64,000 nt of DNA from Deltaproteobacteria bacterium (GTDB taxonomy: Bacteria; Desulfobacterota; Syntrophia; Syntrophales; UBA2210), in contig JAFGTS010000026.1 of the NCBI GenBank assembly GCA_016933965.1, forward strand, positions 1-64,000. Direction: 5' to 3'. Shown here in pieces: positions 1-64,000 of the stretch (position 1 is the first letter of the stretch; every line of letters begins with the position of its first letter). The translations under genes were made by a program, and so were the position numbers. The notes below the pieces were generated by a model. That model was not told where the DNA came from and made no database searches. It was given only the letters and a program-made list of their open reading frames with translations.

Positions 1-100
1 AAAGCGGGAGCCCATAACTGCTTAAAAATACTGGATTCCGTGTCAAGCACGGAATGACAAGCCAGAGCAGAATCGACTTTTTGCGAGGCCATCAATAATT
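1..100. repeat. Dispersed-repeat end with hairpin
   Basis: Positions 35-42 (attccgtg) and 48-55 (cacggaat) form a perfect 8-bp stem with a 5-nt loop. Positions 74-95 (a cgactttttgcgagg run followed by ccatcaa) match the end of other repeats in this window at 29300-29321 and, in ctttttatgaagttgtcaa form, at 35637-35654. It is probably the edge of an intergenic repeat element cut by the window start. No gene is visible in 1-182. Confidence 0.5.
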
Positions 101-182
101 GAGCCTTGAATTTTATTGGTATAGTGTATAGAAAACCATGGAACGGCCTTTGTTAAAAGGCTGAAGGAAAAGAGGTTTGACC

Positions 183-608
183 ATGTCTTTTGTCATTTTA
201 CGGTGGCTTATCCTGAGCGCCGCGATTATCATCGCTTCCTATCTGCTTGACGGGATCCATGTCAGGGATTTCTTCTCCGCCGTTGTCGCGGCGGCGATGC
301 TGGGTTTCTTCAACATGTTTTTCCGGCCAATCCTCATTCTTCTTACCCTCCCCATTAACATCCTGAGCCTCGGCCTGTTTACCTTCCTGATAAATGCATT
401 TCTTCTGAAACTGGTCGCCGGCGTGGTATCGGGCTTTGATGTGGTCGGCTTCTGGACGGCCGTTTTCGGGGCTCTCATCATCAGCCTGGTGAACTGGATA
501 CTCGGAAGCTACCTGCAAAAGGACCGTATGTTCCGTATGGAAGTGCACCGCCATGACCACGGGGGATACATCGATCTCGAAAAGGAAAACGACGACAGGT
601 GGAAATGA
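183..608 (+). CDS. Small four-helix membrane protein, phage holin family 4 / YvlD-like
   Basis: About 141 residues with four hydrophobic segments (roughly 2-20, 26-48, 50-75, 85-110) and a charged, His/Asp-rich cytoplasmic tail. This matches the YvlD / phage_holin_4_2 family of inner-membrane proteins, whose function is unknown; despite the family name this is not a phage gene here. The ATG at 183 is preferred over the in-frame TTG at 177 because agagg at 171-175 then lies 7 nt upstream. Its stop overlaps the mutS start (ATGA), so the two genes are probably co-transcribed. Confidence 0.8.
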
Positions 609-3229
609 AGAATCTGACGCCGGCGATGCGGCAGTATCTCGAGATCAAGGAACAGTACAAGGATTGCATCATCTTCTTCAGGATGGGTGATTTTTACGAG
701 ATGTTCTTTGATGACGCGGTAACGGCATCCCGTATTCTCGATATCACCCTTACCTCGCGAAACAAGAACAAGGAGAACAGCATCCCCCTCTGCGGGGTAC
801 CCTATCATGCCGCTTCTTCCTACATCGCGAGACTGATAGAAGAAGGATACAAAGTGGCCGTCTGCGAACAGGTGGAAGACCCCCGGACGGCGAAGGGGAT
901 CGTTCGAAGGGAAGTGGTACGCGTCATTACCCCGGGACTTGTGGTGGACGCTGAGAACCTGGAGGCAAAGGAAAATAATTATTGTGCGGCCATTTCTCAC
1001 GTTCGCAACATGTTCGGTCTTGCCATTGTCGACATATCGACGGGTGAGTTCCGGATCACGGAAGAAGAGGATGTCGAGATCCTGGGCAGTGAGTGTGTCG
1101 GGCTCGAACTCAAAGAGGTCCTTGTCTGCGAGGAATTGCGGGAAGATTCCCTGATGGAGCTCGTTTCGAGAAGGTCGGGCCGGTGCCTCGTCAATCATCT
1201 TTCCCCGGAATATTTCAGCGCTGTCGAAGCGCAGACCCTGTTCAATGAATGGTTTTCAGAAGAACAACTTGCCACGATAGAACCCGATAAACATCCCGCC
1301 GCCCTGGCAGCGGGGAACGCCGTGTTGCGCTATGTGAGGGAAACACAACCGGGGGGTGCCGGTCACATTGTCACCGTCCGATGGTACCGGCTGAGCAATT
1401 TTCTTGCCCTCGATGAAACGGCGCGGAGAAACCTGGAGCTGTTCACAACGATACAGGAGGGGAAGAAGGAAGGATCGCTGTTCCAAGTCATCGATGGAAC
1501 GGTAACGGCCATGGGCGGCCGGAGACTCCGCCGGTGGTTGAATTATCCCCTTGTCAATGTAGACAGGATAGGGGAACGGCTTTCGGCAGTGGCGGAGATC
1601 AAGGAGGCCCATCTGCAGAGAGAACATCTCCGGGACCTGCTCTCCCGCGTTTCCGATATCGAGCGGCTGGGCGGACGGATTTCCATGGGTGTGGCAAACG
1701 GCCGGGACCTCTCGGCATTGGGTAAATCCCTGGAGCTGTTACCTGCCGTCAGGGAAGCGATATCGAAAATGACATCTCCCCTGTCTGTGGCGATCCGAGA
1801 GGAGATCGACCCGATGGAGGATGTTGCCGACCTGATCCGCCGTTCCATCGCCGATGATCCCCCTCACACGATCACCGACGGATACCTCATCAGGAAAGGA
1901 TACAGCGACGAGCTTGATGAACTGGTTTCTCTCAGCAGGAGCGGCAAACAATGGATCGCGGCGCTGGAGGAGAAGGAGCGGAAAAGAACGGGCATCAATG
2001 CCCTGAAAGTCGGGTTCAACTCTGTTTTCGGCTATTATATCGAGATCACCAGGGCCAATGCCGCCATGGTCCCTCCCGAATACGTGAGGAAACAGACCCT
2101 GGTGAACGCGGAACGTTATATCAATGAAGAATTAAAGGAGTATGAAGCCACTGTTCTTAATGCCGAAGAGCGGAGAAAACAGTTGGAGTACGAACTGTTC
2201 GTCAAAGTGCGGGAATCGATCGGAAGAGAGATACGGCGGATCCAGAGAACGGCTTCCGCTATTGCCGACCTTGATGCCCTGGCCTCACTGGCCCACGTGG
2301 CGGAGCGCAATAATTACCACCGCCCCCATGTTCATGAAGGGGACCGGATCGAGATAGCCGACGGCCGGCACCCGGTGGTTGAGAAACTGAACATCAATGG
2401 TGGGTTCGTTCCAAACGATGCCCTGCTCGACGGCGATGAAAACCGATTCCTGGTCATTACCGGTCCCAACATGGCAGGCAAGTCGACCTATATCAGGCAG
2501 ATAGCTCTCATCGTTCTGATGGCCCAGATGGGAAGCTTCGTGCCCGCGAGGTCTGCGGACATAGGGATCGTCGATCGGATATTTACTCGCGTCGGTGCGG
2601 CGGACAGCCTGGCCCGCGGGTTGAGCACCTTCATGGTGGAAATGACCGAGGTCGCCGGTATATTGAAAAACGCCACGCCCAGAAGCCTTGTTCTCCTTGA
2701 TGAAGTGGGGAGGGGAACGAGCACCTTCGACGGGTTGAGCATCGCCTGGGCCGTAACGGAATATATTCATGATTCTCCGCAACTCGGCGCCCGGACCCTT
2801 TTTGCGACCCACTACCATGAGCTCATCGATATCGCGCGGACCAGGAAAGGGGTCAAGAATTACAGTATCGCCGTCAAGGAATGGGGTGAGGATATCGTCT
2901 TTCTGCGAAAAATCATCAGCGGTGGAACGAACCGGAGTTACGGCATTCAGGTGGCGCGACTCGCGGGAGTTCCCGGCGACGTCATCGCGCGGGCCGGAGA
3001 AATTCTGAAAAATCTGGAACGGGGGGAACTGGATGAATCGGGCATGCCGAGGATCGCTCGAGGCGGGAAACAGAAGGAGCGAACAGGCCAGATCGTCCTG
3101 CCGCTTTTCATGGACCGGGAAGAACGGATACTTCAGGATATCAGAAAACTGGACATCGGAAACCTGACGCCGCTGGAGGCACTGCAGATGCTCAATGAAT
3201 GGCAGTCACGGCTGAAAAAAGACGAATGA
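605..3229 (+). CDS. mutS: DNA mismatch repair protein MutS
   Basis: Mismatch-recognition ATPase that binds mispairs and recruits MutL. The mispair-reading Phe-X-Glu motif is intact in the N-terminal domain (GDFYE, about residues 28-32). The ABC-type ATPase has Walker [10 protein letters not shown] near residue 620 and Walker [17 protein letters not shown] near residue 697. The length (about 874 residues) is normal for MutS1. The ATG at 605 overlaps the preceding stop by 4 bp; a GTG at 599 is also in frame. No mutL is adjacent. Confidence 0.97.
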
Positions 3230-3303
3230 CCCGGTAATGTTCCGTTACAAGCTCCGTCTGTTGACGGGTCTCAGGCGGTGAACCCCTTCCGTTGACCTGA
3301 ACC

Positions 3304-5616
3304 CTATTTCATGCAGACCCGTCTGACCTGATTGAACGTCGTATATCCTTTGATAGCTTTCTGGATGCCGTCCTGGAGGAGGGTACGCATACCCTGCTCA
3401 ATGGATTTCTCACGCATTTCTTCCGCAGTCCCGCTCTTCTGGATCAGTCGCTTTATCTCTTCCGTTGAAACGAGCAGTTCATGAATTCCCATGCGGCCCT
3501 TATACCCGGTCCCCTCACACTTGTCGCACCCCTTGGCCTGGTAAAGCATGAAATTGTCATCGTAAGAAATCCCCAGTTCGGCGAACATCTCTCCACCGTA
3601 ACTCTCCACTATTTTATCAAATTCCTCACGGGAAGGATGATACTGTTCCTTGCAGGCCTTGCAAAGTGTTCTGACCAACCGCTGTGCCAGGATACCCAGG
3701 AGGGAATCGGCGAAGTTGAGGGGATCAATACCCATGTCGAGGAGACGGACGACCGTCTCGGGAGCGCTGTTCGTATGAAGCGTGCTGAAAACAAGGTGGC
3801 CGGTGAGGGAGGCCTCGACACCGGTCTTGGCTGTTTCGTAGTCCCTCATTTCCCCGACCATGATAACGTCGGGGTCGGCCCTCAAAAATGCCCGCATGGC
3901 CGCCGCGAAATCGAACCCGATCTTTGGTGAGACCTGGACTTGCCGTAATCCGTACTGCGTGATTTCAACGGGATCTTCCGCCGTCCATATCTTTGTTTCC
4001 GGCCTGTTTATGTAATGCAGGCCCGCATGGAGAGTGGTCGTTTTTCCTGATCCCGTCGGCCCAACGACGAGAACCATTCCGTAGGGTTTTTGCAGGAGAG
4101 CGACCAATTCGTCGTAATTTCTCTTCGAAAGTCCCATGTCCTCGAGAGGCATGGTCTCACCCTTGGCGAGGATTCTCATGACCACATCCTCAACGCCGCC
4201 CTGGGTGGGAATGGTGGCCACGCGAAGCTCTATCTCCTCTCCACGGGGCCGCCTGAACTTGATCTTTCCGTCCTGGGGTATTCTCCGTTCCGTGATGTCC
4301 AGGTTGGACATGATCTTGATCCGCGACACGATCGCCTGCCGGTAGCTGAAAGGCACCGTCTGATATTGCATCAGGTCTCCGTCGACGCGGTAGCGCACCT
4401 CAACGTTCTTTTTCGTGAGGTTCGGTTCCACATGGATATCCGAGGCGTTCCGGTTGTATGCGTCGTTGATGACCCGGTTGACAAGCTGCATGATGATGCT
4501 GTCCGATTCCGTGATACCGTTCGAATCTTCCTCCAGTTCTTGCTCATCGTCCATTTTCCCGATGATATCAGTTATCGATGTGCTTCCTTCTCCAGTCTGA
4601 TAGAAGTGATTGATATACCTGATGATGTCATCGTAGAGGGCTACATCGTATGTCACGCTCCGTGTTTTTAGAAGACTTTCGATCATGTCACGCTTGAGAA
4701 CATTGTTCGGATCGTCGATCAGGATCCGTGTCCTGCCGTCGAGTCGCTCGAGGGGGACCCACAGTTCCCTCCGAAGATATTCCTCCTTGAGGTTTTTCAG
4801 CAGGTCGAAGGGAGGGGGTATCTTGTCATTGAAAGTAACAAACTCACATCCATAAAATTCCTTCAGGGATTTTCCGATGTTTTCCCTCGATATCTTGTGC
4901 CGCTTCATCAGGTGATCTTCAATGGTTTCACGGTTGTTCCGGGAATCTTCCCAAGATTTTTCAAGGTCTTCGACGGATATCAGACCGAAGCGGATAAGGT
5001 AGTCAAAACGGGATTTCTTTTTCTGTTTGATCCGCTCGTGATTGTGAAAGGCAATACTCAGCACGTGTGCGATTTCTTCAAGGGCGTTTACATCTTCATC
5101 GGTAAATTTCTCATCATTTTTTTTATTGAGGATCTGGATGACTCCCATGAGTCTGTCTTCGTAGGCAATGGGAACGGCAAGAACCTGTTTGGTACGGATA
5201 CCGGATTTTTCGTCCCAGCTGGCGTTGAATCCCAGTTCTCCGTCGATGTTCTTCAGTTCTTCATCATCATAAGCGTCGGCGATGTTGACCACTCTCATGT
5301 TGTTTGCCGAATATCCGGCGATGCTTTTATTGTTTATTGGAAGCCTGATTTCGTTCAACTCAGAACCGGCGAGGAACATCGAGTAAATCTCATTTTTTTC
5401 CTCATCAGCCACATAGATCGTAAGGGGATTGGCATCAAAAAGTCCGAGTATGTCATCGCGCAGATCGACAAGAATCTGCTTCAGATTTTTCGCGGCATTG
5501 ATTCTGTTCGTGATGTTCTGAAGGCTTTTGCTGAAATTGAGCTTTTCCTGGAGTTCCGTTATCTGGGTGATATCCATGTCGCCTTTTCGCTTCGATTTGG
5601 CATTAAAAATAGCCAT
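3304..5616 (-). CDS. GAF-domain GspE/PilB-type secretion ATPase
   Basis: Hexameric assembly ATPase of the type II secretion/type IV pilus family with a GAF sensor fused at the N-terminus. Visible in order: GAF domain (about 30-190), a T2SSE-N/MshEN-like region (about 200-340), and the GspE core with Walker A GPTGSGKTTT near 517, an Asp box (TAEDPVE), Walker B DPDVIMVGEMRD and a zinc-binding pair CKAC...CDKC near 652-698. The ATG at 5616 has GGTGA 7 nt upstream and is preferred to the TTG at 5637. No other pilus gene adjoins it, so its partner machine is unknown; it could energise a pilus encoded elsewhere or the MSHA-like system at 36-48 kb. Confidence 0.88.
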   Translation of the reverse strand: MAIFNAKSKRKGDMDITQITELQEKLNFSKSLQNITNRINAAKNLKQILVDLRDDILGLFDANPLTIYVADEEKNEIYSMFLAGSELNEIRLPINNKSIAGYSANNMRVVNIADAYDDEELKNIDGELGFNASWDEKSGIRTKQVLAVPIAYEDRLMGVIQILNKKNDEKFTDEDVNALEEIAHVLSIAFHNHERIKQKKKSRFDYLIRFGLISVEDLEKSWEDSRNNRETIEDHLMKRHKISRENIGKSLKEFYGCEFVTFNDKIPPPFDLLKNLKEEYLRRELWVPLERLDGRTRILIDDPNNVLKRDMIESLLKTRSVTYDVALYDDIIRYINHFYQTGEGSTSITDIIGKMDDEQELEEDSNGITESDSIIMQLVNRVINDAYNRNASDIHVEPNLTKKNVEVRYRVDGDLMQYQTVPFSYRQAIVSRIKIMSNLDITERRIPQDGKIKFRRPRGEEIELRVATIPTQGGVEDVVMRILAKGETMPLEDMGLSKRNYDELVALLQKPYGMVLVVGPTGSGKTTTLHAGLHYINRPETKIWTAEDPVEITQYGLRQVQVSPKIGFDFAAAMRAFLRADPDVIMVGEMRDYETAKTGVEASLTGHLVFSTLHTNSAPETVVRLLDMGIDPLNFADSLLGILAQRLVRTLCKACKEQYHPSREEFDKIVESYGGEMFAELGISYDDNFMLYQAKGCDKCEGTGYKGRMGIHELLVSTEEIKRLIQKSGTAEEMREKSIEQGMRTLLQDGIQKAIKGYTTFNQVRRVCMK

Positions 5617-5665
5617 GACAGTTTCACCGCCGACCAAGATTATTGTGAATCATACATAGATAAAG

Positions 5666-5694
5666 AATATAGAACATCGAAATGTGATTATCAA
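5666..5694 (-). promoter_or_regulatory. Sigma-70-type promoter for the GAF-GspE gene
   Basis: On the minus strand TTGATA (5689-5694) and TATATT (5666-5671) are separated by exactly 17 nt. Transcription would start about 40 nt before the ATG at 5616. The gene therefore probably has its own promoter although it lies downstream of the ABC operon. Confidence 0.6.
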
Positions 5695-5767
5695 TAAAAA
5701 CTTTTTCGCCTCAACGGGCTGACGGACGAAACAGATTCGCCTGTCACGGGACCGTATTCCGGAATGC

Positions 5768-7456
5768 TCAGGTGAACTCTCTTTCGTCAAGGCGCCGGTA
5801 TGCCATGACAAGAGGAAGGATGCCGACCAGCGCGGTGATACCCAGGGCGGCACACCATGACAGGACCATGAAACAGTGAAACCTGTCAGCCGCCAGAATG
5901 TTGTAGATCCGGTAACTGAAAAAGGGTGCCGCAAAAATGACAATGATAACAGAAATATACAAAAGAGCGATGACAAAATTCAGGGTTCCCCCAAAGCCAG
6001 AAACGATCTTGGCGGGGTTGTCTTCCTTGAAATCGGGGTACAGGGACCCCAGTCCCAGGGCGAGACCGACCAGGCCGATGCTGACGAGCGCCGCAAGCCC
6101 GCAGGATATGTAGAGCAGCACGGGGTCGGTTTTCAGAATGAGGTTCGTGGAGATCATGAGCAGTTCGCTGATGCAGAGCACACCGATGAAATTGAAGAAA
6201 AATTTCTGAACGATGAGTCCTCTGAATGTCAGCGGTGCCAGGCCCAGTATCCATATTTTGGTACCTTCGAGGCTTATCAGGGGGAAAAGGAACCTGACGG
6301 TGAATCCCGCGAGGGTGAGGGCCGTCGCCGACAGGTTGAGAAAGGTGATGATCATTTTCCAATAGATGCTTTCCGTTGCCACGGGAAGGTTCCTGAGATT
6401 GAATATATAAATGCCGAGTATGCCGAAATAGATGAGAAACTGTGACCATTGACCAAAATCGCGAAAGAATACCTTGAGGTCCTTCTCGGCAAGGGCCGCC
6501 GTTGTCCGGGGAAATATCGAAAAGCATCTCGCGCATCGATTGAGGAGACCTCTATCGAGAGGGTACCGGCGGTTCCGCATGCCGCCCTGAGCCATGAGCC
6601 AGCTGGACCTGAAGAATCGCCCCGCGAGGAAAAAGTTGATCTCAAGGAACAGGAGGGTAGTTGCCGCGAAGGACGAGAAGTAGAAAAGACAGATCTCTCC
6701 CCGGCCGCCGGCGGCGCCGATCAGGGATTTCGCCATCCAGTACCCGGGAAAGAAAGGGTGTTTGAGCAATCTCAGGTGATGCAGGAGGTTGTCGAGAAAA
6801 TACCCGACGTCCTGCGTCGAGGCCGAAAAGAAACCGATATGTACACGATAGTACCAGAAAAGCACGAGTGAAACACCGGCCAGAGCGCCAAAGAAGGCAT
6901 ACTGTGCCTTTCGATGGTCAATGATTTCAATTGCCAAAAGAACAATGATGGATGAGAACGCCGCCGGCAGCAAGATGAATACGACGAAATAGGGGACAAT
7001 GAAAAGGTAGAACCACGGCGGTACGGTCTTGATGAAACCATAGGCCAGGATGAAGGGAAGACCCAGGAAGAGAAACGCCCAGGAGCTGAAAAAGACTGAT
7101 TGAAGAAAGCGGTAGGAGAATATGACCCTTTCATCAACCGGTTTTGAGAAGAGAAAGGCCACTTCTTCGGACCGGTAGTAAGTGACGAAACAGATGATGA
7201 TACTGCTCAGGGCGAGCATGATGAACAGAATAGCGGAAAAAATGTATATCGCTTCGTCAAGAAGTGCGGGTCCGACGATGGGAAAGTCATGAAAGAAGGA
7301 CAGTCCCCGGTAAAAGAGTGCCAGCGAACCGAACCAGAAGAGCGCAACGGAAACTGAAATGAACACGACCTTCAGCAGCGGTTCGTGGCGAACCTGCGCC
7401 AGGGTGTTTTTCAAAAGCGTTATTTGAAGGTTTCCAATGCCGCGCCATTCTTCCAT
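5768..7456 (-). CDS. ABC-2 type transporter permease, large
   Basis: 562-residue polytopic inner-membrane protein with about twelve hydrophobic segments and no nucleotide-binding site. It resembles the putative ABC transporter permeases that pair with a single ABC ATPase. It starts 3 nt after the stop of the ATPase gene, with CGAGGAA as ribosome-binding site, so it is the last gene of a three-gene operon with the ATPase and the transglutaminase-like protein. Substrate unknown. Confidence 0.8.
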   Translation of the reverse strand: MEEWRGIGNLQITLLKNTLAQVRHEPLLKVVFISVSVALFWFGSLALFYRGLSFFHDFPIVGPALLDEAIYIFSAILFIMLALSSIIICFVTYYRSEEVAFLFSKPVDERVIFSYRFLQSVFFSSWAFLFLGLPFILAYGFIKTVPPWFYLFIVPYFVVFILLPAAFSSIIVLLAIEIIDHRKAQYAFFGALAGVSLVLFWYYRVHIGFFSASTQDVGYFLDNLLHHLRLLKHPFFPGYWMAKSLIGAAGGRGEICLFYFSSFAATTLLFLEINFFLAGRFFRSSWLMAQGGMRNRRYPLDRGLLNRCARCFSIFPRTTAALAEKDLKVFFRDFGQWSQFLIYFGILGIYIFNLRNLPVATESIYWKMIITFLNLSATALTLAGFTVRFLFPLISLEGTKIWILGLAPLTFRGLIVQKFFFNFIGVLCISELLMISTNLILKTDPVLLYISCGLAALVSIGLVGLALGLGSLYPDFKEDNPAKIVSGFGGTLNFVIALLYISVIIVIFAAPFFSYRIYNILAADRFHCFMVLSWCAALGITALVGILPLVMAYRRLDEREFT

Positions 7457-7459
7457 GAT

Positions 7460-8182
7460 TCATTCCTCGGCGGTCATTCTGAGAAAGATGTCTTCAAACC
7501 GCTCCGTCCGCATCGAGGTTTTCTTTATTTCTTCTATGCTGCCAAGGCCAATGAGTTTCCCCTTATGAATGATCCCGATGCGGTCCGAAATCTCCTCAGC
7601 TAGGCTGAGGGTATGAGTGGACATGAGCACCGTCGCGCCCTCGTCCGCCCGGCCCCGCAGGATATCCTTGACGAGTCGAATCGTCTTCGGGTCCAGACCT
7701 ACCATGGGTTCGTCTATGATGATGACCCGGGGGTCGGGGATGAGCGCCGAGCAGATAACGATCTTCTGTTTCATGCCGTGTGAGTAGCTTTCCATGAGCT
7801 GGTCTCCATAATCTCTCATGAAAAAGAGATCCAGGAGGTTTTCTGTTTTCTCCCGGCAGGCACGGCGATCAAGGTGGTACAGGTCACCGATGAAACGGAG
7901 AAATTCCCGGGCCGTCAACTTTTCGTACACGTATGGAATATCGGGAATGTAACTGATGAGGCGCTTGGCCTCAATATTCTTTTCCGCCATGTCGTAAGAG
8001 CCGACGAAAACCTTGCCCTTTGTGGGCTTGAGAAGGCCCGTGACCAGTTTCAGCGTCGTTGTCTTCCCCGCTCCGTTCGGGCCCAGAAGGGAAAAGAACT
8101 CACCCTCGGGGATAAAAAGATCGAGGGCGTCGACAGCGCAGGTCCTGCCGAACATCTTGGTAACATCTTTCAGTTCGATCAA
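7460..8182 (-). CDS. ABC transporter ATP-binding protein
   Basis: Nucleotide-binding subunit with Walker A GPNGAGKTTT (about residues 34-43), signature SHGMKQK in place of LSGGQ, Walker B VIIIDEP and D-loop GLDP, plus the switch His (STHTLS). It should drive the adjacent permease. The TTG at 8182 is the likely start: it overlaps the preceding TGA (TTGA), has AAAGGAA 6-8 nt upstream and gives the typical beginning MIELKDVTKMFG. A GTG at 8212 would add ten residues. The pattern fits ABC-2 exporters; the substrate cannot be read from sequence. Confidence 0.9.
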   Translation of the reverse strand: MIELKDVTKMFGRTCAVDALDLFIPEGEFFSLLGPNGAGKTTTLKLVTGLLKPTKGKVFVGSYDMAEKNIEAKRLISYIPDIPYVYEKLTAREFLRFIGDLYHLDRRACREKTENLLDLFFMRDYGDQLMESYSHGMKQKIVICSALIPDPRVIIIDEPMVGLDPKTIRLVKDILRGRADEGATVLMSTHTLSLAEEISDRIGIIHKGKLIGLGSIEEIKKTSMRTERFEDIFLRMTAEE

Positions 8183-9723
8183 TTGAGGTTCCTTTCCTTT
8201 CGTAATAGGCACTGAACCGGTCCCTCCCGCCAGTTGCCATCGAGGAGCGAGTATTCACGGGATGCGTCGAGTATATCGATTGAAATGCGCCCGATAGCAA
8301 GGACTATTGCGCTCTGATCCGGAAAGTCACCGGATATAAGCTCAATGTGGGTGGCGTCGGCCACATGCTGTCCCAGCGTCGGATCCATGTGGATCCATGT
8401 TCCCACATATACTTTCGGCCAGGCATGGTAATAGAAGCCGCCCTCGGTATACACAAGGCCCGCGCACATCTGGGCAGGCACTCCCGCCGCCCGGGCCAGT
8501 GCCGTGAAAAGAACCGTGTGCTCATTGCAATCGCCGCGCCTGTTCTTCAGAACCATCGGGGCCGATGGGAATTCAGGTGTCACCGCTTTTTCGATCTCCC
8601 GGTAGACCCAGGAGGCGATTTTTTGTGCCGCTTGCCAGCTGTTCCTTTCATTTCCGACAATCTCTTCGGCGAGTGCCGCAATGGACGGGTCATCTGATGC
8701 GATCCACGGCGAGGGAAGAAGAAAGGGCTTCATGTCCTCAATGGTTATGGGCAATGAAGGGATGCCGTCAGGTTCGGGTGTTACCGTCCTGATCTCGATA
8801 ATGCCTGCCTTTTTGTCCGCGATATGCTGTCGCTCGTTCTCAAGGGTGAAGTTGTCGAGGTTTATGCCGGAGACACGAATACGCATGGTTCGGGCTCTCC
8901 GCGGGTCTCTCTCCGGAAAGACGGCTCGAACGGCCAGGTCGGAGATGAGATCGACTGTATCCGTCTCGATTCGCGCCAGTTTTTTCTCTATCGCTTCCCG
9001 GTCTTCAAGTTTCATTTCCCAGCCGTTTGACAGTTGTTCTCGAAGGACGAGGCCGTTCCTGTCGACCCAGGACCTGCTGATCAGGTCGCCGAAATGGGTT
9101 TCCATTATGAACAGATCATCTTCTTTGTCCGTAACCTCCGTGACCGCCTCTTCCATGCTCAGTGTCAGCGGATTGAATATGCGCATCGAATACCGGTCGC
9201 CCACATTCAGATCCGTTCCCCGGTAGGTCTGCAGGATGCTCTGATCGAGGATGAGGTCATCCGACAGAGGGAAGGATTTTCGATAGGTATTCCCCGCGAA
9301 AGAAATATCCATGACCATCTGCCCCGACGAGCGGTGTCCTTTCAGCGATATGTCGGTCAGCCCGGTGACCTTCGTTTCAAAGGACTCAAAGCGGTGCGTG
9401 TCATCAAGTTCCTGAACGGTCGTGACGGCAAGCTCCTGAAAACGGTCGAACAATCTGAACTTCAGAAGGTAGCTCGATTCAATAAGATGACCCCTCGATG
9501 CGGGAGATATCCGCGTGGAGGAATAACCGATGAACTTCCCGTTGACGTATATGCCTTTCCAATTATCAAGCCGTATATCGCCGGGCAGTATCTCCCGAAA
9601 CATCCGTTCCTTGCCGGTCCGTTCTATCAATCCCTCACGCGCCGCGAGAAAGAACATCATGACGCCCCAGGTACAAAGGGTCAGAACGGAAATAATGACA
9701 GCCAGTGATCGTCGTGTGTTCAC
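8179..9723 (-). CDS. Membrane-anchored transglutaminase-like cysteine protease family protein
   Basis: Begins with a single hydrophobic anchor (about residues 5-28), then a long extracytoplasmic region and a C-terminal transglutaminase-core domain. The Cys-His-Asp triad is visible in RRGDCNEHT, FYYHAWPKV and HMDPTLGQ. Such proteins are often periplasmic peptidases or cross-linkers; the activity here is not known. GTG at 9723 with GAGGAA just upstream is preferred over TTG at 9738. It heads the operon with the ABC ATPase and permease, suggesting a shared envelope process. Confidence 0.8.
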   Translation of the reverse strand: MNTRRSLAVIISVLTLCTWGVMMFFLAAREGLIERTGKERMFREILPGDIRLDNWKGIYVNGKFIGYSSTRISPASRGHLIESSYLLKFRLFDRFQELAVTTVQELDDTHRFESFETKVTGLTDISLKGHRSSGQMVMDISFAGNTYRKSFPLSDDLILDQSILQTYRGTDLNVGDRYSMRIFNPLTLSMEEAVTEVTDKEDDLFIMETHFGDLISRSWVDRNGLVLREQLSNGWEMKLEDREAIEKKLARIETDTVDLISDLAVRAVFPERDPRRARTMRIRVSGINLDNFTLENERQHIADKKAGIIEIRTVTPEPDGIPSLPITIEDMKPFLLPSPWIASDDPSIAALAEEIVGNERNSWQAAQKIASWVYREIEKAVTPEFPSAPMVLKNRRGDCNEHTVLFTALARAAGVPAQMCAGLVYTEGGFYYHAWPKVYVGTWIHMDPTLGQHVADATHIELISGDFPDQSAIVLAIGRISIDILDASREYSLLDGNWREGPVQCLLRKERNLN

Positions 9724-9854
9724 GAATTCCTCTTTCAAACCGTCGGATTTTGAATGCCGGCGTATCGGGCATCAACTATACTGAGCCGGTTTTGTTATTT
9801 CAAGAAATACCTGTTCCTGAGAGGCGGTGTGGAAATGTCCATTCATTTTTTTTA

Positions 9855-9920
9855 TTTTTTCTATCAACTTTTTTCTATCAACTTGACACAATTGACAATC
9901 TACGGCACAGTGCACAATAA
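9855..9920 (+). promoter_or_regulatory. Promoter region of the flavodiiron operon with 14-bp tandem repeat
   Basis: Two head-to-tail copies of ttttttctatcaac occupy 9855-9868 and 9869-9882. They are directly followed by two TTGACA hexamers, at 9883-9888 and 9892-9897. The downstream CACAGT (9906, 17-nt spacing) and CACAAT (9913, 15-nt spacing) are possible -10 elements. The duplicated unit next to the -35 may be an activator site; the regulator is unknown. Confidence 0.45.
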
Positions 9921-9952
9921 AAAAGTAGGATACGGGGGAGGGAGGATGGATC

Positions 9953-11167
9953 ATGAACAGTACTTACCGTGCCGTTCGAATCAGCGAGAATGTATACTGG
10001 GTCGGTGCCATAGACTGGAACATCCGTGATTTCCATGGATATACGACCCGGCGTGGCAGTACTTACAATGCCTACCTTGTCATCGCGGACAAGGTGACCC
10101 TTATAGATACGGTAAAGGCCCCCTTCAAGGAGGAACTGCTGGCGCGGATCGCTTCCGTCATTGACCCCCGTGATGTGCAGTACATTGTTTCCAATCATTC
10201 CGAGATGGACCATTCGGGATGTCTTCATGATGTGATCGATGCCACGGGACCGGAACGGGTATATGCATCGGTTATGGGGGAAAAGACACTGAAAGAACTT
10301 TTCGGTGAAAGACACAATATTCTGGCTCTGAAGGATGGGGATACAATAGACTTGGGCAATATGGCGCTCCGCATCGTGGAAACCCGCATGCTGCATTGGC
10401 CGGACAGCATGTTCTCATACCTTGAATCCGACGGAGTCCTCTTTTCACAGGATGCCTTCGGCATGCACCTGGCGACCTCGGAGCGGTTCGACGACGAGAT
10501 TGACCCGGCGGTGCTCGAGTACGAAGCCGCCACGTATTACGCAAACATTCTGCTTCCCTATTCATCTCTTGTTTTGAAATTGCTTGAAAGGGTCGGCAAG
10601 TTGGGATATCAATTCAATATCGTTGCTCCCGACCATGGACCTGTCTGGAGAAAGGACATACAGAAAATCTTTGACTTTTATGAACGATGGGCTGTACAGA
10701 AACCGACGGGAAAAGCGCTTGTCCTGTATGCTACAATGTGGCACAGCACGGAACTGATGGCACGGGCTATTACGGAAGGGTTGGCATCTGAACACATATC
10801 GGTGCGGCACCTGTCGACAGATGCTAATCATCGAAGTGACGCGGCCTATGAGGTTCTTGACGCGGGAGCCCTCATCGTAGGGTCGCCGACATTGAACAAC
10901 AATATGTTTCCCGCAGTCGCCGATGTTCTGAATTATCTGAAGGGATTGAGACCATTGAACCTGATAGGTGCCTCGTTTGGTTCTTCCGGGTGGAGCGGGG
11001 AATCGGTAAAGCAGATCGAAACAATACTTCGTGATATGAAGGTGGAAATTGTCGGTGAATCGCTGAACGCGAAACACCGGCCTGACGAGGAAATGCTTTC
11101 CAGATGTTTCGATCTGGGGGCCGAGATAGGAAAACGTTTGAAGGGAAAAGTTCGGAGCGGCTCATGA
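9953..11167 (+). CDS. fprA: Flavodiiron protein (FprA / rubredoxin:oxygen oxidoreductase)
   Basis: A-type flavoprotein that reduces O2 (or NO) to water (or N2O) using electrons from rubredoxin. The N-terminal metallo-beta-lactamase-like domain keeps the diiron ligand signature H-x-E-x-D-H (SNHSEMDHSGC) and later ligands in LHWPDS, SQDAFGMH and APDHGPVW. The C-terminal flavodoxin domain begins at KALVLYATMWHSTELM (about residue 258). About 404 residues is the normal length. A strong ggagggagga site precedes the ATG. Rubredoxin, its expected electron donor, follows directly. Confidence 0.95.
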   Translation: MNSTYRAVRISENVYWVGAIDWNIRDFHGYTTRRGSTYNAYLVIADKVTLIDTVKAPFKEELLARIASVIDPRDVQYIVSNHSEMDHSGCLHDVIDATGPERVYASVMGEKTLKELFGERHNILALKDGDTIDLGNMALRIVETRMLHWPDSMFSYLESDGVLFSQDAFGMHLATSERFDDEIDPAVLEYEAATYYANILLPYSSLVLKLLERVGKLGYQFNIVAPDHGPVWRKDIQKIFDFYERWAVQKPTGKALVLYATMWHSTELMARAITEGLASEHISVRHLSTDANHRSDAAYEVLDAGALIVGSPTLNNNMFPAVADVLNYLKGLRPLNLIGASFGSSGWSGESVKQIETILRDMKVEIVGESLNAKHRPDEEMLSRCFDLGAEIGKRLKGKVRSGS

Positions 11168-11225
11168 TGCCGTCATCCAGGAGGTCGAGGTTGTTTCCAT
11201 ATCCTGATGCGAGAGGAGTTTGAAG

Positions 11226-11384
11226 ATGCAGAAATACGTATGCAGCGTTTGCGGTTATGTGTACGATCCGGCGGAGGGTGATCCCGAGGCGAACATTCCG
11301 CCGGGGACCCCCTTTGAAAAGCTTCCCGATGACTGGACCTGCCCCGTATGCGGTGCGTCCAAGGATGAGTTCGAGCCCGAGTAG
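11226..11384 (+). CDS. Rubredoxin
   Basis: 52-residue iron protein with both metal-binding knuckles, CSVCGY (Cys6, Cys9) and CPVCGA (Cys39, Cys42), spaced as in canonical rubredoxins, plus the usual DPAEGD and [13 protein letters not shown] segments. It transfers single electrons in the cytoplasm, here most likely to the flavodiiron protein upstream and the rubrerythrin downstream. The gene lies 58 nt after fprA, with gaggagtttgaag upstream of the ATG. It reads straight through with no frame damage. Confidence 0.96.
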
Positions 11385-11408
11385 GAGATCAGTATTGGAG
11401 AAAACAGC

Positions 11409-11906
11409 ATGGATGAAAGGATACGAGAGGCTCTCCATACGGCCTATACCGGAGAAGCAAAAGCGGCTCTGCGACTGAAACTGTACGCCGAAAAGGCCGA
11501 CAAAGAGGGCTATGCTCAGGTCGCAAAACTGTTCAGGGTAATTTCTTTTTCCGAAGAAATTCATGGAAAGCGTGCCCTGCGACTTCTCAAGGATGTGGGA
11601 AACACCGAGGAGAATCTGCGGCTCAGCTTTGAATCGGAACAGAATGTCGCAGAAGTCGCTTACAGCGAGATGGTCAAACTTGCGAACGACAGGGGAGATT
11701 CCTCCTCGGCCCTGCATTTCAGCCAGAGCCGCGATGTCGAAGAAGTGCATGCCAAACTGTATAAGAGTGCCCTTGATGATATGATGCAGGACCGGATGCA
11801 GGAGTATTTCGTGTGTTCCGTCTGCGGCTATGTCGCCGAAGATGCTGTGCCCGATGTGTGCCCTGTTTGTGGTGTTTCAAAAGAAAAATTCATTCATTTT
11901 GAATAG
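11409..11906 (+). CDS. Rubrerythrin
   Basis: Peroxide-reducing diiron protein of anaerobes. The four-helix ferritin-like domain (residues 1-130) has ligand motifs ALRLKLYAEKA, SEEIHGKRAL, EVAYSEM and EEVHAKLY. A C-terminal rubredoxin-like knuckle pair (CSVCGY near 137 and CPVCGV near 153) follows. It completes an O2/H2O2 detoxification set with the flavodiiron protein and rubredoxin, 24 nt downstream of the latter. Confidence 0.94.
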   Translation: MDERIREALHTAYTGEAKAALRLKLYAEKADKEGYAQVAKLFRVISFSEEIHGKRALRLLKDVGNTEENLRLSFESEQNVAEVAYSEMVKLANDRGDSSSALHFSQSRDVEEVHAKLYKSALDDMMQDRMQEYFVCSVCGYVAEDAVPDVCPVCGVSKEKFIHFE

Positions 11907-11995
11907 AATGTGAATAAAAATTCCGACACATCGAAAAACCCGCACCACCGGTGTGCACGAACCGGTGAGGGGGGCGGCAATGGAGAAGGGTAACC

Positions 11996-14575
11996 ATGAA
12001 AAATGGAAGATGGATTCGCAGTTTTTCCGTTTTGAATAAAAGCCTCAAGTACCGTCTCAACATCATTTTCGGGCTCTTCTTTCTTCTTCCCGTCGCGGGC
12101 TTCTTTTATCTTGGCATCAAGTACCGGATTCTGGATGACCATTTCATACCTATGTTCTTCGCGATATTTCTGTTTTTTTCCTTTGTGGGCTTTATTCTCC
12201 TGCGGAAGATTTTCGATGATATTTCCCACATATCGAATGATATGAAGGATGCCGTTGATACAAAATTTCTGGATGACGTCGAGGAAGCCGGCGAAGACGA
12301 GTTGCGTGATATCGCCAGTTCGTTTATGGCAATCGGTAATCAATTCAAGTCAACCTTCAGTGAACTGGAACGGAAAATATCCGAGGTTTCCGTCCTGAAA
12401 GAACTGTCGGATCTCTGCTATGTCACATTTGACCAGGAAGAGCTTCTTTATGTCACGCTGGAGCGGGCGCTTAAACTGGCGAACGCTGATGTGGGCTCCA
12501 TCCTGATCCTGGAGAGACCGGAAAGGACAGCTTTTGTTGTGCGTGCCTCAATCGGGCTCGGTGATATCATCAAGATCGGCGACAAGGTCAATTTCTCAAC
12601 CAGTATCGCCAAATACGCCGTCATCAACAAGTCGGCCCTTGTGGTCGAGAATATTGAAAAGGATACCCGTTTCGGCAGGGAAAACCGCTCCCATTACGGC
12701 ACAAAATCCTTTGCCTGCCTGCCCATCAAAACCATCAAGGATATCATCGGTGTGCTGACCATATCGCGCAAGGACAACAACCGGCCGATGACGCAGGCGG
12801 ACATCGAGGCCCTTTCGCCCCTTCTCAGCAACGCCGCCTTTACCTATGAAAACCTGAGGCTTCTGAGGGAACGGGAAGAAGAAGCATCCCGCCTCGCCGC
12901 TCTGGACAAGTCGCTGAAGGTGATCAATTCGGGGTACTCCCGCCGTGAGTTGTTGCACGCCCTGTTGAATGAGATATATGCCATCGTGCCCTATATAGTG
13001 GCCCTTGTCTTCGTCAGGGATGAACGGAAACAAGACAACCTGTTCCTCTTCGATTATTTATCCTATCATTCGCGGGTCATGCCGGACAGCAACACCCTGT
13101 ATGGAACAGGACCGATTTTCGACAAGGTGTTGCGGCAGGAGCAGATAGTGATAATCGATGACACGAAGGACCTGTCGGAACAGATCAAATACGATCTGAT
13201 AATGGAACACAAAGCCTGTCTCATGGCGCCCCTTCGGACCCATGAGGGGACGATCGGCATGCTGGTTCTCTGTGTTGAGGATCCCCATGATTGTTACGAA
13301 GAGAAGATGTTCATCGAGAGCATGACGGCGGCAATTGCCATGGCCATTGAAAAAAACAGAATCACCACGGCAGTGGAAAAAAAGAACCAGGAGGTGGAAA
13401 CACTTCGGCAGATCGGAAGCTTTCTGACCTGTTCGACCTTTGATATCAGTATGGTCCTGAAATACACCATGGACATGATCAAGGTCGTCATGGATGTCGA
13501 GGCTGGCTCTCTCCTGCTCCTGAAAAACAATATGCTGGAATTCACTGTTTCTTTTAACATGAATATTGGTGTTCTTCGCCAGCATATGTTGAAGCTCGGT
13601 CAGGGTATAGCGGGATACGTCGCTGCCAGGGGAGAACCAATGATCGTCAATGATATAGGCGACTCTCCCCATTATTATGGAGGGGTTGACAAAGCTATCG
13701 GCTTCCAGACGAGATCAGCATTGTGCGTTCCGATCATTTCCCAGGGGAAAGTGATCGGTGTAATAGAGGTTCTCAATAAAGAGAGCGGTGCGTTCACTGT
13801 CGACGATCTACATCTCCTGCAGTCGGTGACATCCTCAGTGACAATAGCACTGGAAAATGCTCGACTGTATAGTGAAACACTTGAAATGGCCGAGCAGGAA
13901 CGTAACATCAGGCAGGTGTTTCAGAAGTTCGTTCCCGAGAAAATAGTTAACGAAATCATTCACGGTAAGGAGGCAGAGGGGCGGAAAGTAATAGAAGAAT
14001 ACCGTATGCTCACGCTCCTGAATATTGATATCCGTGGATTTTCCGAAATGGCCAGGAATATCGGTCCCCGGAAGACCGTGGCGGTCCTCAACTACTTCTT
14101 TTCCATCATGGGGGAGATCGTGTTCAAGCACCAGGGTATCGTGGACAAATATCTGGGAGACGGGTTTCTTGCCATCTTCGGTGCCCCTGTTTCAAGCGGT
14201 CACGATGTCGACAACGCCATTCAGGCGGCCCTGGAAATGAAGGAGATCATTCCCGAGGTGAACAGCTATTGCCGGAACAATTTCGGCGTCGGTCTGGGCA
14301 TGGGTATCAGCATTAATACGGGTGAGGTTATCGTGGGGAACATCGGATTTGAAAAGAAGATGGATTACACCGTTATCGGCGATCAGGTGAACACGGTCTT
14401 CAGGATCCAGTATCTCGCCAGGGAAATACCCAACGGCATTCTGATCAGCGAACGGACGCTGCACGCCGCACGTTCCCGCCTTGACACCAGGGAAGTGGAA
14501 ACGGGCATGATCGGTGAGGAATTAGGGGGACAGAAGATTTACGAATTGCTGGGCCGGATTGAACAGAATAATTGA
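11996..14575 (+). CDS. Membrane-bound class III adenylate/guanylate cyclase with three GAF-like domains
   Basis: Two transmembrane helices (about 21-41 and 50-69), a HAMP-like linker, three consecutive GAF-like sensor regions (about 140-285, 305-455, 475-625), then a class III cyclase domain (about 670-855). The catalytic domain keeps the first metal Asp (LLNIDIRGFS), KYLGDGFLAIFG with the second Asp, and DYTVIGDQVNTVFR with the transition-state Asn and Arg. The Lys/Thr pair at the purine-selecting positions is common in bacterial adenylate cyclases, so cAMP is the likely product. ATG with ggagaaggg upstream. No cAMP receptor is nearby. Confidence 0.88.
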   Translation: MKNGRWIRSFSVLNKSLKYRLNIIFGLFFLLPVAGFFYLGIKYRILDDHFIPMFFAIFLFFSFVGFILLRKIFDDISHISNDMKDAVDTKFLDDVEEAGEDELRDIASSFMAIGNQFKSTFSELERKISEVSVLKELSDLCYVTFDQEELLYVTLERALKLANADVGSILILERPERTAFVVRASIGLGDIIKIGDKVNFSTSIAKYAVINKSALVVENIEKDTRFGRENRSHYGTKSFACLPIKTIKDIIGVLTISRKDNNRPMTQADIEALSPLLSNAAFTYENLRLLREREEEASRLAALDKSLKVINSGYSRRELLHALLNEIYAIVPYIVALVFVRDERKQDNLFLFDYLSYHSRVMPDSNTLYGTGPIFDKVLRQEQIVIIDDTKDLSEQIKYDLIMEHKACLMAPLRTHEGTIGMLVLCVEDPHDCYEEKMFIESMTAAIAMAIEKNRITTAVEKKNQEVETLRQIGSFLTCSTFDISMVLKYTMDMIKVVMDVEAGSLLLLKNNMLEFTVSFNMNIGVLRQHMLKLGQGIAGYVAARGEPMIVNDIGDSPHYYGGVDKAIGFQTRSALCVPIISQGKVIGVIEVLNKESGAFTVDDLHLLQSVTSSVTIALENARLYSETLEMAEQERNIRQVFQKFVPEKIVNEIIHGKEAEGRKVIEEYRMLTLLNIDIRGFSEMARNIGPRKTVAVLNYFFSIMGEIVFKHQGIVDKYLGDGFLAIFGAPVSSGHDVDNAIQAALEMKEIIPEVNSYCRNNFGVGLGMGISINTGEVIVGNIGFEKKMDYTVIGDQVNTVFRIQYLAREIPNGILISERTLHAARSRLDTREVETGMIGEELGGQKIYELLGRIEQNN

Positions 14576-14592
14576 GCGGGCGGTATTCCCTG

Positions 14593-15972
14593 ATGAACAG
14601 AGGATCGATCATAAAAATATTTTGTTGGGTTCTTTTTGGAACCCTGATGTTTGTGGTGGTTCCATTCATACGTTCCGCCGCACTCGCACAGGACGATGTG
14701 CTGAAGCTTACCCTGAAGGAAAGCATCGATCTTGCCTTGAAACAAAGCATGCTGGTCGATTCCGTTGTAGAGGAAATCAATGCGCTTGAGTCGGGACGGA
14801 AGGAAGCCTTCACTTCCTTTCTGCCAACACTGAGTACTTCATACAGCTATACGCGCCTCAACGAGGCACCGGAAACCGTAACGGTGGACCTGACAAAGAC
14901 ACCACCGGTCATGAAACCGGCACCGGCGGGAACCCGCGACAACTACACCTGGGACCTTACGTTGATGCAACCTCTCTTTACGGGCGGAAAACTCCTGGAG
15001 ACCTACCGTATCAGCCGGCTCGGTGTGGACGCGTCGCGTCTTGACGCCATGACGACCGTTCAGGACCTCGTTGAAACCGTAACGGAAACCTACTTTTCCA
15101 TTCTCAAGGCGGAACGCATGCTGGATGTCGCCCGGCAGTCGCTTGACCGGCTCGAGGCCCATCTTGAAACGGCCCGGAGTTTTTATGAGGTCGGCATGAT
15201 CCCCCGCAACGATCTGCTCTATGCCGAGGTGGAGGTGGCCGGAGGGCAGCAGAATCTCGTCCTGGCGGAAAATGGCGTACAGCTGGCCAAGGCACGGTTC
15301 AACACATTGCTGAGAAGGGACATCGATCTGCCGGTAGAGGTTGAGGACATCCTGCATTACCGGTCTTTCGACAAAGAGTTTGGTGCCTGCCTTGCCCTGG
15401 GACTTGATAGCCGGCCGGAGATCAAAGCGCGGGAGGTCCGGCTTGAGCAGGCACAACGGGCGGTATCCTTTGCAAAGGGTGATTATTACCCGTCCCTCAG
15501 TGTCGGTGGCACCTATTCACGCTTCGGAGATACACCCGGCGTGGACGGGAACGGGTATCAGGATCGGGAGTCCTGGTATCTTATCGCCGTGGCTGAGTGG
15601 GACCTGTGGGAATGGGGAAGAACGAAACACAGCGTTGATGCAAGCAGCAGCAGGGAGCGGCAGGCCCGCAATTCCCTGTCCTTTGTTCGCGACCAGGTCG
15701 CCCTGGAAATTAAGAGTTCATACCTGCTTCTCAGGGAGGCGGAAAAGCGCATCCTTGTTTCCGAGAAGGCCATAGAGCAGGCAGAGGAGAATTTCAGGAT
15801 AAACGAGGAGCGATACCGCGAGCAGGTTGCCACGTCGACGGATGTCATAGACGCGCAGACACTTCTGACGAAGACGAAATCCGATTACTTCAATGCCCTC
15901 AGTGATTACAATGTCGCTCTGAAGAAACTCGAGCGTTCAATGGGCGTGATCCACACCGAATATCCCTTTTAA
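14593..15972 (+). CDS. TolC-family outer-membrane efflux protein
   Basis: About 459 residues with an N-terminal signal peptide (hydrophobic stretch ending FIRSAALAQ) and two outer-membrane-efflux repeats, including the characteristic QPLFTGGK motif and long alpha-helical coiled regions. It forms trimeric export channels. No membrane-fusion or inner-membrane pump gene adjoins, so its partners are elsewhere. An upstream in-frame TTG at 14572 overlaps the cyclase stop, but the ATG at 14593 gives a cleaner signal peptide. Confidence 0.9.
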   Translation: MNRGSIIKIFCWVLFGTLMFVVVPFIRSAALAQDDVLKLTLKESIDLALKQSMLVDSVVEEINALESGRKEAFTSFLPTLSTSYSYTRLNEAPETVTVDLTKTPPVMKPAPAGTRDNYTWDLTLMQPLFTGGKLLETYRISRLGVDASRLDAMTTVQDLVETVTETYFSILKAERMLDVARQSLDRLEAHLETARSFYEVGMIPRNDLLYAEVEVAGGQQNLVLAENGVQLAKARFNTLLRRDIDLPVEVEDILHYRSFDKEFGACLALGLDSRPEIKAREVRLEQAQRAVSFAKGDYYPSLSVGGTYSRFGDTPGVDGNGYQDRESWYLIAVAEWDLWEWGRTKHSVDASSSRERQARNSLSFVRDQVALEIKSSYLLLREAEKRILVSEKAIEQAEENFRINEERYREQVATSTDVIDAQTLLTKTKSDYFNALSDYNVALKKLERSMGVIHTEYPF

Positions 15973-16018
15973 CAAGACCGGGAACAGATTGCGCAGGGAA
16001 GAGCGGGGAAGAAACGCC

Positions 16019-16798
16019 TCAGGGTGAGGAGCGATCCTTTTCCAGGTACGCATAGGCACTGTGGTTGTGGATGCTTTCGAGATTTTCCGCTTCGACGCTG
16101 TACCAGGTGAAATTATCGTTCCCGTTCAGCCTGTCAGCCACTGAGCGAACCACGTCTTCGACGAACATCGGGTTGTCAAAGGCCTTTTCGGTGACGAACT
16201 TTTCATCGACCCTTTTGAGAAGCGAGTAGACCTCACTGCTTGCCGAACTCTCGACCAGTTGTATCACGTCTTCTATCCAGAAGAACCGTTTGAATCTGAG
16301 CTTCAGACGGACGATGCTTCGCTGATTGTGGGCCCCCTCAGTACTGATCTCCTTTGAACAGGGGCACACCGTCGTTACGGGAACGGTGACTCCCACAAGA
16401 AAATCATGGCGGGAGCCGCTGCTTTCTCCGAGGAAACTGCAGGTATATTCCATAAGGCTCAGGGCGCCGGATACGGGTGCCCGTTTCTCGATGAAATAGG
16501 GGAACTCTATTTCGATATGAGCCGACTCGGCTTTCAGTTTTTCCTTCATCTTCTCGAGGATCCCGCGGAGGGTCCGGATATTTACCTGTCCCCGGAACTC
16601 GTTGAGTATCTCGATGAACCTGCTCATATGGGTACCCTTGAACTGGCGCGGAAGATTCACGTACATGTTGACCGTGGCATTGACATGCTGGACCTTCTCC
16701 TTTTTGTCCAGCACGATGAGCGGGTATTTGATACCCTTGACGCCCACTTTGTTAATATCTATGTTGCGGGTATCCCGAAGGCTCTGTATGTCAACCAT
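16019..16798 (-). CDS. folE2: GTP cyclohydrolase IB (FolE2)
   Basis: Converts GTP to 7,8-dihydroneopterin triphosphate, the first step of folate and queuosine precursor synthesis. The family hallmark PVTTVCPCSKEIS...GAHNQRS is intact, with catalytic Cys147 and His157, and the C-terminal EAENLESIHNHSAY is conserved. Length 259 residues is typical. The start overlaps the stop of the upstream pterin-synthase-like gene by 8 bp, so the two are translationally coupled. FolE2 can use metals other than zinc. Confidence 0.95.
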   Translation of the reverse strand: MVDIQSLRDTRNIDINKVGVKGIKYPLIVLDKKEKVQHVNATVNMYVNLPRQFKGTHMSRFIEILNEFRGQVNIRTLRGILEKMKEKLKAESAHIEIEFPYFIEKRAPVSGALSLMEYTCSFLGESSGSRHDFLVGVTVPVTTVCPCSKEISTEGAHNQRSIVRLKLRFKRFFWIEDVIQLVESSASSEVYSLLKRVDEKFVTEKAFDNPMFVEDVVRSVADRLNGNDNFTWYSVEAENLESIHNHSAYAYLEKDRSSP

Positions 16799-17168
16799 GA
16801 CTGTTTTCCCTGTATGTGGCCCGTGCCGACTCTGACTCCCATACGGTGACGCTCGAGATGCGACAGGTGTTTCCCGTCGCCTTTGTCACCATTCCATTGA
16901 AAATCAACCGGGCTATTCCCTCGGCGGTGGGGACGGTACCGCTGAATTCCGGAAGGTCGTTCAAATACCGGTGATCCAGGCGGTCGATGATTTCCCGGAG
17001 CCACTGTTTCAAGATCCTGAAGTCAACGACGATGCCTTCTTCATTGATATGGTCTGATTCCACGCTGACCTCTACGGTGAAATTATGACCGTGCAGCTCT
17101 TCGCGGACTCCCCCTATCGTGAGGGTGTGGGCTGCTGAGAAGGATTTTTTTATCGTTACCTCATACAT
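16791..17168 (-). CDS. PTPS/QueD-family protein of PTPS-III type (Glu for catalytic Cys)
   Basis: 125-residue 6-pyruvoyltetrahydropterin synthase fold. Zinc ligands are His14 and the HGH pair His26/His28; LDHRYLND and the pterin-anchoring Glu (TVWESES) are present. The catalytic Cys of QueD/PTPS (Cys-x-x-x-His-Gly-His) is missing: the segment reads VREELHGHN, with Arg22 at the Cys position followed by Glu23 and Glu24. This Glu-for-Cys pattern is that of PTPS-III, which makes 6-hydroxymethyl-7,8-dihydropterin from dihydroneopterin triphosphate and can replace dihydroneopterin aldolase (FolB). Coupling to folE2, which makes that substrate, agrees. A non-standard QueD is the alternative. Confidence 0.85.
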   Translation of the reverse strand: MYEVTIKKSFSAAHTLTIGGVREELHGHNFTVEVSVESDHINEEGIVVDFRILKQWLREIIDRLDHRYLNDLPEFSGTVPTAEGIARLIFNGMVTKATGNTCRISSVTVWESESARATYRENSHG

Positions 17169-17244
17169 GGCGTTTCCTTATCCCATCGGTTGAATCCTGT
17201 CAACGGGGGGTGACGGAAAGAGAAACGGTCGTGCCCTCCATTGT

Positions 17245-17907
17245 TTATACATGCAGGTGATCCATGAGTATCGAAGCGCTTTCAAGGATGATATCGGCCC
17301 CCGCTTCACGCAGTAATTCGTATCCGGCAAATCCCGTGAGCACCCCGATCGTATATGTCCCCGCCTCTTTTCCCGCCACGATATCCATGGGGTGGTCACC
17401 AACCATGGCAGCGTCTCTGGCTTTTGCGTCGAGCAGGTCGAGCGCCTGTTTCAGGTGGTCCGGATGAGGTTTTACCTTCCCCGCTGATTCTCTCGTGACA
17501 ACAACGCCCGTATATGAACGAATTTCGGGGAAAAGATGCAGTACGGCCTCGAGGCAGTTCCTGGTTACCACGGCCGTTTTGATCCCTCTTTTTTTGAGAA
17601 GATCGAGCATTTCACAGGTGCCCTCAAAGAGTGTTCCCTGTTGTGCCCCCTCCATTTCCATCCGGCGGACGATCCGGTATGCCTCGGTTTCGAAGGACTC
17701 GCCGCGCCGCCGGTCGGTCGTCATGAGCCCTTGCTTCGCCGCTTCGATCATTTCAATGACGAAATGGTTTTCCAGGCCGTCGGGCGAAATACCATAAGCC
17801 GTCATGAGACTCCTGATGTGCGAGCGCATCGCGTTGAAGTCGACGTTCAACACGGCAAGCGTGCCGTCGAAGTCGAAGAGAATGGTATCGAGATGCTTCT
17901 CTATCAT
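17245..17907 (-). CDS. HAD-superfamily hydrolase, phosphoglycolate-phosphatase-like
   Basis: 220-residue haloacid-dehalogenase-type phosphatase. Motif I DFDGTL (residues 12-17), motif II Thr in VVTRN, motif III Lys in KVKPHPDH and motif IV GDHPMDI are all present, with a C1-type helical cap between I and II. Substrate not determinable; the best family match is Gph/PpaX-like. The start overlaps the stop of the aminotransferase by 4 bp. Confidence 0.85.
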   Translation of the reverse strand: MIEKHLDTILFDFDGTLAVLNVDFNAMRSHIRSLMTAYGISPDGLENHFVIEMIEAAKQGLMTTDRRRGESFETEAYRIVRRMEMEGAQQGTLFEGTCEMLDLLKKRGIKTAVVTRNCLEAVLHLFPEIRSYTGVVVTRESAGKVKPHPDHLKQALDLLDAKARDAAMVGDHPMDIVAGKEAGTYTIGVLTGFAGYELLREAGADIILESASILMDHLHV

Positions 17908-19052
17908 ACCAGGCCCCGTTCCCGCAGATAGGTTTCTATCCGGTCGAGCCCCTCGGTTATGTTTTCCAGAGAGTTCGCGTATGACAGGCGCAGGTATCCC
18001 TCACAGTTCTCTCCGAAATCGATGCCGGGCGTGACGCCCACCTTCGCGTTTTTAAGAATATCGAAAGCGGTGCTGTAGGAATCATTGGAAAAGTGCTTGA
18101 TATTCGCCAGAATATAAAATGCTCCGGTGGGTTTGACGGCGATTCCCAGACCCAGCCGGCCGAGCCGGTCCGTTATGTAATGCCGCCGCTCATTGAATAT
18201 GTTCCTCATCCGCTCCACGTCCGGACCTGCCTCCCGAAGGGCGGCGACCCCGGCATGCTGGACGAAGGAGTTGGCCGATATAAAAAGATTCTGTTGAATT
18301 TTCTGTATGGGGCGCACGAATTCCGGAGGCGCTATCAGGTATCCGAGACGCCAGCCCGTCATGGCGTATGCTTTTGAAAATCCGTTGAAAACGAAAGCCC
18401 TGTCGGAAAATTCGAGAATGGTATGCTCCCGGTCCTCGTAAACCAGACCGTGGTAGATCTCATCAGAAATGACGGGGATGTCCAGAGATGCGATCTCTTT
18501 CATCCGCTCGGAGGTCAGGATATTGCCAGTGGGGTTTGAGGGTGAATTGATCATGATCGCCTTCGTCCTGACGGATATCTTTTTCCTGATCTCCCCGGCG
18601 CTGTATTGAAACCCTTCTTCCTCGAACACCTTGACCGATACCGGCAGTCCCTCGAAAAAGCGTATGAAATTGGGATAGCAGGCATAACGGGGATCGGAAA
18701 TGATCACCTCGTCGCCCTTTTCAAGGAGGGCCGAGAAGAGAAGGAACATTGCCGGCGATGTTCCCGATGTGATCACCACACGGTCCGGGGTGATCGTAAC
18801 GCCGTACGTGTTATGGTAATGCTCGCAGATCGCCTCGCGAAGCTCGAGCAGGCCGAGACTGTGCGTATAATGCGTGTGCCCATCCCTGATCGCCCGCCAG
18901 CAGGCTTCCTTGATGCACTCCGGTGTGTCGAAATCGGGTTCCCCGACCTCCAGATGAATGACATGCTCGCCCCGGCGCTCCATTGCCTGGGCCTTTTCAA
19001 GCACGTCCATGACGATGAAGGGCGGTATCTGTGATGCTCGATGTGAAATCAT
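17904..19052 (-). CDS. Class I/II PLP-dependent aminotransferase
   Basis: Fold-type I aminotransferase of the aspartate aminotransferase superfamily. Visible are GEPDFDTP near the N-terminus, the TSGTSPAMFL cofactor loop, NSPSNPTG, and the PLP-binding Lys in GFSKAYAMTGWRLGY, followed by the substrate Arg in LRLSYAN. The ATG at 19052 has AGGAG 7 nt upstream; the open frame runs further upstream without a good start. About 382 residues. Amino-acid specificity is not clear from sequence. Translationally coupled to the HAD phosphatase. Confidence 0.9.
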   Translation of the reverse strand: MISHRASQIPPFIVMDVLEKAQAMERRGEHVIHLEVGEPDFDTPECIKEACWRAIRDGHTHYTHSLGLLELREAICEHYHNTYGVTITPDRVVITSGTSPAMFLLFSALLEKGDEVIISDPRYACYPNFIRFFEGLPVSVKVFEEEGFQYSAGEIRKKISVRTKAIMINSPSNPTGNILTSERMKEIASLDIPVISDEIYHGLVYEDREHTILEFSDRAFVFNGFSKAYAMTGWRLGYLIAPPEFVRPIQKIQQNLFISANSFVQHAGVAALREAGPDVERMRNIFNERRHYITDRLGRLGLGIAVKPTGAFYILANIKHFSNDSYSTAFDILKNAKVGVTPGIDFGENCEGYLRLSYANSLENITEGLDRIETYLRERGLV

Positions 19053-19148
19053 GATCTGCTCCTGATCGGTGATCGCCTGATGCGATAGATGATGGAACCT
19101 GAAAAAGCAAAAGAAACCCTTAACGGCTCCGGAACATCTTGTCAAGCA

Positions 19149-20027
19149 TCATTCCCGGTGCCGACGGTTGCCATGCCCATGAGCGCTTCCCGTCATATAG
19201 GAGGCGTCGATGGTACGGTGTACCTGATTGTCCCTGTCGATTTCAGGAAGCTCATGATCGAAGACTGCCTTGAGAAAGGAAAGAATGATATTGAACGTGG
19301 CGCCCCAGAGGATCTCATCATTTCCGCCCGGTTCCCGGTGGATGAGACAGGGGAATTGCCATGAGACCGGTGATGTTCCATTTCCATCTCCGTGATGACT
19401 CAGAGAGAAGAAAGCGTAGTTTTCATCCCTGAAGAAGGCGGCAAGAGGAATTTCTACGACTTTTTCCACTTCCCAGTTGGGGCGGAACCGCCAGGGGGTT
19501 CTGACGAGACCGACCACGGGAAATATGACACGCGGGAAAAGGCTGAGAGTGTAAGAGGGCAGGGCTCCCAAAAACCGGACATTGAAAGGATTCAGCCGGA
19601 CCTCTTCCCATGACTCACGAAGGGCGTTCGCAAGGAACAGAACGACATCCCTTTTTTCCTCACTCCGTTGCCGCAGGTATTTTCGTGACCCGCCCCGCAG
19701 CATGGGGAAAATGCCGCTGATGATGAGGTTCATGAAGATCTTATCCGCCAGGGGGTTCAGCATGCCGCCGGGCGCGCTCAGGTCCCCGCTCTGCGGCACG
19801 TTCCGGGAACGTTTTATCAGTTGAAAAACAAACTCTCCCTCCCCGGCGGTTTCGTTCTCCCTGAAAAAGAGAGGAAGCAGTACGCCGGCCGCAAGCCATC
19901 TCCTGTCGCTTGTTCTCATGGTCCGGACCCGGGAAAATTGCTCGGAGAAATCCACCGGTGCTGTTCCCAGTCGCTTCAGGATCAGTTCATGGGTCTCGTC
20001 CCGATCTGAGAGGTTGTTCGCGTTCAT
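19149..20027 (-). CDS. NUDIX hydrolase, CoA-pyrophosphatase-like, with interrupted Nudix box
   Basis: 292 residues. The core LSAPGGMLNP and ALRESWEEVRL resemble the two halves of a Nudix box (Gx5Ex7REUxEExGU), but about 40 residues separate them instead of the usual short spacing. The REUxEE catalytic helix itself is intact. The general layout, with SGDLSAPGG before the box, resembles CoA/acyl-CoA diphosphatases. Good aggga site before the ATG. Likely the head of a minus-strand run into the aminotransferase. Confidence 0.75.
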   Translation of the reverse strand: MNANNLSDRDETHELILKRLGTAPVDFSEQFSRVRTMRTSDRRWLAAGVLLPLFFRENETAGEGEFVFQLIKRSRNVPQSGDLSAPGGMLNPLADKIFMNLIISGIFPMLRGGSRKYLRQRSEEKRDVVLFLANALRESWEEVRLNPFNVRFLGALPSYTLSLFPRVIFPVVGLVRTPWRFRPNWEVEKVVEIPLAAFFRDENYAFFSLSHHGDGNGTSPVSWQFPCLIHREPGGNDEILWGATFNIILSFLKAVFDHELPEIDRDNQVHRTIDASYMTGSAHGHGNRRHRE

Positions 20028-20101
20028 GTGCTGTTCCCTGACGAAAAAACGAGTATACGCTGCATATCACGGTTGCGCGTATAAAAACAAATATTCCCTG
20101 T

Positions 20102-21076
20102 TCATGGACGGCCTCTGCGGTACAGCGCCTCGATCCTCCGTTCGTACCAGCAGCCGCAGGGGAAGGGATCAATGAAACCGCAATGGCCGCCGTGAGGCTG
20201 GATTGACACCTTCAGGCGGGAACTGTTTCCAAGACGGCGGAAATCCTCAACGGGAATTACGGGGTCGTCCTCGGCGATGATAACGGTAACGGGGACCGTC
20301 ACGGATGCGAAAGGGGCTTTGGTGAGCGTGTAGCGGTCGAAATAATCACGGTGTCCCCCGAAGTCGGAATAGCACCTGATTATCGATTCGGTGATCTCCA
20401 GAATTGAACTCATGCGGAGTTCTTTTCGAAAATCATACCGGTCGGGAAAGGCGACCTGTTTTTTTCTCAGCGACCTCTTCCATTTCATCAGAAAGTAGGA
20501 ACGATAGATGAACAGGCCCTTATCAACGGCCAGTGTCGAATTGAAGGGATCAATGGGGGGACTCACGGCAACGATCTGTTCCAGGCCTTCTATGGGAGTA
20601 TCTCCCTGTCGCAGTGCGATGCGGAGCGCGTAATTTCCTCCCAGTGAGAATCCGATGATATAAAAGGGATTTCCCCGGGAAAAAGTGCTGATGCGGTGCA
20701 CCGCCGTCATTACTTCATCGATCAGTGCGCCGTGAAAAAGCCCCGGGTTCAGGGAATGCGTATCCCCGTGATCACGAAAGTTGAGCCGAAATATGTCATA
20801 GCCTTTCTTATAGAAGTATCTCCCCGTATGGAGCATGTAGGCGGACCCTGAATGACCTTCCCAGCCGTGAAGAAGCAGGATGAGCGGACGATCGTTGCGG
20901 TCGGGATGCTCTGAATGGTATCCCTGCAGGCGGACCCCATCCCCGCCGTCGATCACGACCGCTTTTGAAACCGCCATCATCGGGTTGGGACCGATGGTCC
21001 TGATCTTCATGCTTGCAAGGATGCTCTGGAGATGCGGATTCCGCGTCCAGCCTTTTGGATTGAATTGTTCCTCCAT
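20102..21076 (-). CDS. Alpha/beta hydrolase, YheT family
   Basis: 324-residue serine-hydrolase fold. HGWEGHSGS forms the oxyanion loop, GFSLGGNYALR carries the nucleophile Ser, EDDPVIP the acid and HGGHCGF the His. NPHLQSI near the N-terminus is typical of the YheT/EMB8 subfamily. The physiological substrate is unknown for the family. The gene stands alone, 74 nt upstream of the NUDIX gene on the same strand. Confidence 0.87.
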   Translation of the reverse strand: MEEQFNPKGWTRNPHLQSILASMKIRTIGPNPMMAVSKAVVIDGGDGVRLQGYHSEHPDRNDRPLILLLHGWEGHSGSAYMLHTGRYFYKKGYDIFRLNFRDHGDTHSLNPGLFHGALIDEVMTAVHRISTFSRGNPFYIIGFSLGGNYALRIALRQGDTPIEGLEQIVAVSPPIDPFNSTLAVDKGLFIYRSYFLMKWKRSLRKKQVAFPDRYDFRKELRMSSILEITESIIRCYSDFGGHRDYFDRYTLTKAPFASVTVPVTVIIAEDDPVIPVEDFRRLGNSSRLKVSIQPHGGHCGFIDPFPCGCWYERRIEALYRRGRP

Positions 21077-21148
21077 GGCTTGGTATAAATCATATATTAC
21101 CCGTTACTGTCAACCGGGTCGGCCCGCACCTCCACCTTTCGCGAAAAA

Positions 21149-21487
21149 ATGATCCTCACAGGCAGTCTTTTTCATGACGGTGCCGATCACGCTGAAGCCG
21201 CCGGAGTGATCGGGAAAACCGTCGCGGTCCATGAATCGATGCCCTTTGCCGTCTATTGCTTTCTGAAGCATCATGGATCGTTTGAGGAATGCCTTCTGTG
21301 CGCCGTGACAAACGGTGGTGACCGGGATACCTTGGGAGCAATGGCCTGCGCGATCTCAGGGGCCTTTCACGGTTTCGAGAAATTGCCGTCGTCATGGACC
21401 GGACTGCTTGAGAACCGGGAGTATATTGCCGGTCTCGCTGAAGGTCTCGCGGCCCGTTGCTTTAAGGCCCGGTTTTCTCGTCCGTGA
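21149..21487 (+). pseudogene. C-terminal remnant of an ADP-ribosylglycohydrolase
   Basis: About 110 residues matching only the last third of the ADP-ribosylglycohydrolase (DraG/ARH) fold: VHESMPFAVYCFLKHH and the metal-site loop NGGDRDTLGAMACAISGAFHG. The family is usually 250-350 residues; the N-terminal two thirds, including the first metal ligands, are absent. Upstream lies directly the divergent hydrolase. No ribosome-binding site precedes the ATG. It overlaps the thioredoxin gene tail-to-tail by 26 bp. Most likely a truncated relic. Confidence 0.7.
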
Positions 21488-22022
21488 GAAGCGGTTGAAG
21501 ATGTTCTTTCAGATCGGCCGGCTTCATGGGTCCGGTGAGTTTCTTTCGTTCAACCCCGTTCTTGAAAAGCAGGAACGAAGGCGTTTCGGTGATGCCGAAC
21601 CGTGACACGGTTTCAGGGGCGTCATCGACCTTCAGCCGGACCACCTTAATGGACCCGGCATAGGTGTGGGTCATGTATTCGAGGGCGGGGAGAGAGACCC
21701 GGCAGGATTCGCACGTGTCCGACCAGAAACAGACAAGCACCGGTCCCGGAAATGCCAGGACCTCATCGGAAAATGATCGATCCGACACTTCCACGACCGA
21801 TCCCAGGTACAGGGGCGCACCGCATTTCCCGCAGATGGGGCGGTCACTGACCCGTTCTTCCGGTACCAGGTTCCTGGTCCCGCATTCCATGCACCGGATG
21901 ATCAGTTCATCAAGAGCAGCACCGCAGCGGCCGCACCGGGGGGTGTTGCTCAGGTGCTCGGGAACGATCCGGTTCTTCTGACCGCATCTCAGGCATCTGA
22001 TAATGAATTCATTCTGCTTCAT
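21462..22022 (-). CDS. Thioredoxin-fold protein with two N-terminal zinc ribbons
   Basis: 186 residues. Two tandem four-Cys ribbons come first: CLRCGQ...CGRCGA (about 10-33) and CMECGT...CGKCGA (about 44-67). A thioredoxin domain follows with active site WSDTCESCRV and the cis-Pro in TETPSFLLF. Trx2/TrxC proteins have one such zinc ribbon; two is unusual. CESC instead of CGPC suggests altered redox potential. Expected role is cytoplasmic disulfide reduction. Partner reductase not in the window. Confidence 0.85.
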   Translation of the reverse strand: MKQNEFIIRCLRCGQKNRIVPEHLSNTPRCGRCGAALDELIIRCMECGTRNLVPEERVSDRPICGKCGAPLYLGSVVEVSDRSFSDEVLAFPGPVLVCFWSDTCESCRVSLPALEYMTHTYAGSIKVVRLKVDDAPETVSRFGITETPSFLLFKNGVERKKLTGPMKPADLKEHLQPLLTDEKTGP

Positions 22023-22085
22023 GGTGTCCCGTCCTGAAAGGCAACGAAGACCACTTGTATCGGTTTCCGGCGTTGGTTATTGCGA

Positions 22086-23075
22086 TCAGATAGAAATTTT
22101 TATTGTGCCACCCCTTCCGAGAATATCATGAAGATGTATATATCCCGCCAGGCGGCCGTCAGCATCCAGGACGGCAAGGGTGGTGATCTCATCACGCTGC
22201 AGTACTTCGATGGTTTCCGCCAGTGACGTGTTCTGATCAATGGTTTTTGGAGCTCTCGTCATGAGCTGGTCAACAATTGCTTTTGAAAAGTCGGTGCCCT
22301 TCTTGACGAAACGCCGCACGTCCCCATCCGTCAATATTCCCAGGAGCCTCTTTCCCTCATCGACCACGAGGACAAAACCGAGGTTCTTTTCGTCGATTTT
22401 TTCTATCGCCGCCAGGGACGGTGTTCCCGAGAGAACCAGAGGCATTCGATCGTCGCTGATCATGCAGTCCTTTACCGACGCCATCAGGCGCTGCCCGAGA
22501 TACCCGCCGGGATGAAATCTGTAAAAGTCCCGTTCACTGAAATTCTTTTTCTTGACGAGCGCGACCGCGAGGGCATCCCCCATGGCAAGCGTGGCCGTGG
22601 AGCTTGATGTCGGGGCCAGACCGAAGGGGCAGGCTTCCCTGGCCACTCCCACGTCGATGGCCACGTCACTCATGGTGGCCAATGACGACGATCTCTTGCC
22701 GGTAAAGGCAATAACCGGAATCCCGATATCCCTGATCCGTGAAATAAGGATATTTATTTCCATCGTTTCACCGCTGTTTGAGATCGCCAGGAGGACATCG
22801 TCGCGGTGAACGATTCCCAGGTCTCCATGCATGCCTTCCACAGGGTGGAGGAAGAGGGCAGGTGTACCGGTGCTCGTCAGGGTGGCCACGATCTTTTTCC
22901 CGATCAGGCCTGATTTTCCAATACCCGTCACGATCACCCGGCCCTTTGAACGGAAAATGAGGTCCACGGCCTTTGAAAAGTGGTCATCAAGTTTTTCTAT
23001 GAGGTTGAGAATGCTTTCCGCCTCTATTTTCAGGACGTCACGGGCATTCTGTAATATTACGGTGTCATCCGTCAT
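22086..23075 (-). CDS. kdsD: Arabinose-5-phosphate isomerase, KpsF/GutQ/KdsD family
   Basis: Interconverts ribulose-5-P and arabinose-5-P, the first step to Kdo in lipopolysaccharide. An N-terminal SIS sugar-isomerase domain (VTGIGKSGLIGKKIVATLTSTG, SNSGET) is followed by tandem CBS domains. The conserved HPVEGMHGDLG and APTSSSTATLAMGDALA segments are family hallmarks. Start is uncertain: ATG at 23075 gives a normal length (329 residues) but a poor ribosome-binding site; in-frame starts also lie at 23114 (ATG) and 23138 (TTG). Confidence 0.92.
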   Translation of the reverse strand: MTDDTVILQNARDVLKIEAESILNLIEKLDDHFSKAVDLIFRSKGRVIVTGIGKSGLIGKKIVATLTSTGTPALFLHPVEGMHGDLGIVHRDDVLLAISNSGETMEINILISRIRDIGIPVIAFTGKRSSSLATMSDVAIDVGVAREACPFGLAPTSSSTATLAMGDALAVALVKKKNFSERDFYRFHPGGYLGQRLMASVKDCMISDDRMPLVLSGTPSLAAIEKIDEKNLGFVLVVDEGKRLLGILTDGDVRRFVKKGTDFSKAIVDQLMTRAPKTIDQNTSLAETIEVLQRDEITTLAVLDADGRLAGYIHLHDILGRGGTIKISI

Positions 23076-23223
23076 GGGTTGATCACATACTCCCGGGAAT
23101 GTAGACTCGTACATATCACGTGCATGGTGTTGAATCAACAGTAAGATGGGTAATAGTCATGCGCCGGCACCGGCATGCGGTGCGGCCGGAGCGATGTCCC
23201 CCGGAAGCGCTACACCTTCGTTC

Positions 23224-23919
23224 TCACCTGATGTGGACCTGCTCCACCCAGTGTTCAAGTTTTTTTCCTATTACCTGAAGCTCGTCGCTGGAAAGGGATT
23301 CTTCATGCATGAAAGAGGGATCAACGGTTTTTGAAGGTATGAATTTCTGGAGCACCAGGCGGCGGGCTCCCGAAACAAGCCTTCCGATGCTGAGCAGGTC
23401 CCGGCGGGTGAGGAGTGAGCGTACTACGGTCGTGCGGAATTCATAATCAATTCCTGAGGCCATGACGGTCTCTATGCTTTTCCGAATGTCCGCCTTGGTT
23501 ACTTTTACCCGCGCGACCGATTCATATTTGGCCAGGGGGGCCTTCACGTCCATTGACAGAAAGTCGATGAGGCCCTTATCGATCAGTTCCGCGATTACAG
23601 CGGGACGGGAACCGTTCGTGTCGATCTTTATGATGTAGCCCATCGACTTGATCTCCTTTATGAAATCGACAATGTCGCCCTGCAGTGTCGGTTCTCCTCC
23701 CGTCACTGAAAGGGCGTCCAGTTTGTTCCGCCGTCTGTCGAGGAAGGAGAGTACGTCGGGAACGGGAACTAGATCACCGAAGAGCTCGGGAAGCACGAGC
23801 TCGGGATTATGGCAATAGGGACACCGGAAATTACAGCGGCGCGTAAATAGAACGGCACAGATCTTCCCGGGGAAATCGATGAGGGAGAATTTTTGCAGCG
23901 CGGCGATTTCCATTGTCAT
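23224..23919 (-). CDS. nrdG: Anaerobic ribonucleotide reductase activating protein (NrdG)
   Basis: Radical SAM enzyme that generates the glycyl radical on NrdD. The [4Fe-4S] motif CNFRCPYC (Cys29, Cys33, Cys36) and the GGEPTLQ SAM-binding motif are present. 231 residues. The start overlaps the nrdD stop by 4 bp (ATGA), so synthesis of the two is coupled. Transcribed from the NrdR-box promoter upstream of nrdD. Confidence 0.94.
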   Translation of the reverse strand: MTMEIAALQKFSLIDFPGKICAVLFTRRCNFRCPYCHNPELVLPELFGDLVPVPDVLSFLDRRRNKLDALSVTGGEPTLQGDIVDFIKEIKSMGYIIKIDTNGSRPAVIAELIDKGLIDFLSMDVKAPLAKYESVARVKVTKADIRKSIETVMASGIDYEFRTTVVRSLLTRRDLLSIGRLVSGARRLVLQKFIPSKTVDPSFMHEESLSSDELQVIGKKLEHWVEQVHIR

Positions 23920-26003
23920 ACTTTGAAAACGGTACGAGAAGCGAATTCCGCCTGCTTACCCTTGTTCCATTGTTTCACGGGCCGGAGGTAACCGACGACG
24001 CGGGTGAATACTTCGCAGGATTCACCGCAGGTGGGGCACGTCTCCTGTTCACCCTTCAGATACCCGTGATTCTGGCAGACGCTGAAGGTGGGAGAAAAGG
24101 TAAAATACGGCAGGTGATACTGTTCGCATATCCGCCGGACCAGTACCTTGATGGCCGATGCATCGTCTATCCGCTCACCGGCGTAGATGTGAAACACCGT
24201 TCCCCCGGTATAGCGGGTCTGAATGTCATCCTGCAGGTCGAGGGCCTCAAATATGTCATCCGTGTAATTCACCGGCAATTGCGTTGAATTGGTATAGAAT
24301 ACCGATGATGCACCGCCGTCACCGTTGGCGGTCGACAGGATGATATCGGGATACCGTTCCTTGTCCTTGCGGGCAAGGCTGTGTGACGTTCCCTCTGCCG
24401 GGGTCGCTTCAAGGTTGTAGTTGTTTCCCGTTTCTTCCTGAAACTCGAGGAGCTTGTCACGCATGAAATCAAGAGTCTCTCTGGTGAATTCGAGTCCTTC
24501 CGGGTCGGCGATCGATTTTCCGAGGAAATTGAGGCAGGCCTCATTCATTCCCACGAGGCCGATCGTGGAAAAATGGTTTTTCCAGTATTCTCCGAAACGC
24601 TCCTTCATGTGACGGAGATAATACTTCGTATAGGGATAGAGGTTTCCATCGGTGAACTTTTCGAGTACCTTGCGCTTCGTTTCCAGGCTTTCCTTGGCCA
24701 TGACCATAAGTTTCGTGAGACGTTCCCGGAACTCTTCCTTTGTCCCGGACAGGTAACCGATCCGTGGCATGTTCATGGTGATGACGCCGATGGAACCGGT
24801 CAGGGGATTGGAACCGAACAGACCGCCCCCCCGCTTTACCAGTTCGCGGTTGTCTATTCTGAGCCGGCAGCACATGCTGCGAGCGTCTTCCGGGCTCATG
24901 TCCGAATTGATGAAATTCGAGAAGTAGGGGACACCGTATTTTGCGGTCATTTCCCACAGGTTGTCGAGGTGGGGGTTATCCCATTCGAAGTGTCGGGTGA
25001 TGTTGTAGGTCGGTATGGGAAATGTAAAAACGCGTCCCTTCGCGTCACCCTCAGCCATCACCTCCAGGAAGGCCTTGTTCAGTATGTTCATCTCTTCCTG
25101 GAAATCCCCGTAGGTTTCCGTGAGTGGAACACCGCCGATAATGACGTTCTTGTCGGTGTAGTAGGGAGGAACCTCGATGTCGAGGGTCACGTTCGTGAAG
25201 GGTGTCTGAAAGCCGACGCGGGTCGGGACGTTGATGTTGAATATGAACTCCTGAAGGGCCTGTTTGACCTCGTTATAGGTAAGGTCATCGTATCGTATGA
25301 ACGGTGCGAGGAGGGTGTCGAAATTCGAGAATGCCTGTGCCCCCGCCGCCTCACCCTGCAGGGTGTAAAAAAAGTTGACCACCTGTCCCAGTGCGCTGCG
25401 AAGATGTTTCGCAGGCTTGCTTTCAACCTTTCCGGATGCCCCCTTGAACCCTTCAAGAAGCAGGTCGTAGAGGTCCCATCCCACGCAGTAAACGGACAGA
25501 AGGCTCAGGTCATGGATATGAAAATCACCGTTGTGCTGGGCCTGTCGTATCTCGTCAGGATATATTTTATTCAACCAGTACACCTTGCTGACTTCGGACG
25601 AGACATAATTATTGAGGCCCTGCAGGGAATAATCCATGTTGCTGTTCTCATTGATCTTCCAGTCCATCTTCTGAAGGTACTGGTCAACCAGGTCCACCTC
25701 CATCTTGTTCGCTATTTCACGGAGCCGGGCATGCTGGTCTCGATAGATGATATAGGCCTTGGCGGTTTTTCGGTATGATGAGTTGAGAAGAGCGTCTTCC
25801 ACGATGTCCTGAATTTCTTCGACGGTCATGATCTTGTCGTCAAAGAGTTTTTCAGCGAGAGTCAGGACCCTTATGGTCAAGCGCTGGGCGTCCTTTTCAC
25901 TGAACTCACCGGTTGCTTCTCCCGCCTTTGCTATGGCATTCGTGATCTTCGAAGCATCAAACTTGACCAGACGGCCATCGCGCTTCCTGATTTTGGTATG
26001 CAT
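23916..26003 (-). CDS. nrdD: Anaerobic (class III) ribonucleoside-triphosphate reductase
   Basis: Oxygen-sensitive glycyl-radical enzyme making deoxyribonucleotides. Visible in order: ATP-cone allosteric domain (about 1-95), reductase barrel, a C-terminal zinc site (CQNHGY...CPTCGESC) and the glycyl-radical loop VVGYLRPVKQWN with the radical Gly close to the C-terminus. 695 residues is typical. It is the first gene of nrdDG and lies divergent from purB across 189 nt. Confidence 0.97.
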   Translation of the reverse strand: MHTKIRKRDGRLVKFDASKITNAIAKAGEATGEFSEKDAQRLTIRVLTLAEKLFDDKIMTVEEIQDIVEDALLNSSYRKTAKAYIIYRDQHARLREIANKMEVDLVDQYLQKMDWKINENSNMDYSLQGLNNYVSSEVSKVYWLNKIYPDEIRQAQHNGDFHIHDLSLLSVYCVGWDLYDLLLEGFKGASGKVESKPAKHLRSALGQVVNFFYTLQGEAAGAQAFSNFDTLLAPFIRYDDLTYNEVKQALQEFIFNINVPTRVGFQTPFTNVTLDIEVPPYYTDKNVIIGGVPLTETYGDFQEEMNILNKAFLEVMAEGDAKGRVFTFPIPTYNITRHFEWDNPHLDNLWEMTAKYGVPYFSNFINSDMSPEDARSMCCRLRIDNRELVKRGGGLFGSNPLTGSIGVITMNMPRIGYLSGTKEEFRERLTKLMVMAKESLETKRKVLEKFTDGNLYPYTKYYLRHMKERFGEYWKNHFSTIGLVGMNEACLNFLGKSIADPEGLEFTRETLDFMRDKLLEFQEETGNNYNLEATPAEGTSHSLARKDKERYPDIILSTANGDGGASSVFYTNSTQLPVNYTDDIFEALDLQDDIQTRYTGGTVFHIYAGERIDDASAIKVLVRRICEQYHLPYFTFSPTFSVCQNHGYLKGEQETCPTCGESCEVFTRVVGYLRPVKQWNKGKQAEFASRTVFKV

Positions 26004-26040
26004 GGCTTCCCTCCAGATGAGCCCTCAACTGTACGCCCGA

Positions 26041-26089
26041 CCACAATATATAGTGCAGACATGCTAATACTAATACTATATGTAGTCAA
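26041..26089 (-). promoter_or_regulatory. nrdDG promoter with two NrdR-like boxes
   Basis: Minus-strand -35 TTGACT (26084-26089), 17-nt spacer, -10 TAGCAT (26061-26066). Box 1 is 26041-26056 (ccacaatatatagtgc), 14 of 16 positions like the NrdR box ACACwATATwTwGTGT. Box 2 is 26073-26088 (atactatatgtagtca), 12 of 16. The starts are 32 bp apart, about three helical turns, the usual arrangement. Box 2 lies in the spacer/-35 and box 1 at the likely start site, as expected for repression by NrdR. The nrdR gene is not in the window. Confidence 0.75.
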
Positions 26090-26128
26090 GAAAAAATTTT
26101 CCTGGTGACCGGATATCTCTTAAAATGC

Positions 26129-26155
26129 TTGACTATGCGCCGCACATCGTACTAT
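26129..26155 (+). promoter_or_regulatory. Candidate purB promoter
   Basis: TTGACT (26129-26134) followed after 15 nt by TACTAT (26150-26155). Spacing is short, so this is tentative. If real, it contains the upstream ATG at 26154 and supports the GTG at 26193 as the purB start. Confidence 0.35.
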
Positions 26156-26192
26156 GGAATACCGAACACAGACACCAGGAGGGGCTCCTTCC

Positions 26193-27494
26193 GTGATTCC
26201 GAGATATTCGAGAGATGAAATGACCGCCATCTGGAGTCCTGAAAATCGATTCAGGAAATGGCTTGACGTGGAGATCCTCGTCTGCGAGGCACTGGCGGAA
26301 AAAGGGCTTATACCACCGGATGCGATGAAAAACATTCGGGAACACGCAGGTTTTGACGTTTCACGGATTGATGAAATAGAAAAAACGGTCAAACACGATG
26401 TCATCGCTTTTCTCACGGCCGTTTCGGAGCGGGTAGGGCCCGACGCCCGCTTTATCCACATGGGGCTGACATCATCGGATATTCTCGATACTTCCTTCGC
26501 GGTTCTGCTGAAGGAGGCATCCGATATATTGCTCCGCGACGTGGACGACGTTCTGGAGATACTGAAGGACCGGGCTCAGGAATTCAAGAACACGCTGATG
26601 ATGGGCAGGTCTCACGGCATTCATGCCGAACCGATAACCTTCGGCCTGAAAATGGCCCTGTGGTTTCAGGAGATGGAACGAAACAGGATTCGTCTCGCCG
26701 CGGCGCGTGGATCGATCGCCTGCGGGAAAATAGCGGGTGCCGTGGGAACCTATTCGTTCATCGACCCTTCCATTGAAGAATACGTGTGCCGGAAACTCGG
26801 GATCACCCCGGCGCCGATCTCCACGCAGGTCGTCCAGCGGGACCGGCATGCCGAATTCTTTTCAGCCTGTGCCATCACCGCCTCTTCCATTGAAAAGTTT
26901 GCGACGGAAATACGGCACCTCCAGAGGACCGAGGTGCGGGAAGCCGAGGAGTATTTTTCACCCGGGCAGAAAGGGTCCTCCGCGATGCCTCATAAACGCA
27001 ATCCCGTTCTGTCGGAAAACCTGACGGGGCTGGCGAGGCTCATGCGGTCCTACGCCCTGGCGGCTATGGAGAACGCGCCGCTGTGGCACGAACGGGACAT
27101 AAGCCACTCTTCCGTGGAACGGGTGATCGGACCGGACGCGACGATACTTCTCGACTTCATGCTGTACCGTTTTGCCGGTGTAATAAAAAATCTGGTGGTG
27201 TATCCCGAAAGGATGCTGGAAAACCTGAACCTGACCCGTGGCGTCGTTTTTTCACAGATGGTTCTCCTGAAACTCGTTGAAAGCGGAGTGTCCCGGGAAG
27301 ATGCCTATGCCATGGTACAACGCAATGCCATGAAGTCCTGGAACGAAGGACGTCAATTCAGGGACCTGCTGCTTGAAGATGAAGAAGTGCGGTCCCGTCT
27401 GTCCGCCGAGGATATTGACCATATCTTCAGAACGGAAAATTTTCTGGGCCATATCGACTATACCTTTGAAAAGGTCTTCGGGAAGGGGTCATGA
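26193..27494 (+). CDS. purB: Adenylosuccinate lyase
   Basis: Catalyses two fumarate-releasing steps of purine synthesis (SAICAR to AICAR, adenylosuccinate to AMP). The superfamily signature GQKGSSAMPHKRNP is intact, as are the SHGIHAEP and HMGLTSSDILDT active-site segments. GTG at 26193 is chosen because AGGAGG lies about 10 nt upstream and the product then begins MIPRYSRDEM, as PurB usually does; an ATG at 26154 would add 13 atypical residues. 433 residues. The stop overlaps the next gene by 4 bp. Confidence 0.96.
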   Translation: MIPRYSRDEMTAIWSPENRFRKWLDVEILVCEALAEKGLIPPDAMKNIREHAGFDVSRIDEIEKTVKHDVIAFLTAVSERVGPDARFIHMGLTSSDILDTSFAVLLKEASDILLRDVDDVLEILKDRAQEFKNTLMMGRSHGIHAEPITFGLKMALWFQEMERNRIRLAAARGSIACGKIAGAVGTYSFIDPSIEEYVCRKLGITPAPISTQVVQRDRHAEFFSACAITASSIEKFATEIRHLQRTEVREAEEYFSPGQKGSSAMPHKRNPVLSENLTGLARLMRSYALAAMENAPLWHERDISHSSVERVIGPDATILLDFMLYRFAGVIKNLVVYPERMLENLNLTRGVVFSQMVLLKLVESGVSREDAYAMVQRNAMKSWNEGRQFRDLLLEDEEVRSRLSAEDIDHIFRTENFLGHIDYTFEKVFGKGS

Positions 27495-28090
27495 AAAAGA
27501 ACCTGTTGTGGATCGCGGCGATTCTTTGTTTTTCCTTTTCGGGCTGTGTGGTCATCGGGGGGTATGCCGACATGGCGCGGAACATCTCCCTTTCGGAGGA
27601 GTACCATGCAGTCCTGGCAAAATGGACACGGGGAAAAACGCTCTATTCACAGTTCGAAACGAAGATCCGCCTGGTTGCGACCTGTGTGACGGGGGAATTC
27701 ATGGAGGCATATATCGCAGAGAACACCAGGCTGTATAATGAAACGGACCGGGCCGCGGTTGAGCGCATGGAAGGTTTTATAAGGGACGATACGGGAGTTC
27801 TTGAGATCGTCTTTTATGCCTCGTCACCGAAGGAGGAAGTGAACGACTTCGCCTCGACGCCGTCCTCGTGGGTCGTTTTTCTGCAGACCACCGACGGAGA
27901 GAGGTTGGATCCCGTTGAAATCCGGGAAATCAAAGACATAACACCACAGGTGGAAGCATTCTTCCCCTATGTTCAAAAGCGATACGGAAAATTTTACAGC
28001 CTGCTGTTTCAACGACCGCAACCCACCGATACCTGCGAAGGGATCCTTGTCTTCACCGGCGTCGTGGGCCGGATTGAGTTGTCCTGGTGA
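27491..28090 (+). CDS. Hypothetical lipoprotein
   Basis: 199 residues with a signal peptide and lipobox FSGC (Cys19 expected to be lipidated). The rest is mixed alpha/beta with no recognised domain. It contains a Ser-Pro-Lys-Glu-Glu segment and several aromatic-rich strands. It is coupled to purB by an ATGA overlap but has no obvious functional link. Not recognised beyond an envelope lipoprotein. Confidence 0.75.
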   Translation: MKKNLLWIAAILCFSFSGCVVIGGYADMARNISLSEEYHAVLAKWTRGKTLYSQFETKIRLVATCVTGEFMEAYIAENTRLYNETDRAAVERMEGFIRDDTGVLEIVFYASSPKEEVNDFASTPSSWVVFLQTTDGERLDPVEIREIKDITPQVEAFFPYVQKRYGKFYSLLFQRPQPTDTCEGILVFTGVVGRIELSW

Positions 28091-28191
28091 TGATCAGGGG
28101 GGGCGACGCTCAGCGGCCAGGGGGCGATGCGACGTGTGCCCGTGAGGGAACATTCTCGAGAACATATTGATCGGAAACGGAGAGCGACGGA

Positions 28192-29004
28192 GTGGAACGC
28201 GAGATTCATTACCTGATGGAAAGCGACGAAGAGACCCTTCGCCTTGAAATGAAAACCGACCGGGAACGGGTGAAAACACAGGCTCAATGGTGCGGTATCG
28301 GTCCGGGGCAACGGGTTCTTGATCTCGGTTGCGGGACCGGGAAAACGACCTCTATCATTCATGAACTCGTGCAACCGGGCGGGTCCGTTGTGGGAGTCGA
28401 CGGTTCACGGGAACGGATAGCCTACGCTGAAAAACAGTACGGGGCTCATGAAGGAATTGAGTTTCATTCCTGCGACCTGACGGGGCTCCTCGAAGATCTC
28501 GGCGAATTCGACGTAATATGGATGCGCTTTGTGCTCGAGTATTTTCGACATGAAAGCGCCGGGATAGTGCGGAACCTGAAACAATGCTTGAAACCGGGGG
28601 GGGTGTTGTGTCTGCTCGATCTCGACCACAACTGCCTGAATCATTATGAGCTCAGCCCGAGGCTTGAGGACATACTTGGGAAAATAATCGGTACCCTGGA
28701 ACGTAAATACAATTTTGATCCCTATGCCGGACGGAAATTATACTCCTATCTGTATGACGAAGGCTTTGAAGAGATCGAAGCCCATATCATGGCGCATCAC
28801 CTGATATACGGTGAAGTTCGTGAAGAAGATGCCTTTAACTGGGTAAAAAAGATCGAGATGGTCGCCCGCGCGGCGGGTGCTCTCTTTGACACGTACCCCG
28901 GGGGGTTCGAGGGGTTTACAGGCGATTTCGAGGAATTCTTCTACGATCCCCGCCGGTTCACCTATTCTTGCCTTATTCTGTGCAAGGGCCGCATGCCGAA
29001 ATAG
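28192..29004 (+). CDS. SAM-dependent methyltransferase, class I
   Basis: 270 residues with the Rossmann-fold SAM motif I VLDLGCGTGKTTS (about 42-54), an acidic post-I (VVGVDGS) and motif IV region EFDVIWMRFVLEYF. Substrate unknown. The GTG at 28192 is preceded by ggagagcgacgg. It ends 150 nt before a MITE-like element. Confidence 0.85.
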   Translation: MEREIHYLMESDEETLRLEMKTDRERVKTQAQWCGIGPGQRVLDLGCGTGKTTSIIHELVQPGGSVVGVDGSRERIAYAEKQYGAHEGIEFHSCDLTGLLEDLGEFDVIWMRFVLEYFRHESAGIVRNLKQCLKPGGVLCLLDLDHNCLNHYELSPRLEDILGKIIGTLERKYNFDPYAGRKLYSYLYDEGFEEIEAHIMAHHLIYGEVREEDAFNWVKKIEMVARAAGALFDTYPGGFEGFTGDFEEFFYDPRRFTYSCLILCKGRMPK

Positions 29005-29155
29005 TAGAGAGCTGCCTCAGCAGGCACTTACGCGGGTTGCTCGTTCCGTCTGCAGTGCGTCTCGGCTTTGTGCATGTATCGATGGAAGAATTCAGGCTGT
29101 CTGAACTTCTTTTTTTCTGCAGCCCCCTGGCGGTGACATTTGTAAAGTCAGATTT

Positions 29156-29281
29156 GACGACTTCGTAAAAAGTCCATATGCTTCGTTGCGCTTCACCCTT
29201 CGTCACTGCGACGTACGAAAAAGTACGTCTCACTTCTCAGGATTCGCACGCCTTGCCTCTGGAACTTTTTACAAAGCCGCC
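29156..29281. repeat. MITE-like element, copy 1
   Basis: About 126 bp bounded by inverted ends gacgacttcgtaaaaagtcc (29156-29175) and, read on the other strand, ggcggctttgtaaaaagttc (end at 29281). The interior (cttcgtcactgcgacgtacg, then tctcaggattcgcac) matches the reverse complement of the element at 35530-35653. The right end holds the TAA stop (29269-29271) of the HD-GYP gene. A further repeat end lies at 29300-29321, inside that gene's last codons. Confidence 0.7.
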
Positions 29282-31590
29282 CCATCTGCTCGGGTATTTC
29301 GACTTTTTACGAGATCATCAAATTTATTTTCGGTAAAGAGACGGATACAGGCATCGACGACATCCGAGTCATAAAGGATACCGCGGTTTTCCGTTATCTC
29401 CTTAATAGCCATTTCTATTCCCAATGCCGGGCGATAGGGGCGGTGGCTGCTCATGGCCTCCACCACGTCCGCAACGGAAAGGATCTTCGCTTCCATCAGA
29501 ATATCTTCGCCGCTGATTCCATTGGGGTATCCCGATCCATCGAGCCGCTCATGGTGCTGCAGGACGATCCTGGCAACGGGATGGGTGAACTCGATATTTT
29601 TGAGAATATTGAACCCCACTTCCGGGTGTGTCTTTATGAGGGTGAATTCCAGATCGTTCAGCTCTATGGGTTTACTGAGAATTTCGGCAGGTACATACAT
29701 TTTGCCGATGTCGTGAATCATAGACGCCATCTGAATTCCCTTGACGGTATCCAGCGGGAGATTCATTTCTTCCCCTATGGCGCCGGCGATAAGCGCCACG
29801 CGTTTCTGATGGCCGGCCGTATAGGGGTCCCGTGATTCGACGATTTCCGACATGGCGTCTATGGTGCTCTGAAGGGTCATCTGCAGAATATCATAATTCT
29901 TCTTGAGTTCTGATACATCCTTCAGACTTCCCACGAGGCCGGTCATCCTGCCGTCGTCGTCGAAGTTCGGTGCGCCGCTGATATTAAATACATGTTCCTT
30001 GCCCTGCTTGTCGATAAACCGTCCTGTCACGTCCTTGAAAATTTCCCTGTTCTTCGCCCGGGAAAGGACTTTTGTGAGATAGGGCCGATCCTCTTCGCAG
30101 ATGATGTCAAGCAGCCGCTTTCCGATCAATTCCTCCGTTGAATACAGCAGTATTCTTTCGGAAACGGGATTTATGTAAGTTATGACACTGTCGGCATCGA
30201 GCGTGTAAATGATGTCCGGCGAGTTTTCTCCCAGGGCGCGGAACCGGGCTTCACTGTTCTTGATCTTCCGGTACGACCGGGCATTGTTGATACTGATGCC
30301 GACCTGCGGGGCTATTCCCATGAGCAGGTTCAGATCGCTCTGGCTCAACTGCCTCTTGGAGCGGATGTTATCAACACCCAGGACCCCCTCAGATCGCCCC
30401 TCGAAAATAATAGGAACGCAGATAAATGATTGGACACCCATGGCCCGGACGAAGTCGAGGCTCTTTTTGGAAATAATGGTTTCTATTTCCTCAATGTCGT
30501 TGATGAGAAAGGGGATCTGGTTCTTGAATGAAAGCACGAACTGGCCCCGGGAAGAGGGTTTGTCAAGGTGGAAGCTGATCATTCTCAGAAACTCTTCCTG
30601 TTCCGCATTGTAACCGAAACCGGCCACATAGACCAGCCTGGTCCGTTCTTCGTTGGCCAGCATGATCATGCCGCGGTCGAAATCGAGACGTTTTCCGAGG
30701 AGTTCCATGATGTACGGGAGCAGCTTGTCCATGTCGAGGATGCTCGCCGTGGCCTGACCCACTTCCTGTATCAGGAGGGCATTGTCGTAGCTTGTATTGA
30801 CCCGTTCAAGAAGGTCCCCCGCGAGATCGCCCTTATTGATTATGGAAGTCTGGATTTCAGACTTTTCGAGGTATACGGCGTGCGCGTGAAGAGACGTCAC
30901 CAGGATGGTGCAGAGCAGCGCCACGATGAGCGTGTTGATCGGCGTATGCGAAAAAAGCAGGATGGCGCAGATAAGAACGCTGAAAACAGTGGCGTAATTT
31001 CTCAACCGTTTCCAGAGCAGGAAGGCCGGCTGTTCCCAACTGATGATATAGCGGCAGGCATCGGCGTTTTTGTGGAGGCACTCGGGATGCTCGATCTTGG
31101 CGTACTCACCGGTGAAGAGCTTCGGGATGGATTCAAAAATTCCCATCCGGTTTTCGCACTGATAAGGTTTTTCATCAACATCCGGGCCCGGCTTCACGGT
31201 GAGTTCCATCTTGTTGCTTGCCAGTTTCTTCGCTGAAACGGTACAGGCCCTGCTGAAGATGGGATAAAGCTTTTCCATCACCGAAAGCGCCGCAACGGGT
31301 GTCACGAAGCTCAAAGCATACTGCTGTGCCGCGAGCCCTGACTTTGACAGCGCCGAATAACGGCCCGCTTCCCGGGCGATGTCGGCGTCGCCCGTTTCGA
31401 TGACGAGCCGTTCATAAAACCGGTCCACCTGGCCCTGAGAGAACCAGTGCCCCTCATCATCGATCTGATAGCGCTTCATTCCGGCATAATCAAGGATCGG
31501 TTCAAGGTGAATGTCCGGATAATGTGTGTTGATGTATTCAACGAAGAACTTGATGATCCGTGTGCTGTAAAGGGGGGGATTCTCCATCAT
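29269..31590 (-). CDS. HD-GYP domain protein with V4R-like, GAF and PAS sensors
   Basis: 773 residues. N-terminal region (1-185) ends in a V4R-like Cys motif (HPECLHKNADACRYIISW). Two transmembrane helices (about 195-240), GAF (about 285-425), PAS (about 430-545) and HD-GYP (about 560-750) follow. The HD-GYP domain has HDIGK, HHERLDGSGYPNG and the extra GYP loop, so cyclic-di-GMP hydrolysis is likely. The last residues FDDLVKSRNTRADGAAL are encoded by repeat-derived DNA. Its start overlaps the PilZ gene stop by 4 bp. Confidence 0.85.
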   Translation of the reverse strand: MMENPPLYSTRIIKFFVEYINTHYPDIHLEPILDYAGMKRYQIDDEGHWFSQGQVDRFYERLVIETGDADIAREAGRYSALSKSGLAAQQYALSFVTPVAALSVMEKLYPIFSRACTVSAKKLASNKMELTVKPGPDVDEKPYQCENRMGIFESIPKLFTGEYAKIEHPECLHKNADACRYIISWEQPAFLLWKRLRNYATVFSVLICAILLFSHTPINTLIVALLCTILVTSLHAHAVYLEKSEIQTSIINKGDLAGDLLERVNTSYDNALLIQEVGQATASILDMDKLLPYIMELLGKRLDFDRGMIMLANEERTRLVYVAGFGYNAEQEEFLRMISFHLDKPSSRGQFVLSFKNQIPFLINDIEEIETIISKKSLDFVRAMGVQSFICVPIIFEGRSEGVLGVDNIRSKRQLSQSDLNLLMGIAPQVGISINNARSYRKIKNSEARFRALGENSPDIIYTLDADSVITYINPVSERILLYSTEELIGKRLLDIICEEDRPYLTKVLSRAKNREIFKDVTGRFIDKQGKEHVFNISGAPNFDDDGRMTGLVGSLKDVSELKKNYDILQMTLQSTIDAMSEIVESRDPYTAGHQKRVALIAGAIGEEMNLPLDTVKGIQMASMIHDIGKMYVPAEILSKPIELNDLEFTLIKTHPEVGFNILKNIEFTHPVARIVLQHHERLDGSGYPNGISGEDILMEAKILSVADVVEAMSSHRPYRPALGIEMAIKEITENRGILYDSDVVDACIRLFTENKFDDLVKSRNTRADGAAL

Positions 31591-33719
31591 CTGAAAAACT
31601 TTTCCATTATAAGCTTAATGAAAATCCTGGCGTTCGTCTTAAGCCGTTCACGCATGTACTCGATAAAGTCTCTACCGTATTGAGAATTAATAATCCATAA
31701 CAAATATTGTTTTTCATAGGGTATCTCTCCTTTTTCGAGGTACGTGTGAGGGAATATGGTCAACGCCGGGTTTTCGACATGACACTTCTCGATCAGTAAT
31801 TGTGCCGCCGTTGAAAGGATATCCCACGGGGTATCGACCGGTTCGGTAATGATGATCTTTACTCCGTTCAGAAGTTCCGAGAGGTTCAGGCCGAGGTCCG
31901 ATCGGTTCACGATCATCAGGGCCGCGTGCCGGTCCCCCTTCAGGAGCGAAAAGGCCTTCCAGCGACGAATGAGTCCGTGCCGTTTGTATAACTTTTCAAT
32001 GGAATCACCATTACCGCCTCCGTAGTTTTCCAGATCCAGGCAGGAAAGCAGGAGACCGCCGGAATGGTGCCGGTAAAACCGTTCGATTTCATTCATATCC
32101 GATGGGACAAACTCCCGGAGGGTCCATTCGGGAGGCAGCTCTTTCCGGGCCGGCTGTTGTTTGAAGTTTTTATAGGCAAAGAGATCGAGCGAGCATATCC
32201 GGGGATTTCCCGTATCACGCACGAAGGCGCCGAAAAACATATCCATAAAACGGTTTTTCGGCTGGTAATAGAACATGGTGTGATTCATCCTGACCGAGTG
32301 GAACAGGTGAAGACCGCTCAGATAGTTCATCAGTTGCTTGATGACGTGCACGCCCGTGTGCTTGGTGAAGGGCAGTATGGGGCGGGCGGCAAGGTGATGA
32401 ACAAGCCATGCCCGTTCATAGGCCCGAACCATTGATACGTGGCCGTAAATCTTGCCGCTCCTCTGATAGGTGAAATGCGTGGCCACCTCCGATTCGCGGT
32501 TGTAAAGGCGCTCGTATATTTTCTTGAACTCGGTACGGTAGGATTGGAGGGACTGGTATTTTTTGGGGTAAATGAATCCCGTGTCAAAAAAGAATTCCCA
32601 GAGGGCGTTCATGTCGATCGTGTCGGAAATATGCACATGGGGATCGATGGCGTGCACGAGGATGTTGCTGAAAAGGTTATATGTCCCCACGTTCATATCA
32701 AGAATGACGAAACCGCATCGTACGCCGGACCGCTTCATTTCACGACGGTATACGACCTGTGCCGTGCACTGAAGGTGGAGAGAGCCCGGGAAGGAAATGG
32801 TCAGCTCCGGTATGATCAATCCGGGCATCAGCACGCTTTCGTCCGTCGCCTCATGGACGGAGAATCCCGTGGTCGATATATCGTATATGTCTCGCTTTAT
32901 CTGTTTCCCGAAAAATGGGTGATCAAAGGTAATATACGGCGAGGGCGAGAGACGTATCCTCGGGTTGCGCACCTTTCTTTTTTTGTGTCTCTGTATTTGA
33001 AGCGCCGCCGGGACGAGGACCATATCACGGGCCAGGTGGCCGTCTGTCTGGCGGGTCACCCGGCAGGTTCCGGAGAAGATGACGATATTGTCCTGATACA
33101 AACGGACGGTGACCTCGTTGTCGTTATCAAACCAGTGAAATGAGGACGGTTCCTGGGGAACCAGATGGACACGAAATGCCAGGGGACTGAAATCAACAAG
33201 GACCCCCTGGGCGCTGAACCCGCTCTGCAGGAGTTCCACCGAGATGTCGGAACAACCATATCTTTTGATTCTGCGTTTTCCGGCGGAAAAGACCCGCTCC
33301 GGGATATCGATCGTAAAGGATTCTTCGTTGACATCCCGGACCGAGATGGGCACGCAGATAACCGATTGGCCGTCGGGGATGAGAAGGTTCTGCATACGGT
33401 GACGGGCGGCGTCGAAGGTTCCTTCGGACGCCCACCTGCAGGTGATCGCCGAGTCCATGCACGGTTCCGGACGGGCCCGAACAAGAAAATCTTCCTCATA
33501 TTTCGCATCTTTCAGATGAACGGAAACAAAACCACTCGTGAAATGAAGATGATTTATGATATTGATCAGTTTTTTGCTGTCGATCGTTTTTGAATTCGGG
33601 ATATTCTCGATCAGTTCACGGTGTTGAAACACCATGCTGGACGAAGCCGCCGGTTCGGATGTCCCCTCGACTTTTTTGACGGCAACGGGAAAAGGCTTAA
33701 CTTTCTTGTGGACGCTCAT
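31587..33719 (-). CDS. PilZ-domain protein with acyltransferase-like C-terminus
   Basis: 710 residues, soluble. A YcgR-type N region (about 95-225) is followed by a PilZ domain with the RxxxR-like KKRKVRNPRIR and the D/NxSxxG element DISTTGF (about 228-350), expected to bind cyclic-di-GMP. The rest (about 380-700) resembles GNAT/N-acyltransferase folds, but no catalytic motif was assigned. Strong agggaaggg site before the ATG. Operon partner of the HD-GYP gene, under an nrdD-like promoter. Confidence 0.8.
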   Translation of the reverse strand: MSVHKKVKPFPVAVKKVEGTSEPAASSSMVFQHRELIENIPNSKTIDSKKLINIINHLHFTSGFVSVHLKDAKYEEDFLVRARPEPCMDSAITCRWASEGTFDAARHRMQNLLIPDGQSVICVPISVRDVNEESFTIDIPERVFSAGKRRIKRYGCSDISVELLQSGFSAQGVLVDFSPLAFRVHLVPQEPSSFHWFDNDNEVTVRLYQDNIVIFSGTCRVTRQTDGHLARDMVLVPAALQIQRHKKRKVRNPRIRLSPSPYITFDHPFFGKQIKRDIYDISTTGFSVHEATDESVLMPGLIIPELTISFPGSLHLQCTAQVVYRREMKRSGVRCGFVILDMNVGTYNLFSNILVHAIDPHVHISDTIDMNALWEFFFDTGFIYPKKYQSLQSYRTEFKKIYERLYNRESEVATHFTYQRSGKIYGHVSMVRAYERAWLVHHLAARPILPFTKHTGVHVIKQLMNYLSGLHLFHSVRMNHTMFYYQPKNRFMDMFFGAFVRDTGNPRICSLDLFAYKNFKQQPARKELPPEWTLREFVPSDMNEIERFYRHHSGGLLLSCLDLENYGGGNGDSIEKLYKRHGLIRRWKAFSLLKGDRHAALMIVNRSDLGLNLSELLNGVKIIITEPVDTPWDILSTAAQLLIEKCHVENPALTIFPHTYLEKGEIPYEKQYLLWIINSQYGRDFIEYMRERLKTNARIFIKLIMEKFFR

Positions 33720-33772
33720 TCAAACCCTTCCCTGCGGCGTGATGAAAATGCCCCCTCTGCACATTTCCTCTT

Positions 33773-33820
33773 ACACTACATATTGTGTTCATCTATAATA
33801 CGAATACTATATGTAGTCAA
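33773..33820 (-). promoter_or_regulatory. PilZ/HD-GYP operon promoter with NrdR-like boxes
   Basis: Minus-strand -35 TTGACT (33815-33820), 17-nt spacer, -10 TATAGA (33792-33797). Box 1 at 33773-33788 (acactacatattgtgt) matches the NrdR consensus at 15 of 16. Box 2 at 33804-33819 (atactatatgtagtca) is identical to box 2 of nrdDG; starts are 31 bp apart. The flanks (aatac before, caag and aaaattt after) are also conserved between the two loci, so one was probably copied from the other. Confidence 0.75.
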
Positions 33821-33973
33821 GGTAAAATTTGCCACAGGATCAGGTTGGTGAAGAATGAAGGTAAGAGAGATAATTCAGCCTTCCTTGGGTTCCTCAAGGC
33901 CGGTTCCGCCGCGTCTGTCCGGCGGAACCGGCAGGGATTGTTTCAAAAAGATCCGTGTCCGGGTGACGGGCCG

Positions 33974-34255
33974 CTATGAATTGACGACTTCCTTCAACTT
34001 GCGTGAGCATTTGAAGGTGACAACCCTGCGGGCATCCAGCATGAGTTCCTGTCCGGTCTGGGGATTTCTTCCCTTTCTCGGGGTCTTGCTCTTCACGGTC
34101 CACTTTCCGAAGCCCGATATCAGAACGTCATGCCCGTTCTCGAGCTCCTTTTTCATCAGATCGAAGACGCTTTCAACCAACTCGGCGCATCGTTCCTTGG
34201 AAAACTTCGTGTTGGCGTGAAGATTCTTAACGAGTTCGGCTTTTGTAAGGGTCAT
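33974..34255 (-). CDS. HU/IHF-family nucleoid protein, IHF-alpha-like
   Basis: 93-residue DNA-bending protein. The family core FGKWTVKSKTPRKGRNPQTG with the DNA-intercalating Pro and the following RRVVTFKCSRKLK strand is intact. The length and ISGFGKW segment favour an IHF subunit over HU. IHF commonly assists sigma-54 promoters such as the one proposed before the pilins. AAAGGAAA precedes the ATG. No partner subunit adjoins. Confidence 0.92.
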   Translation of the reverse strand: MTLTKAELVKNLHANTKFSKERCAELVESVFDLMKKELENGHDVLISGFGKWTVKSKTPRKGRNPQTGQELMLDARRVVTFKCSRKLKEVVNS

Positions 34256-34297
34256 TTCGATTTCCTTTCATTTTTTATAATAAACTCTTTGACCGCC

Positions 34298-34311
34298 GCT
34301 CCTTCAGGAGC
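34298..34311. other. Small hairpin between acyl-CoA dehydrogenase and HU/IHF genes
   Basis: gctcc / ggagc around a ttca loop, GC-rich flanks. On the minus strand an A/T-rich tract follows after about 10 nt, so it could be a weak terminator of the acyl-CoA dehydrogenase transcript or a leader structure of the HU/IHF gene. Confidence 0.3.
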
Positions 34312-34341
34312 CCGGCCCACAGCCGTTCTTTTCAAGGGAAC

Positions 34342-35487
34342 TTATCGTGACTGCAAGACCTTGCCGATCGTCATGATCTCCGCTTCTTTCGTACCTTCAT
34401 ATAGTTCAAGGATCTTGGCATCCCGATACCATTTCTGAACTTTATATTCATCGATGTATCCGTATCCTCCGTGGACCTCGACAGCGGCGTTCGCACAGAA
34501 AACGGCCGTCTGTCCACCATAGTACTTGGCCATGGCCGCTATATGAAAATCCGGCGTTCCCTGGTCCACCAGCCAGGCGGATTTATAGACAAGATTTCTC
34601 AATGCCTCGACCCTGATGGCCATTTCCGTCAATTTCTGCATGGTGATCTGGTAGGCTCCGATCGGTTTGCCGAAGGCGGTACGCTCTCCGGAATAGCGGA
34701 CGGCTTCGTCCAGGCAGCCCTGGGAAAGACCGAGAGCCTGTCCGGCAACCATGATCCTCGTGATATCGAAGAAATGCATCAACTGGTAGAAACCCTGTCC
34801 CTCATCTCCGATAAGATTTTCCTGAGGAACGCGAACCTCTTCAAGGGCGATCTCAGCGGTGTCGCTTGCCCGGATACCCATTTTCCCATGTATCTTTGTC
34901 CGCGTTATGCCCGGTGCGTCGGCGGGTACGATGATCTGGCCGAAGCTCCTGTGAATCTTTCCGGCATCGGGGTTCGTGATACACTGGCAGACCATGAAAT
35001 CGCAGACGGTACCGTTGGTGATGAACATCTTGTTTCCCGTAATGACATAATCTGAACCGTCCTTGACGGCCCTGGTTTTATACCCCGCCACATCGGTGCC
35101 GGCGTTGGGTTCGGTATAGGCGCCGGCGCTGACCTGGTCACCGCTGCACACGGGGGGGAGGTAGGTCTTTTTCTGTTCCTCGGACCCAAAATAGTAAATG
35201 GCTTCACAGCCGAATCCGGCTGCCACTATGTTCAGACCGATACCCATATCGATCCGCGAAAGCTCTTCCGTCACGATGGCATTTCCAAGAATCCCCACTC
35301 CGGCGCCGCCGTATTCTTCAGGGATCCACGCCCCGACGAGACCGTTTTCGGCGGCCTTTTTTCGAAGCTCGGGCGTGTATTTCTCTTCTTCATCACATTC
35401 CTGTGAATGAGGGGCTATCTCAGCCTGGGCGAACCTGAACGCCATGTCCTTCAACATTCTCATTTCTTCAGTCAGCGCGAAATCCAT
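34342..35487 (-). CDS. Acyl-CoA dehydrogenase
   Basis: 381-residue FAD enzyme oxidising acyl-CoA to enoyl-CoA. Visible: YTEPNAGTDVAGYKT and FITNG (FAD/substrate contacts), GERTAFGKPIGAYQ, and the catalytic base Glu in LYEGTKEAE near the C-terminus. It resembles enzymes of fatty-acid or aromatic-acid beta-oxidation in syntrophic Desulfobacterota, but substrate chain cannot be fixed. No electron-transfer flavoprotein genes adjoin. Confidence 0.93.
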   Translation of the reverse strand: MDFALTEEMRMLKDMAFRFAQAEIAPHSQECDEEEKYTPELRKKAAENGLVGAWIPEEYGGAGVGILGNAIVTEELSRIDMGIGLNIVAAGFGCEAIYYFGSEEQKKTYLPPVCSGDQVSAGAYTEPNAGTDVAGYKTRAVKDGSDYVITGNKMFITNGTVCDFMVCQCITNPDAGKIHRSFGQIIVPADAPGITRTKIHGKMGIRASDTAEIALEEVRVPQENLIGDEGQGFYQLMHFFDITRIMVAGQALGLSQGCLDEAVRYSGERTAFGKPIGAYQITMQKLTEMAIRVEALRNLVYKSAWLVDQGTPDFHIAAMAKYYGGQTAVFCANAAVEVHGGYGYIDEYKVQKWYRDAKILELYEGTKEAEIMTIGKVLQSR

Positions 35488-35529
35488 GTGAAACCCTCCT
35501 TGTCGGCTCTTTAGAGAAGTGCAATCATC

Positions 35530-35653
35530 GACATCTTCATAGAACGCCTGAAAACAGATTGCGCGAATCCTCAGGAATGAGACATACTTTACGTACGTCG
35601 CAATGACGAAGGATAAAGCTCAACGCACCGTGCGGGCTTTTTATGAAGTTGTC
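35530..35653. repeat. MITE-like element, copy 2 (inverted relative to copy 1)
   Basis: About 124 bp. Ends gacatcttcatagaacgcc (35530-35548) and, on the other strand, gacaacttcataaaaagcc (to 35653) are inverted repeats of each other. The interior contains gcgaatcctcaggaatgag and acgtacgtcgcaatgacgaa, the reverse complement of the core of copy 1. No reading frame is visible. It sits just upstream of the acyl-CoA dehydrogenase gene. Confidence 0.7.
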
Positions 35654-35971
35654 AATAATTAAAATTTATTCAGATGGTTATATTGGTTTCAGGTATTTTT
35701 TGTCAATAGAAAAATGTGCCGGTTTTAAAAAAGATGTAATCCAGAATGGAGACAGGTGCTTTATGCCTTGGCGGTTTGATAGGACATCCTGCCAGGCGGG
35801 AGAATATCGACACGGGACACCTCCTTCCACAAAAATGCGGGCAGTGATTATTACAATATTCTGTAAAGCAATTATGAATAAAAATACTTGACTTGGTTCG
35901 GAAGGTACGATACCTTCGTACCCATTCACACGTAAAAATAGTTGATATAGTGTAAGGACACCAAGGAAAGC
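35654..35971. other. A/T-rich non-coding stretch before the HTH gene
   Basis: About 320 nt without a convincing gene; an 82-residue open frame here has no family resemblance and no ribosome-binding site. It contains a TTGACT hexamer at 35888-35893 and the inverted repeats described for 35902-35922. Nothing else recognised. Confidence 0.5.
35902..35922. promoter_or_regulatory. Overlapping inverted repeats, candidate operator
   Basis: ggtacga (35904-35910) and tcgtacc (35916-35922) are perfect 7-bp arms around 5 nt. aaggta / tacctt (35902-35907 / 35911-35916) is a second, overlapping repeat. They lie 50 nt before the small HTH gene and 9 nt after a TTGACT, so autoregulation by that protein is plausible. 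Confidence 0.45.
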
Positions 35972-36178
35972 ATGATTGTAATCAAGGGTGACGTTTATTT
36001 AACAACCGCCGATGCGGCGCGTGAACTGGGGGTTTCGACAAAGACAATTCGAGCTTACATACAAAAGGGAATTATTCCAGAACCACCAACCATAACGTAT
36101 GGTATCAGAAAGATCAGGCATTTCACAAAAGAGTATTTGAAAGATGCCGCCCGGCAAATAGAGAGATACAGGCAATGA
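35972..36178 (+). CDS. Small MerR-type helix-turn-helix protein
   Basis: 68 residues that are essentially one winged HTH: YLTTADAARELGVSTKTIRAYIQKGIIPEP is the typical MerR/excisionase-like recognition region, with a wing around YGIRKIRHF. No sensor or dimerisation coil follows, so it is shorter than full MerR regulators. AAGGAAA precedes the ATG. It lies 97 nt before the pilus operon on the same strand and may regulate it or itself. Confidence 0.8.
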   Translation: MIVIKGDVYLTTADAARELGVSTKTIRAYIQKGIIPEPPTITYGIRKIRHFTKEYLKDAARQIERYRQ

Positions 36179-36275
36179 TATTAATGATTGAAATCGCGGC
36201 GCGGATGGAATAACCTTAAAGTCAACAACCTTAATCATCATCGATTTTGAGGAATGCCAGGGGGATAGAAAAAGA

Positions 36276-38138
36276 GTGACGTCTGAAAGAGAAATATCAT
36301 CGACGGAGAGATTGCTTGACGTTATAAAAAACGGCAAGGGATCAGGTGAGCCGGCTCAACCGGAAGGGGGGCGAGGGGTTTCAACGCCCGGTCCTTCCGG
36401 GAAGACGAAAGCGTCAGCCGCTGATGCTGTTACCATAGGCATCGATCTTGGGTACACAGAGTTGCGGATGGTCAAGGTTGCGGCTGTGGGGGGTGAATTG
36501 AGGCTTCTCGATTGCAGGAGAATCCCGTATCCTGAGGATATGGACCGGGACAGCCCACGGTTTCCCCCTTTTCTCAGAAAGTCCATCGAAAACTTCCAAG
36601 ATAACGCAAAGAATGTTCATCTTTGGGCAATTATGCCGTCGGCACCGGTTGAGGTGCAGCATATCCGCGTTCCACGGATGGCAAAGAAGAAGGTTGAAAA
36701 CGCCGTTTATTTCATGGCTAAGAAAAACACCCCCTTTGATGAAAGGAACACCATATTTGATTATGAGATTCAGGGTGAAGTAAAAGAAGGCGGGCTCGAT
36801 AAGATTGCGACACTGGCTTATACCGTTCCGAAAGAAGATGTCGAAAAGGCTGAGGATGTTTTTAAACGAGCGGGTATTTCTCTCAACGGGCTGACGATTG
36901 CACCCTTTGCAACGCAAAATATTTTTAAAACGAACTGGATTCCTTCACTCAGCAAAACCGTTGCGAGTCTCTATATCGGCAGGGATTGGTCCCGGATCGA
37001 TATTTTTTCAGGTGGCAATTTTGTTATGACCCGGGGTATCAAAGCCGGGATCAACAGCATGATCGAATCCGTTGCGGATGAGTTCAGCGACCGGCAAAAG
37101 AAAATCAGCTTTGAACAATTCAATGTGGAAAAAGAACAGGAAGACAGAGAACAGGCGGCAACGCTGTCAATAGATGAGGCTCGCGAGATACTGTTAGGCC
37201 TGGGTTCAGATTCACCGCTTCTGCCTGACTTGATTGCCCGCCTGGGTTTGACGGAGACCGATGTCTTCGACCTGGTTAAGCCGGCCCTGGAGCGGCTTGT
37301 ACGCCAGATTGAGAGAACGTTTGAACATTACATGTCAACCATCGGAACCGAGCGAATCGATGTAATCTTTGTGTCCAGTGCAATGGGCGTATATATGCCT
37401 ATTATCGAATACATTGGAGAGCAACTCGGCGTGGAAAGCGATGTTCTTGATCCCATGAGTCCGGAAAATTCCCATGTAAAGAATCTGACAGCCGACATGT
37501 CCGTATCGGAACGGAGTGTCTTTGTCCCCGCATTGGGGTTGGCGCTTTCCGACGATGATTGGACCTTGAATCAAATATTTACGTATAAAGACAAGAAAAA
37601 CCAGGCGTTCATAAGATATGTCAATTTCGCCGTCATGGGTGTCTTCGCCATCGTTATGCTTGTCAGTTTCGGTTATTTTATGTGGCTCAATTCCGCCGCG
37701 GACCAGAAAAAAGCAGTTATCGCACAATACAATCAGCAATTAACGGAAGATGTCAGGATCGATGAGACATCGATCATGGAAATGGTGAATCAGATACGGG
37801 GGGAACGGGAAGCGATAAAGATTTTCAAGTCGCGGTATGTCGGTATGGCTACGATCAGCGAGTTATCTTCCTTGACGCCTTCCAACATACGCATTTTGAA
37901 ACTGCGATCGGGAATTTCGGAACAGCAGAACGAAGCCGGGCAGAAAGGGGCAACCGGTCTGGAAATCAGCGGTGTTGTTCTCGGAGAACCCGCGACCCTG
38001 GGCTCTCTCCTGGCTAACTATATATTTACCCTTGATGATTCGCCGATGTTTGACGAACCAAGAATAAGCAGCAAAAAAGAAGACGTGTTTGAAGGGAGCC
38101 AAGCGCTTCATTTCACCTTGTTTGTAAAAGTTATTTAA
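36276..38138 (+). CDS. Pilus assembly protein, PilM-PilN fusion (MshI-like position)
   Basis: 620 residues. Residues about 50-450 form the actin-like PilM domain, with IGIDLGYTELRMVKV as first nucleotide-binding loop. One transmembrane helix follows (about 450-475), then a periplasmic coiled/ferredoxin-like PilN-type segment. In most pilus systems PilM and PilN are separate proteins that bind each other; here they are one chain. GTG start at 36276, aggggg about 11 nt upstream. First gene of the assembly operon. Confidence 0.85.
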   Translation: MTSEREISSTERLLDVIKNGKGSGEPAQPEGGRGVSTPGPSGKTKASAADAVTIGIDLGYTELRMVKVAAVGGELRLLDCRRIPYPEDMDRDSPRFPPFLRKSIENFQDNAKNVHLWAIMPSAPVEVQHIRVPRMAKKKVENAVYFMAKKNTPFDERNTIFDYEIQGEVKEGGLDKIATLAYTVPKEDVEKAEDVFKRAGISLNGLTIAPFATQNIFKTNWIPSLSKTVASLYIGRDWSRIDIFSGGNFVMTRGIKAGINSMIESVADEFSDRQKKISFEQFNVEKEQEDREQAATLSIDEAREILLGLGSDSPLLPDLIARLGLTETDVFDLVKPALERLVRQIERTFEHYMSTIGTERIDVIFVSSAMGVYMPIIEYIGEQLGVESDVLDPMSPENSHVKNLTADMSVSERSVFVPALGLALSDDDWTLNQIFTYKDKKNQAFIRYVNFAVMGVFAIVMLVSFGYFMWLNSAADQKKAVIAQYNQQLTEDVRIDETSIMEMVNQIRGEREAIKIFKSRYVGMATISELSSLTPSNIRILKLRSGISEQQNEAGQKGATGLEISGVVLGEPATLGSLLANYIFTLDDSPMFDEPRISSKKEDVFEGSQALHFTLFVKVI

Positions 38139-38161
38139 CAGAAGACGCAGGGTAGGACATC

Positions 38162-38701
38162 ATGAAGAGATCATTCGGCAGGGAGTATACCAAGGGAACG
38201 ACACTTTTTCTGATCTGTGCCGCTCTCCTGGTTATTGTTCTTTTCTTTTTTCTCTGGATAGCACCGCTTCAGGACTCTCTGGCGGTCCTTGATGAAGAGA
38301 TTGCCGTCGCAAAAGCGCGGGTCGATATTCAAGAAAAGATACGTCCCCTCTATGCCAAACTTGCCGAAAAAGCAAAATCAGATGAATCAGCGAGACTTCC
38401 GCTTCCGAAGAAAGAATCACTTCCGAAACTCAGGATAGAGTCCATTCTTCCAGCCTTTTCGGAGATTGCAAAAAAACATGACATGAAAATCGAATCCTTT
38501 AATCCTGTTATAGAAGCACTCGATCAGACCCCGGGGAGGCTTCGCGTGGATATGAGTATTGTAGGGAATTTTTTTGATTTCAGAGAGTTGCTTGTTGACA
38601 TGGGTGCAGTTCCTTATGTTGAAAGCATCGAGGAAATTCAGATTGAACGGGCAGACACCATGAAAAGAATAAATATGAAGGTCTGGCTCCTGGTTTCATG
38701 A
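38162..38701 (+). CDS. PilO/MshJ-like inner-membrane alignment protein
   Basis: 179 residues: short cytoplasmic head, one transmembrane helix (about 13-34), a coiled-coil (about 35-70) and a small periplasmic domain with the PilO/GspM-type alternating strands. Such proteins pair with the PilN-like protein upstream and connect platform and secretin. Sequence similarity in this family is weak; position and topology carry the call. Confidence 0.75.
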   Translation: MKRSFGREYTKGTTLFLICAALLVIVLFFFLWIAPLQDSLAVLDEEIAVAKARVDIQEKIRPLYAKLAEKAKSDESARLPLPKKESLPKLRIESILPAFSEIAKKHDMKIESFNPVIEALDQTPGRLRVDMSIVGNFFDFRELLVDMGAVPYVESIEEIQIERADTMKRINMKVWLLVS

Positions 38702-38768
38702 GAAATACTGATACATAATGAATGGTTCACATTAAATAAACATATAAAACTAATACATTGGGTCGAAA

Positions 38769-39257
38769 ATGATAGAAAAAATAAAAGAACTGGGGATGAG
38801 GGAAAAGGTAGTCATCGTTGTACTCCTGGTAGTTGTAGTGTACGGCCTCTATGTGTTTTTTTCTGGTCATTTCGCCACGCGACCGGGGAGCGGTGGTACT
38901 ACTTTGACTGACAGGGGGGTGCCGAATATCGAAAAAATAACATCACAGGTGACCCAGGTTTTAGCCGAGGATCAAGACGCCATGATTGATGCGTATATTG
39001 TTGCCAGGGCAGAAACAGAATGGGAAACCGATCCCTTCTATCTGGGTAAATCGCCATTGGCGGGCATCACTCTGACTTACAGCGGCTTTATCGAATATAG
39101 AGGAAAGGCACTGGCGATCATAAATAATGTTGAATATGAGATTGGTGATGAATTGGTATCAGGGGGGTATTTCGTGAGAAAAATTACCCCCGGTGAGGTA
39201 CTTATCGAAGATATGGGGAAGCTTGAAACAATTACCGTTCCGTTTGCCGAAGAGTAG
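38769..39257 (+). CDS. PilP/MshK-like pilus assembly protein
   Basis: 162 residues with an N-terminal membrane anchor (about 12-32) and a C-terminal small beta domain (LTYSGFIEYRGKALAIINN...GDELVSGGYFVRKITPGEVLIED) like the HR domain of PilP/GspC, which contacts the secretin. It lies between the PilO-like gene and the secretin, the order expected for MSHA loci. Confidence 0.78.
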   Translation: MIEKIKELGMREKVVIVVLLVVVVYGLYVFFSGHFATRPGSGGTTLTDRGVPNIEKITSQVTQVLAEDQDAMIDAYIVARAETEWETDPFYLGKSPLAGITLTYSGFIEYRGKALAIINNVEYEIGDELVSGGYFVRKITPGEVLIEDMGKLETITVPFAEE

Positions 39258-39308
39258 CCGGAACAGGATTGTAGGCGCATCCCTAACGTCTTTATGGAGG
39301 GGACGATC

Positions 39309-40949
39309 TTGAAAAGATGTACGGATACAAAATGGCTGGTCGTGGTATTGCTGTGCGCCTCTATGGCGGTATTCCTGCTTGTGGCGGGCTGCAATAAGGA
39401 TCTGGAGGTCAAAAAGGATCCTTTCTTTGAGAAGTGGCGCCTGGAAGCCGCGAAATCACAGGGGACTTCTCCGGCACCACGTGAGCGTTCTCTGGATACG
39501 TCGGAACTGGCCGCTCTTGCAGAGGATGAGTCGGTATCCCACGAGCGGGCGATGCCGACCAACCGGGTCACGCTGAAGATGAGAAATGCCAGTGTTGATG
39601 TCGTAATGCGCGCTCTGGCCCGTGCGGCCAATCAGAACCTGCTCATAAAATCCGATGTCAAAGGTGACATCAGCGTGGACTTCCGTAATGTCCCCTGGAA
39701 CGAGGCATTCATGAGTATCATGCGTTCAAAGAACCTGACTTACGTGTGGGACGGGAGGATTATCCGCATTGCCGATATTAAAGACCTGCAGAATGAGCTC
39801 AAGATAGAGGAAATCCAGGAAAAAAGAAGAGAACAGGAAATATTGCGGGGAAGGCTGGCGCCTCTCCACACAATGGTTATCCCTATTGATTTCATAACTG
39901 TCAGTACGGAAGATTCAGGAGGGAAGGGGCTGAATGAGCTCCGCGACAATATAGAGTCCTTCCTGACAAGGGACGAACAGGGAAAACCTTACGGTTCGGT
40001 TCGGATCAGCGCTCATTCCAACTCGATACTCGTGCAGGCCACGGAAGACGATTTAAAAAAGATTCTTCCCATCATCGAGAAACTTGATAAACCAATGCCG
40101 CAGATATTGATAGAAGCGGCTATCGTGGAAACAACGAGCGAAGTCGCGAGAAGTCTCGGCATGCAGTGGGGAGGCCTCTATCACGGGACACAAAATGACC
40201 GAAACTATTGGGTGACAGCTGGCTCCAACACGGCAGGCGTCATCGGGGAATCGATTAATGCAGGGCTTGATCCCACGACGGGGATTGCTGCGAATTTCCC
40301 AGCACTTGGTTTGGAAGACACCGGTGGGTTGACCATTGGATATGTTTCTCAGAAAATAGGTTCTTACGTTCTCGACGTTCAACTGTCCGCGCTTGAGCAG
40401 GATGGAAAGGTGAATATACTGTCACGTCCGTCGATCACGACCCTTGACAACCAGACTGCCTTCACAGAAAGCGGAGAGAAAGTACCTTACGCGACCGTTG
40501 ATGAAGACGGTGACCGGGAAGTTGAATTCGAGGAGGCGCTTTTACGCCTGGAGATTACTCCCCATGTCATCGATGGGAAAAACATGAAAATGGATATTAA
40601 TATCAAGAAGGACGAGGTTGACCTGTCGCGGACGGTGGATGGCAACCCTTTCATTATCAAAAAGGAAACGGAAACGACCCTGATAATTCAAGATGGTAAT
40701 ACTGTAGTAATTTCGGGACTCAGCAAGTCACGGAACCTGAATTCCGACAGCGGTGTTCCCTGGCTGAGAGAACTGCCTCTTTTCGGTTACCTGTTCAAGA
40801 GATCCGACAAGGATAAGCTGATGGAGGAGGTCCTGATCTTTATAACTCCCCATATCCTGAAAGAAACAGTTGATACCGGTGAGGAAAAGACGGAACCCTC
40901 AAGCACCTCGGAACCGGTGAATAAGACAGATACTACCCCAGCCGGGTAA
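39309..40949 (+). CDS. mshL: Secretin, MshL/PilQ family, lipoprotein
   Basis: Outer-membrane channel for the pilus. Signal peptide with lipobox LVAGC, then STN/N-domain repeats (LKMRNASVDVVMRALARAANQN), a second N-domain and the secretin barrel with the signature VPWLRELPLFGYLFKR...LMEEVLIFITPHI. TTG at 39309 is preferred: GGAGG lies 7 nt upstream; an in-frame ATG at 39294 is the alternative. A Thr/Ser/Glu-rich tail ends the protein. Confidence 0.92.
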   Translation: MKRCTDTKWLVVVLLCASMAVFLLVAGCNKDLEVKKDPFFEKWRLEAAKSQGTSPAPRERSLDTSELAALAEDESVSHERAMPTNRVTLKMRNASVDVVMRALARAANQNLLIKSDVKGDISVDFRNVPWNEAFMSIMRSKNLTYVWDGRIIRIADIKDLQNELKIEEIQEKRREQEILRGRLAPLHTMVIPIDFITVSTEDSGGKGLNELRDNIESFLTRDEQGKPYGSVRISAHSNSILVQATEDDLKKILPIIEKLDKPMPQILIEAAIVETTSEVARSLGMQWGGLYHGTQNDRNYWVTAGSNTAGVIGESINAGLDPTTGIAANFPALGLEDTGGLTIGYVSQKIGSYVLDVQLSALEQDGKVNILSRPSITTLDNQTAFTESGEKVPYATVDEDGDREVEFEEALLRLEITPHVIDGKNMKMDINIKKDEVDLSRTVDGNPFIIKKETETTLIIQDGNTVVISGLSKSRNLNSDSGVPWLRELPLFGYLFKRSDKDKLMEEVLIFITPHILKETVDTGEEKTEPSSTSEPVNKTDTTPAG

Positions 40950-40950
40950 T

Positions 40951-42708
40951 ATGGAATATTATAAAATATTAAATTTTTATAAGGAGCCTTTTTCTAATTC
41001 TCCTGAACCAGAGTTGTTTTATCAGTCTCCGCAGCATGTCGAGTGTCTGCAGAAACTGGAACTCGCAATTCGTCTCCGTCGAGGCCTGAATGTAGTAATC
41101 GGTGATGTGGGGACAGGAAAGACGACCCTTTGCCGTCAGCTCTTACGAAGACTTGACGACGACGAAACAATAGAAAAACACCTTCTTCTCGATCCCTATT
41201 TCAGCAAGCCTATCGAGTTTCTGCGGACGATTTCGGAAATGCTCGGATCCACTCAATTGAAGGATGAACCGGAACGGACAGAGTGGCAGTTACGTGAAGC
41301 AATAAAGCATCACCTCTTTGAACACGGTGTGCAGGAACAGAAGCTGGTAGTGCTCATTATCGATGAGGGTCAGAAGATTCCTGAATTCTGTCTGGAAATG
41401 CTTCGGGAATTTCTTAATTATGAAACAAACGAAGCAAAGCTCTTGCAAATCGTTATATTCGCGCAGAGGGAATTCGATCAGATCCTGGAGAAAAATCCCG
41501 GTGTCGCAGACCGGGTGAGTTTTTCTTACTATCTGGGGCCGCTCAATTTCCGCGATACACGGTCCATGATAGAATTTCGCTTACAGAATGCCGCCGAACA
41601 GGGAAAACTATCACCACAGCTCAGTTACTGGGCTTACCGGAAAATTTTCAGGACAACCGGCGGTTACCCCCGGCGCATTGTGAGCCTGTGCCATCAGATC
41701 ATTCTGGCTCTGATCATACAGAACAAGTTCAGGGCCGATTGGTTTCTTGTCCGTTCCTGTGTGATGAGAAACCTGCCCGAGTTAGATGAGCGGCGCTCCT
41801 TTGACAGGGCCGCCGTTCTGGCAGGACTGGTCGTCATTCTATTCGTCCTGGTCGTATTTCCGGAGCGTGTCGGGATAGTAACACCAGGAGGGAGCACCGC
41901 TTTTTTGTCAGTCCCGGCAATTGTGCTGAACCCGACGTCAGGTCCGGCAATACCAGTTGAGGAAAAACCACATTCTCTTCCTTTTCGGGACAAAGGTCCC
42001 GATGTGGAAAAGGTTAAGCTTGCTACAACGGCTGAAACGATTCCGGAACTGACACAGGAACGAACAGATCTTATTACCACCGCAGAGCCGGTGAAGGTTA
42101 TTGATGAAGAGCAGACACTCACACCAAGTGGCATCAATACAGGTGTTGGCCACCCAGCGATTCTCGGTCTTGCAAGGGTCGAACAAAAGGGTGTTGTGTG
42201 GCGAATGATCGAGGATGTATACGGTGTCTGTGACCGGAGACACCTGGATCGTATCGCCGAGTCCAATCCTCACATAAAGAACCTTGACATCGTTTTTGCG
42301 GGCGATATAATCATGTTTCCATCGATTCCAGCCGAGTTTCAGCCATCCTTCTTTGGAAACGACGGGTACTGGGTTGAAATCGACAATGAAAAAAGCCTGG
42401 AAAGAGCATACCGAAAGCTGAAGGAAACACGGAGTATTGCAGGAAATATCCTGCAACTTTGCCCGTACTGGAATAATACTGAGGGGCTGAGATTTTCGGT
42501 CATTTTACGGAAACGTTTTATCGGTGAAAATTCGGCACGTGAGGCCTTGCATGCGTTGCCGGAATTGTTCGCCGGCAATGCAAGGATTATTAAGCATTGG
42601 AAAGAGGGCACGGTTTTCTTTGCTCGATTGGTGAATGTTGACGAAATATCCCGGGATATAGTGCCGCTCCAGGCATCGGGAGAACCGGAAAAGAGGGAGA
42701 CGCAGTGA
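40951..42708 (+). CDS. mshM: ExeA/GspA/MshM-type ATPase with C-terminal LysM-like domain
   Basis: 585 residues. The AAA+ domain carries Walker A GDVGTGKTTL (about 50-59) and Walker B LVVLIIDEGQ. A transmembrane helix (about 290-310), a proline-rich linker and a LysM-like segment (VWRMIEDVYG...NPHIKNLDIVFAGDIIMFPSI) follow. ExeA relatives help insert the secretin through peptidoglycan, and LysM would bind glycan. A separate MshN-like TPR gene is absent, so the C-terminal part may replace it. Confidence 0.85.
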   Translation: MEYYKILNFYKEPFSNSPEPELFYQSPQHVECLQKLELAIRLRRGLNVVIGDVGTGKTTLCRQLLRRLDDDETIEKHLLLDPYFSKPIEFLRTISEMLGSTQLKDEPERTEWQLREAIKHHLFEHGVQEQKLVVLIIDEGQKIPEFCLEMLREFLNYETNEAKLLQIVIFAQREFDQILEKNPGVADRVSFSYYLGPLNFRDTRSMIEFRLQNAAEQGKLSPQLSYWAYRKIFRTTGGYPRRIVSLCHQIILALIIQNKFRADWFLVRSCVMRNLPELDERRSFDRAAVLAGLVVILFVLVVFPERVGIVTPGGSTAFLSVPAIVLNPTSGPAIPVEEKPHSLPFRDKGPDVEKVKLATTAETIPELTQERTDLITTAEPVKVIDEEQTLTPSGINTGVGHPAILGLARVEQKGVVWRMIEDVYGVCDRRHLDRIAESNPHIKNLDIVFAGDIIMFPSIPAEFQPSFFGNDGYWVEIDNEKSLERAYRKLKETRSIAGNILQLCPYWNNTEGLRFSVILRKRFIGENSAREALHALPELFAGNARIIKHWKEGTVFFARLVNVDEISRDIVPLQASGEPEKRETQ

Positions 42709-44420
42709 GAGAAAAAAAGAGACTGGGTGAAATGCTGATCGAGGCGGGCCTTATTTCGGAAGATCGATTAAAACAGGCTCTTGTCGATCAAAAGCGGGCT
42801 GGTATAAAATTGGGACAGTTTCTTATCCAGCGGGGCATTGTCAGTGAGGATCAGATCATCGATGTTCTGAGCCGGCAATTGCGGATCGATAAATACGATC
42901 CCGACATATATCCCCCAAGCCCCGATCTCGTCCAGGTGATCCCGATAGATGTTGCTCAAAAATATAAACTCGTTCCCCTGCGGAAAAGAAGTTACCTGAT
43001 AACGATTGCCATGGCAGACCCCATGGATATTCGAGCTCTGGACGAAGTCGAATCGCGGACGGACCTGGAAGTTGAACCCGTCGTTTGTTCTGAAGGGCAG
43101 TTCAATCAGTTGCTGTCCGCCACCTATGGTATCCGGTCAGCTATCACGGAAACGCTCGAGGAAATGGACCTTGACAGTATTGACATGTCCGTTGAGGAAG
43201 AGCGTGCCGAGGGTTCCGAGGACCTCCGGGTCAGCTCTCTTGAAGGCATGGCCAAAGAGGCGCCGGTGATCAGGCTGGTTAATTCGATCATCGCTCAGGC
43301 TGTTCGAGAAGGGGCCAGCGATATACATCTCAGCCCGGAATCGAACCGGGTTCAATTGCGTTTCCGTATTGACGGTACACTTCATGAGGTTCCCCCGCCG
43401 CCCAAGGCGTTAATGCTTCCCATCACTTCCAGGATGAAAATACTTTCAAACATGGATATCGCCGTGTCGAGAATACCACAGGACGGCCGCTTTACGGTGA
43501 AAATGGATAACAGAGAGATCAACGTAAGGGCATCAGCGATTCCCACCATATACGGAGAAAACATCGTTCTCAGACTTCTCGATATGAGTGCCGCACTCTA
43601 CACCCTGGATCGACTCGGCATGTCCCTGGCTGACAGGGATAAAATATCCTCTGCTATTATAAGACCTTACGGTATGATACTCAGCACAGGACCTACTGGA
43701 AGCGGAAAAAGCACAAGCCTCTATGCGATATTGAGTGAGATCAACAAGCCGGATATCAATATCATCACCCTCGAAGATCCCGTGGAATATCGTGTAGAAA
43801 ATATCCGGCAGATTCAATTGAATCGAAAGGCGGGGATGACCTTTGCCAGCGGTCTTCGTTCCATATTGAGACAGGACCCTGACGTGATCATGGTGGGAGA
43901 AATCCGTGACGCGGAAACTGCGGGAATCGCGACCCAGGCGGCCTTGACCGGCCATCGGGTTCTGAGTACGGTACATACGAATGACGCCGTAGGCGCAGTT
44001 ACGCGTTTTATCGATATGGGCGTAGAACCGTTTCTGGTAGCTTCAGTGCTCCTGGTTACCTTTGCGCAGCGTCTTGTAAGAACCATCTGCCCATACTGTA
44101 AGGAGGCATATAATCCTCCGGATATTGCTTTGAAAGCTTGGGGATTTACAGATGAAGAGCTGAAACAGGCGAATTTTCAGCGTGGAAAGGGTTGCAATCG
44201 TTGCATGAACACGGGTTACCGTGGACGAACAGGTGTCTTTGAAGTGCTCTTCAACGACCCGGATGTCCAGGAAATGATACTTGCTGGGAAAACAGGGTCG
44301 GAGATAAACCGAGCCATGATCCAGGCAGGCCGCCTGACAACACTTCGTGATGATGCGAAACAGAAGGTATTGAAAGGGATTACCACGCTGGAAGAAGCGG
44401 CTTCAACAGTTATGCTGTAA
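42705..44420 (+). CDS. mshE: Pilus extension ATPase, MshE/GspE family, cyclic-di-GMP-binding type
   Basis: 571 residues. The MshEN domain shows both halves of the cyclic-di-GMP motif, RLGEMLIEAGLISEDRLKQA (6-25) and LGQFLIQRGIVSEDQ (36-50). The GspE core has Walker A GPTGSGKST near 329, Asp box TLEDPVEYRV, Walker B DPDVIMVGEIRD and zinc pairs CPYC...CNRC. GTG start overlapping the previous stop. Expected to power pilus extension in response to cyclic-di-GMP. Confidence 0.94.
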   Translation: MREKKRLGEMLIEAGLISEDRLKQALVDQKRAGIKLGQFLIQRGIVSEDQIIDVLSRQLRIDKYDPDIYPPSPDLVQVIPIDVAQKYKLVPLRKRSYLITIAMADPMDIRALDEVESRTDLEVEPVVCSEGQFNQLLSATYGIRSAITETLEEMDLDSIDMSVEEERAEGSEDLRVSSLEGMAKEAPVIRLVNSIIAQAVREGASDIHLSPESNRVQLRFRIDGTLHEVPPPPKALMLPITSRMKILSNMDIAVSRIPQDGRFTVKMDNREINVRASAIPTIYGENIVLRLLDMSAALYTLDRLGMSLADRDKISSAIIRPYGMILSTGPTGSGKSTSLYAILSEINKPDINIITLEDPVEYRVENIRQIQLNRKAGMTFASGLRSILRQDPDVIMVGEIRDAETAGIATQAALTGHRVLSTVHTNDAVGAVTRFIDMGVEPFLVASVLLVTFAQRLVRTICPYCKEAYNPPDIALKAWGFTDEELKQANFQRGKGCNRCMNTGYRGRTGVFEVLFNDPDVQEMILAGKTGSEINRAMIQAGRLTTLRDDAKQKVLKGITTLEEAASTVML

Positions 44421-44432
44421 GGTAGGTGACAC

Positions 44433-45650
44433 ATGCCGGATTATTCGTACAAGGCCATAAATCAGAACGGCGATTCCGTTTCCGGGGTTATTACGGCGGA
44501 AAACGTTGATATGGCAACAACCATACTGAGCAATCAGGGGTACATTCCTTCAAAGATTGCGGAACGTTCGGCGGTTGCATTGCTGCAATTTGAGAAGTTG
44601 AAAGCGATGATTACACCGGTGACGCCGGAAGATCTGATCATTTTTACCAAGCAGTTCCGTACGATGCTCGTTGCCGGCATACAGATTGTTCAGATACTTG
44701 AGATTCTCGAGCGTCAGACGCAGAATCCGAAGCTCAAGGAAGCTCTCAAGGGAATCGGTATCGATATCAAGGGAGGTGAATCGATCGCCGGAGCTTTTGA
44801 AAAATACGAACATATATTCAGTAGCCTTTATATCAGCATGCTCACAGCAGGTGAAGCAAGCGGTACCCTGCCTGATGTGCTGAAGCGACTGACATATATC
44901 CTTGAACATGAGCACAAGGTAAAGTCAGACATAAAATCCGCCCTCCAATATCCGAAGCTGGTTGTTATCGCCCTCGGTGGAGCTTTTTTCATTCTTCTGA
45001 CCTTTGTTATTCCCAAGTTTGAATCCATATTCAGAGGAGCCGGTATCGCTCTTCCCCTTCCGACAAGGATATGTATTGCCATGAACCTCTTTCTCAAGGA
45101 ATACTGGTACCTCTTACTGGCGGCGATAATTCTGTCCATTGCGGCATACCGCCTTTATGTAAAAACCTCCAACGGAAGGTATGTGGTTGATACCCTGAAA
45201 TTGAAGGTTCCCATTATCGGTCCGCTCTTCATCAAAGCCGCCATGTCCCGTTTTGCCAGCATATTTTCTATTCTTCAGGCCAGCGGTGTTAAAATTCTCA
45301 GTTCCCTCCAGATCCTGTCCGGAACGATTGGTAATCAGGCGATCGCCTTTGAATTTGACCGGATCAAGGAACTTGTAGAGGAAGGACGAGGTATATCGGG
45401 ACCACTGAAGTCTGCAAAGTATTTTCCTCCCATGGTCATAGACATGATAGCCGTAGGTGAGGAAACGGGACAACTCGATGAAATGCTGAACGATGTTTCC
45501 AACCACTATGACGATGAGGTTGAGTACGCCGTAAAAAGACTCTCCGACAATATCGGTCCCATATTAATTGTTGCCCTTGCGGCGGTCGTTGGATTCTTTG
45601 CACTGGCCATCTTTCTTCCCATGTGGGATTTGACCAAGCTGGTTCGATAA
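44433..45650 (+). CDS. mshG: Inner-membrane platform protein, MshG/PilC/GspF family
   Basis: 405 residues with duplicated GspF domains, each ending in a hydrophobic hairpin; three transmembrane helices (about 170-190, 215-240, 375-395). The conserved FTKQFRTMLVAGI and second-copy FASIFSILQASGVK...IAVGEETGQLDEM motifs are present. It couples the MshE ATPase to the growing pilus. The last gene of the assembly operon before the regulator. Confidence 0.94.
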   Translation: MPDYSYKAINQNGDSVSGVITAENVDMATTILSNQGYIPSKIAERSAVALLQFEKLKAMITPVTPEDLIIFTKQFRTMLVAGIQIVQILEILERQTQNPKLKEALKGIGIDIKGGESIAGAFEKYEHIFSSLYISMLTAGEASGTLPDVLKRLTYILEHEHKVKSDIKSALQYPKLVVIALGGAFFILLTFVIPKFESIFRGAGIALPLPTRICIAMNLFLKEYWYLLLAAIILSIAAYRLYVKTSNGRYVVDTLKLKVPIIGPLFIKAAMSRFASIFSILQASGVKILSSLQILSGTIGNQAIAFEFDRIKELVEEGRGISGPLKSAKYFPPMVIDMIAVGEETGQLDEMLNDVSNHYDDEVEYAVKRLSDNIGPILIVALAAVVGFFALAIFLPMWDLTKLVR

Positions 45651-45797
45651 GATTAACAGAACCTGTCGTTGATTACATGCAATGACCTGACAATCACGGG
45701 GTAGTGCACTTCAGAACAAGCGGATACTGTCACTGAATATTGAAAGATATACAGAAAGGTATTTTATTGTTTAATGATGGGGATATAAATACAGCAT

Positions 45798-47219
45798 ATG
45801 ACACATCCTCAACAGAATAAACTTTTCCGGGAAAAAAATCAGCTCAGTATCAGTCTTTATGTGCTCGTGCCCGCCATATTTGCCGGCATTTCACTCCTTT
45901 CATTCATCGTCGCCGTCAATGTAAACCGTTATCTAACCGCTGCAAAGGATACGGGATTGTTCTGGTTCGTATTCTGGAGTATCATCATTGCCGCGGCGAC
46001 TTTTATAAGCGGTTTCTTGATAATATCGCTGATTATACGACCCATGAAAACCTTTGTGGAAAAGGCTGCTGAACTCCCGGGGTTTTCTACGGAACTCTCC
46101 ACAAAAAAAGGAATTGCAAGTACGAAGGATGAACTGGAAAGATTCAACACTGTCTTCAAGGAAGTTACAAAGATCCTGGGTAAGGTGGAATCGCGGGAAT
46201 ATTTCCCCGAGATAATAGGGCAGAGCAAGGCCATGCGCTCCCTCTTCAATGAGATATTGCGGGTTGCGCCGACCGATTCAACTGTTCTTATCACCGGTGA
46301 AAGCGGGACCGGCAAGGAACTTATAGCCAACAGTATTTACGATCACAGTCTCCGTAAGGGAAAGCCCTTTATCAAGCTTAACTGTGTTGCCATACCGGAA
46401 GGATTGCTTGAAAGTGAATTGTTCGGACACGAAAAGGGTGCCTTTACGGGGGCAACGGCAATGAAACGCGGAAAATTCGAGCTGGCGAACGAAGGTTGCC
46501 TCATGCTTGATGAAATCGGTGATATGCCTCTTGAAACACAGGCCAAGTTGTTACGAGTTCTTCAGGAAAAGAAATTCGAACGCGTCGGCAGCAGCAACAC
46601 CATAACTGTTGATGTCAGATTCATCGCCGCGTCGAACAAGGACCTGCAGAAAATGGTTTCTGAAGGAAAATTCAGGGAGGATCTCTTTTACCGGCTGAAC
46701 GTGTTTCATCTTCATATTCCTCCCTTGAGGGATCGAAAGGAGGACATTCCTTTACTCGCAGACTATTTTCTTCAAAGGTCCAATCGGCCGAATGTTTCGA
46801 TTTCATCCCTGGCGCTCCAGTATCTCCTCACATACCACTGGCCCGGAAATGTAAGGGAACTGGAAAATACCATAGAACGGATGGCGGTGATGACAGAGAC
46901 AGGCGTCATTGAACCGGGTCATATCCCTCCAAACATGGTATCGCAGGTTCTGCAGGAAGGTGGTCTGAAATTTTCAGCGGTGGAAAGTGAGGATGAGCCA
47001 GGGGAATCAATTGATCAATATCTCTCACGGATTGAGCGAAACATGATCATCGATGCACTGACTGCTACCGCCGGAGTTCAGTCAAAAGCAGCCCGGCTCT
47101 TGGGCATAAAAGAGCGAAGCCTCTGGCATCGTATAAAAAAATACGAAATCGATATTTCTCCCTTGAAGGAATCTGTCGGGATAGGGGGAAAAACATCAAA
47201 TAATGTAGATATTAAATAA
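45798..47219 (+). CDS. Membrane-anchored sigma-54-dependent transcription activator
   Basis: 473 residues. Two N-terminal transmembrane helices (about 18-40 and 54-78), then a HAMP-like linker and the AAA+ domain with Walker A GESGTGKEL and the sigma-54-contacting loop GAFTGA; a Fis-type HTH (about 415-450) ends the protein. There is no receiver domain, so its signal is probably read in the membrane or through protein contacts. It lies between platform and pilin genes and most likely activates pilin transcription. Confidence 0.9.
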   Translation: MTHPQQNKLFREKNQLSISLYVLVPAIFAGISLLSFIVAVNVNRYLTAAKDTGLFWFVFWSIIIAAATFISGFLIISLIIRPMKTFVEKAAELPGFSTELSTKKGIASTKDELERFNTVFKEVTKILGKVESREYFPEIIGQSKAMRSLFNEILRVAPTDSTVLITGESGTGKELIANSIYDHSLRKGKPFIKLNCVAIPEGLLESELFGHEKGAFTGATAMKRGKFELANEGCLMLDEIGDMPLETQAKLLRVLQEKKFERVGSSNTITVDVRFIAASNKDLQKMVSEGKFREDLFYRLNVFHLHIPPLRDRKEDIPLLADYFLQRSNRPNVSISSLALQYLLTYHWPGNVRELENTIERMAVMTETGVIEPGHIPPNMVSQVLQEGGLKFSAVESEDEPGESIDQYLSRIERNMIIDALTATAGVQSKAARLLGIKERSLWHRIKKYEIDISPLKESVGIGGKTSNNVDIK

Positions 47220-47402
47220 TATTTTCTTCAAATTATGTTGGGAATTCATCGCAGTCATCATTACTATGGGGAAAGTTAGTCGAAGCAAATTGATTATATA
47301 TTCCGGTGTTCAATCATAAATAGTTGAATCAGCAACATATATAGGAAATACCAAGTAAATGCCGTTCTTTCATATATCATTCCGGTCTGTGATATACACC
47401 CG

Positions 47403-47416
47403 GGTATGATCTTTGC
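47403..47416 (+). promoter_or_regulatory. Candidate sigma-54 promoter (GG-N10-GC) before the first pilin
   Basis: gggtatgatctttgca at 47402-47417 has GG and GC exactly 10 nt apart and TTTGCA at the -12 position. The -24 part (gggtatg) matches TGGCACG at 4 of 7. It would start transcription near 47428 and so excludes the ATG at 47406 as pilin start. The adjacent sigma-54 activator supports it. A ttcaa/ttgaa repeat at 47311-47329 could be an upstream site. Confidence 0.45.
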
Positions 47417-47471
47417 AGTAAAATCTAAGCAGACTTGGGGCGAGAGAATACAAGATGCTGGACTGTTATCT

Positions 47472-47900
47472 ATGGGGAACATTATTGAGGGGAAGCAGGG
47501 AGGGTTCACCCTGATTGAAATAGTGGCTGTTCTGGTCCTGCTCGGTATAGCTGCTGCGATTGCTGTTCCGAAGTATTTTGACATGATGCAAGGAGCAGAG
47601 AAAAAGGCATTGCAACACGCGCTGACTGAAATGCAGAGCCGGGCATGCAGTGAATTTTCACAATCATTGATTTTACATGACGGACGTGCTGATATTACCG
47701 ATACGGATTCATTTGATGATCTGAACATGGGGTCAGATAGTGAAGTACTTGAAATATTGGATGGATTTCAGGGAACGTGGAGCTACATAAGCGAGACGGA
47801 AATAAGCTATTCCTTCAAACATGGACCGAAAACAGCGACGTTTCGCTTGATTCCAGGAACTGAAACGGAGCAGCCGATGATCACAATGAATATTTCATAA
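47472..47900 (+). CDS. Type IV pilin-like protein (MshA/MshB-like)
   Basis: About 142 residues beginning MGNIIEGKQGG|FTLIEIVAVLVLL: the type III prepilin leader ends at Gly-Phe with Glu at +5. A hydrophobic assembly helix and a globular head with an MshA-like layout (AVPKYFDMMQ...ALTEMQSRA) follow. No Cys pair near the C-terminus. It resembles the next pilin. ATG 47472 is preferred because an upstream ATG (47406) gives an over-long leader and sits in the proposed promoter; its ribosome-binding site is weak. Confidence 0.85.
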   Translation: MGNIIEGKQGGFTLIEIVAVLVLLGIAAAIAVPKYFDMMQGAEKKALQHALTEMQSRACSEFSQSLILHDGRADITDTDSFDDLNMGSDSEVLEILDGFQGTWSYISETEISYSFKHGPKTATFRLIPGTETEQPMITMNIS

Positions 47901-47946
47901 ACAATTGATAAAAAACAAGAACTACATAAATAGGGACAAGAAATGT

Positions 47947-47957
47947 AAAGGAGGTGA
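47947..47957 (+). promoter_or_regulatory. Strong Shine-Dalgarno sequence without a gene
   Basis: aaaggaggtga is fully complementary to the 16S rRNA tail, but the only downstream starts give tiny frames: a GTG at 47954 (14 codons, overlapping the site) and a TTG at 47970 (5 codons). The major pilin starts 75 nt later with its own aaaaggaga. It may be a ribosome standby or leader-peptide site. Confidence 0.4.
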
Positions 47958-48031
47958 ATCAAGGGAAATTTGGGGCAGATAGAATAAATAGCAAATAGAA
48001 AACAAAAAATAACGTAAAAGGAGAGAAACAG

Positions 48032-48448
48032 ATGAAAAAGATCAGAAATCAGAAAGGTTTTACCCTTATTGAAATCATCGCCGTCCTGGTCATCCTTGGA
48101 ATTCTGGCGGCCGTAGCCATCCCGAAGTATTTCGATATGCAGAAATCAGCGGAAATCAAGTCGTTGGATGTGGCACTCAATGATATGAAAAGCCGAGCCG
48201 TGACGGCATTCTCGAAATCCATGCTGGAGAATGACGGAGTTGCGCAGAATATTTCCGCTTTCTCCGTTCTCGGTTTTGAATCAACAACTGATGTTACCGA
48301 TGCCTATGACGATTTTGCTGGAACCTGGTCGTATGTAAGCAATACAGTAATCAGTTACGATGGAAATAACTTCAATTCAGCGACATTCACGCTATCTCCA
48401 GGTGATTCAGAGACCCCGCCTTCGATTACTCTGTCTATTGCTGAATAA
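48032..48448 (+). CDS. Type IV pilin, probable major subunit (MshA-like)
   Basis: 138 residues with a short leader MKKIRNQKG|FTLIEIIAVLVILGILAAVAIPKYF, a textbook prepilin peptidase site with Glu at +5. The head is rich in Ser/Thr/Asp. Strong aaaaggaga site before the ATG and a long perfect hairpin after the gene suggest high expression and stable mRNA, as expected for a major subunit. Close paralogue of the preceding pilin. Confidence 0.92.
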   Translation: MKKIRNQKGFTLIEIIAVLVILGILAAVAIPKYFDMQKSAEIKSLDVALNDMKSRAVTAFSKSMLENDGVAQNISAFSVLGFESTTDVTDAYDDFAGTWSYVSNTVISYDGNNFNSATFTLSPGDSETPPSITLSIAE

Positions 48449-48475
48449 TAAACAGCCTGTAGTAAATAGTCTTTT

Positions 48476-48514
48476 ATTAATGATGGGGAGATAAGTTTTC
48501 TCCCCATCATTAAT
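48476..48514. terminator. Hairpin terminator between convergent pilin and GT-C genes
   Basis: Perfect 16-bp stem attaatgatggggaga (48476-48491) / tctccccatcattaat (48499-48514), 7-nt loop. T-rich sequence follows on the plus strand (atgattttct). It can work in both directions and may stabilise the pilin mRNA. A second hairpin, tactgagtat / atactcagta (48528-48537 / 48558-48567), lies just beyond. Confidence 0.75.
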
Positions 48515-48580
48515 ATGATTTTCTAAGTACTGAGTATTAAATAGAGAAAAATTGACGATACTCAGTATATGAGCAACGTA

Positions 48581-50641
48581 TTATTGCTTATCATCAAGAA
48601 GATTTCTGAGCGTTTCCCTTTCTTTTTCACAGGGTACATAAACATTGGTTGCAGCAGACCGGTCTATCTCATGAAATAATTCTTCGAAAGTTACTGAATT
48701 ATTGCGCATATACCGCATGATTTCTCCTGTGACGGCAGACAGTTTTCCATGATTACCCGTCTGCCTGTAAAGATCGGCAAGGACCAGGAGGGCTATCACA
48801 TCGTCGGGTTTCAAGTCACCATAATCCTCCCACGCGCGAATGGCCTTTTCATATTCTCCCATGCGGTGCATGACCTCACCAATGATCTTCAGCGGTTTGG
48901 GATCATGTTCGTTCAATTCCAGGGCTGTAATGGATTCTTCAGCTGCCTCGCGCAATCTTCCCGACTTGAGAAGAACGAGGGCGTAGTTGAAGCGGATGGA
49001 AGCATCAGTCGGCGCCACATACCGGGCCTTCCAGCTGTTCTCAAAGGCGCCTTCCAGATCACCCTTTTTCAGAAGAGCGAGGGCGATGCCGTCATAGACC
49101 TCACCGCGGGCACCATACTGCAGCGCTCTGTCATAATAGTGCAGCGCCCTGTCAACGTCGTCGGCGTTCATCAAGTAATAATAGGCAAGGTTGATAAGAT
49201 AGATATAGGGTTCCGTGTTTATCGCGTATTTTTGAAGTTCCAGGGCCCTGTTCAGGTACTCTACCGCCTGTGGGTTGCCGGTTGAAAGCAGCAGTCTCCC
49301 GATTTCCCCATTGGGCCTGCTGAGTTTCGGCGCCTTTTCCAGGTTGTCCAGCCAGAAGGACGTCTCCGTGGCGAATATGCTGTTCCGCAGGAACACCGTA
49401 TTTCCCTGAAGGATAATGATTATCGCCGTCACGAAGGCGATGGCCATAGCAAGCGCTTTTCTTCGTGAAGCAAAATAACGGTATGCATATATGATCCCTG
49501 CTGCAAGCGGTACGAAGAAGAGCATTGACGGCAGGTAATTTCGGTGCTCGTAGATCAGCTCCAGGGGGATGAAGGAGCTTTCTATTATATGATTGAGGAA
49601 AAAGAAGATCACACAATAAGATAAAAGAGGTCTTTTGCGTGCAAAAATAAAGGCTGCGGTCAAGATGGCAATGATGAACAGTATCGCCGGCAGGGTCGTC
49701 CAGGGGTGAAACAATGATGTGGACAACTTCACATCGTGAAGAAAGGTCAGGCGTGATCCTGCCGGGTAGAGAAGAAGGGACATATAGAAAACAATGATCC
49801 GGGCTTCTGTCAGGAGCCGCTCGTCAAGCGAGAAAGGTCTAATTTTATAGCCGTTAAGGAGTGATGCATAGTCTGTGTATAAGGATCCGAGGATAACAAC
49901 AGGAATTAGGACCAGTATGAGAATCTTGAAATTTTTTTTGAGCACCGGTCCTGAGACCCCCTGGATGAGAAAGAGATCAAAAAGGAATATGCTGACAGGA
50001 AGCATGGCTGCGTTCTGTTTCGAGAGAAATGCAAGGATGGCCGATATCAAGCACAAAGAATAAAATAATATTGCTGTTCCTCTTGACGGAGCGGTACGTC
50101 CCTTCAGATAGAAATACATGGCCATAATATAGAAAAGTGCCGCCATGCAGGTGATCCGCTGAACGATGATACTGACGGCGGGGACATGGACGGGACTGAT
50201 GGCCCAGAGAACGGTTGCCAGCAGGGCCAGCGGAAAGGCCGTTGACCCGTAGCGGTCTTTCAACAGAGGGAGCCGGAGCGTATCCATAAGAAAGAGAAAA
50301 AGAAAGAGTGACGAAACATAGTGGATGGCAAAATTGACCAGGTGATACCCGAAAGTGGAATATCGCCCGAAATAATAGTTCAGCGCGAAGGTGAAAAATG
50401 GAATGGGCCGTTTCGAAAGATGGCCCTCGACGCGGTAAAAGGTCTTTTTGATGTCCGGCCAGGACAATTTCTTGAGATGAACGTTGACATTATCAACAAT
50501 GCTGTAATAATCGTCAAAATGCCAGTCGCCTTGAAAACTGTTCGAATAGGCGGCAAGAAGAAGGACCAGCAGGAAAAGGGCGGTCAGAAAAAAAGTTCCG
50601 GTGGTCAACCGTGATGCGTTTTTCTGTGAAGTTTCGTTCAT
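48581..50641 (-). CDS. GT-C-like membrane protein with C-terminal TPR repeats
   Basis: 686 residues: about ten transmembrane helices, an acidic FDDYY motif in the first external loop (DWHFDDYY), then several tetratricopeptide repeats (about 430-660, e.g. ALHYYDRALQYGARGEVYDG, AIRAWEDYGDLKPDD). Layout is that of TMTC-type/GT-C sugar transferases that use lipid-linked donors. It is a paralogue of the gene at 51614. Function in protein or glycan glycosylation is inference. Confidence 0.78.
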   Translation of the reverse strand: MNETSQKNASRLTTGTFFLTALFLLVLLLAAYSNSFQGDWHFDDYYSIVDNVNVHLKKLSWPDIKKTFYRVEGHLSKRPIPFFTFALNYYFGRYSTFGYHLVNFAIHYVSSLFLFLFLMDTLRLPLLKDRYGSTAFPLALLATVLWAISPVHVPAVSIIVQRITCMAALFYIMAMYFYLKGRTAPSRGTAILFYSLCLISAILAFLSKQNAAMLPVSIFLFDLFLIQGVSGPVLKKNFKILILVLIPVVILGSLYTDYASLLNGYKIRPFSLDERLLTEARIIVFYMSLLLYPAGSRLTFLHDVKLSTSLFHPWTTLPAILFIIAILTAAFIFARKRPLLSYCVIFFFLNHIIESSFIPLELIYEHRNYLPSMLFFVPLAAGIIYAYRYFASRRKALAMAIAFVTAIIIILQGNTVFLRNSIFATETSFWLDNLEKAPKLSRPNGEIGRLLLSTGNPQAVEYLNRALELQKYAINTEPYIYLINLAYYYLMNADDVDRALHYYDRALQYGARGEVYDGIALALLKKGDLEGAFENSWKARYVAPTDASIRFNYALVLLKSGRLREAAEESITALELNEHDPKPLKIIGEVMHRMGEYEKAIRAWEDYGDLKPDDVIALLVLADLYRQTGNHGKLSAVTGEIMRYMRNNSVTFEELFHEIDRSAATNVYVPCEKERETLRNLLDDKQ

Positions 50642-50835
50642 GAACCGTCCCTGCTGTCTGAATATGCCCTATGAATCCTTCCGGCATGGTGACCACTATG
50701 TAACACAGAGTGTTGCCGCCGTCCATATAGAAGGGGAGATGCGGCGAGAGAAATACGCGGGCACGATTCCCGGTATGGTGAAAACCAGGTGAAATGTCCG
50801 CCCATTGACACCGGAAAAGCAGGAAGGGGATCGCA

Positions 50836-51588
50836 ATGTTCAATAGCAAGCGAGTGGTAGTGGTCATGCCGGCATATAATGCCGAGCAGACCCTTCGACA
50901 GACCTACGATGAGGTTGTCGCGCAGGGTGTTGTTGATCATATCATCGTTGTCGATGATGCAAGTCAGGATTTAACGGTGGCGGTGGCCGAAGGTCTGCCC
51001 AATGTCCAAGTCTGTCGCCATTCCAGAAACCGGGGGTACGGTGCCAATCAAAAGACCTGCTACCGGCTTGCCCTTGATGCGGGTGGCGATATCATCATAA
51101 TGGTTCATCCCGATTACCAGTATACGCCACTGCTCATTCCGGCCATGGCGTCTCTGATCGCAAGCGGTCTCTACCACTGCGTGCTCGGATCACGAATCCT
51201 CGGTGGATATGCACTCAAGGGGGGCATGCCGGCATGGAAATACGGTGCGAACAGACTCCTGACCGCCATTGAGAACCTCATGACGGGAGCGAAGCTATCG
51301 GAATATCACACGGGATACCGTGCCTTTTCGAGAGAGTTGCTCGAACGAATTTCCCTGGAGGTAAATTCCGATGATTTTGTCTTTGACAACCAAATGCTGG
51401 TCCAGATCATCTGGTACGGATACACAATAGCGGAGATCAGCTGCCCCACGAAATATTTTCCTGAAGCATCATCGATTAATTTTGGGAGAAGCCTCACCTA
51501 TGGATTTGGATGTCTCTCCACTGCCATTACTTTCCGTCTTGCCAGAATGGGCCTGGTAACTTCACGGTTGTTTCCTTCAAGAAAGTGA
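50836..51588 (+). CDS. Family 2 glycosyltransferase, polyprenyl-phosphate sugar synthase-like
   Basis: 250 residues, soluble. The GT-A fold begins VVVVMPAYNAEQTL with the nucleotide-sugar Asp pair VVDDASQD; the DxD-like position reads HPDYQY. Resembles dolichol-phosphate mannose synthase-type enzymes without membrane tail. Lipid-linked sugar made by it could feed the two flanking GT-C/TPR proteins. aggaagggg precedes the ATG. Confidence 0.85.
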   Translation: MFNSKRVVVVMPAYNAEQTLRQTYDEVVAQGVVDHIIVVDDASQDLTVAVAEGLPNVQVCRHSRNRGYGANQKTCYRLALDAGGDIIIMVHPDYQYTPLLIPAMASLIASGLYHCVLGSRILGGYALKGGMPAWKYGANRLLTAIENLMTGAKLSEYHTGYRAFSRELLERISLEVNSDDFVFDNQMLVQIIWYGYTIAEISCPTKYFPEASSINFGRSLTYGFGCLSTAITFRLARMGLVTSRLFPSRK

Positions 51589-51613
51589 GCACTACTTGCG
51601 ATAGAGGCCGGCC

Positions 51614-53788
51614 ATGAAAAAAGATACACCACCGCTTCTCACATTGCTTCTCGTTTGTTTGCTTGCCCTTGCCGTGATCTTTGTTTTCCTGCAGGTTATA
51701 AATTTTGAATTCGTAAATTACGATGACGACACCTATGTGGCGAAAAACAGACATGTATCATCCGGTCTGACGTGTGAAAACATCTCCTGGGCATTGACGG
51801 CAACACACGCTCATAACTGGCACCCTCTCACGTGGATCTCGCACATGATCGATGTAGAATTCTTCGGTCTGAGGGCGGGGATGCATCACCTTGTCAACGT
51901 CCTGTTTCATGTCATGAATTCCATCCTTCTCTTTCTTCTGCTGAAAAGAATGACGGGCGCGTTGTGGCAGAGCTTTTTCGTGGTGGTCCTGTTCGCTCTC
52001 CATCCGCTCCATGTTGAATCGGTGGCATGGATATCAGAGCGAAAGGATGTTCTGAGCACCTTTTTTTTGATGCTGACCCTTCTCAGCTATAATCTTTACA
52101 CTGCGCGCCCGGACCTTCGACGGTACCTTCCGGTGATGATTTTTTTCGCCTTGGGACTCATGGCTAAACCTATGCTGGTAACCGTACCCTTCGCACTCCT
52201 GTTGCTTGATTACTGGCCATTGAAGCGATTGAGAATAAGAGTTCCATTGCTTTCTGCCGGATCATTCGTGTTTCTTGTCCTTGAGAAAGTTCCATTGTTT
52301 TTCCTGGCAACACTGTCATCGGTTATTACCTACATGGTACAAGACAGGACCGGGGCAGTCATTGATACTGAATTGGTACCGTTTGCGCTGAGGATACAGA
52401 ATACCCTGGTGTCCTATGTCATCTATTTGGGAAAAATGTTCTGGCCGCTTCGCCTTGCCGTTCACTATCCATACCAGGGTTATATACCGGGATGGCAGGT
52501 GGCAGGCAGCGCCTGCATTATCGCTGTCATTACAATTTTCGTGATCTACATGGCAAAGAGAAACCCCTACCTTCCCGTTGGATGGTTCTGGTATCTCGGC
52601 ACGCTGGTGCCGGTCATCGGTCTTGTCCAGGTCGGAGGTCAGGCCATGGCTGACCGTTACACCTATATCCCATTGATAGGTCTATGGATAATGTTCACAT
52701 GGGGAGTGTCTGAAATATTCCTGTGCCGCCGGTACGGGAAAACGTTTTGTGTCACGGTGGCTGTTATCATTATTATATTGTTAGCAGGCGTGACCAATCG
52801 GCAGGTGCGATACTGGCAAAACAGCGTAACCCTTTTTCAACATTCACTTGAAGTAGCTCCCGGCGACTATCTCTCGGAACATAATCTTGGCGTGGCCCTG
52901 GCAACGAAGAGCCGTATAGATGAAGCAGAAAAGCATTTCATGGAAGCGATCAGGCTCAATCCCGACTACGGCAATCCATATTTTTGCCTGGGTATTGTCA
53001 TGCAAAGCAGGGGGAAAACAGAAGAGGCAAAAAAATATTTCATGGAGGCACTTGAGCGTGATCCAAACATGGCTGAGGCCCTCAATGGTCTTGGAACAAT
53101 CGCGGTTAGCGAGGGTGATATTCCAGAGGCCATTGTCCTTTACCGAAAATCCCTTGAAATAAGGCCGGAACAGGCTGATACCCACGATAATCTCGGAATT
53201 GCTCTTGCAGAGCAGGGCAGGATTGATGAAGCACTGAAGCATTTCAGGCAAGCCGTTACTCTGGTTCCTGATAATGCGTCATTTCGGAACAACCTCGAAA
53301 CTGCCCTGATCAAAGCGGAAAGAATTGATGAAGTGATTTGCATGATTGAAGATCGCATCGGAAAAGACCCTGAGAATGCCGAACTTTATGTAAAAAGAGG
53401 CATACTGTACACAAAAAAAGGCATGGCCGCGCAGGCTGCCGCTTCCTTTCATCGGGCACTTGTCCTGAACCCTGATTCGATCGAGGCATTGCATAACCTC
53501 TCCATTCTGTATACAGTGGCAGGAAGGTATGAAAAGGCGCTGGAATTTTTGATGTACCTTGAGGAGATCGATCCCGGAAATGCAGACAGGGCCCGGCGGA
53601 TCGCCCGGCTCCTGGCCCTTAAGGGAAAAGAGGAAGAGAGCCTGGCATGGCTGAAGAAAGCCCTTGAGCGTGGCTATCAATACAGAGAAAATATTGAGAA
53701 TGATTCAGCCTTTAACAAAATCAAAGAGCTTCGGGAATATAGAGCCATTATCAATGCACAATATGCTAATTCTCCCTCCGACGAGTGA
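51614..53788 (+). CDS. GT-C-like membrane protein with C-terminal TPR repeats, second copy
   Basis: 724 residues: about ten transmembrane helices with the external acidic motif FVNYDDDTYV, then about seven TPR units (about 415-690: AEKHFMEAIRLNPDY, AKKYFMEALERDPNM, ALKHFRQAVTLVPDN and others). Same architecture as the gene at 48581 on the opposite strand. LHPLHVESVAWISERKDVLSTF is a segment conserved in TMTC-like proteins. Probably transfers sugar from a lipid carrier to envelope protein or glycan. Confidence 0.82.
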   Translation: MKKDTPPLLTLLLVCLLALAVIFVFLQVINFEFVNYDDDTYVAKNRHVSSGLTCENISWALTATHAHNWHPLTWISHMIDVEFFGLRAGMHHLVNVLFHVMNSILLFLLLKRMTGALWQSFFVVVLFALHPLHVESVAWISERKDVLSTFFLMLTLLSYNLYTARPDLRRYLPVMIFFALGLMAKPMLVTVPFALLLLDYWPLKRLRIRVPLLSAGSFVFLVLEKVPLFFLATLSSVITYMVQDRTGAVIDTELVPFALRIQNTLVSYVIYLGKMFWPLRLAVHYPYQGYIPGWQVAGSACIIAVITIFVIYMAKRNPYLPVGWFWYLGTLVPVIGLVQVGGQAMADRYTYIPLIGLWIMFTWGVSEIFLCRRYGKTFCVTVAVIIIILLAGVTNRQVRYWQNSVTLFQHSLEVAPGDYLSEHNLGVALATKSRIDEAEKHFMEAIRLNPDYGNPYFCLGIVMQSRGKTEEAKKYFMEALERDPNMAEALNGLGTIAVSEGDIPEAIVLYRKSLEIRPEQADTHDNLGIALAEQGRIDEALKHFRQAVTLVPDNASFRNNLETALIKAERIDEVICMIEDRIGKDPENAELYVKRGILYTKKGMAAQAAASFHRALVLNPDSIEALHNLSILYTVAGRYEKALEFLMYLEEIDPGNADRARRIARLLALKGKEEESLAWLKKALERGYQYRENIENDSAFNKIKELREYRAIINAQYANSPSDE

Positions 53789-53820
53789 TCATTTTCCAAA
53801 TCATTCTGTTGACATGTTCA

Positions 53821-53848
53821 GGAATACGTGAAAAATTGTCGTCATACT
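53821..53848 (+). promoter_or_regulatory. Candidate ECF-type promoter before the sigma factor gene
   Basis: ggaat (53821-53825) and gtc (53841-53843) are 15 nt apart, resembling GGAAC-N16-GTC promoters recognised by ECF sigma factors, which often transcribe their own genes. A TTGACA at 53809 lies just upstream and could serve housekeeping sigma. Tentative. Confidence 0.35.
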
Positions 53849-53929
53849 GTGAAATAAAACGGGATGAGAGTAGGGGCATCATTTTCCCGCAGACTATACG
53901 TGTCACATTTTTTCTTCCGCGGGTTTCCT

Positions 53930-54502
53930 ATGGATACAACTTCCATTGATCATGCTGATCTGACGATAGTGAAGCGGATTCTTGCCGGCAACCGCCAGGC
54001 CTATGAACAGATCATCGAGAGGTACAAGGGGCCTGTATTCAATCTTGCCTATAGAATGACGGGAAGCTATGACGATGCCGCTGATCTTAGCCAGGAGATA
54101 TTTATCCGGGCTTTCAGAAACCTGAAAAAATTCGACCAGCGCAAGCGTTTTTTTACCTGGCTCTATACGATTGCCTTGAATCATATACGAAACCATCAAG
54201 CGAAGGGACGGCGCCTCAGCGAAATAGTAGATAATGGAATATCGATCGAAAACATTGCCGATGTAGTATCGGAAGACAATTCCGAGCAACTCCTGATCAA
54301 AAAAGAAGATGCCGAACTGATCACAGAAAATTTGCATACGTTACCCCGGGAATTACGGGAAGCATTGGTACTGCGGTATTTCCAGGCCTTCTCCTTTGAT
54401 GAGATCGCTGAAATCTCGGGAAGTTCCCTGAGTGCCGTGAAAATGCGGGTCTACCGTGGCCTCGAACAGTTGCGGGTGATGATACAAACGGCAAAAAAAT
54501 AA
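53930..54502 (+). CDS. ECF-type RNA polymerase sigma factor
   Basis: About 190 residues with sigma region 2 (YDDAADLSQEIFIRAFRNLKKF, RKRFFTWLYTIALNHIRNH) and region 4 (LPRELREALVLRYFQAFSFDEIAEISGSSLSAVKMRVYRGLEQL). No region 1 or 3. Start at the ATG 53930 gives MDTTSIDHADL; the frame is open further up. The short membrane protein 72 nt downstream could be its anti-sigma partner. It heads a run of minor pilins. Confidence 0.92.
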   Translation: MDTTSIDHADLTIVKRILAGNRQAYEQIIERYKGPVFNLAYRMTGSYDDAADLSQEIFIRAFRNLKKFDQRKRFFTWLYTIALNHIRNHQAKGRRLSEIVDNGISIENIADVVSEDNSEQLLIKKEDAELITENLHTLPRELREALVLRYFQAFSFDEIAEISGSSLSAVKMRVYRGLEQLRVMIQTAKK

Positions 54503-54574
54503 TGCATACTGTGACTTTTTCAATCGGGTTTTGTATATATAAATAAGCGTAAGAAAAGTAATGGTGTCCGACAG

Positions 54575-55141
54575 GTGGAAAAAGAATATCAGGAAATAAT
54601 CGAAATATTGCAGAAGATACACCCGGTGCATCCTCCTGAATACCTGGTATCCTCAATCATGCAGGAAATTCAAAAAAGGGATACCCTACTCGATCGTCTT
54701 GGGAATATTTTCAGAAAGCCCATTTTTATGCCGAGAAATTCTTCTCGCGCGTCGGAGTGTGGATTCTGTTTATTCACAGCCGGCTTCTTTTTTCTGGTCA
54801 TGGGCTTGGTTCTTACCATCGGTTTTAAAGTGAATGGTCTTTATTCACTTGTTTCGGGATGGTTTCACTACCAACCCTATGCAATGCTTTTTACTGCGGC
54901 ATTTTTTCTGGTTTTGTCCTTTATCATAGTGAAGGGTGAACGAAGATTCCTCGTGGCAGTAAAATATGCGGTTTTTATCTTTATGTCCGCCCTCGTCATG
55001 AACGCGGTTCTCCTCTCTCCGGGTTTATTTCTTCCTTCGGCCAACTTTTTTGTTGTTGCCTTTACCGGTACGATGTTCATGATGAGCTTTTTCATTCTTG
55101 TCAGCCTTGAACGGCATCAGAAGGTACATAACAATGAATAG
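54575..55141 (+). CDS. Small membrane protein, possible anti-sigma partner
   Basis: 188 residues: short cytosolic N-terminus (PPEYLVSSIMQEIQKRD), then about four transmembrane helices (about 66-88, 100-118, 125-145, 155-178). No zinc anti-sigma HxxxCxxC motif is visible, so the role is inferred only from position after the ECF factor. GTG start. It overlaps the pseudopilin start by 8 bp. Confidence 0.6.
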   Translation: MEKEYQEIIEILQKIHPVHPPEYLVSSIMQEIQKRDTLLDRLGNIFRKPIFMPRNSSRASECGFCLFTAGFFFLVMGLVLTIGFKVNGLYSLVSGWFHYQPYAMLFTAAFFLVLSFIIVKGERRFLVAVKYAVFIFMSALVMNAVLLSPGLFLPSANFFVVAFTGTMFMMSFFILVSLERHQKVHNNE

Positions 55142-55634
55142 CATCGAAAAGAATACTTTAAAGGCCAGCAGGGGTTTTTCCATTCTGGAAGTGTTAGTCA
55201 TCCTGATACTGCTGGGAATTATCGGCGCAATCGTCATCAGCAGGGGGTCTTCGGCAGATCCCTATATTCTGCAGTCACAGGACGAGATCGTAAAATCTCA
55301 TATCCGGTATGCCCAGTCACGGGCCTTACACACGGCATCGGACTGGGGAATGAGATTTGCTGGTTCACGAACATACAACGGAAGGTCCTACAGCAATTAC
55401 TGGCTTTACAAGGGAACAGATGTGAACACGCCGGTACGGTTCACCGTTGCCAATGACGGTAAATATGTGGTGGTCTTCGATGACAACTCGGTAGGTGTCT
55501 GGCCCCTGGATATTGCGACACAGACCACCGTTACCTTTGATCGGTGGGGAAGTCCCGGAAGCACCAGTATCACGCTCTCAGTGGCCAATGGGAGCGATAT
55601 TACGATTCTGAGAAATACAGGGTATATTTACTGA
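55134..55634 (+). CDS. Minor pilin / pseudopilin, GspH-FimT-like
   Basis: 166 residues: leader ending KASRG|FSILEVLVILILLGIIGAIV with Glu at +5, then a beta-rich head with an RYAQSRALHTASDWGMRF segment typical of GspH/FimT/MshC-type minor pilins. The ATG at 55134 has agaagg 8 nt upstream. It overlaps the membrane protein gene, indicating one operon from the ECF gene onward. Confidence 0.85.
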   Translation: MNSIEKNTLKASRGFSILEVLVILILLGIIGAIVISRGSSADPYILQSQDEIVKSHIRYAQSRALHTASDWGMRFAGSRTYNGRSYSNYWLYKGTDVNTPVRFTVANDGKYVVVFDDNSVGVWPLDIATQTTVTFDRWGSPGSTSITLSVANGSDITILRNTGYIY

Positions 55635-55664
55635 TATAAGAAACTAAAAGGCGTAACGCGGGTG

Positions 55665-56900
55665 ATGCATATGAACCAAGACAAACATAGGATGTTAGTA
55701 TTACCGAATACCTGTGCCAGTTGGAATAGAAAACTGCTCACAAAGAGATGGCAGCGGGGAAGTCTCCTTGTGGGACTTCTCATTACGATGGTCATTTTCG
55801 CCGTTATCGGGGCAGCCATGGTAACCCTTCTCTCTTCGTCAACGACGAGCCAGGTGTCGGCAAGCCATTCCATGAAGGCCCAGTACATGGCGGAAGGGGG
55901 TGCCCGATATGTCATTCCCCTGATGCCTGATTCAGACTTCGAAAAGGGACCGCATGTTTTTAAGTTCAATGACGGAAGAACCTTCTTCATTATCAACAAA
56001 GAAAATGGCAGTCGCTTTACCTCAACGGGTGTCGTGAATGAAGGAAGTGGATGGATGGAATCGAGAGTGACCATTCAATATCGTATCTCGTCACTCTTCG
56101 ATTACTGCATTTTCGGAAGCGAGATCGTTACCATTGATAACAATGCCGTTATTGACAGCTATTCCTCTTCCGATGGACCCTATGACACGACGTCTAATCG
56201 CAACAATGAGTATTACGTCGGAACAAACAATTCCATGGATAGCGGCTTTGTAATTGCTGCCGGAGCGGACTTCTACCTTCCCGATGCGGGTGAGACAAAA
56301 GAACAACACCTCGAAGCCGAGGTCGATAAGGATATGACGCCGAAGGAGCTTCCGGCGGGTTGGGAATCGTGGACGGATTTGTTAACGTTTCTACATTTTA
56401 CGTCAAATGGGCAAGTAGAGACGCTAACTGCCGGTAACTATATTACGACCGATATGTACTTTACCAATAATTCATCGCTTACCATCGAAGGTGATGTGAC
56501 CATCTACGTTGTCGGAAATTATGATGGGTCACAAAATAGTTCATTGAATATCGGAAATGCGGCGAATCCGGATTCATCATTGACAATGTATGTCGGCGGC
56601 GATATGGATTTTTCCAACAATACCGTCTACAATTATCAGAACAATCCGGCTGATTATATTATTTACGGTCTCAGTACCTGTAACAACATCCAGTTGACGA
56701 ACAATTCATCGACTTACGGGGCGATCTATGCACCGACAGCCGATGTATATACGGGAAACAACGCTGAGATGTACGGGTCCATCGTTGCCGATAGTATTAC
56801 AGTACGTCAGAATGCTTTGATTCATTATGATGAAGACCTTGCCGGGTTAGCCGGTGGTGAAGCCGGCGTATTGACGCAGTATTTTGTGGAGGCACAATGA
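55665..56900 (+). CDS. PilX-like minor pilin with Asn/Ser-rich parallel-beta domain
   Basis: About 411 residues. A prepilin-like segment WQRG|SLLVGLLITMVIFAVIGA lacks the usual Glu at +5. After the helix comes ASHSMKAQYMAEGGARY, typical of PilX-type proteins, then a long extracellular domain with repeated short strands containing NNS-type turns (VTIYVVGNYDGSQNSSLNIG, NNIQLTNNSSTYGAIYAPTA), like a beta-helix. A GTG (55662) and two ATGs (55665, 55671) are possible starts. Role as pilus tip adhesin-like subunit is inference. Confidence 0.75.
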   Translation: MHMNQDKHRMLVLPNTCASWNRKLLTKRWQRGSLLVGLLITMVIFAVIGAAMVTLLSSSTTSQVSASHSMKAQYMAEGGARYVIPLMPDSDFEKGPHVFKFNDGRTFFIINKENGSRFTSTGVVNEGSGWMESRVTIQYRISSLFDYCIFGSEIVTIDNNAVIDSYSSSDGPYDTTSNRNNEYYVGTNNSMDSGFVIAAGADFYLPDAGETKEQHLEAEVDKDMTPKELPAGWESWTDLLTFLHFTSNGQVETLTAGNYITTDMYFTNNSSLTIEGDVTIYVVGNYDGSQNSSLNIGNAANPDSSLTMYVGGDMDFSNNTVYNYQNNPADYIIYGLSTCNNIQLTNNSSTYGAIYAPTADVYTGNNAEMYGSIVADSITVRQNALIHYDEDLAGLAGGEAGVLTQYFVEAQ

Positions 56901-57364
56901 TGAGAAGGCATAGAGGAGAATATCTTTTCACTCGACAGAGCGCTCTGTTCAGCAACCAGTGCGGTATAACCCTTCTTGACACGATTGTCACCCTCGTGGT
57001 AGCGGCCATCCTGGGTATGATGCTTGCCCAGTTCGGCGGAAAGGCGCTTACCCAGAGCGGAGATCCCGCCGTTATGCTCAAGAAGGATTACAATCTTGCT
57101 CTGGTCATGGAACGAATAACCGCCGACTATCGTGATGCCCTTAATCAGGGAACGTTGAACAGTTCCTTTTTCACCGCCCGGGACAGTGCTGCCAAGATCA
57201 ATGCTTTGTATGGATCAAACATTGATGGTGTTACTCTTGGGAATACGGCGTTTCAACTCGATATGGACAACACAAATTATACTGAATCAGGAAGCGACAG
57301 TTCAGTCTGGAAGATGACCATCGTCAAGGGTGATCAGGAATTAATAACCTTATTTGTTCAGTAA
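56897..57364 (+). CDS. Minor pilin with Asp in place of Glu5
   Basis: 155 residues. Leader about 22 residues ending NQCG|ITLLDTIVTLVVAAILGMML: the +5 residue is Asp instead of Glu. The head is small and Asn/Asp-rich without a recognised fold. It overlaps its neighbours on both sides and so belongs to the same transcript. Function presumably in pilus initiation or tip complex. Confidence 0.7.
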   Translation: MMRRHRGEYLFTRQSALFSNQCGITLLDTIVTLVVAAILGMMLAQFGGKALTQSGDPAVMLKKDYNLALVMERITADYRDALNQGTLNSSFFTARDSAAKINALYGSNIDGVTLGNTAFQLDMDNTNYTESGSDSSVWKMTIVKGDQELITLFVQ

Positions 57365-57386
57365 TTATGAAAGCAGGGGGAACATC

Positions 57387-58424
57387 GTGAAAAAAGAAGC
57401 CGGATTCACCCTCATCGAGATAATCGTGACCATTGTTCTCGTGGCGCTCCTTGCGGCAATTGCGGGGCTGGGGATCGTTCAAGGAGTCAAGGTCTATCTC
57501 CTGACCCAGGAAAATGCTGAATTAAGCCAGAAGGCCCAGATTGCCCTGGAGCGGATGCGACGGGAAATGATCGATATACAAAACATCTCGACAGCTTCAT
57601 CAACATCCATTTCTTTCTCGAAACCGGACGGGAGTGACCGGACCATCGGGCTTTTCGGTGTTGAACTCAGGATTGCCGAGGGAACGACACCGCTTTCCGG
57701 AGGCGATGTCCTGTATGAGGGAGTCAATGACTTGACCTTTACCTATAAACAGGCGAATGGAACAACGTGGACAACTGCTCAAGACATTTCCGATCTTTAC
57801 CAGATCGATATTACCATTGCCCTGGGTCATGACCTGCCGGGCGTGGGCCCCATAGTGTACTCGACAACGGTGAATCCGAGGAATACCGGTGCTGCCGGTG
57901 TGCCCACAACATCATCGACAACGACAACAACAACTATTGCTACTACCACCACTACATTACCCGGAGGCATAACAACAACAGAACCAACAACAACCACAGA
58001 AGAGATAGACACAACAACAGTGCCAGGAGTTGGGACGACAACGGAACCGACGACGACAACGGAACCGACAACGACATCAGTCCCGACTGCTCTTGTTGCA
58101 GAGGGTAATTTTGCCTGCAAGAAAACCGGGAATCAATATGTCTATATCAAGGTATATCTGACAAATTACTTTGGGGGACCGATCGAGGAAGCCCAGATTA
58201 CGTGGGCACTATACGATGCGGGCTCTTCATTGCTAGAGGCGAGCGTTTACCCGCTGGATAACCTGGGCGGTGGGTATTACGGAAACTTGACCTATAGTTC
58301 CGATTGCGGGCTGGGTGCTGACTGTCAGCGGTCCACGAACAAATATAATGAGACAGTTACCGTTGTTATACATGCAGTAAAGGAATATTATCCAGACCTT
58401 GAAGCATCGATGTCAGTGCCATAG
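57387..58424 (+). CDS. Minor pilin with Thr-rich linker and C-terminal beta domain
   Basis: 345 residues: MKKEAG|FTLIEIIVTIVLVALLAAIAG pilin start, GspJ-like middle (to about 170), then a linker of about 60 residues made almost only of Thr with EPTTTT, TTTTLPGG and TTEPTTT units (57902-58083), and an immunoglobulin-like beta domain. GTG at 57387 has aggggg 7 nt upstream. The linker is a plausible O-glycosylation or stalk region given the GT-C genes nearby. Confidence 0.85.
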   Translation: MKKEAGFTLIEIIVTIVLVALLAAIAGLGIVQGVKVYLLTQENAELSQKAQIALERMRREMIDIQNISTASSTSISFSKPDGSDRTIGLFGVELRIAEGTTPLSGGDVLYEGVNDLTFTYKQANGTTWTTAQDISDLYQIDITIALGHDLPGVGPIVYSTTVNPRNTGAAGVPTTSSTTTTTTIATTTTTLPGGITTTEPTTTTEEIDTTTVPGVGTTTEPTTTTEPTTTSVPTALVAEGNFACKKTGNQYVYIKVYLTNYFGGPIEEAQITWALYDAGSSLLEASVYPLDNLGGGYYGNLTYSSDCGLGADCQRSTNKYNETVTVVIHAVKEYYPDLEASMSVP

Positions 58425-58539
58425 GATCGGTGATCATATCCACAATATGCTATTTTCTTTCAAAGCAACAATGGATTTAAGTTAAAATTTCTGTTTTTGA
58501 AGGCAGTTATGAAAACATCTCAGGTCAAGCAGACATTTT

Positions 58540-58557
58540 CATTTCATATATGAAATG
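58540..58557. repeat. 18-bp perfect palindrome
   Basis: catttcatatatgaaatg reads the same on both strands. It lies in the 225-nt gap after the Thr-rich minor pilin and 93 nt before the giant GT-C gene. A dimeric-regulator site or a weak terminator are both possible. Confidence 0.45.
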
Positions 58558-58649
58558 GCTTTATAAAAACCCTTACGCAAATCAACAAATCTGACTGCTG
58601 ATGTAAAATAATTTCTCTTGAAAATCTTATCGGTCACAGGCACAGCACA

Positions 58650-61484
58650 GTGCGAAATGAAGCAATAAGGAAAAGCTTTCTCTTTCTCATTCTTTTTGCA
58701 GTCATCGGCTGGATGCTTGTTCTGCATTTTCCCCTGCTTGCAAGTGGCTATATCAAAGCCGGTGATGACCACATACATGTCGCCTATTCCAATGAACTGA
58801 ATAGAATTCTGAAAGAAGAGGGCAGGATTCTTGGTTGGAGCCGTCTTTACGGGGCAGGGGCGCCTATGTTTCTGCTCCGACCCCCGGGCCTGTATGTTTC
58901 CGTAAATTTTCTACACTTTCTTTCTGGCCTCACCATTGAGAAATCGCTTAAGCTCCTCGTAGCCCTCGGGTTCTGTTTCTTCCCCCTTTCCGTGTTTGCC
59001 GGTGCTCGAATGCTCGGCCTGAAGACCGGTTCCGCGGTTGCCGCGGGCATGCTCTCCATCCTGCCCATCAGCCTCTGGGGGCATACCATCGATGCCTATC
59101 AGTATCTGGGAATTCACAAGCAGCTCGTCGCCATTTTTTTCTTTCCCCTCGCCGCAGGAGCGCTGTGGTCCCTCCTGAAGGATGGGAAAAGAGGATTTCT
59201 TTTTGCCCTGGCCTTTGCCGTCATGTTTCTCTCACACCCATACATTGCTTACTGTTTTGTGTTTCTTGTTCCCTGCATGCTGATCGCCCTGGCAACGGGT
59301 GAGGTGCACTGGAACTGGAAACGGGGAGTTGGGCGTTCCGTCCTCTGGTCGCTTCCTGCCTTCCTGTTTGTGTGCACCTGGCTGATACCGTTTATGTCAT
59401 CGCCGGAGATCCAGGTCATCGACCCCTACCTGAGCCGCAGGACCACTTTTGATGTCATTGGTTGTACCACAGCCGAGACCTTCCGCCAGTTTTTCCTGGG
59501 AGGCCTTCTTGATACTACCCGCTGGGCGGGGCCCTTCGGTGGAACGCAATGGATACCGGGGAACGAATGGGGATGGATTGACAACAGCCGATTCCTCCGC
59601 GTTCCCCTTTTAACGGTACTCACCATCGGCGGCTGGATCATTTCTTTTCTCAGACCGAAGCAAGCCCATCGGAGTTTTCTATCACTTGCGTTTCTTGTAT
59701 CTATGGTTCTCTTCATCGGCCCTGATGATTTCCCCATCCTCGATGCCATTCCCTTCGCGAAAAAGTTTCAGAATATTCATGCCATTTTCATGGTCGAATG
59801 GGCCGCCGTCATGCTGGGAGGACTCGCACTGGGCTGGCTCTTTGAGCGGTTATGCGAAATACCCGGGCAAAAACTCAGGTATGCCGCAATCGGAATAGTT
59901 GCCGTTTCGCTTTTCTTTGATTATGGCAATGCCCTTTATGAGCGGACGCGGTCTGCGGAGAAGATGATCAACGTTAAAAATGTATATACGACGAACGGGA
60001 GACTGACGATACGGCCAGACATGAATACCGAATGGCGTCATTTTGCCTCTGTCGTTGATGAATTGCAGGGACAGGAACAGCGTGAGGGTGCCATCGCCTC
60101 ACTTCCGCTTGCACACGATGATTCGGTCCTCTATAACCTCCTGCCGCTTATGGTCGACCGTTCCGTCTTTATCTGCGGTTTTGAACAGGTCGGTGGCGTG
60201 TATGATCTCATGGTACATAAATTCAGAGGTTCGCTTCGGGACAATTACAATCTTCAAAAACTTTTCAATGTGCGTTTCGTGGTGAACAGTCCCTATCACA
60301 GGAAACAACCGCTCCACTGGCACAAGCAGACACAAATCCTTCATGCCGATCAGTACTGGGAACTTGCTCGAATAGAAGGGGACTTCGGCCGGCTCGGAGG
60401 AATGCCGGGGACCCTCGTGGGATTCGCCGGTTCGGAACGGGAGTGGGCATGGCTGATGGATGCCTGGCTGAAAGAGGTACGTGACAGGGGGACGGCACCC
60501 TGGATTGTGAACTTTACCCATGCGGGAGGCACTGATCGAGACATGGGAAACCTGCTTCCTGCCATGAAGGCCGTTCTTGTCGGCAAAGAGGCTTGGATCC
60601 CGGAACTGCCTCACGAGGTACACGTGATCCCGATCCATAATACTGACGAGACCTCGGTCAGACACCTCTTTCAAGAGCTCTCAGACAGCGAGCCGCACCG
60701 GTTTCTTGAACCTGTTGCGTATGAAACGCTGCAGGCTGACCGCAGGAGGGAATCCTTCAGATTGATCATAGATGAACCCTGCCGTTTTGTCCTCTTCAAG
60801 CGCGCTTTCTATCGGGGCTGGGAAGCGTATCTTGACGGCATGAAAACACACATATATCGGGTCTCACCGGGCCTGCAGATGGTCCGTGTGCCCCGGGGAA
60901 CCCACGTGATCGACTGGTGCTACCGGGGACCGAACAACCGAATCTGGGCCGTCGGCGCCGGTATCCTGGGAATGATCATTGCCGGTTTCCTCGTGTGGAG
61001 GGAGCGCCGCTGGAAGGTGCAACCCTCGGTAACGACCGAAGATCCTTCCGAGATCAGGGAAACAAAAGTAAAGGGGGTACTCCCTTACATGGTTGCAGGT
61101 ATCTGGGTTCTCTTCATCTGCTTTGCCTCCGTACAGATCGTATCGGAGGCTTATTTGAGGAGGCCGGTCATCATTGCTCCCCGGCCGGATACCGCCGTTG
61201 CGGAGAAGGATGCGAATTTTTACTGGAATTACGTGGTGGGGCTGAAACCCGCCGACCAGGCGTTTGTTTTTGAAGTAGCGAGCGATCCCGGCTTTCAGGA
61301 TATTCTTGTCAGGAAAGAACCTCCGAAGAACCAGGTCCGCCTCGAAGGGCCGCTTCCGACGGGGCAACGCCTCTACTATCGCGTCAAGCTCGTTTGGGAT
61401 GAGGGGCACCGGTGGACCACCCCGGTACCGATAACGGTGAATGAGGGCATGAGAAATGGTCAAGGTCCTTCTGCAAGCCGATGA
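58650..61484 (+). CDS. Large GT-C-like polytopic membrane protein
   Basis: 944 residues. About twelve transmembrane helices in the first 445 residues, with an acidic AGDDHIH motif in the first external loop, then a large extracytoplasmic region (about 450-765), two more helices (near 770 and 820) and a C-terminal fibronectin-like beta domain. It resembles YfhO/GT-C-type sugar transferases acting on lipid-linked donors. Acceptor unknown. GTG start without a clear ribosome-binding site. It overlaps the next gene by 29 bp. Confidence 0.7.
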   Translation: MRNEAIRKSFLFLILFAVIGWMLVLHFPLLASGYIKAGDDHIHVAYSNELNRILKEEGRILGWSRLYGAGAPMFLLRPPGLYVSVNFLHFLSGLTIEKSLKLLVALGFCFFPLSVFAGARMLGLKTGSAVAAGMLSILPISLWGHTIDAYQYLGIHKQLVAIFFFPLAAGALWSLLKDGKRGFLFALAFAVMFLSHPYIAYCFVFLVPCMLIALATGEVHWNWKRGVGRSVLWSLPAFLFVCTWLIPFMSSPEIQVIDPYLSRRTTFDVIGCTTAETFRQFFLGGLLDTTRWAGPFGGTQWIPGNEWGWIDNSRFLRVPLLTVLTIGGWIISFLRPKQAHRSFLSLAFLVSMVLFIGPDDFPILDAIPFAKKFQNIHAIFMVEWAAVMLGGLALGWLFERLCEIPGQKLRYAAIGIVAVSLFFDYGNALYERTRSAEKMINVKNVYTTNGRLTIRPDMNTEWRHFASVVDELQGQEQREGAIASLPLAHDDSVLYNLLPLMVDRSVFICGFEQVGGVYDLMVHKFRGSLRDNYNLQKLFNVRFVVNSPYHRKQPLHWHKQTQILHADQYWELARIEGDFGRLGGMPGTLVGFAGSEREWAWLMDAWLKEVRDRGTAPWIVNFTHAGGTDRDMGNLLPAMKAVLVGKEAWIPELPHEVHVIPIHNTDETSVRHLFQELSDSEPHRFLEPVAYETLQADRRRESFRLIIDEPCRFVLFKRAFYRGWEAYLDGMKTHIYRVSPGLQMVRVPRGTHVIDWCYRGPNNRIWAVGAGILGMIIAGFLVWRERRWKVQPSVTTEDPSEIRETKVKGVLPYMVAGIWVLFICFASVQIVSEAYLRRPVIIAPRPDTAVAEKDANFYWNYVVGLKPADQAFVFEVASDPGFQDILVRKEPPKNQVRLEGPLPTGQRLYYRVKLVWDEGHRWTTPVPITVNEGMRNGQGPSASR

Positions 61485-62352
61485 TTTCGGCCTGCACGGT
61501 TCCATAAACCGGGCCGTCATCGATGCGGCGCGGCAAGGGGTGCTGACGGGCGCCAGTCTCATGGCGAACGGACCGGCCGCATCCGAGGCGATCACCTGGT
61601 TGCGGGATAATCCCTCTTTTCCCGCAGGGGTCCACCTGAACATACTGCGCGGGAGACCGCTCTCGGACCCCCATGAAATACCCACACTGGTCGACGGGCG
61701 GGGACTCTTTCTCAACTCGGCCCGGTCGCTCTGGGCACGTTCCGTTGCGGGCGGGCTGGATGCCGGGCAGATATACAAAGAGTATCGACGGCAGGTTCTA
61801 TCTATGATAGATAACGACATTGTTCCGACACACCTGGACGGTGAGAAACATACTCATATCGTACTGCCCCAGGCTGCGACAGCCGTGGAAAGGCTCATTG
61901 AAGAATTCGGTATCAGAAAGGTGCGCTGTGTCAGGGAGCGGCCCCTGTACCGCCTGTTTCGCGAGAAGGGTGTGCCTGTACCCTGCGATATGAAGCAGTA
62001 CGGGAAACTCATCGTTCTTGAATACCTGTCAGGGAGAGCGGGGAAACGATGGACGGGAATAGCAGCCCCTGACTATTCCTTCGGCATCGGCATCAGCGGT
62101 CTTCGCATGACCCATGGAACACGACGGGAGCTTCTCAAAACACTGTTCGAGCTCCCTGTTCAGGGGACAGTGGAGTGGATATTCCATCCCGCCTACGACA
62201 CGGAATTCGATGAGCCCCGTAACAGGGCCCTTTACGGACCTTCATTCCTGCGAGAGGCCAGGGTCGATGAATACCGGTTTCTGGTTTCAGAAGATACGAT
62301 ACGGACAGTGTCGGAACATGAAAAAGCCGTGATTTCTTACAGGGACATATGA
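61456..62352 (+). CDS. ChbG/HpnK-family (YdjC-like) deacetylase
   Basis: 298 residues. LLQADDFGLHGSINRAV supplies the Asp pair, and THLDGEKHTHI the metal His residues of the YdjC fold, which removes acetyl groups from N-acetylglucosamine-containing substrates or hopanoid intermediates. In this setting a glycolipid or polysaccharide substrate is likely. Overlaps the preceding and following genes, so it is in one operon. Confidence 0.87.
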   Translation: MVKVLLQADDFGLHGSINRAVIDAARQGVLTGASLMANGPAASEAITWLRDNPSFPAGVHLNILRGRPLSDPHEIPTLVDGRGLFLNSARSLWARSVAGGLDAGQIYKEYRRQVLSMIDNDIVPTHLDGEKHTHIVLPQAATAVERLIEEFGIRKVRCVRERPLYRLFREKGVPVPCDMKQYGKLIVLEYLSGRAGKRWTGIAAPDYSFGIGISGLRMTHGTRRELLKTLFELPVQGTVEWIFHPAYDTEFDEPRNRALYGPSFLREARVDEYRFLVSEDTIRTVSEHEKAVISYRDI

Positions 62353-63305
62353 ACAATTTCATCTCAATCGTCGTACCGCTGTATAACGAACGGGAGAATG
62401 TGCCGATACTCGTGAAGGAGATCGGTACCGTTCTTGACGAAGAAGAGCGCCCCTTCGAGCTGGTCCTGGTCGATGACGGGAGCAGTGATGGCACCTTTGA
62501 GGCTGTCAGGGAAGCAGCCCGTCATGACGATCGGGTCAGGGGAGTTCGATTGAGCAGGAATCACGGTCAGACGACGGCCATCAAGGCGGGTATCGAACAT
62601 GCCTCAGGCCGGATATGCATTACCATGGACGGTGACCTCCAGCATGACCCCGCCCACATTCCGGCGCTGCTGCGCGGGATCGATGACGGCTACGATCTGG
62701 TATGCAGTTACCGTTATAAGCGTGATGACGCCTTTCTGCGCCGCTTTCCATCCCGGGTCGCCAATGGCATCGCACGGTGGTTTTCCCGGGTCCCCGTCAG
62801 GGACTTCGGTTCCACCTTCAGGGCCTGCCGGACGGACATTATGCGGGACATTCCCATTTACGGAGAAATGCACCGGTTTATTCCGGTCTTTGCCGGCATG
62901 CTCACAGACCGGATAACGGAAATCCCGATCACCCTCCGCAAAAGGCAACATGGGCGATCGAAATACGGACTGGGTAGAACCTTTCGCGTATTTTCGGACC
63001 TGATCGCCATCCTTTTCTTCGCCCGTTTCTTCACCCGTCCCATCCACATATTCGGGTATATTTCGCTTCTGCTCGGTCTACCGGGTCTTGTCATCCTTGG
63101 ATGGCTGAGCGGGGCAAAGATCCTCGGTCTGATCGAAATAAAGGATTATGGACCTTTATTCATCCTGGGTGTTCTTCTCATGCTGGTTTCCGGGCAGGTG
63201 CTGACGATGGGGATCGTCTGCGAGTACCTGACCAGGATATATTACGGAAACGAGAAGCACCGGTCCTATGTGGTTGCCGAGAGGACCCATGATAAAGAAC
63301 GGTAA
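62349..63305 (+). CDS. Family 2 glycosyltransferase with two membrane helices (ArnC/DPM-like)
   Basis: 318 residues: GT-A domain SIVVPLYNERENV, VDDGSSDGT and the metal DxD in TMDGDLQHDP, then two C-terminal transmembrane helices (about 235-260, 270-295). This layout is that of undecaprenyl-phosphate sugar transferases (ArnC, GtrB). It would make lipid-linked sugar for the GT-C protein encoded upstream. 4-bp overlap with the deacetylase gene. Confidence 0.9.
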   Translation: MNNFISIVVPLYNERENVPILVKEIGTVLDEEERPFELVLVDDGSSDGTFEAVREAARHDDRVRGVRLSRNHGQTTAIKAGIEHASGRICITMDGDLQHDPAHIPALLRGIDDGYDLVCSYRYKRDDAFLRRFPSRVANGIARWFSRVPVRDFGSTFRACRTDIMRDIPIYGEMHRFIPVFAGMLTDRITEIPITLRKRQHGRSKYGLGRTFRVFSDLIAILFFARFFTRPIHIFGYISLLLGLPGLVILGWLSGAKILGLIEIKDYGPLFILGVLLMLVSGQVLTMGIVCEYLTRIYYGNEKHRSYVVAERTHDKER

Positions 63306-63347
63306 TGGTTTCTTTCGGTCGGAACGACTGTGAGGGCGGCGGATGTT

Positions 63348-64000
63348 ATGGAAATACGCGAAACGACTGAAAAAGAGTGGAACATGCAGCTTTCCCGCTG
63401 CACCATTCCGTCCGTCTATCAGGACAGCCGCTGGCTTGAATTGATACACCGGACCTACCCCGGGCTCAAAATCCACCGCATTATCTGCTGTGAAGAGGGG
63501 GAAACTGTCCGTTATCTTCTTCCCCTCGTCGAGGTGAGGCCTCTCGGCAGGCTGCGTCCGATGCTGATATCTCTTCCTTTTGGGAATTACGGCGGCTTTC
63601 TCTTTCCGCCGGGTGGGGAGGATGGCCCCGATGAACCTGGTTTGGGGGCCCTGAGAGACTATTTCAAAGGAAGCCGGGCCTTCGCCCTGGAGATCAGAGA
63701 GCGGGGGCGACCATCGTGCCGGCTTTCCACCGACGACCGGTTCAGGACCTTTATCCTTTCCTTTCCAGAGAGCATCGACGAGCTGTGGAACCGGGTGATC
63801 TCCGGAAATGCCCGAACGTCGGTCCGCAAGGCGGAAAAATCGGGCGTGACGGTTCACTTCGACCATCCGCGGGCGATGGCCTTTTTCCTGGAGCTCTATG
63901 AAAGACAATCCTCCTTCCAGGGAACGCCGGTTCATTGCCGGTCATGGTTTCCCGACATGAAAGAGCTTTTCCCGGAAGAGCTGGAAATCGCCCTTGCCCG
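63348..64000 (+). CDS. FemAB/GNAT-like acyltransferase, truncated by window end
   Basis: Open from the ATG at 63348 to the end of the window (217 codons, no stop); a GTG at 63330 is also in frame. Features are YQDSRWLELIHRTYPG near the start, SLPFGNYGGFLFPPG and NARTSVRKAEKSGVTVHF, the pattern of FemAB-related acyltransferases seen in exopolysaccharide gene clusters. Same strand as the glycosyltransferase, 42 nt after it. The C-terminal part is not visible. Confidence 0.75.
   Translation, partial: MEIRETTEKEWNMQLSRCTIPSVYQDSRWLELIHRTYPGLKIHRIICCEEGETVRYLLPLVEVRPLGRLRPMLISLPFGNYGGFLFPPGGEDGPDEPGLGALRDYFKGSRAFALEIRERGRPSCRLSTDDRFRTFILSFPESIDELWNRVISGNARTSVRKAEKSGVTVHFDHPRAMAFFLELYERQSSFQGTPVHCRSWFPDMKELFPEELEIALA

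Follow-up and report, generated by a model that had tools for sequence, protein, structure and literature searches.

The stretch of DNA analysed here (the window; 64,000 nucleotides) contains two promoters with paired NrdR-type boxes. One precedes nrdDG, and the other, 7.7 kb away, precedes an operon for a PilZ protein and an HD-GYP protein. NrdR is commonly treated as a repressor specific to ribonucleotide reductase (RNR), and topA was the sole direct non-RNR target that we found in the literature. The question was whether a PilZ/HD-GYP operon is also under NrdR control, as proposed in the initial annotation, and if so, how general this is.

The PilZ/HD-GYP and nrdDG loci

All features of the two loci lie on the minus strand. 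The PilZ locus starts with an HU/IHF-family gene (34255-33974; Pfam Bac_DNA_binding), a syntenic marker whose position was kept in boxed relatives. It is followed by the boxes (33819-33773), the PilZ gene (33719-31587) and a GAF-PAS-HD-GYP gene (31590-29269; Pfam HD_5, 127.8 bits, GAF and PAS), which shares 4 bp with the PilZ gene in the same operon. The HD-GYP protein has the HD motif at 626 and the GYP motif at 687, and phosphodiesterase activity is predicted.

In an AlphaFold2 model of the PilZ protein (710 aa; pLDDT 84), fold matches place a PilZ domain (Pfam PilZ) between a YcgR-like N domain and a tandem-GNAT fold. The PilZ domain of the model matched 4xrn (Z 12.9). The C-terminal fold matched a histidine acetyltransferase (Z about 12); such an activity is putative. 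The motifs of a cyclic-di-GMP receptor, RxxxR and [D/N]xSxxG, were recognisable in part. The N domain carries R149xxxR153 and DFSPLA. The second PilZ domain has DISTTG at 280 and a degenerate RxxxR, in which R244 is conserved and R248 is not. The predicted order of a YcgR-like N domain and a PilZ domain resembles that of the YcgR/MrkH-type proteins, from which the protein differs in this degenerate motif and in the added GNAT fold.

At the other locus, nrdD (23916-26003; Pfam NRDD, 673.6 bits) encodes a class III RNR with an ATP-cone, and nrdG (23224-23919) its radical-SAM activase, as judged from Pfam Radical_SAM and its position after nrdD. Class III was the sole RNR detected in this genome; a PF02867 search returned no class I or II enzyme.

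The boxes were compared with the 16-bp palindromic NrdR consensus, ACACWATATWTWGTGT, and scored with a matrix for which the training set was 21 nrdD promoters and nothing else (that of this genome and 20 from relatives). Before PilZ, the start-site-proximal box, ACACAATATGTAGTGT (33773-33788), had one mismatch and scored 21.9 bits. The distal box, TGACTACATATAGTAT (33804-33819), scored 18.1 bits and overlaps the -35 hexamer TTGACT (33815-33820). The spacer between them is 15 bp. TTGACT faces PilZ, the start of which is 54 bp from the boxes, and is followed after 17 nt by a weak possible -10 hexamer, TATAGA (33792-33797). Before nrdD, the proximal box (26041-26056) had two mismatches, and the distal box (26073-26088), which also overlaps the -35 region, lies beyond a 16-bp spacer. 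These mismatch counts bore out the earlier fits of 15/16 at PilZ and 14/16 at nrdD. The placement of the PilZ boxes, at the -35 and in the start region, predicts repression.

The distal box is the same at both promoters (ATACTATATGTAGTCA) and was found nowhere else in the window, even at three mismatches. TTGACT and the 17-nt spacer are also common to both, followed by TATAGA at PilZ versus TAGCAT at nrdD; the promoter scan listed only the nrdD promoter. Local alignment of the two promoters gave 34 identical bases out of 38 and a score of 56, while 2000 shuffles gave 15.4 +/- 2.4 with a maximum of 29. The shared bases run from the upstream flank through the -35 and the distal box into the start of the spacer, confirming the resemblance noted earlier (shared TTGACT, 17-nt spacer, identical second box and matching flanks).

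In the sister genus (G001), the stretch that runs from TTGACT into the start of the spacer is present at the nrdD promoter too, and absent from the PilZ promoter. This pointed to nrdD as the likely donor. The distal half of the PilZ promoter in this genome appears to be a copy of the nrdDG promoter close by. Local duplication or conversion probably placed it on, or next to, an NrdR site that was already there.

With the nrdD-trained matrix, the four PilZ and nrdD boxes were the only places in the window at or above 14 bits. The genome-wide statistics came from a pattern search of the 2.85-Mb genome and from simulations based on the window's composition. Six simulated Markov-3 genomes of 2.85 Mb contained no box pair of 20 bits or more. 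In the real genome, a search that allowed two mismatches found sites before nrdD and PilZ, between murF and mraY (a pair) and before smc (with a weaker partner box at a spacer of 14), and nowhere else. Box pairs in this genome therefore precede only four operons, nrdDG, PilZ/HD-GYP, mraY and smc.

Box pairs before PilZ orthologues

PilZ orthologues were present in 57 of 100 relatives. Named records contained them as well, both from Syntrophales and from other groups of deltaproteobacteria. Among 115 distinct PilZ upstream regions, strong pairs (33-43 bits) were found in five, with none expected under the nrdD-only matrix. A sixth region (L247) had a weak pair only, and in 109 the pair was absent. 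The reversed nrdD matrix found no pairs in the same 115 regions. The five boxed genomes are this one, the sister genus G001, and three members of family f15 (G048, G068 and G076). In g6 and g7, the closest other genera within the family, nine genomes had not one strong box before PilZ. Pairs before PilZ orthologues were thus clustered in two lineages and absent from most other orthologues, including those of these nearest genera.

In the PilZ tree, this genome and G001 grouped together (support 86), and the f15 genomes lay elsewhere. The tree required three changes of the box label, at least two of them on starred branches, which indicated separate gains or several losses. On these comparisons, the link between NrdR boxes and PilZ is real where present, but patchy.

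The f15 loci also differed in the partner gene. An HU gene lies upstream in all three, and about 340-540 bp separate the boxes from the start of PilZ. The gene after PilZ, 200-330 bp away, encodes a hybrid histidine kinase, not an HD-GYP protein. This leaves the PilZ protein, rather than cyclic-di-GMP hydrolysis, as the shared target. The proposed control of the PilZ/HD-GYP operon was therefore supported by the recurrence of NrdR-type pairs before PilZ, and weakened by the missing HD-GYP partner in f15 and by the many orthologues without boxes. The long distance between boxes and PilZ in f15 and the weak -10 in this genome also count against it.

We consider it likely, with good confidence, that the PilZ/HD-GYP operon is a direct NrdR target, belonging to an enlarged Syntrophales regulon that would join dNTP synthesis to envelope and chromosome functions. 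A rival reading is that the PilZ promoter is a passenger, a partial and perhaps recent copy of the nrdDG promoter made by duplication or gene conversion, which NrdR would bind without a selected role. The 34/38 identity reaches past the boxes into the flank and spacer, the G001 nrdD promoter marks nrdD as the likely donor, and most relatives lack the boxes, all as expected from such a copy. On the other hand, the strong PilZ pairs of G001 and the three f15 genomes were not copied from their own nrdD promoters. G001 keeps its pair while its PilZ protein is only 49% identical to that of this genome, which suggests selection, and a number of further non-nrd genes have box pairs in more than one lineage (see below). 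We therefore regard the passenger explanation as improbable.

The boxes might instead serve another transcript. This could run toward HU as an antisense RNA, or it could be a small RNA or leader that lies between PilZ and the boxes. A promoter-like CTTACA-18-TATAAT is present on the plus strand at 33770-33799, and the long distance to PilZ in f15 also speaks for this reading. The f15 leaders, however, matched no Rfam family at a meaningful score. In this genome the boxes are close to PilZ with TTGACT facing it, and in each of the five boxed genomes the first recognisable gene that follows the boxes on that strand is PilZ. These observations made a different transcript very improbable.

NrdR as the regulator

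Direct NrdR control remained the preferred reading, and NrdR itself was examined. The genome has exactly one nrdR (TIGR00244, 200 bits), adjoining a dCMP-deaminase-like gene and glyA, both named from their sequences. The protein has D15, R17, R26-R29 (RRRR), R37 and the CxxC pairs, which contact DNA or zinc in the solved NrdR complex (PMC9110341); its DNA-reading residues are thus intact, as are the Zn-ribbon and ATP-cone typical of this repressor. In the order, nrdR was found in 147 of 155 genomes, always as a single copy apart from one genome in which the match was split. A third ATP-cone match (L003) was rejected; it sits in an HD-domain protein and was below the cut-off.

The boxes also agreed with known binding requirements. 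Spacers of 14-17 bp, with the boxes about three helical turns apart, were bound by all four NrdRs tested (PMC12051234), and the spacers here, 14-16 bp, are inside that range. The PilZ boxes keep C4 and G13, which do not vary among the nrdD boxes and match the GC pairs required for NrdR binding (PMC9110341). A single intact NrdR, permitted spacing, and the same kind of pair before the PilZ orthologues of four other genomes in three genera make it very probable that these are true NrdR sites. Use of these palindromes by some other regulator was the least probable alternative. The AT-rich, palindromic nature of NrdR boxes speaks for it. Against it, nrdD and nrdJ have identical boxes at this spacing throughout the order, and each genome has one NrdR with no second paralogue and, here, with its DNA-reading residues intact.

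The DNA-binding NrdR tetramer arises with dATP plus ATP (PMC9110341). In the proposed mechanism, NrdR loaded with dATP plus ATP would bind the box pair and, judging from the box positions, would repress the PilZ/HD-GYP operon. Under high dNTP demand, both this operon and nrdDG would be open. NrdR might in this way also affect cyclic-di-GMP or surface behaviour, as suggested in the initial annotation.

A wider set of box pairs in Syntrophales

Box-pair sequence models were run over the 100 relatives and all 155 genomes of the order, and genes at the matched regions were named by tblastn and Pfam. The E-values of the models are not independent, because the models were trained on some of the sites; the recurrence of gene identities is. 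As expected, sites preceded nrdD (47 loci of relatives plus this genome) and nrdJ (15).

Several non-nrd genes recurred behind box pairs; those pairs that were scored for these targets with the nrdD-only matrix reached about 23-39 bits. The most frequent was a divergent polysaccharide deacetylase (PF04748) with a TAT signal, read from the sequence and not by a predictor, in 11 genomes of families f1, f15 and f16 (L111, L115, L121, L129, L136, L248, L258, L268, L278, L280 and L293). A pair in the murG-murC gap, before murC, was found in eight genomes of f16 and f19 (L100, L117, L132, L133, L134, L138, L296 and L298). Within the mur operon, the pair between murF and mraY was found in three genomes of the same family: this one (L056:3609-3655 on G000:C18), G001 and G004 (L108 and L092). 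A pair preceded smc in this genome, G009 and G080, which represent two families (L057:4271-4316, L114 and L135). PilZ had pairs in the five genomes named above, and a DUF882 peptidase was found behind a pair in G001.

This arrangement resembles the known NrdR regulon of RNR operons in the palindrome, the paired boxes with 14-17 bp spacers, the overlap with the -35 and start region, the single nrdR, and nrdD and nrdJ as core targets. It differs in the addition of the PilZ operon, mraY/murC, smc and the polysaccharide deacetylase. The published NrdR regulons of proteobacteria are small, with a tabulated average of 3.2 per genome, and are described as deoxyribonucleotide biosynthesis (PMC5343134). 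A precedent is topA of Pseudomonas aeruginosa, a non-RNR gene directly under NrdR (PMC4409342). That case involves a single box and activation, unlike the promoter-overlapping pairs and predicted repression here. Effects of NrdR on motility in E. coli have been reported, with the mechanism not known (PMC4898720). A literature search on NrdR with smc or mraY found nothing related; earlier prediction of some of these targets is possible. In the portions of the sources available on NrdR with c-di-GMP or biofilm, none was presented as being about NrdR.

Judging from the recurrence of these sites, control by NrdR in Syntrophales very probably extends to the PilZ operon and also, depending on the species, to genes for the cell wall and for chromosome segregation. 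This suggests that dNTP supply may be tied to cell-surface growth in this order. A broader possibility, which we put forward with rather less than even confidence, is that NrdR acts there as a growth coordinator. Rising dATP would repress dNTP synthesis, mraY/murC, the TAT-signal deacetylase, smc and PilZ-GNAT together, so that the dATP/ATP ratio would couple replication to envelope growth. If true, a dATP-sensing repressor on PilZ, peptidoglycan and smc genes would connect the dNTP pool directly, at the level of transcription, with the biology of the envelope and the chromosome.

The models also returned other sites. In G006 (L290), a box-pair-like site was seen before an SLBB/polysaccharide-export protein that carries a SPOR domain, and in G009 (L285) a similar one before an 892-aa ORF. 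Pairs lay directly upstream of an uncharacterised family of 74-88 aa (L095:3575-3799 and L105:3210-3476), the first of which had no Pfam match. Strong pairs lay at the 5' end of another uncharacterised family, of 128-142 aa and with no Pfam match, in two f15 genomes (L089:2071-2499 and L094:3567-3953). In G107, about eleven near-identical box-pair sites were on separate contigs (for example, L266:2964-3010). They were apparently carried by a multi-copy element, the 558-aa ORF of which ends at the site.
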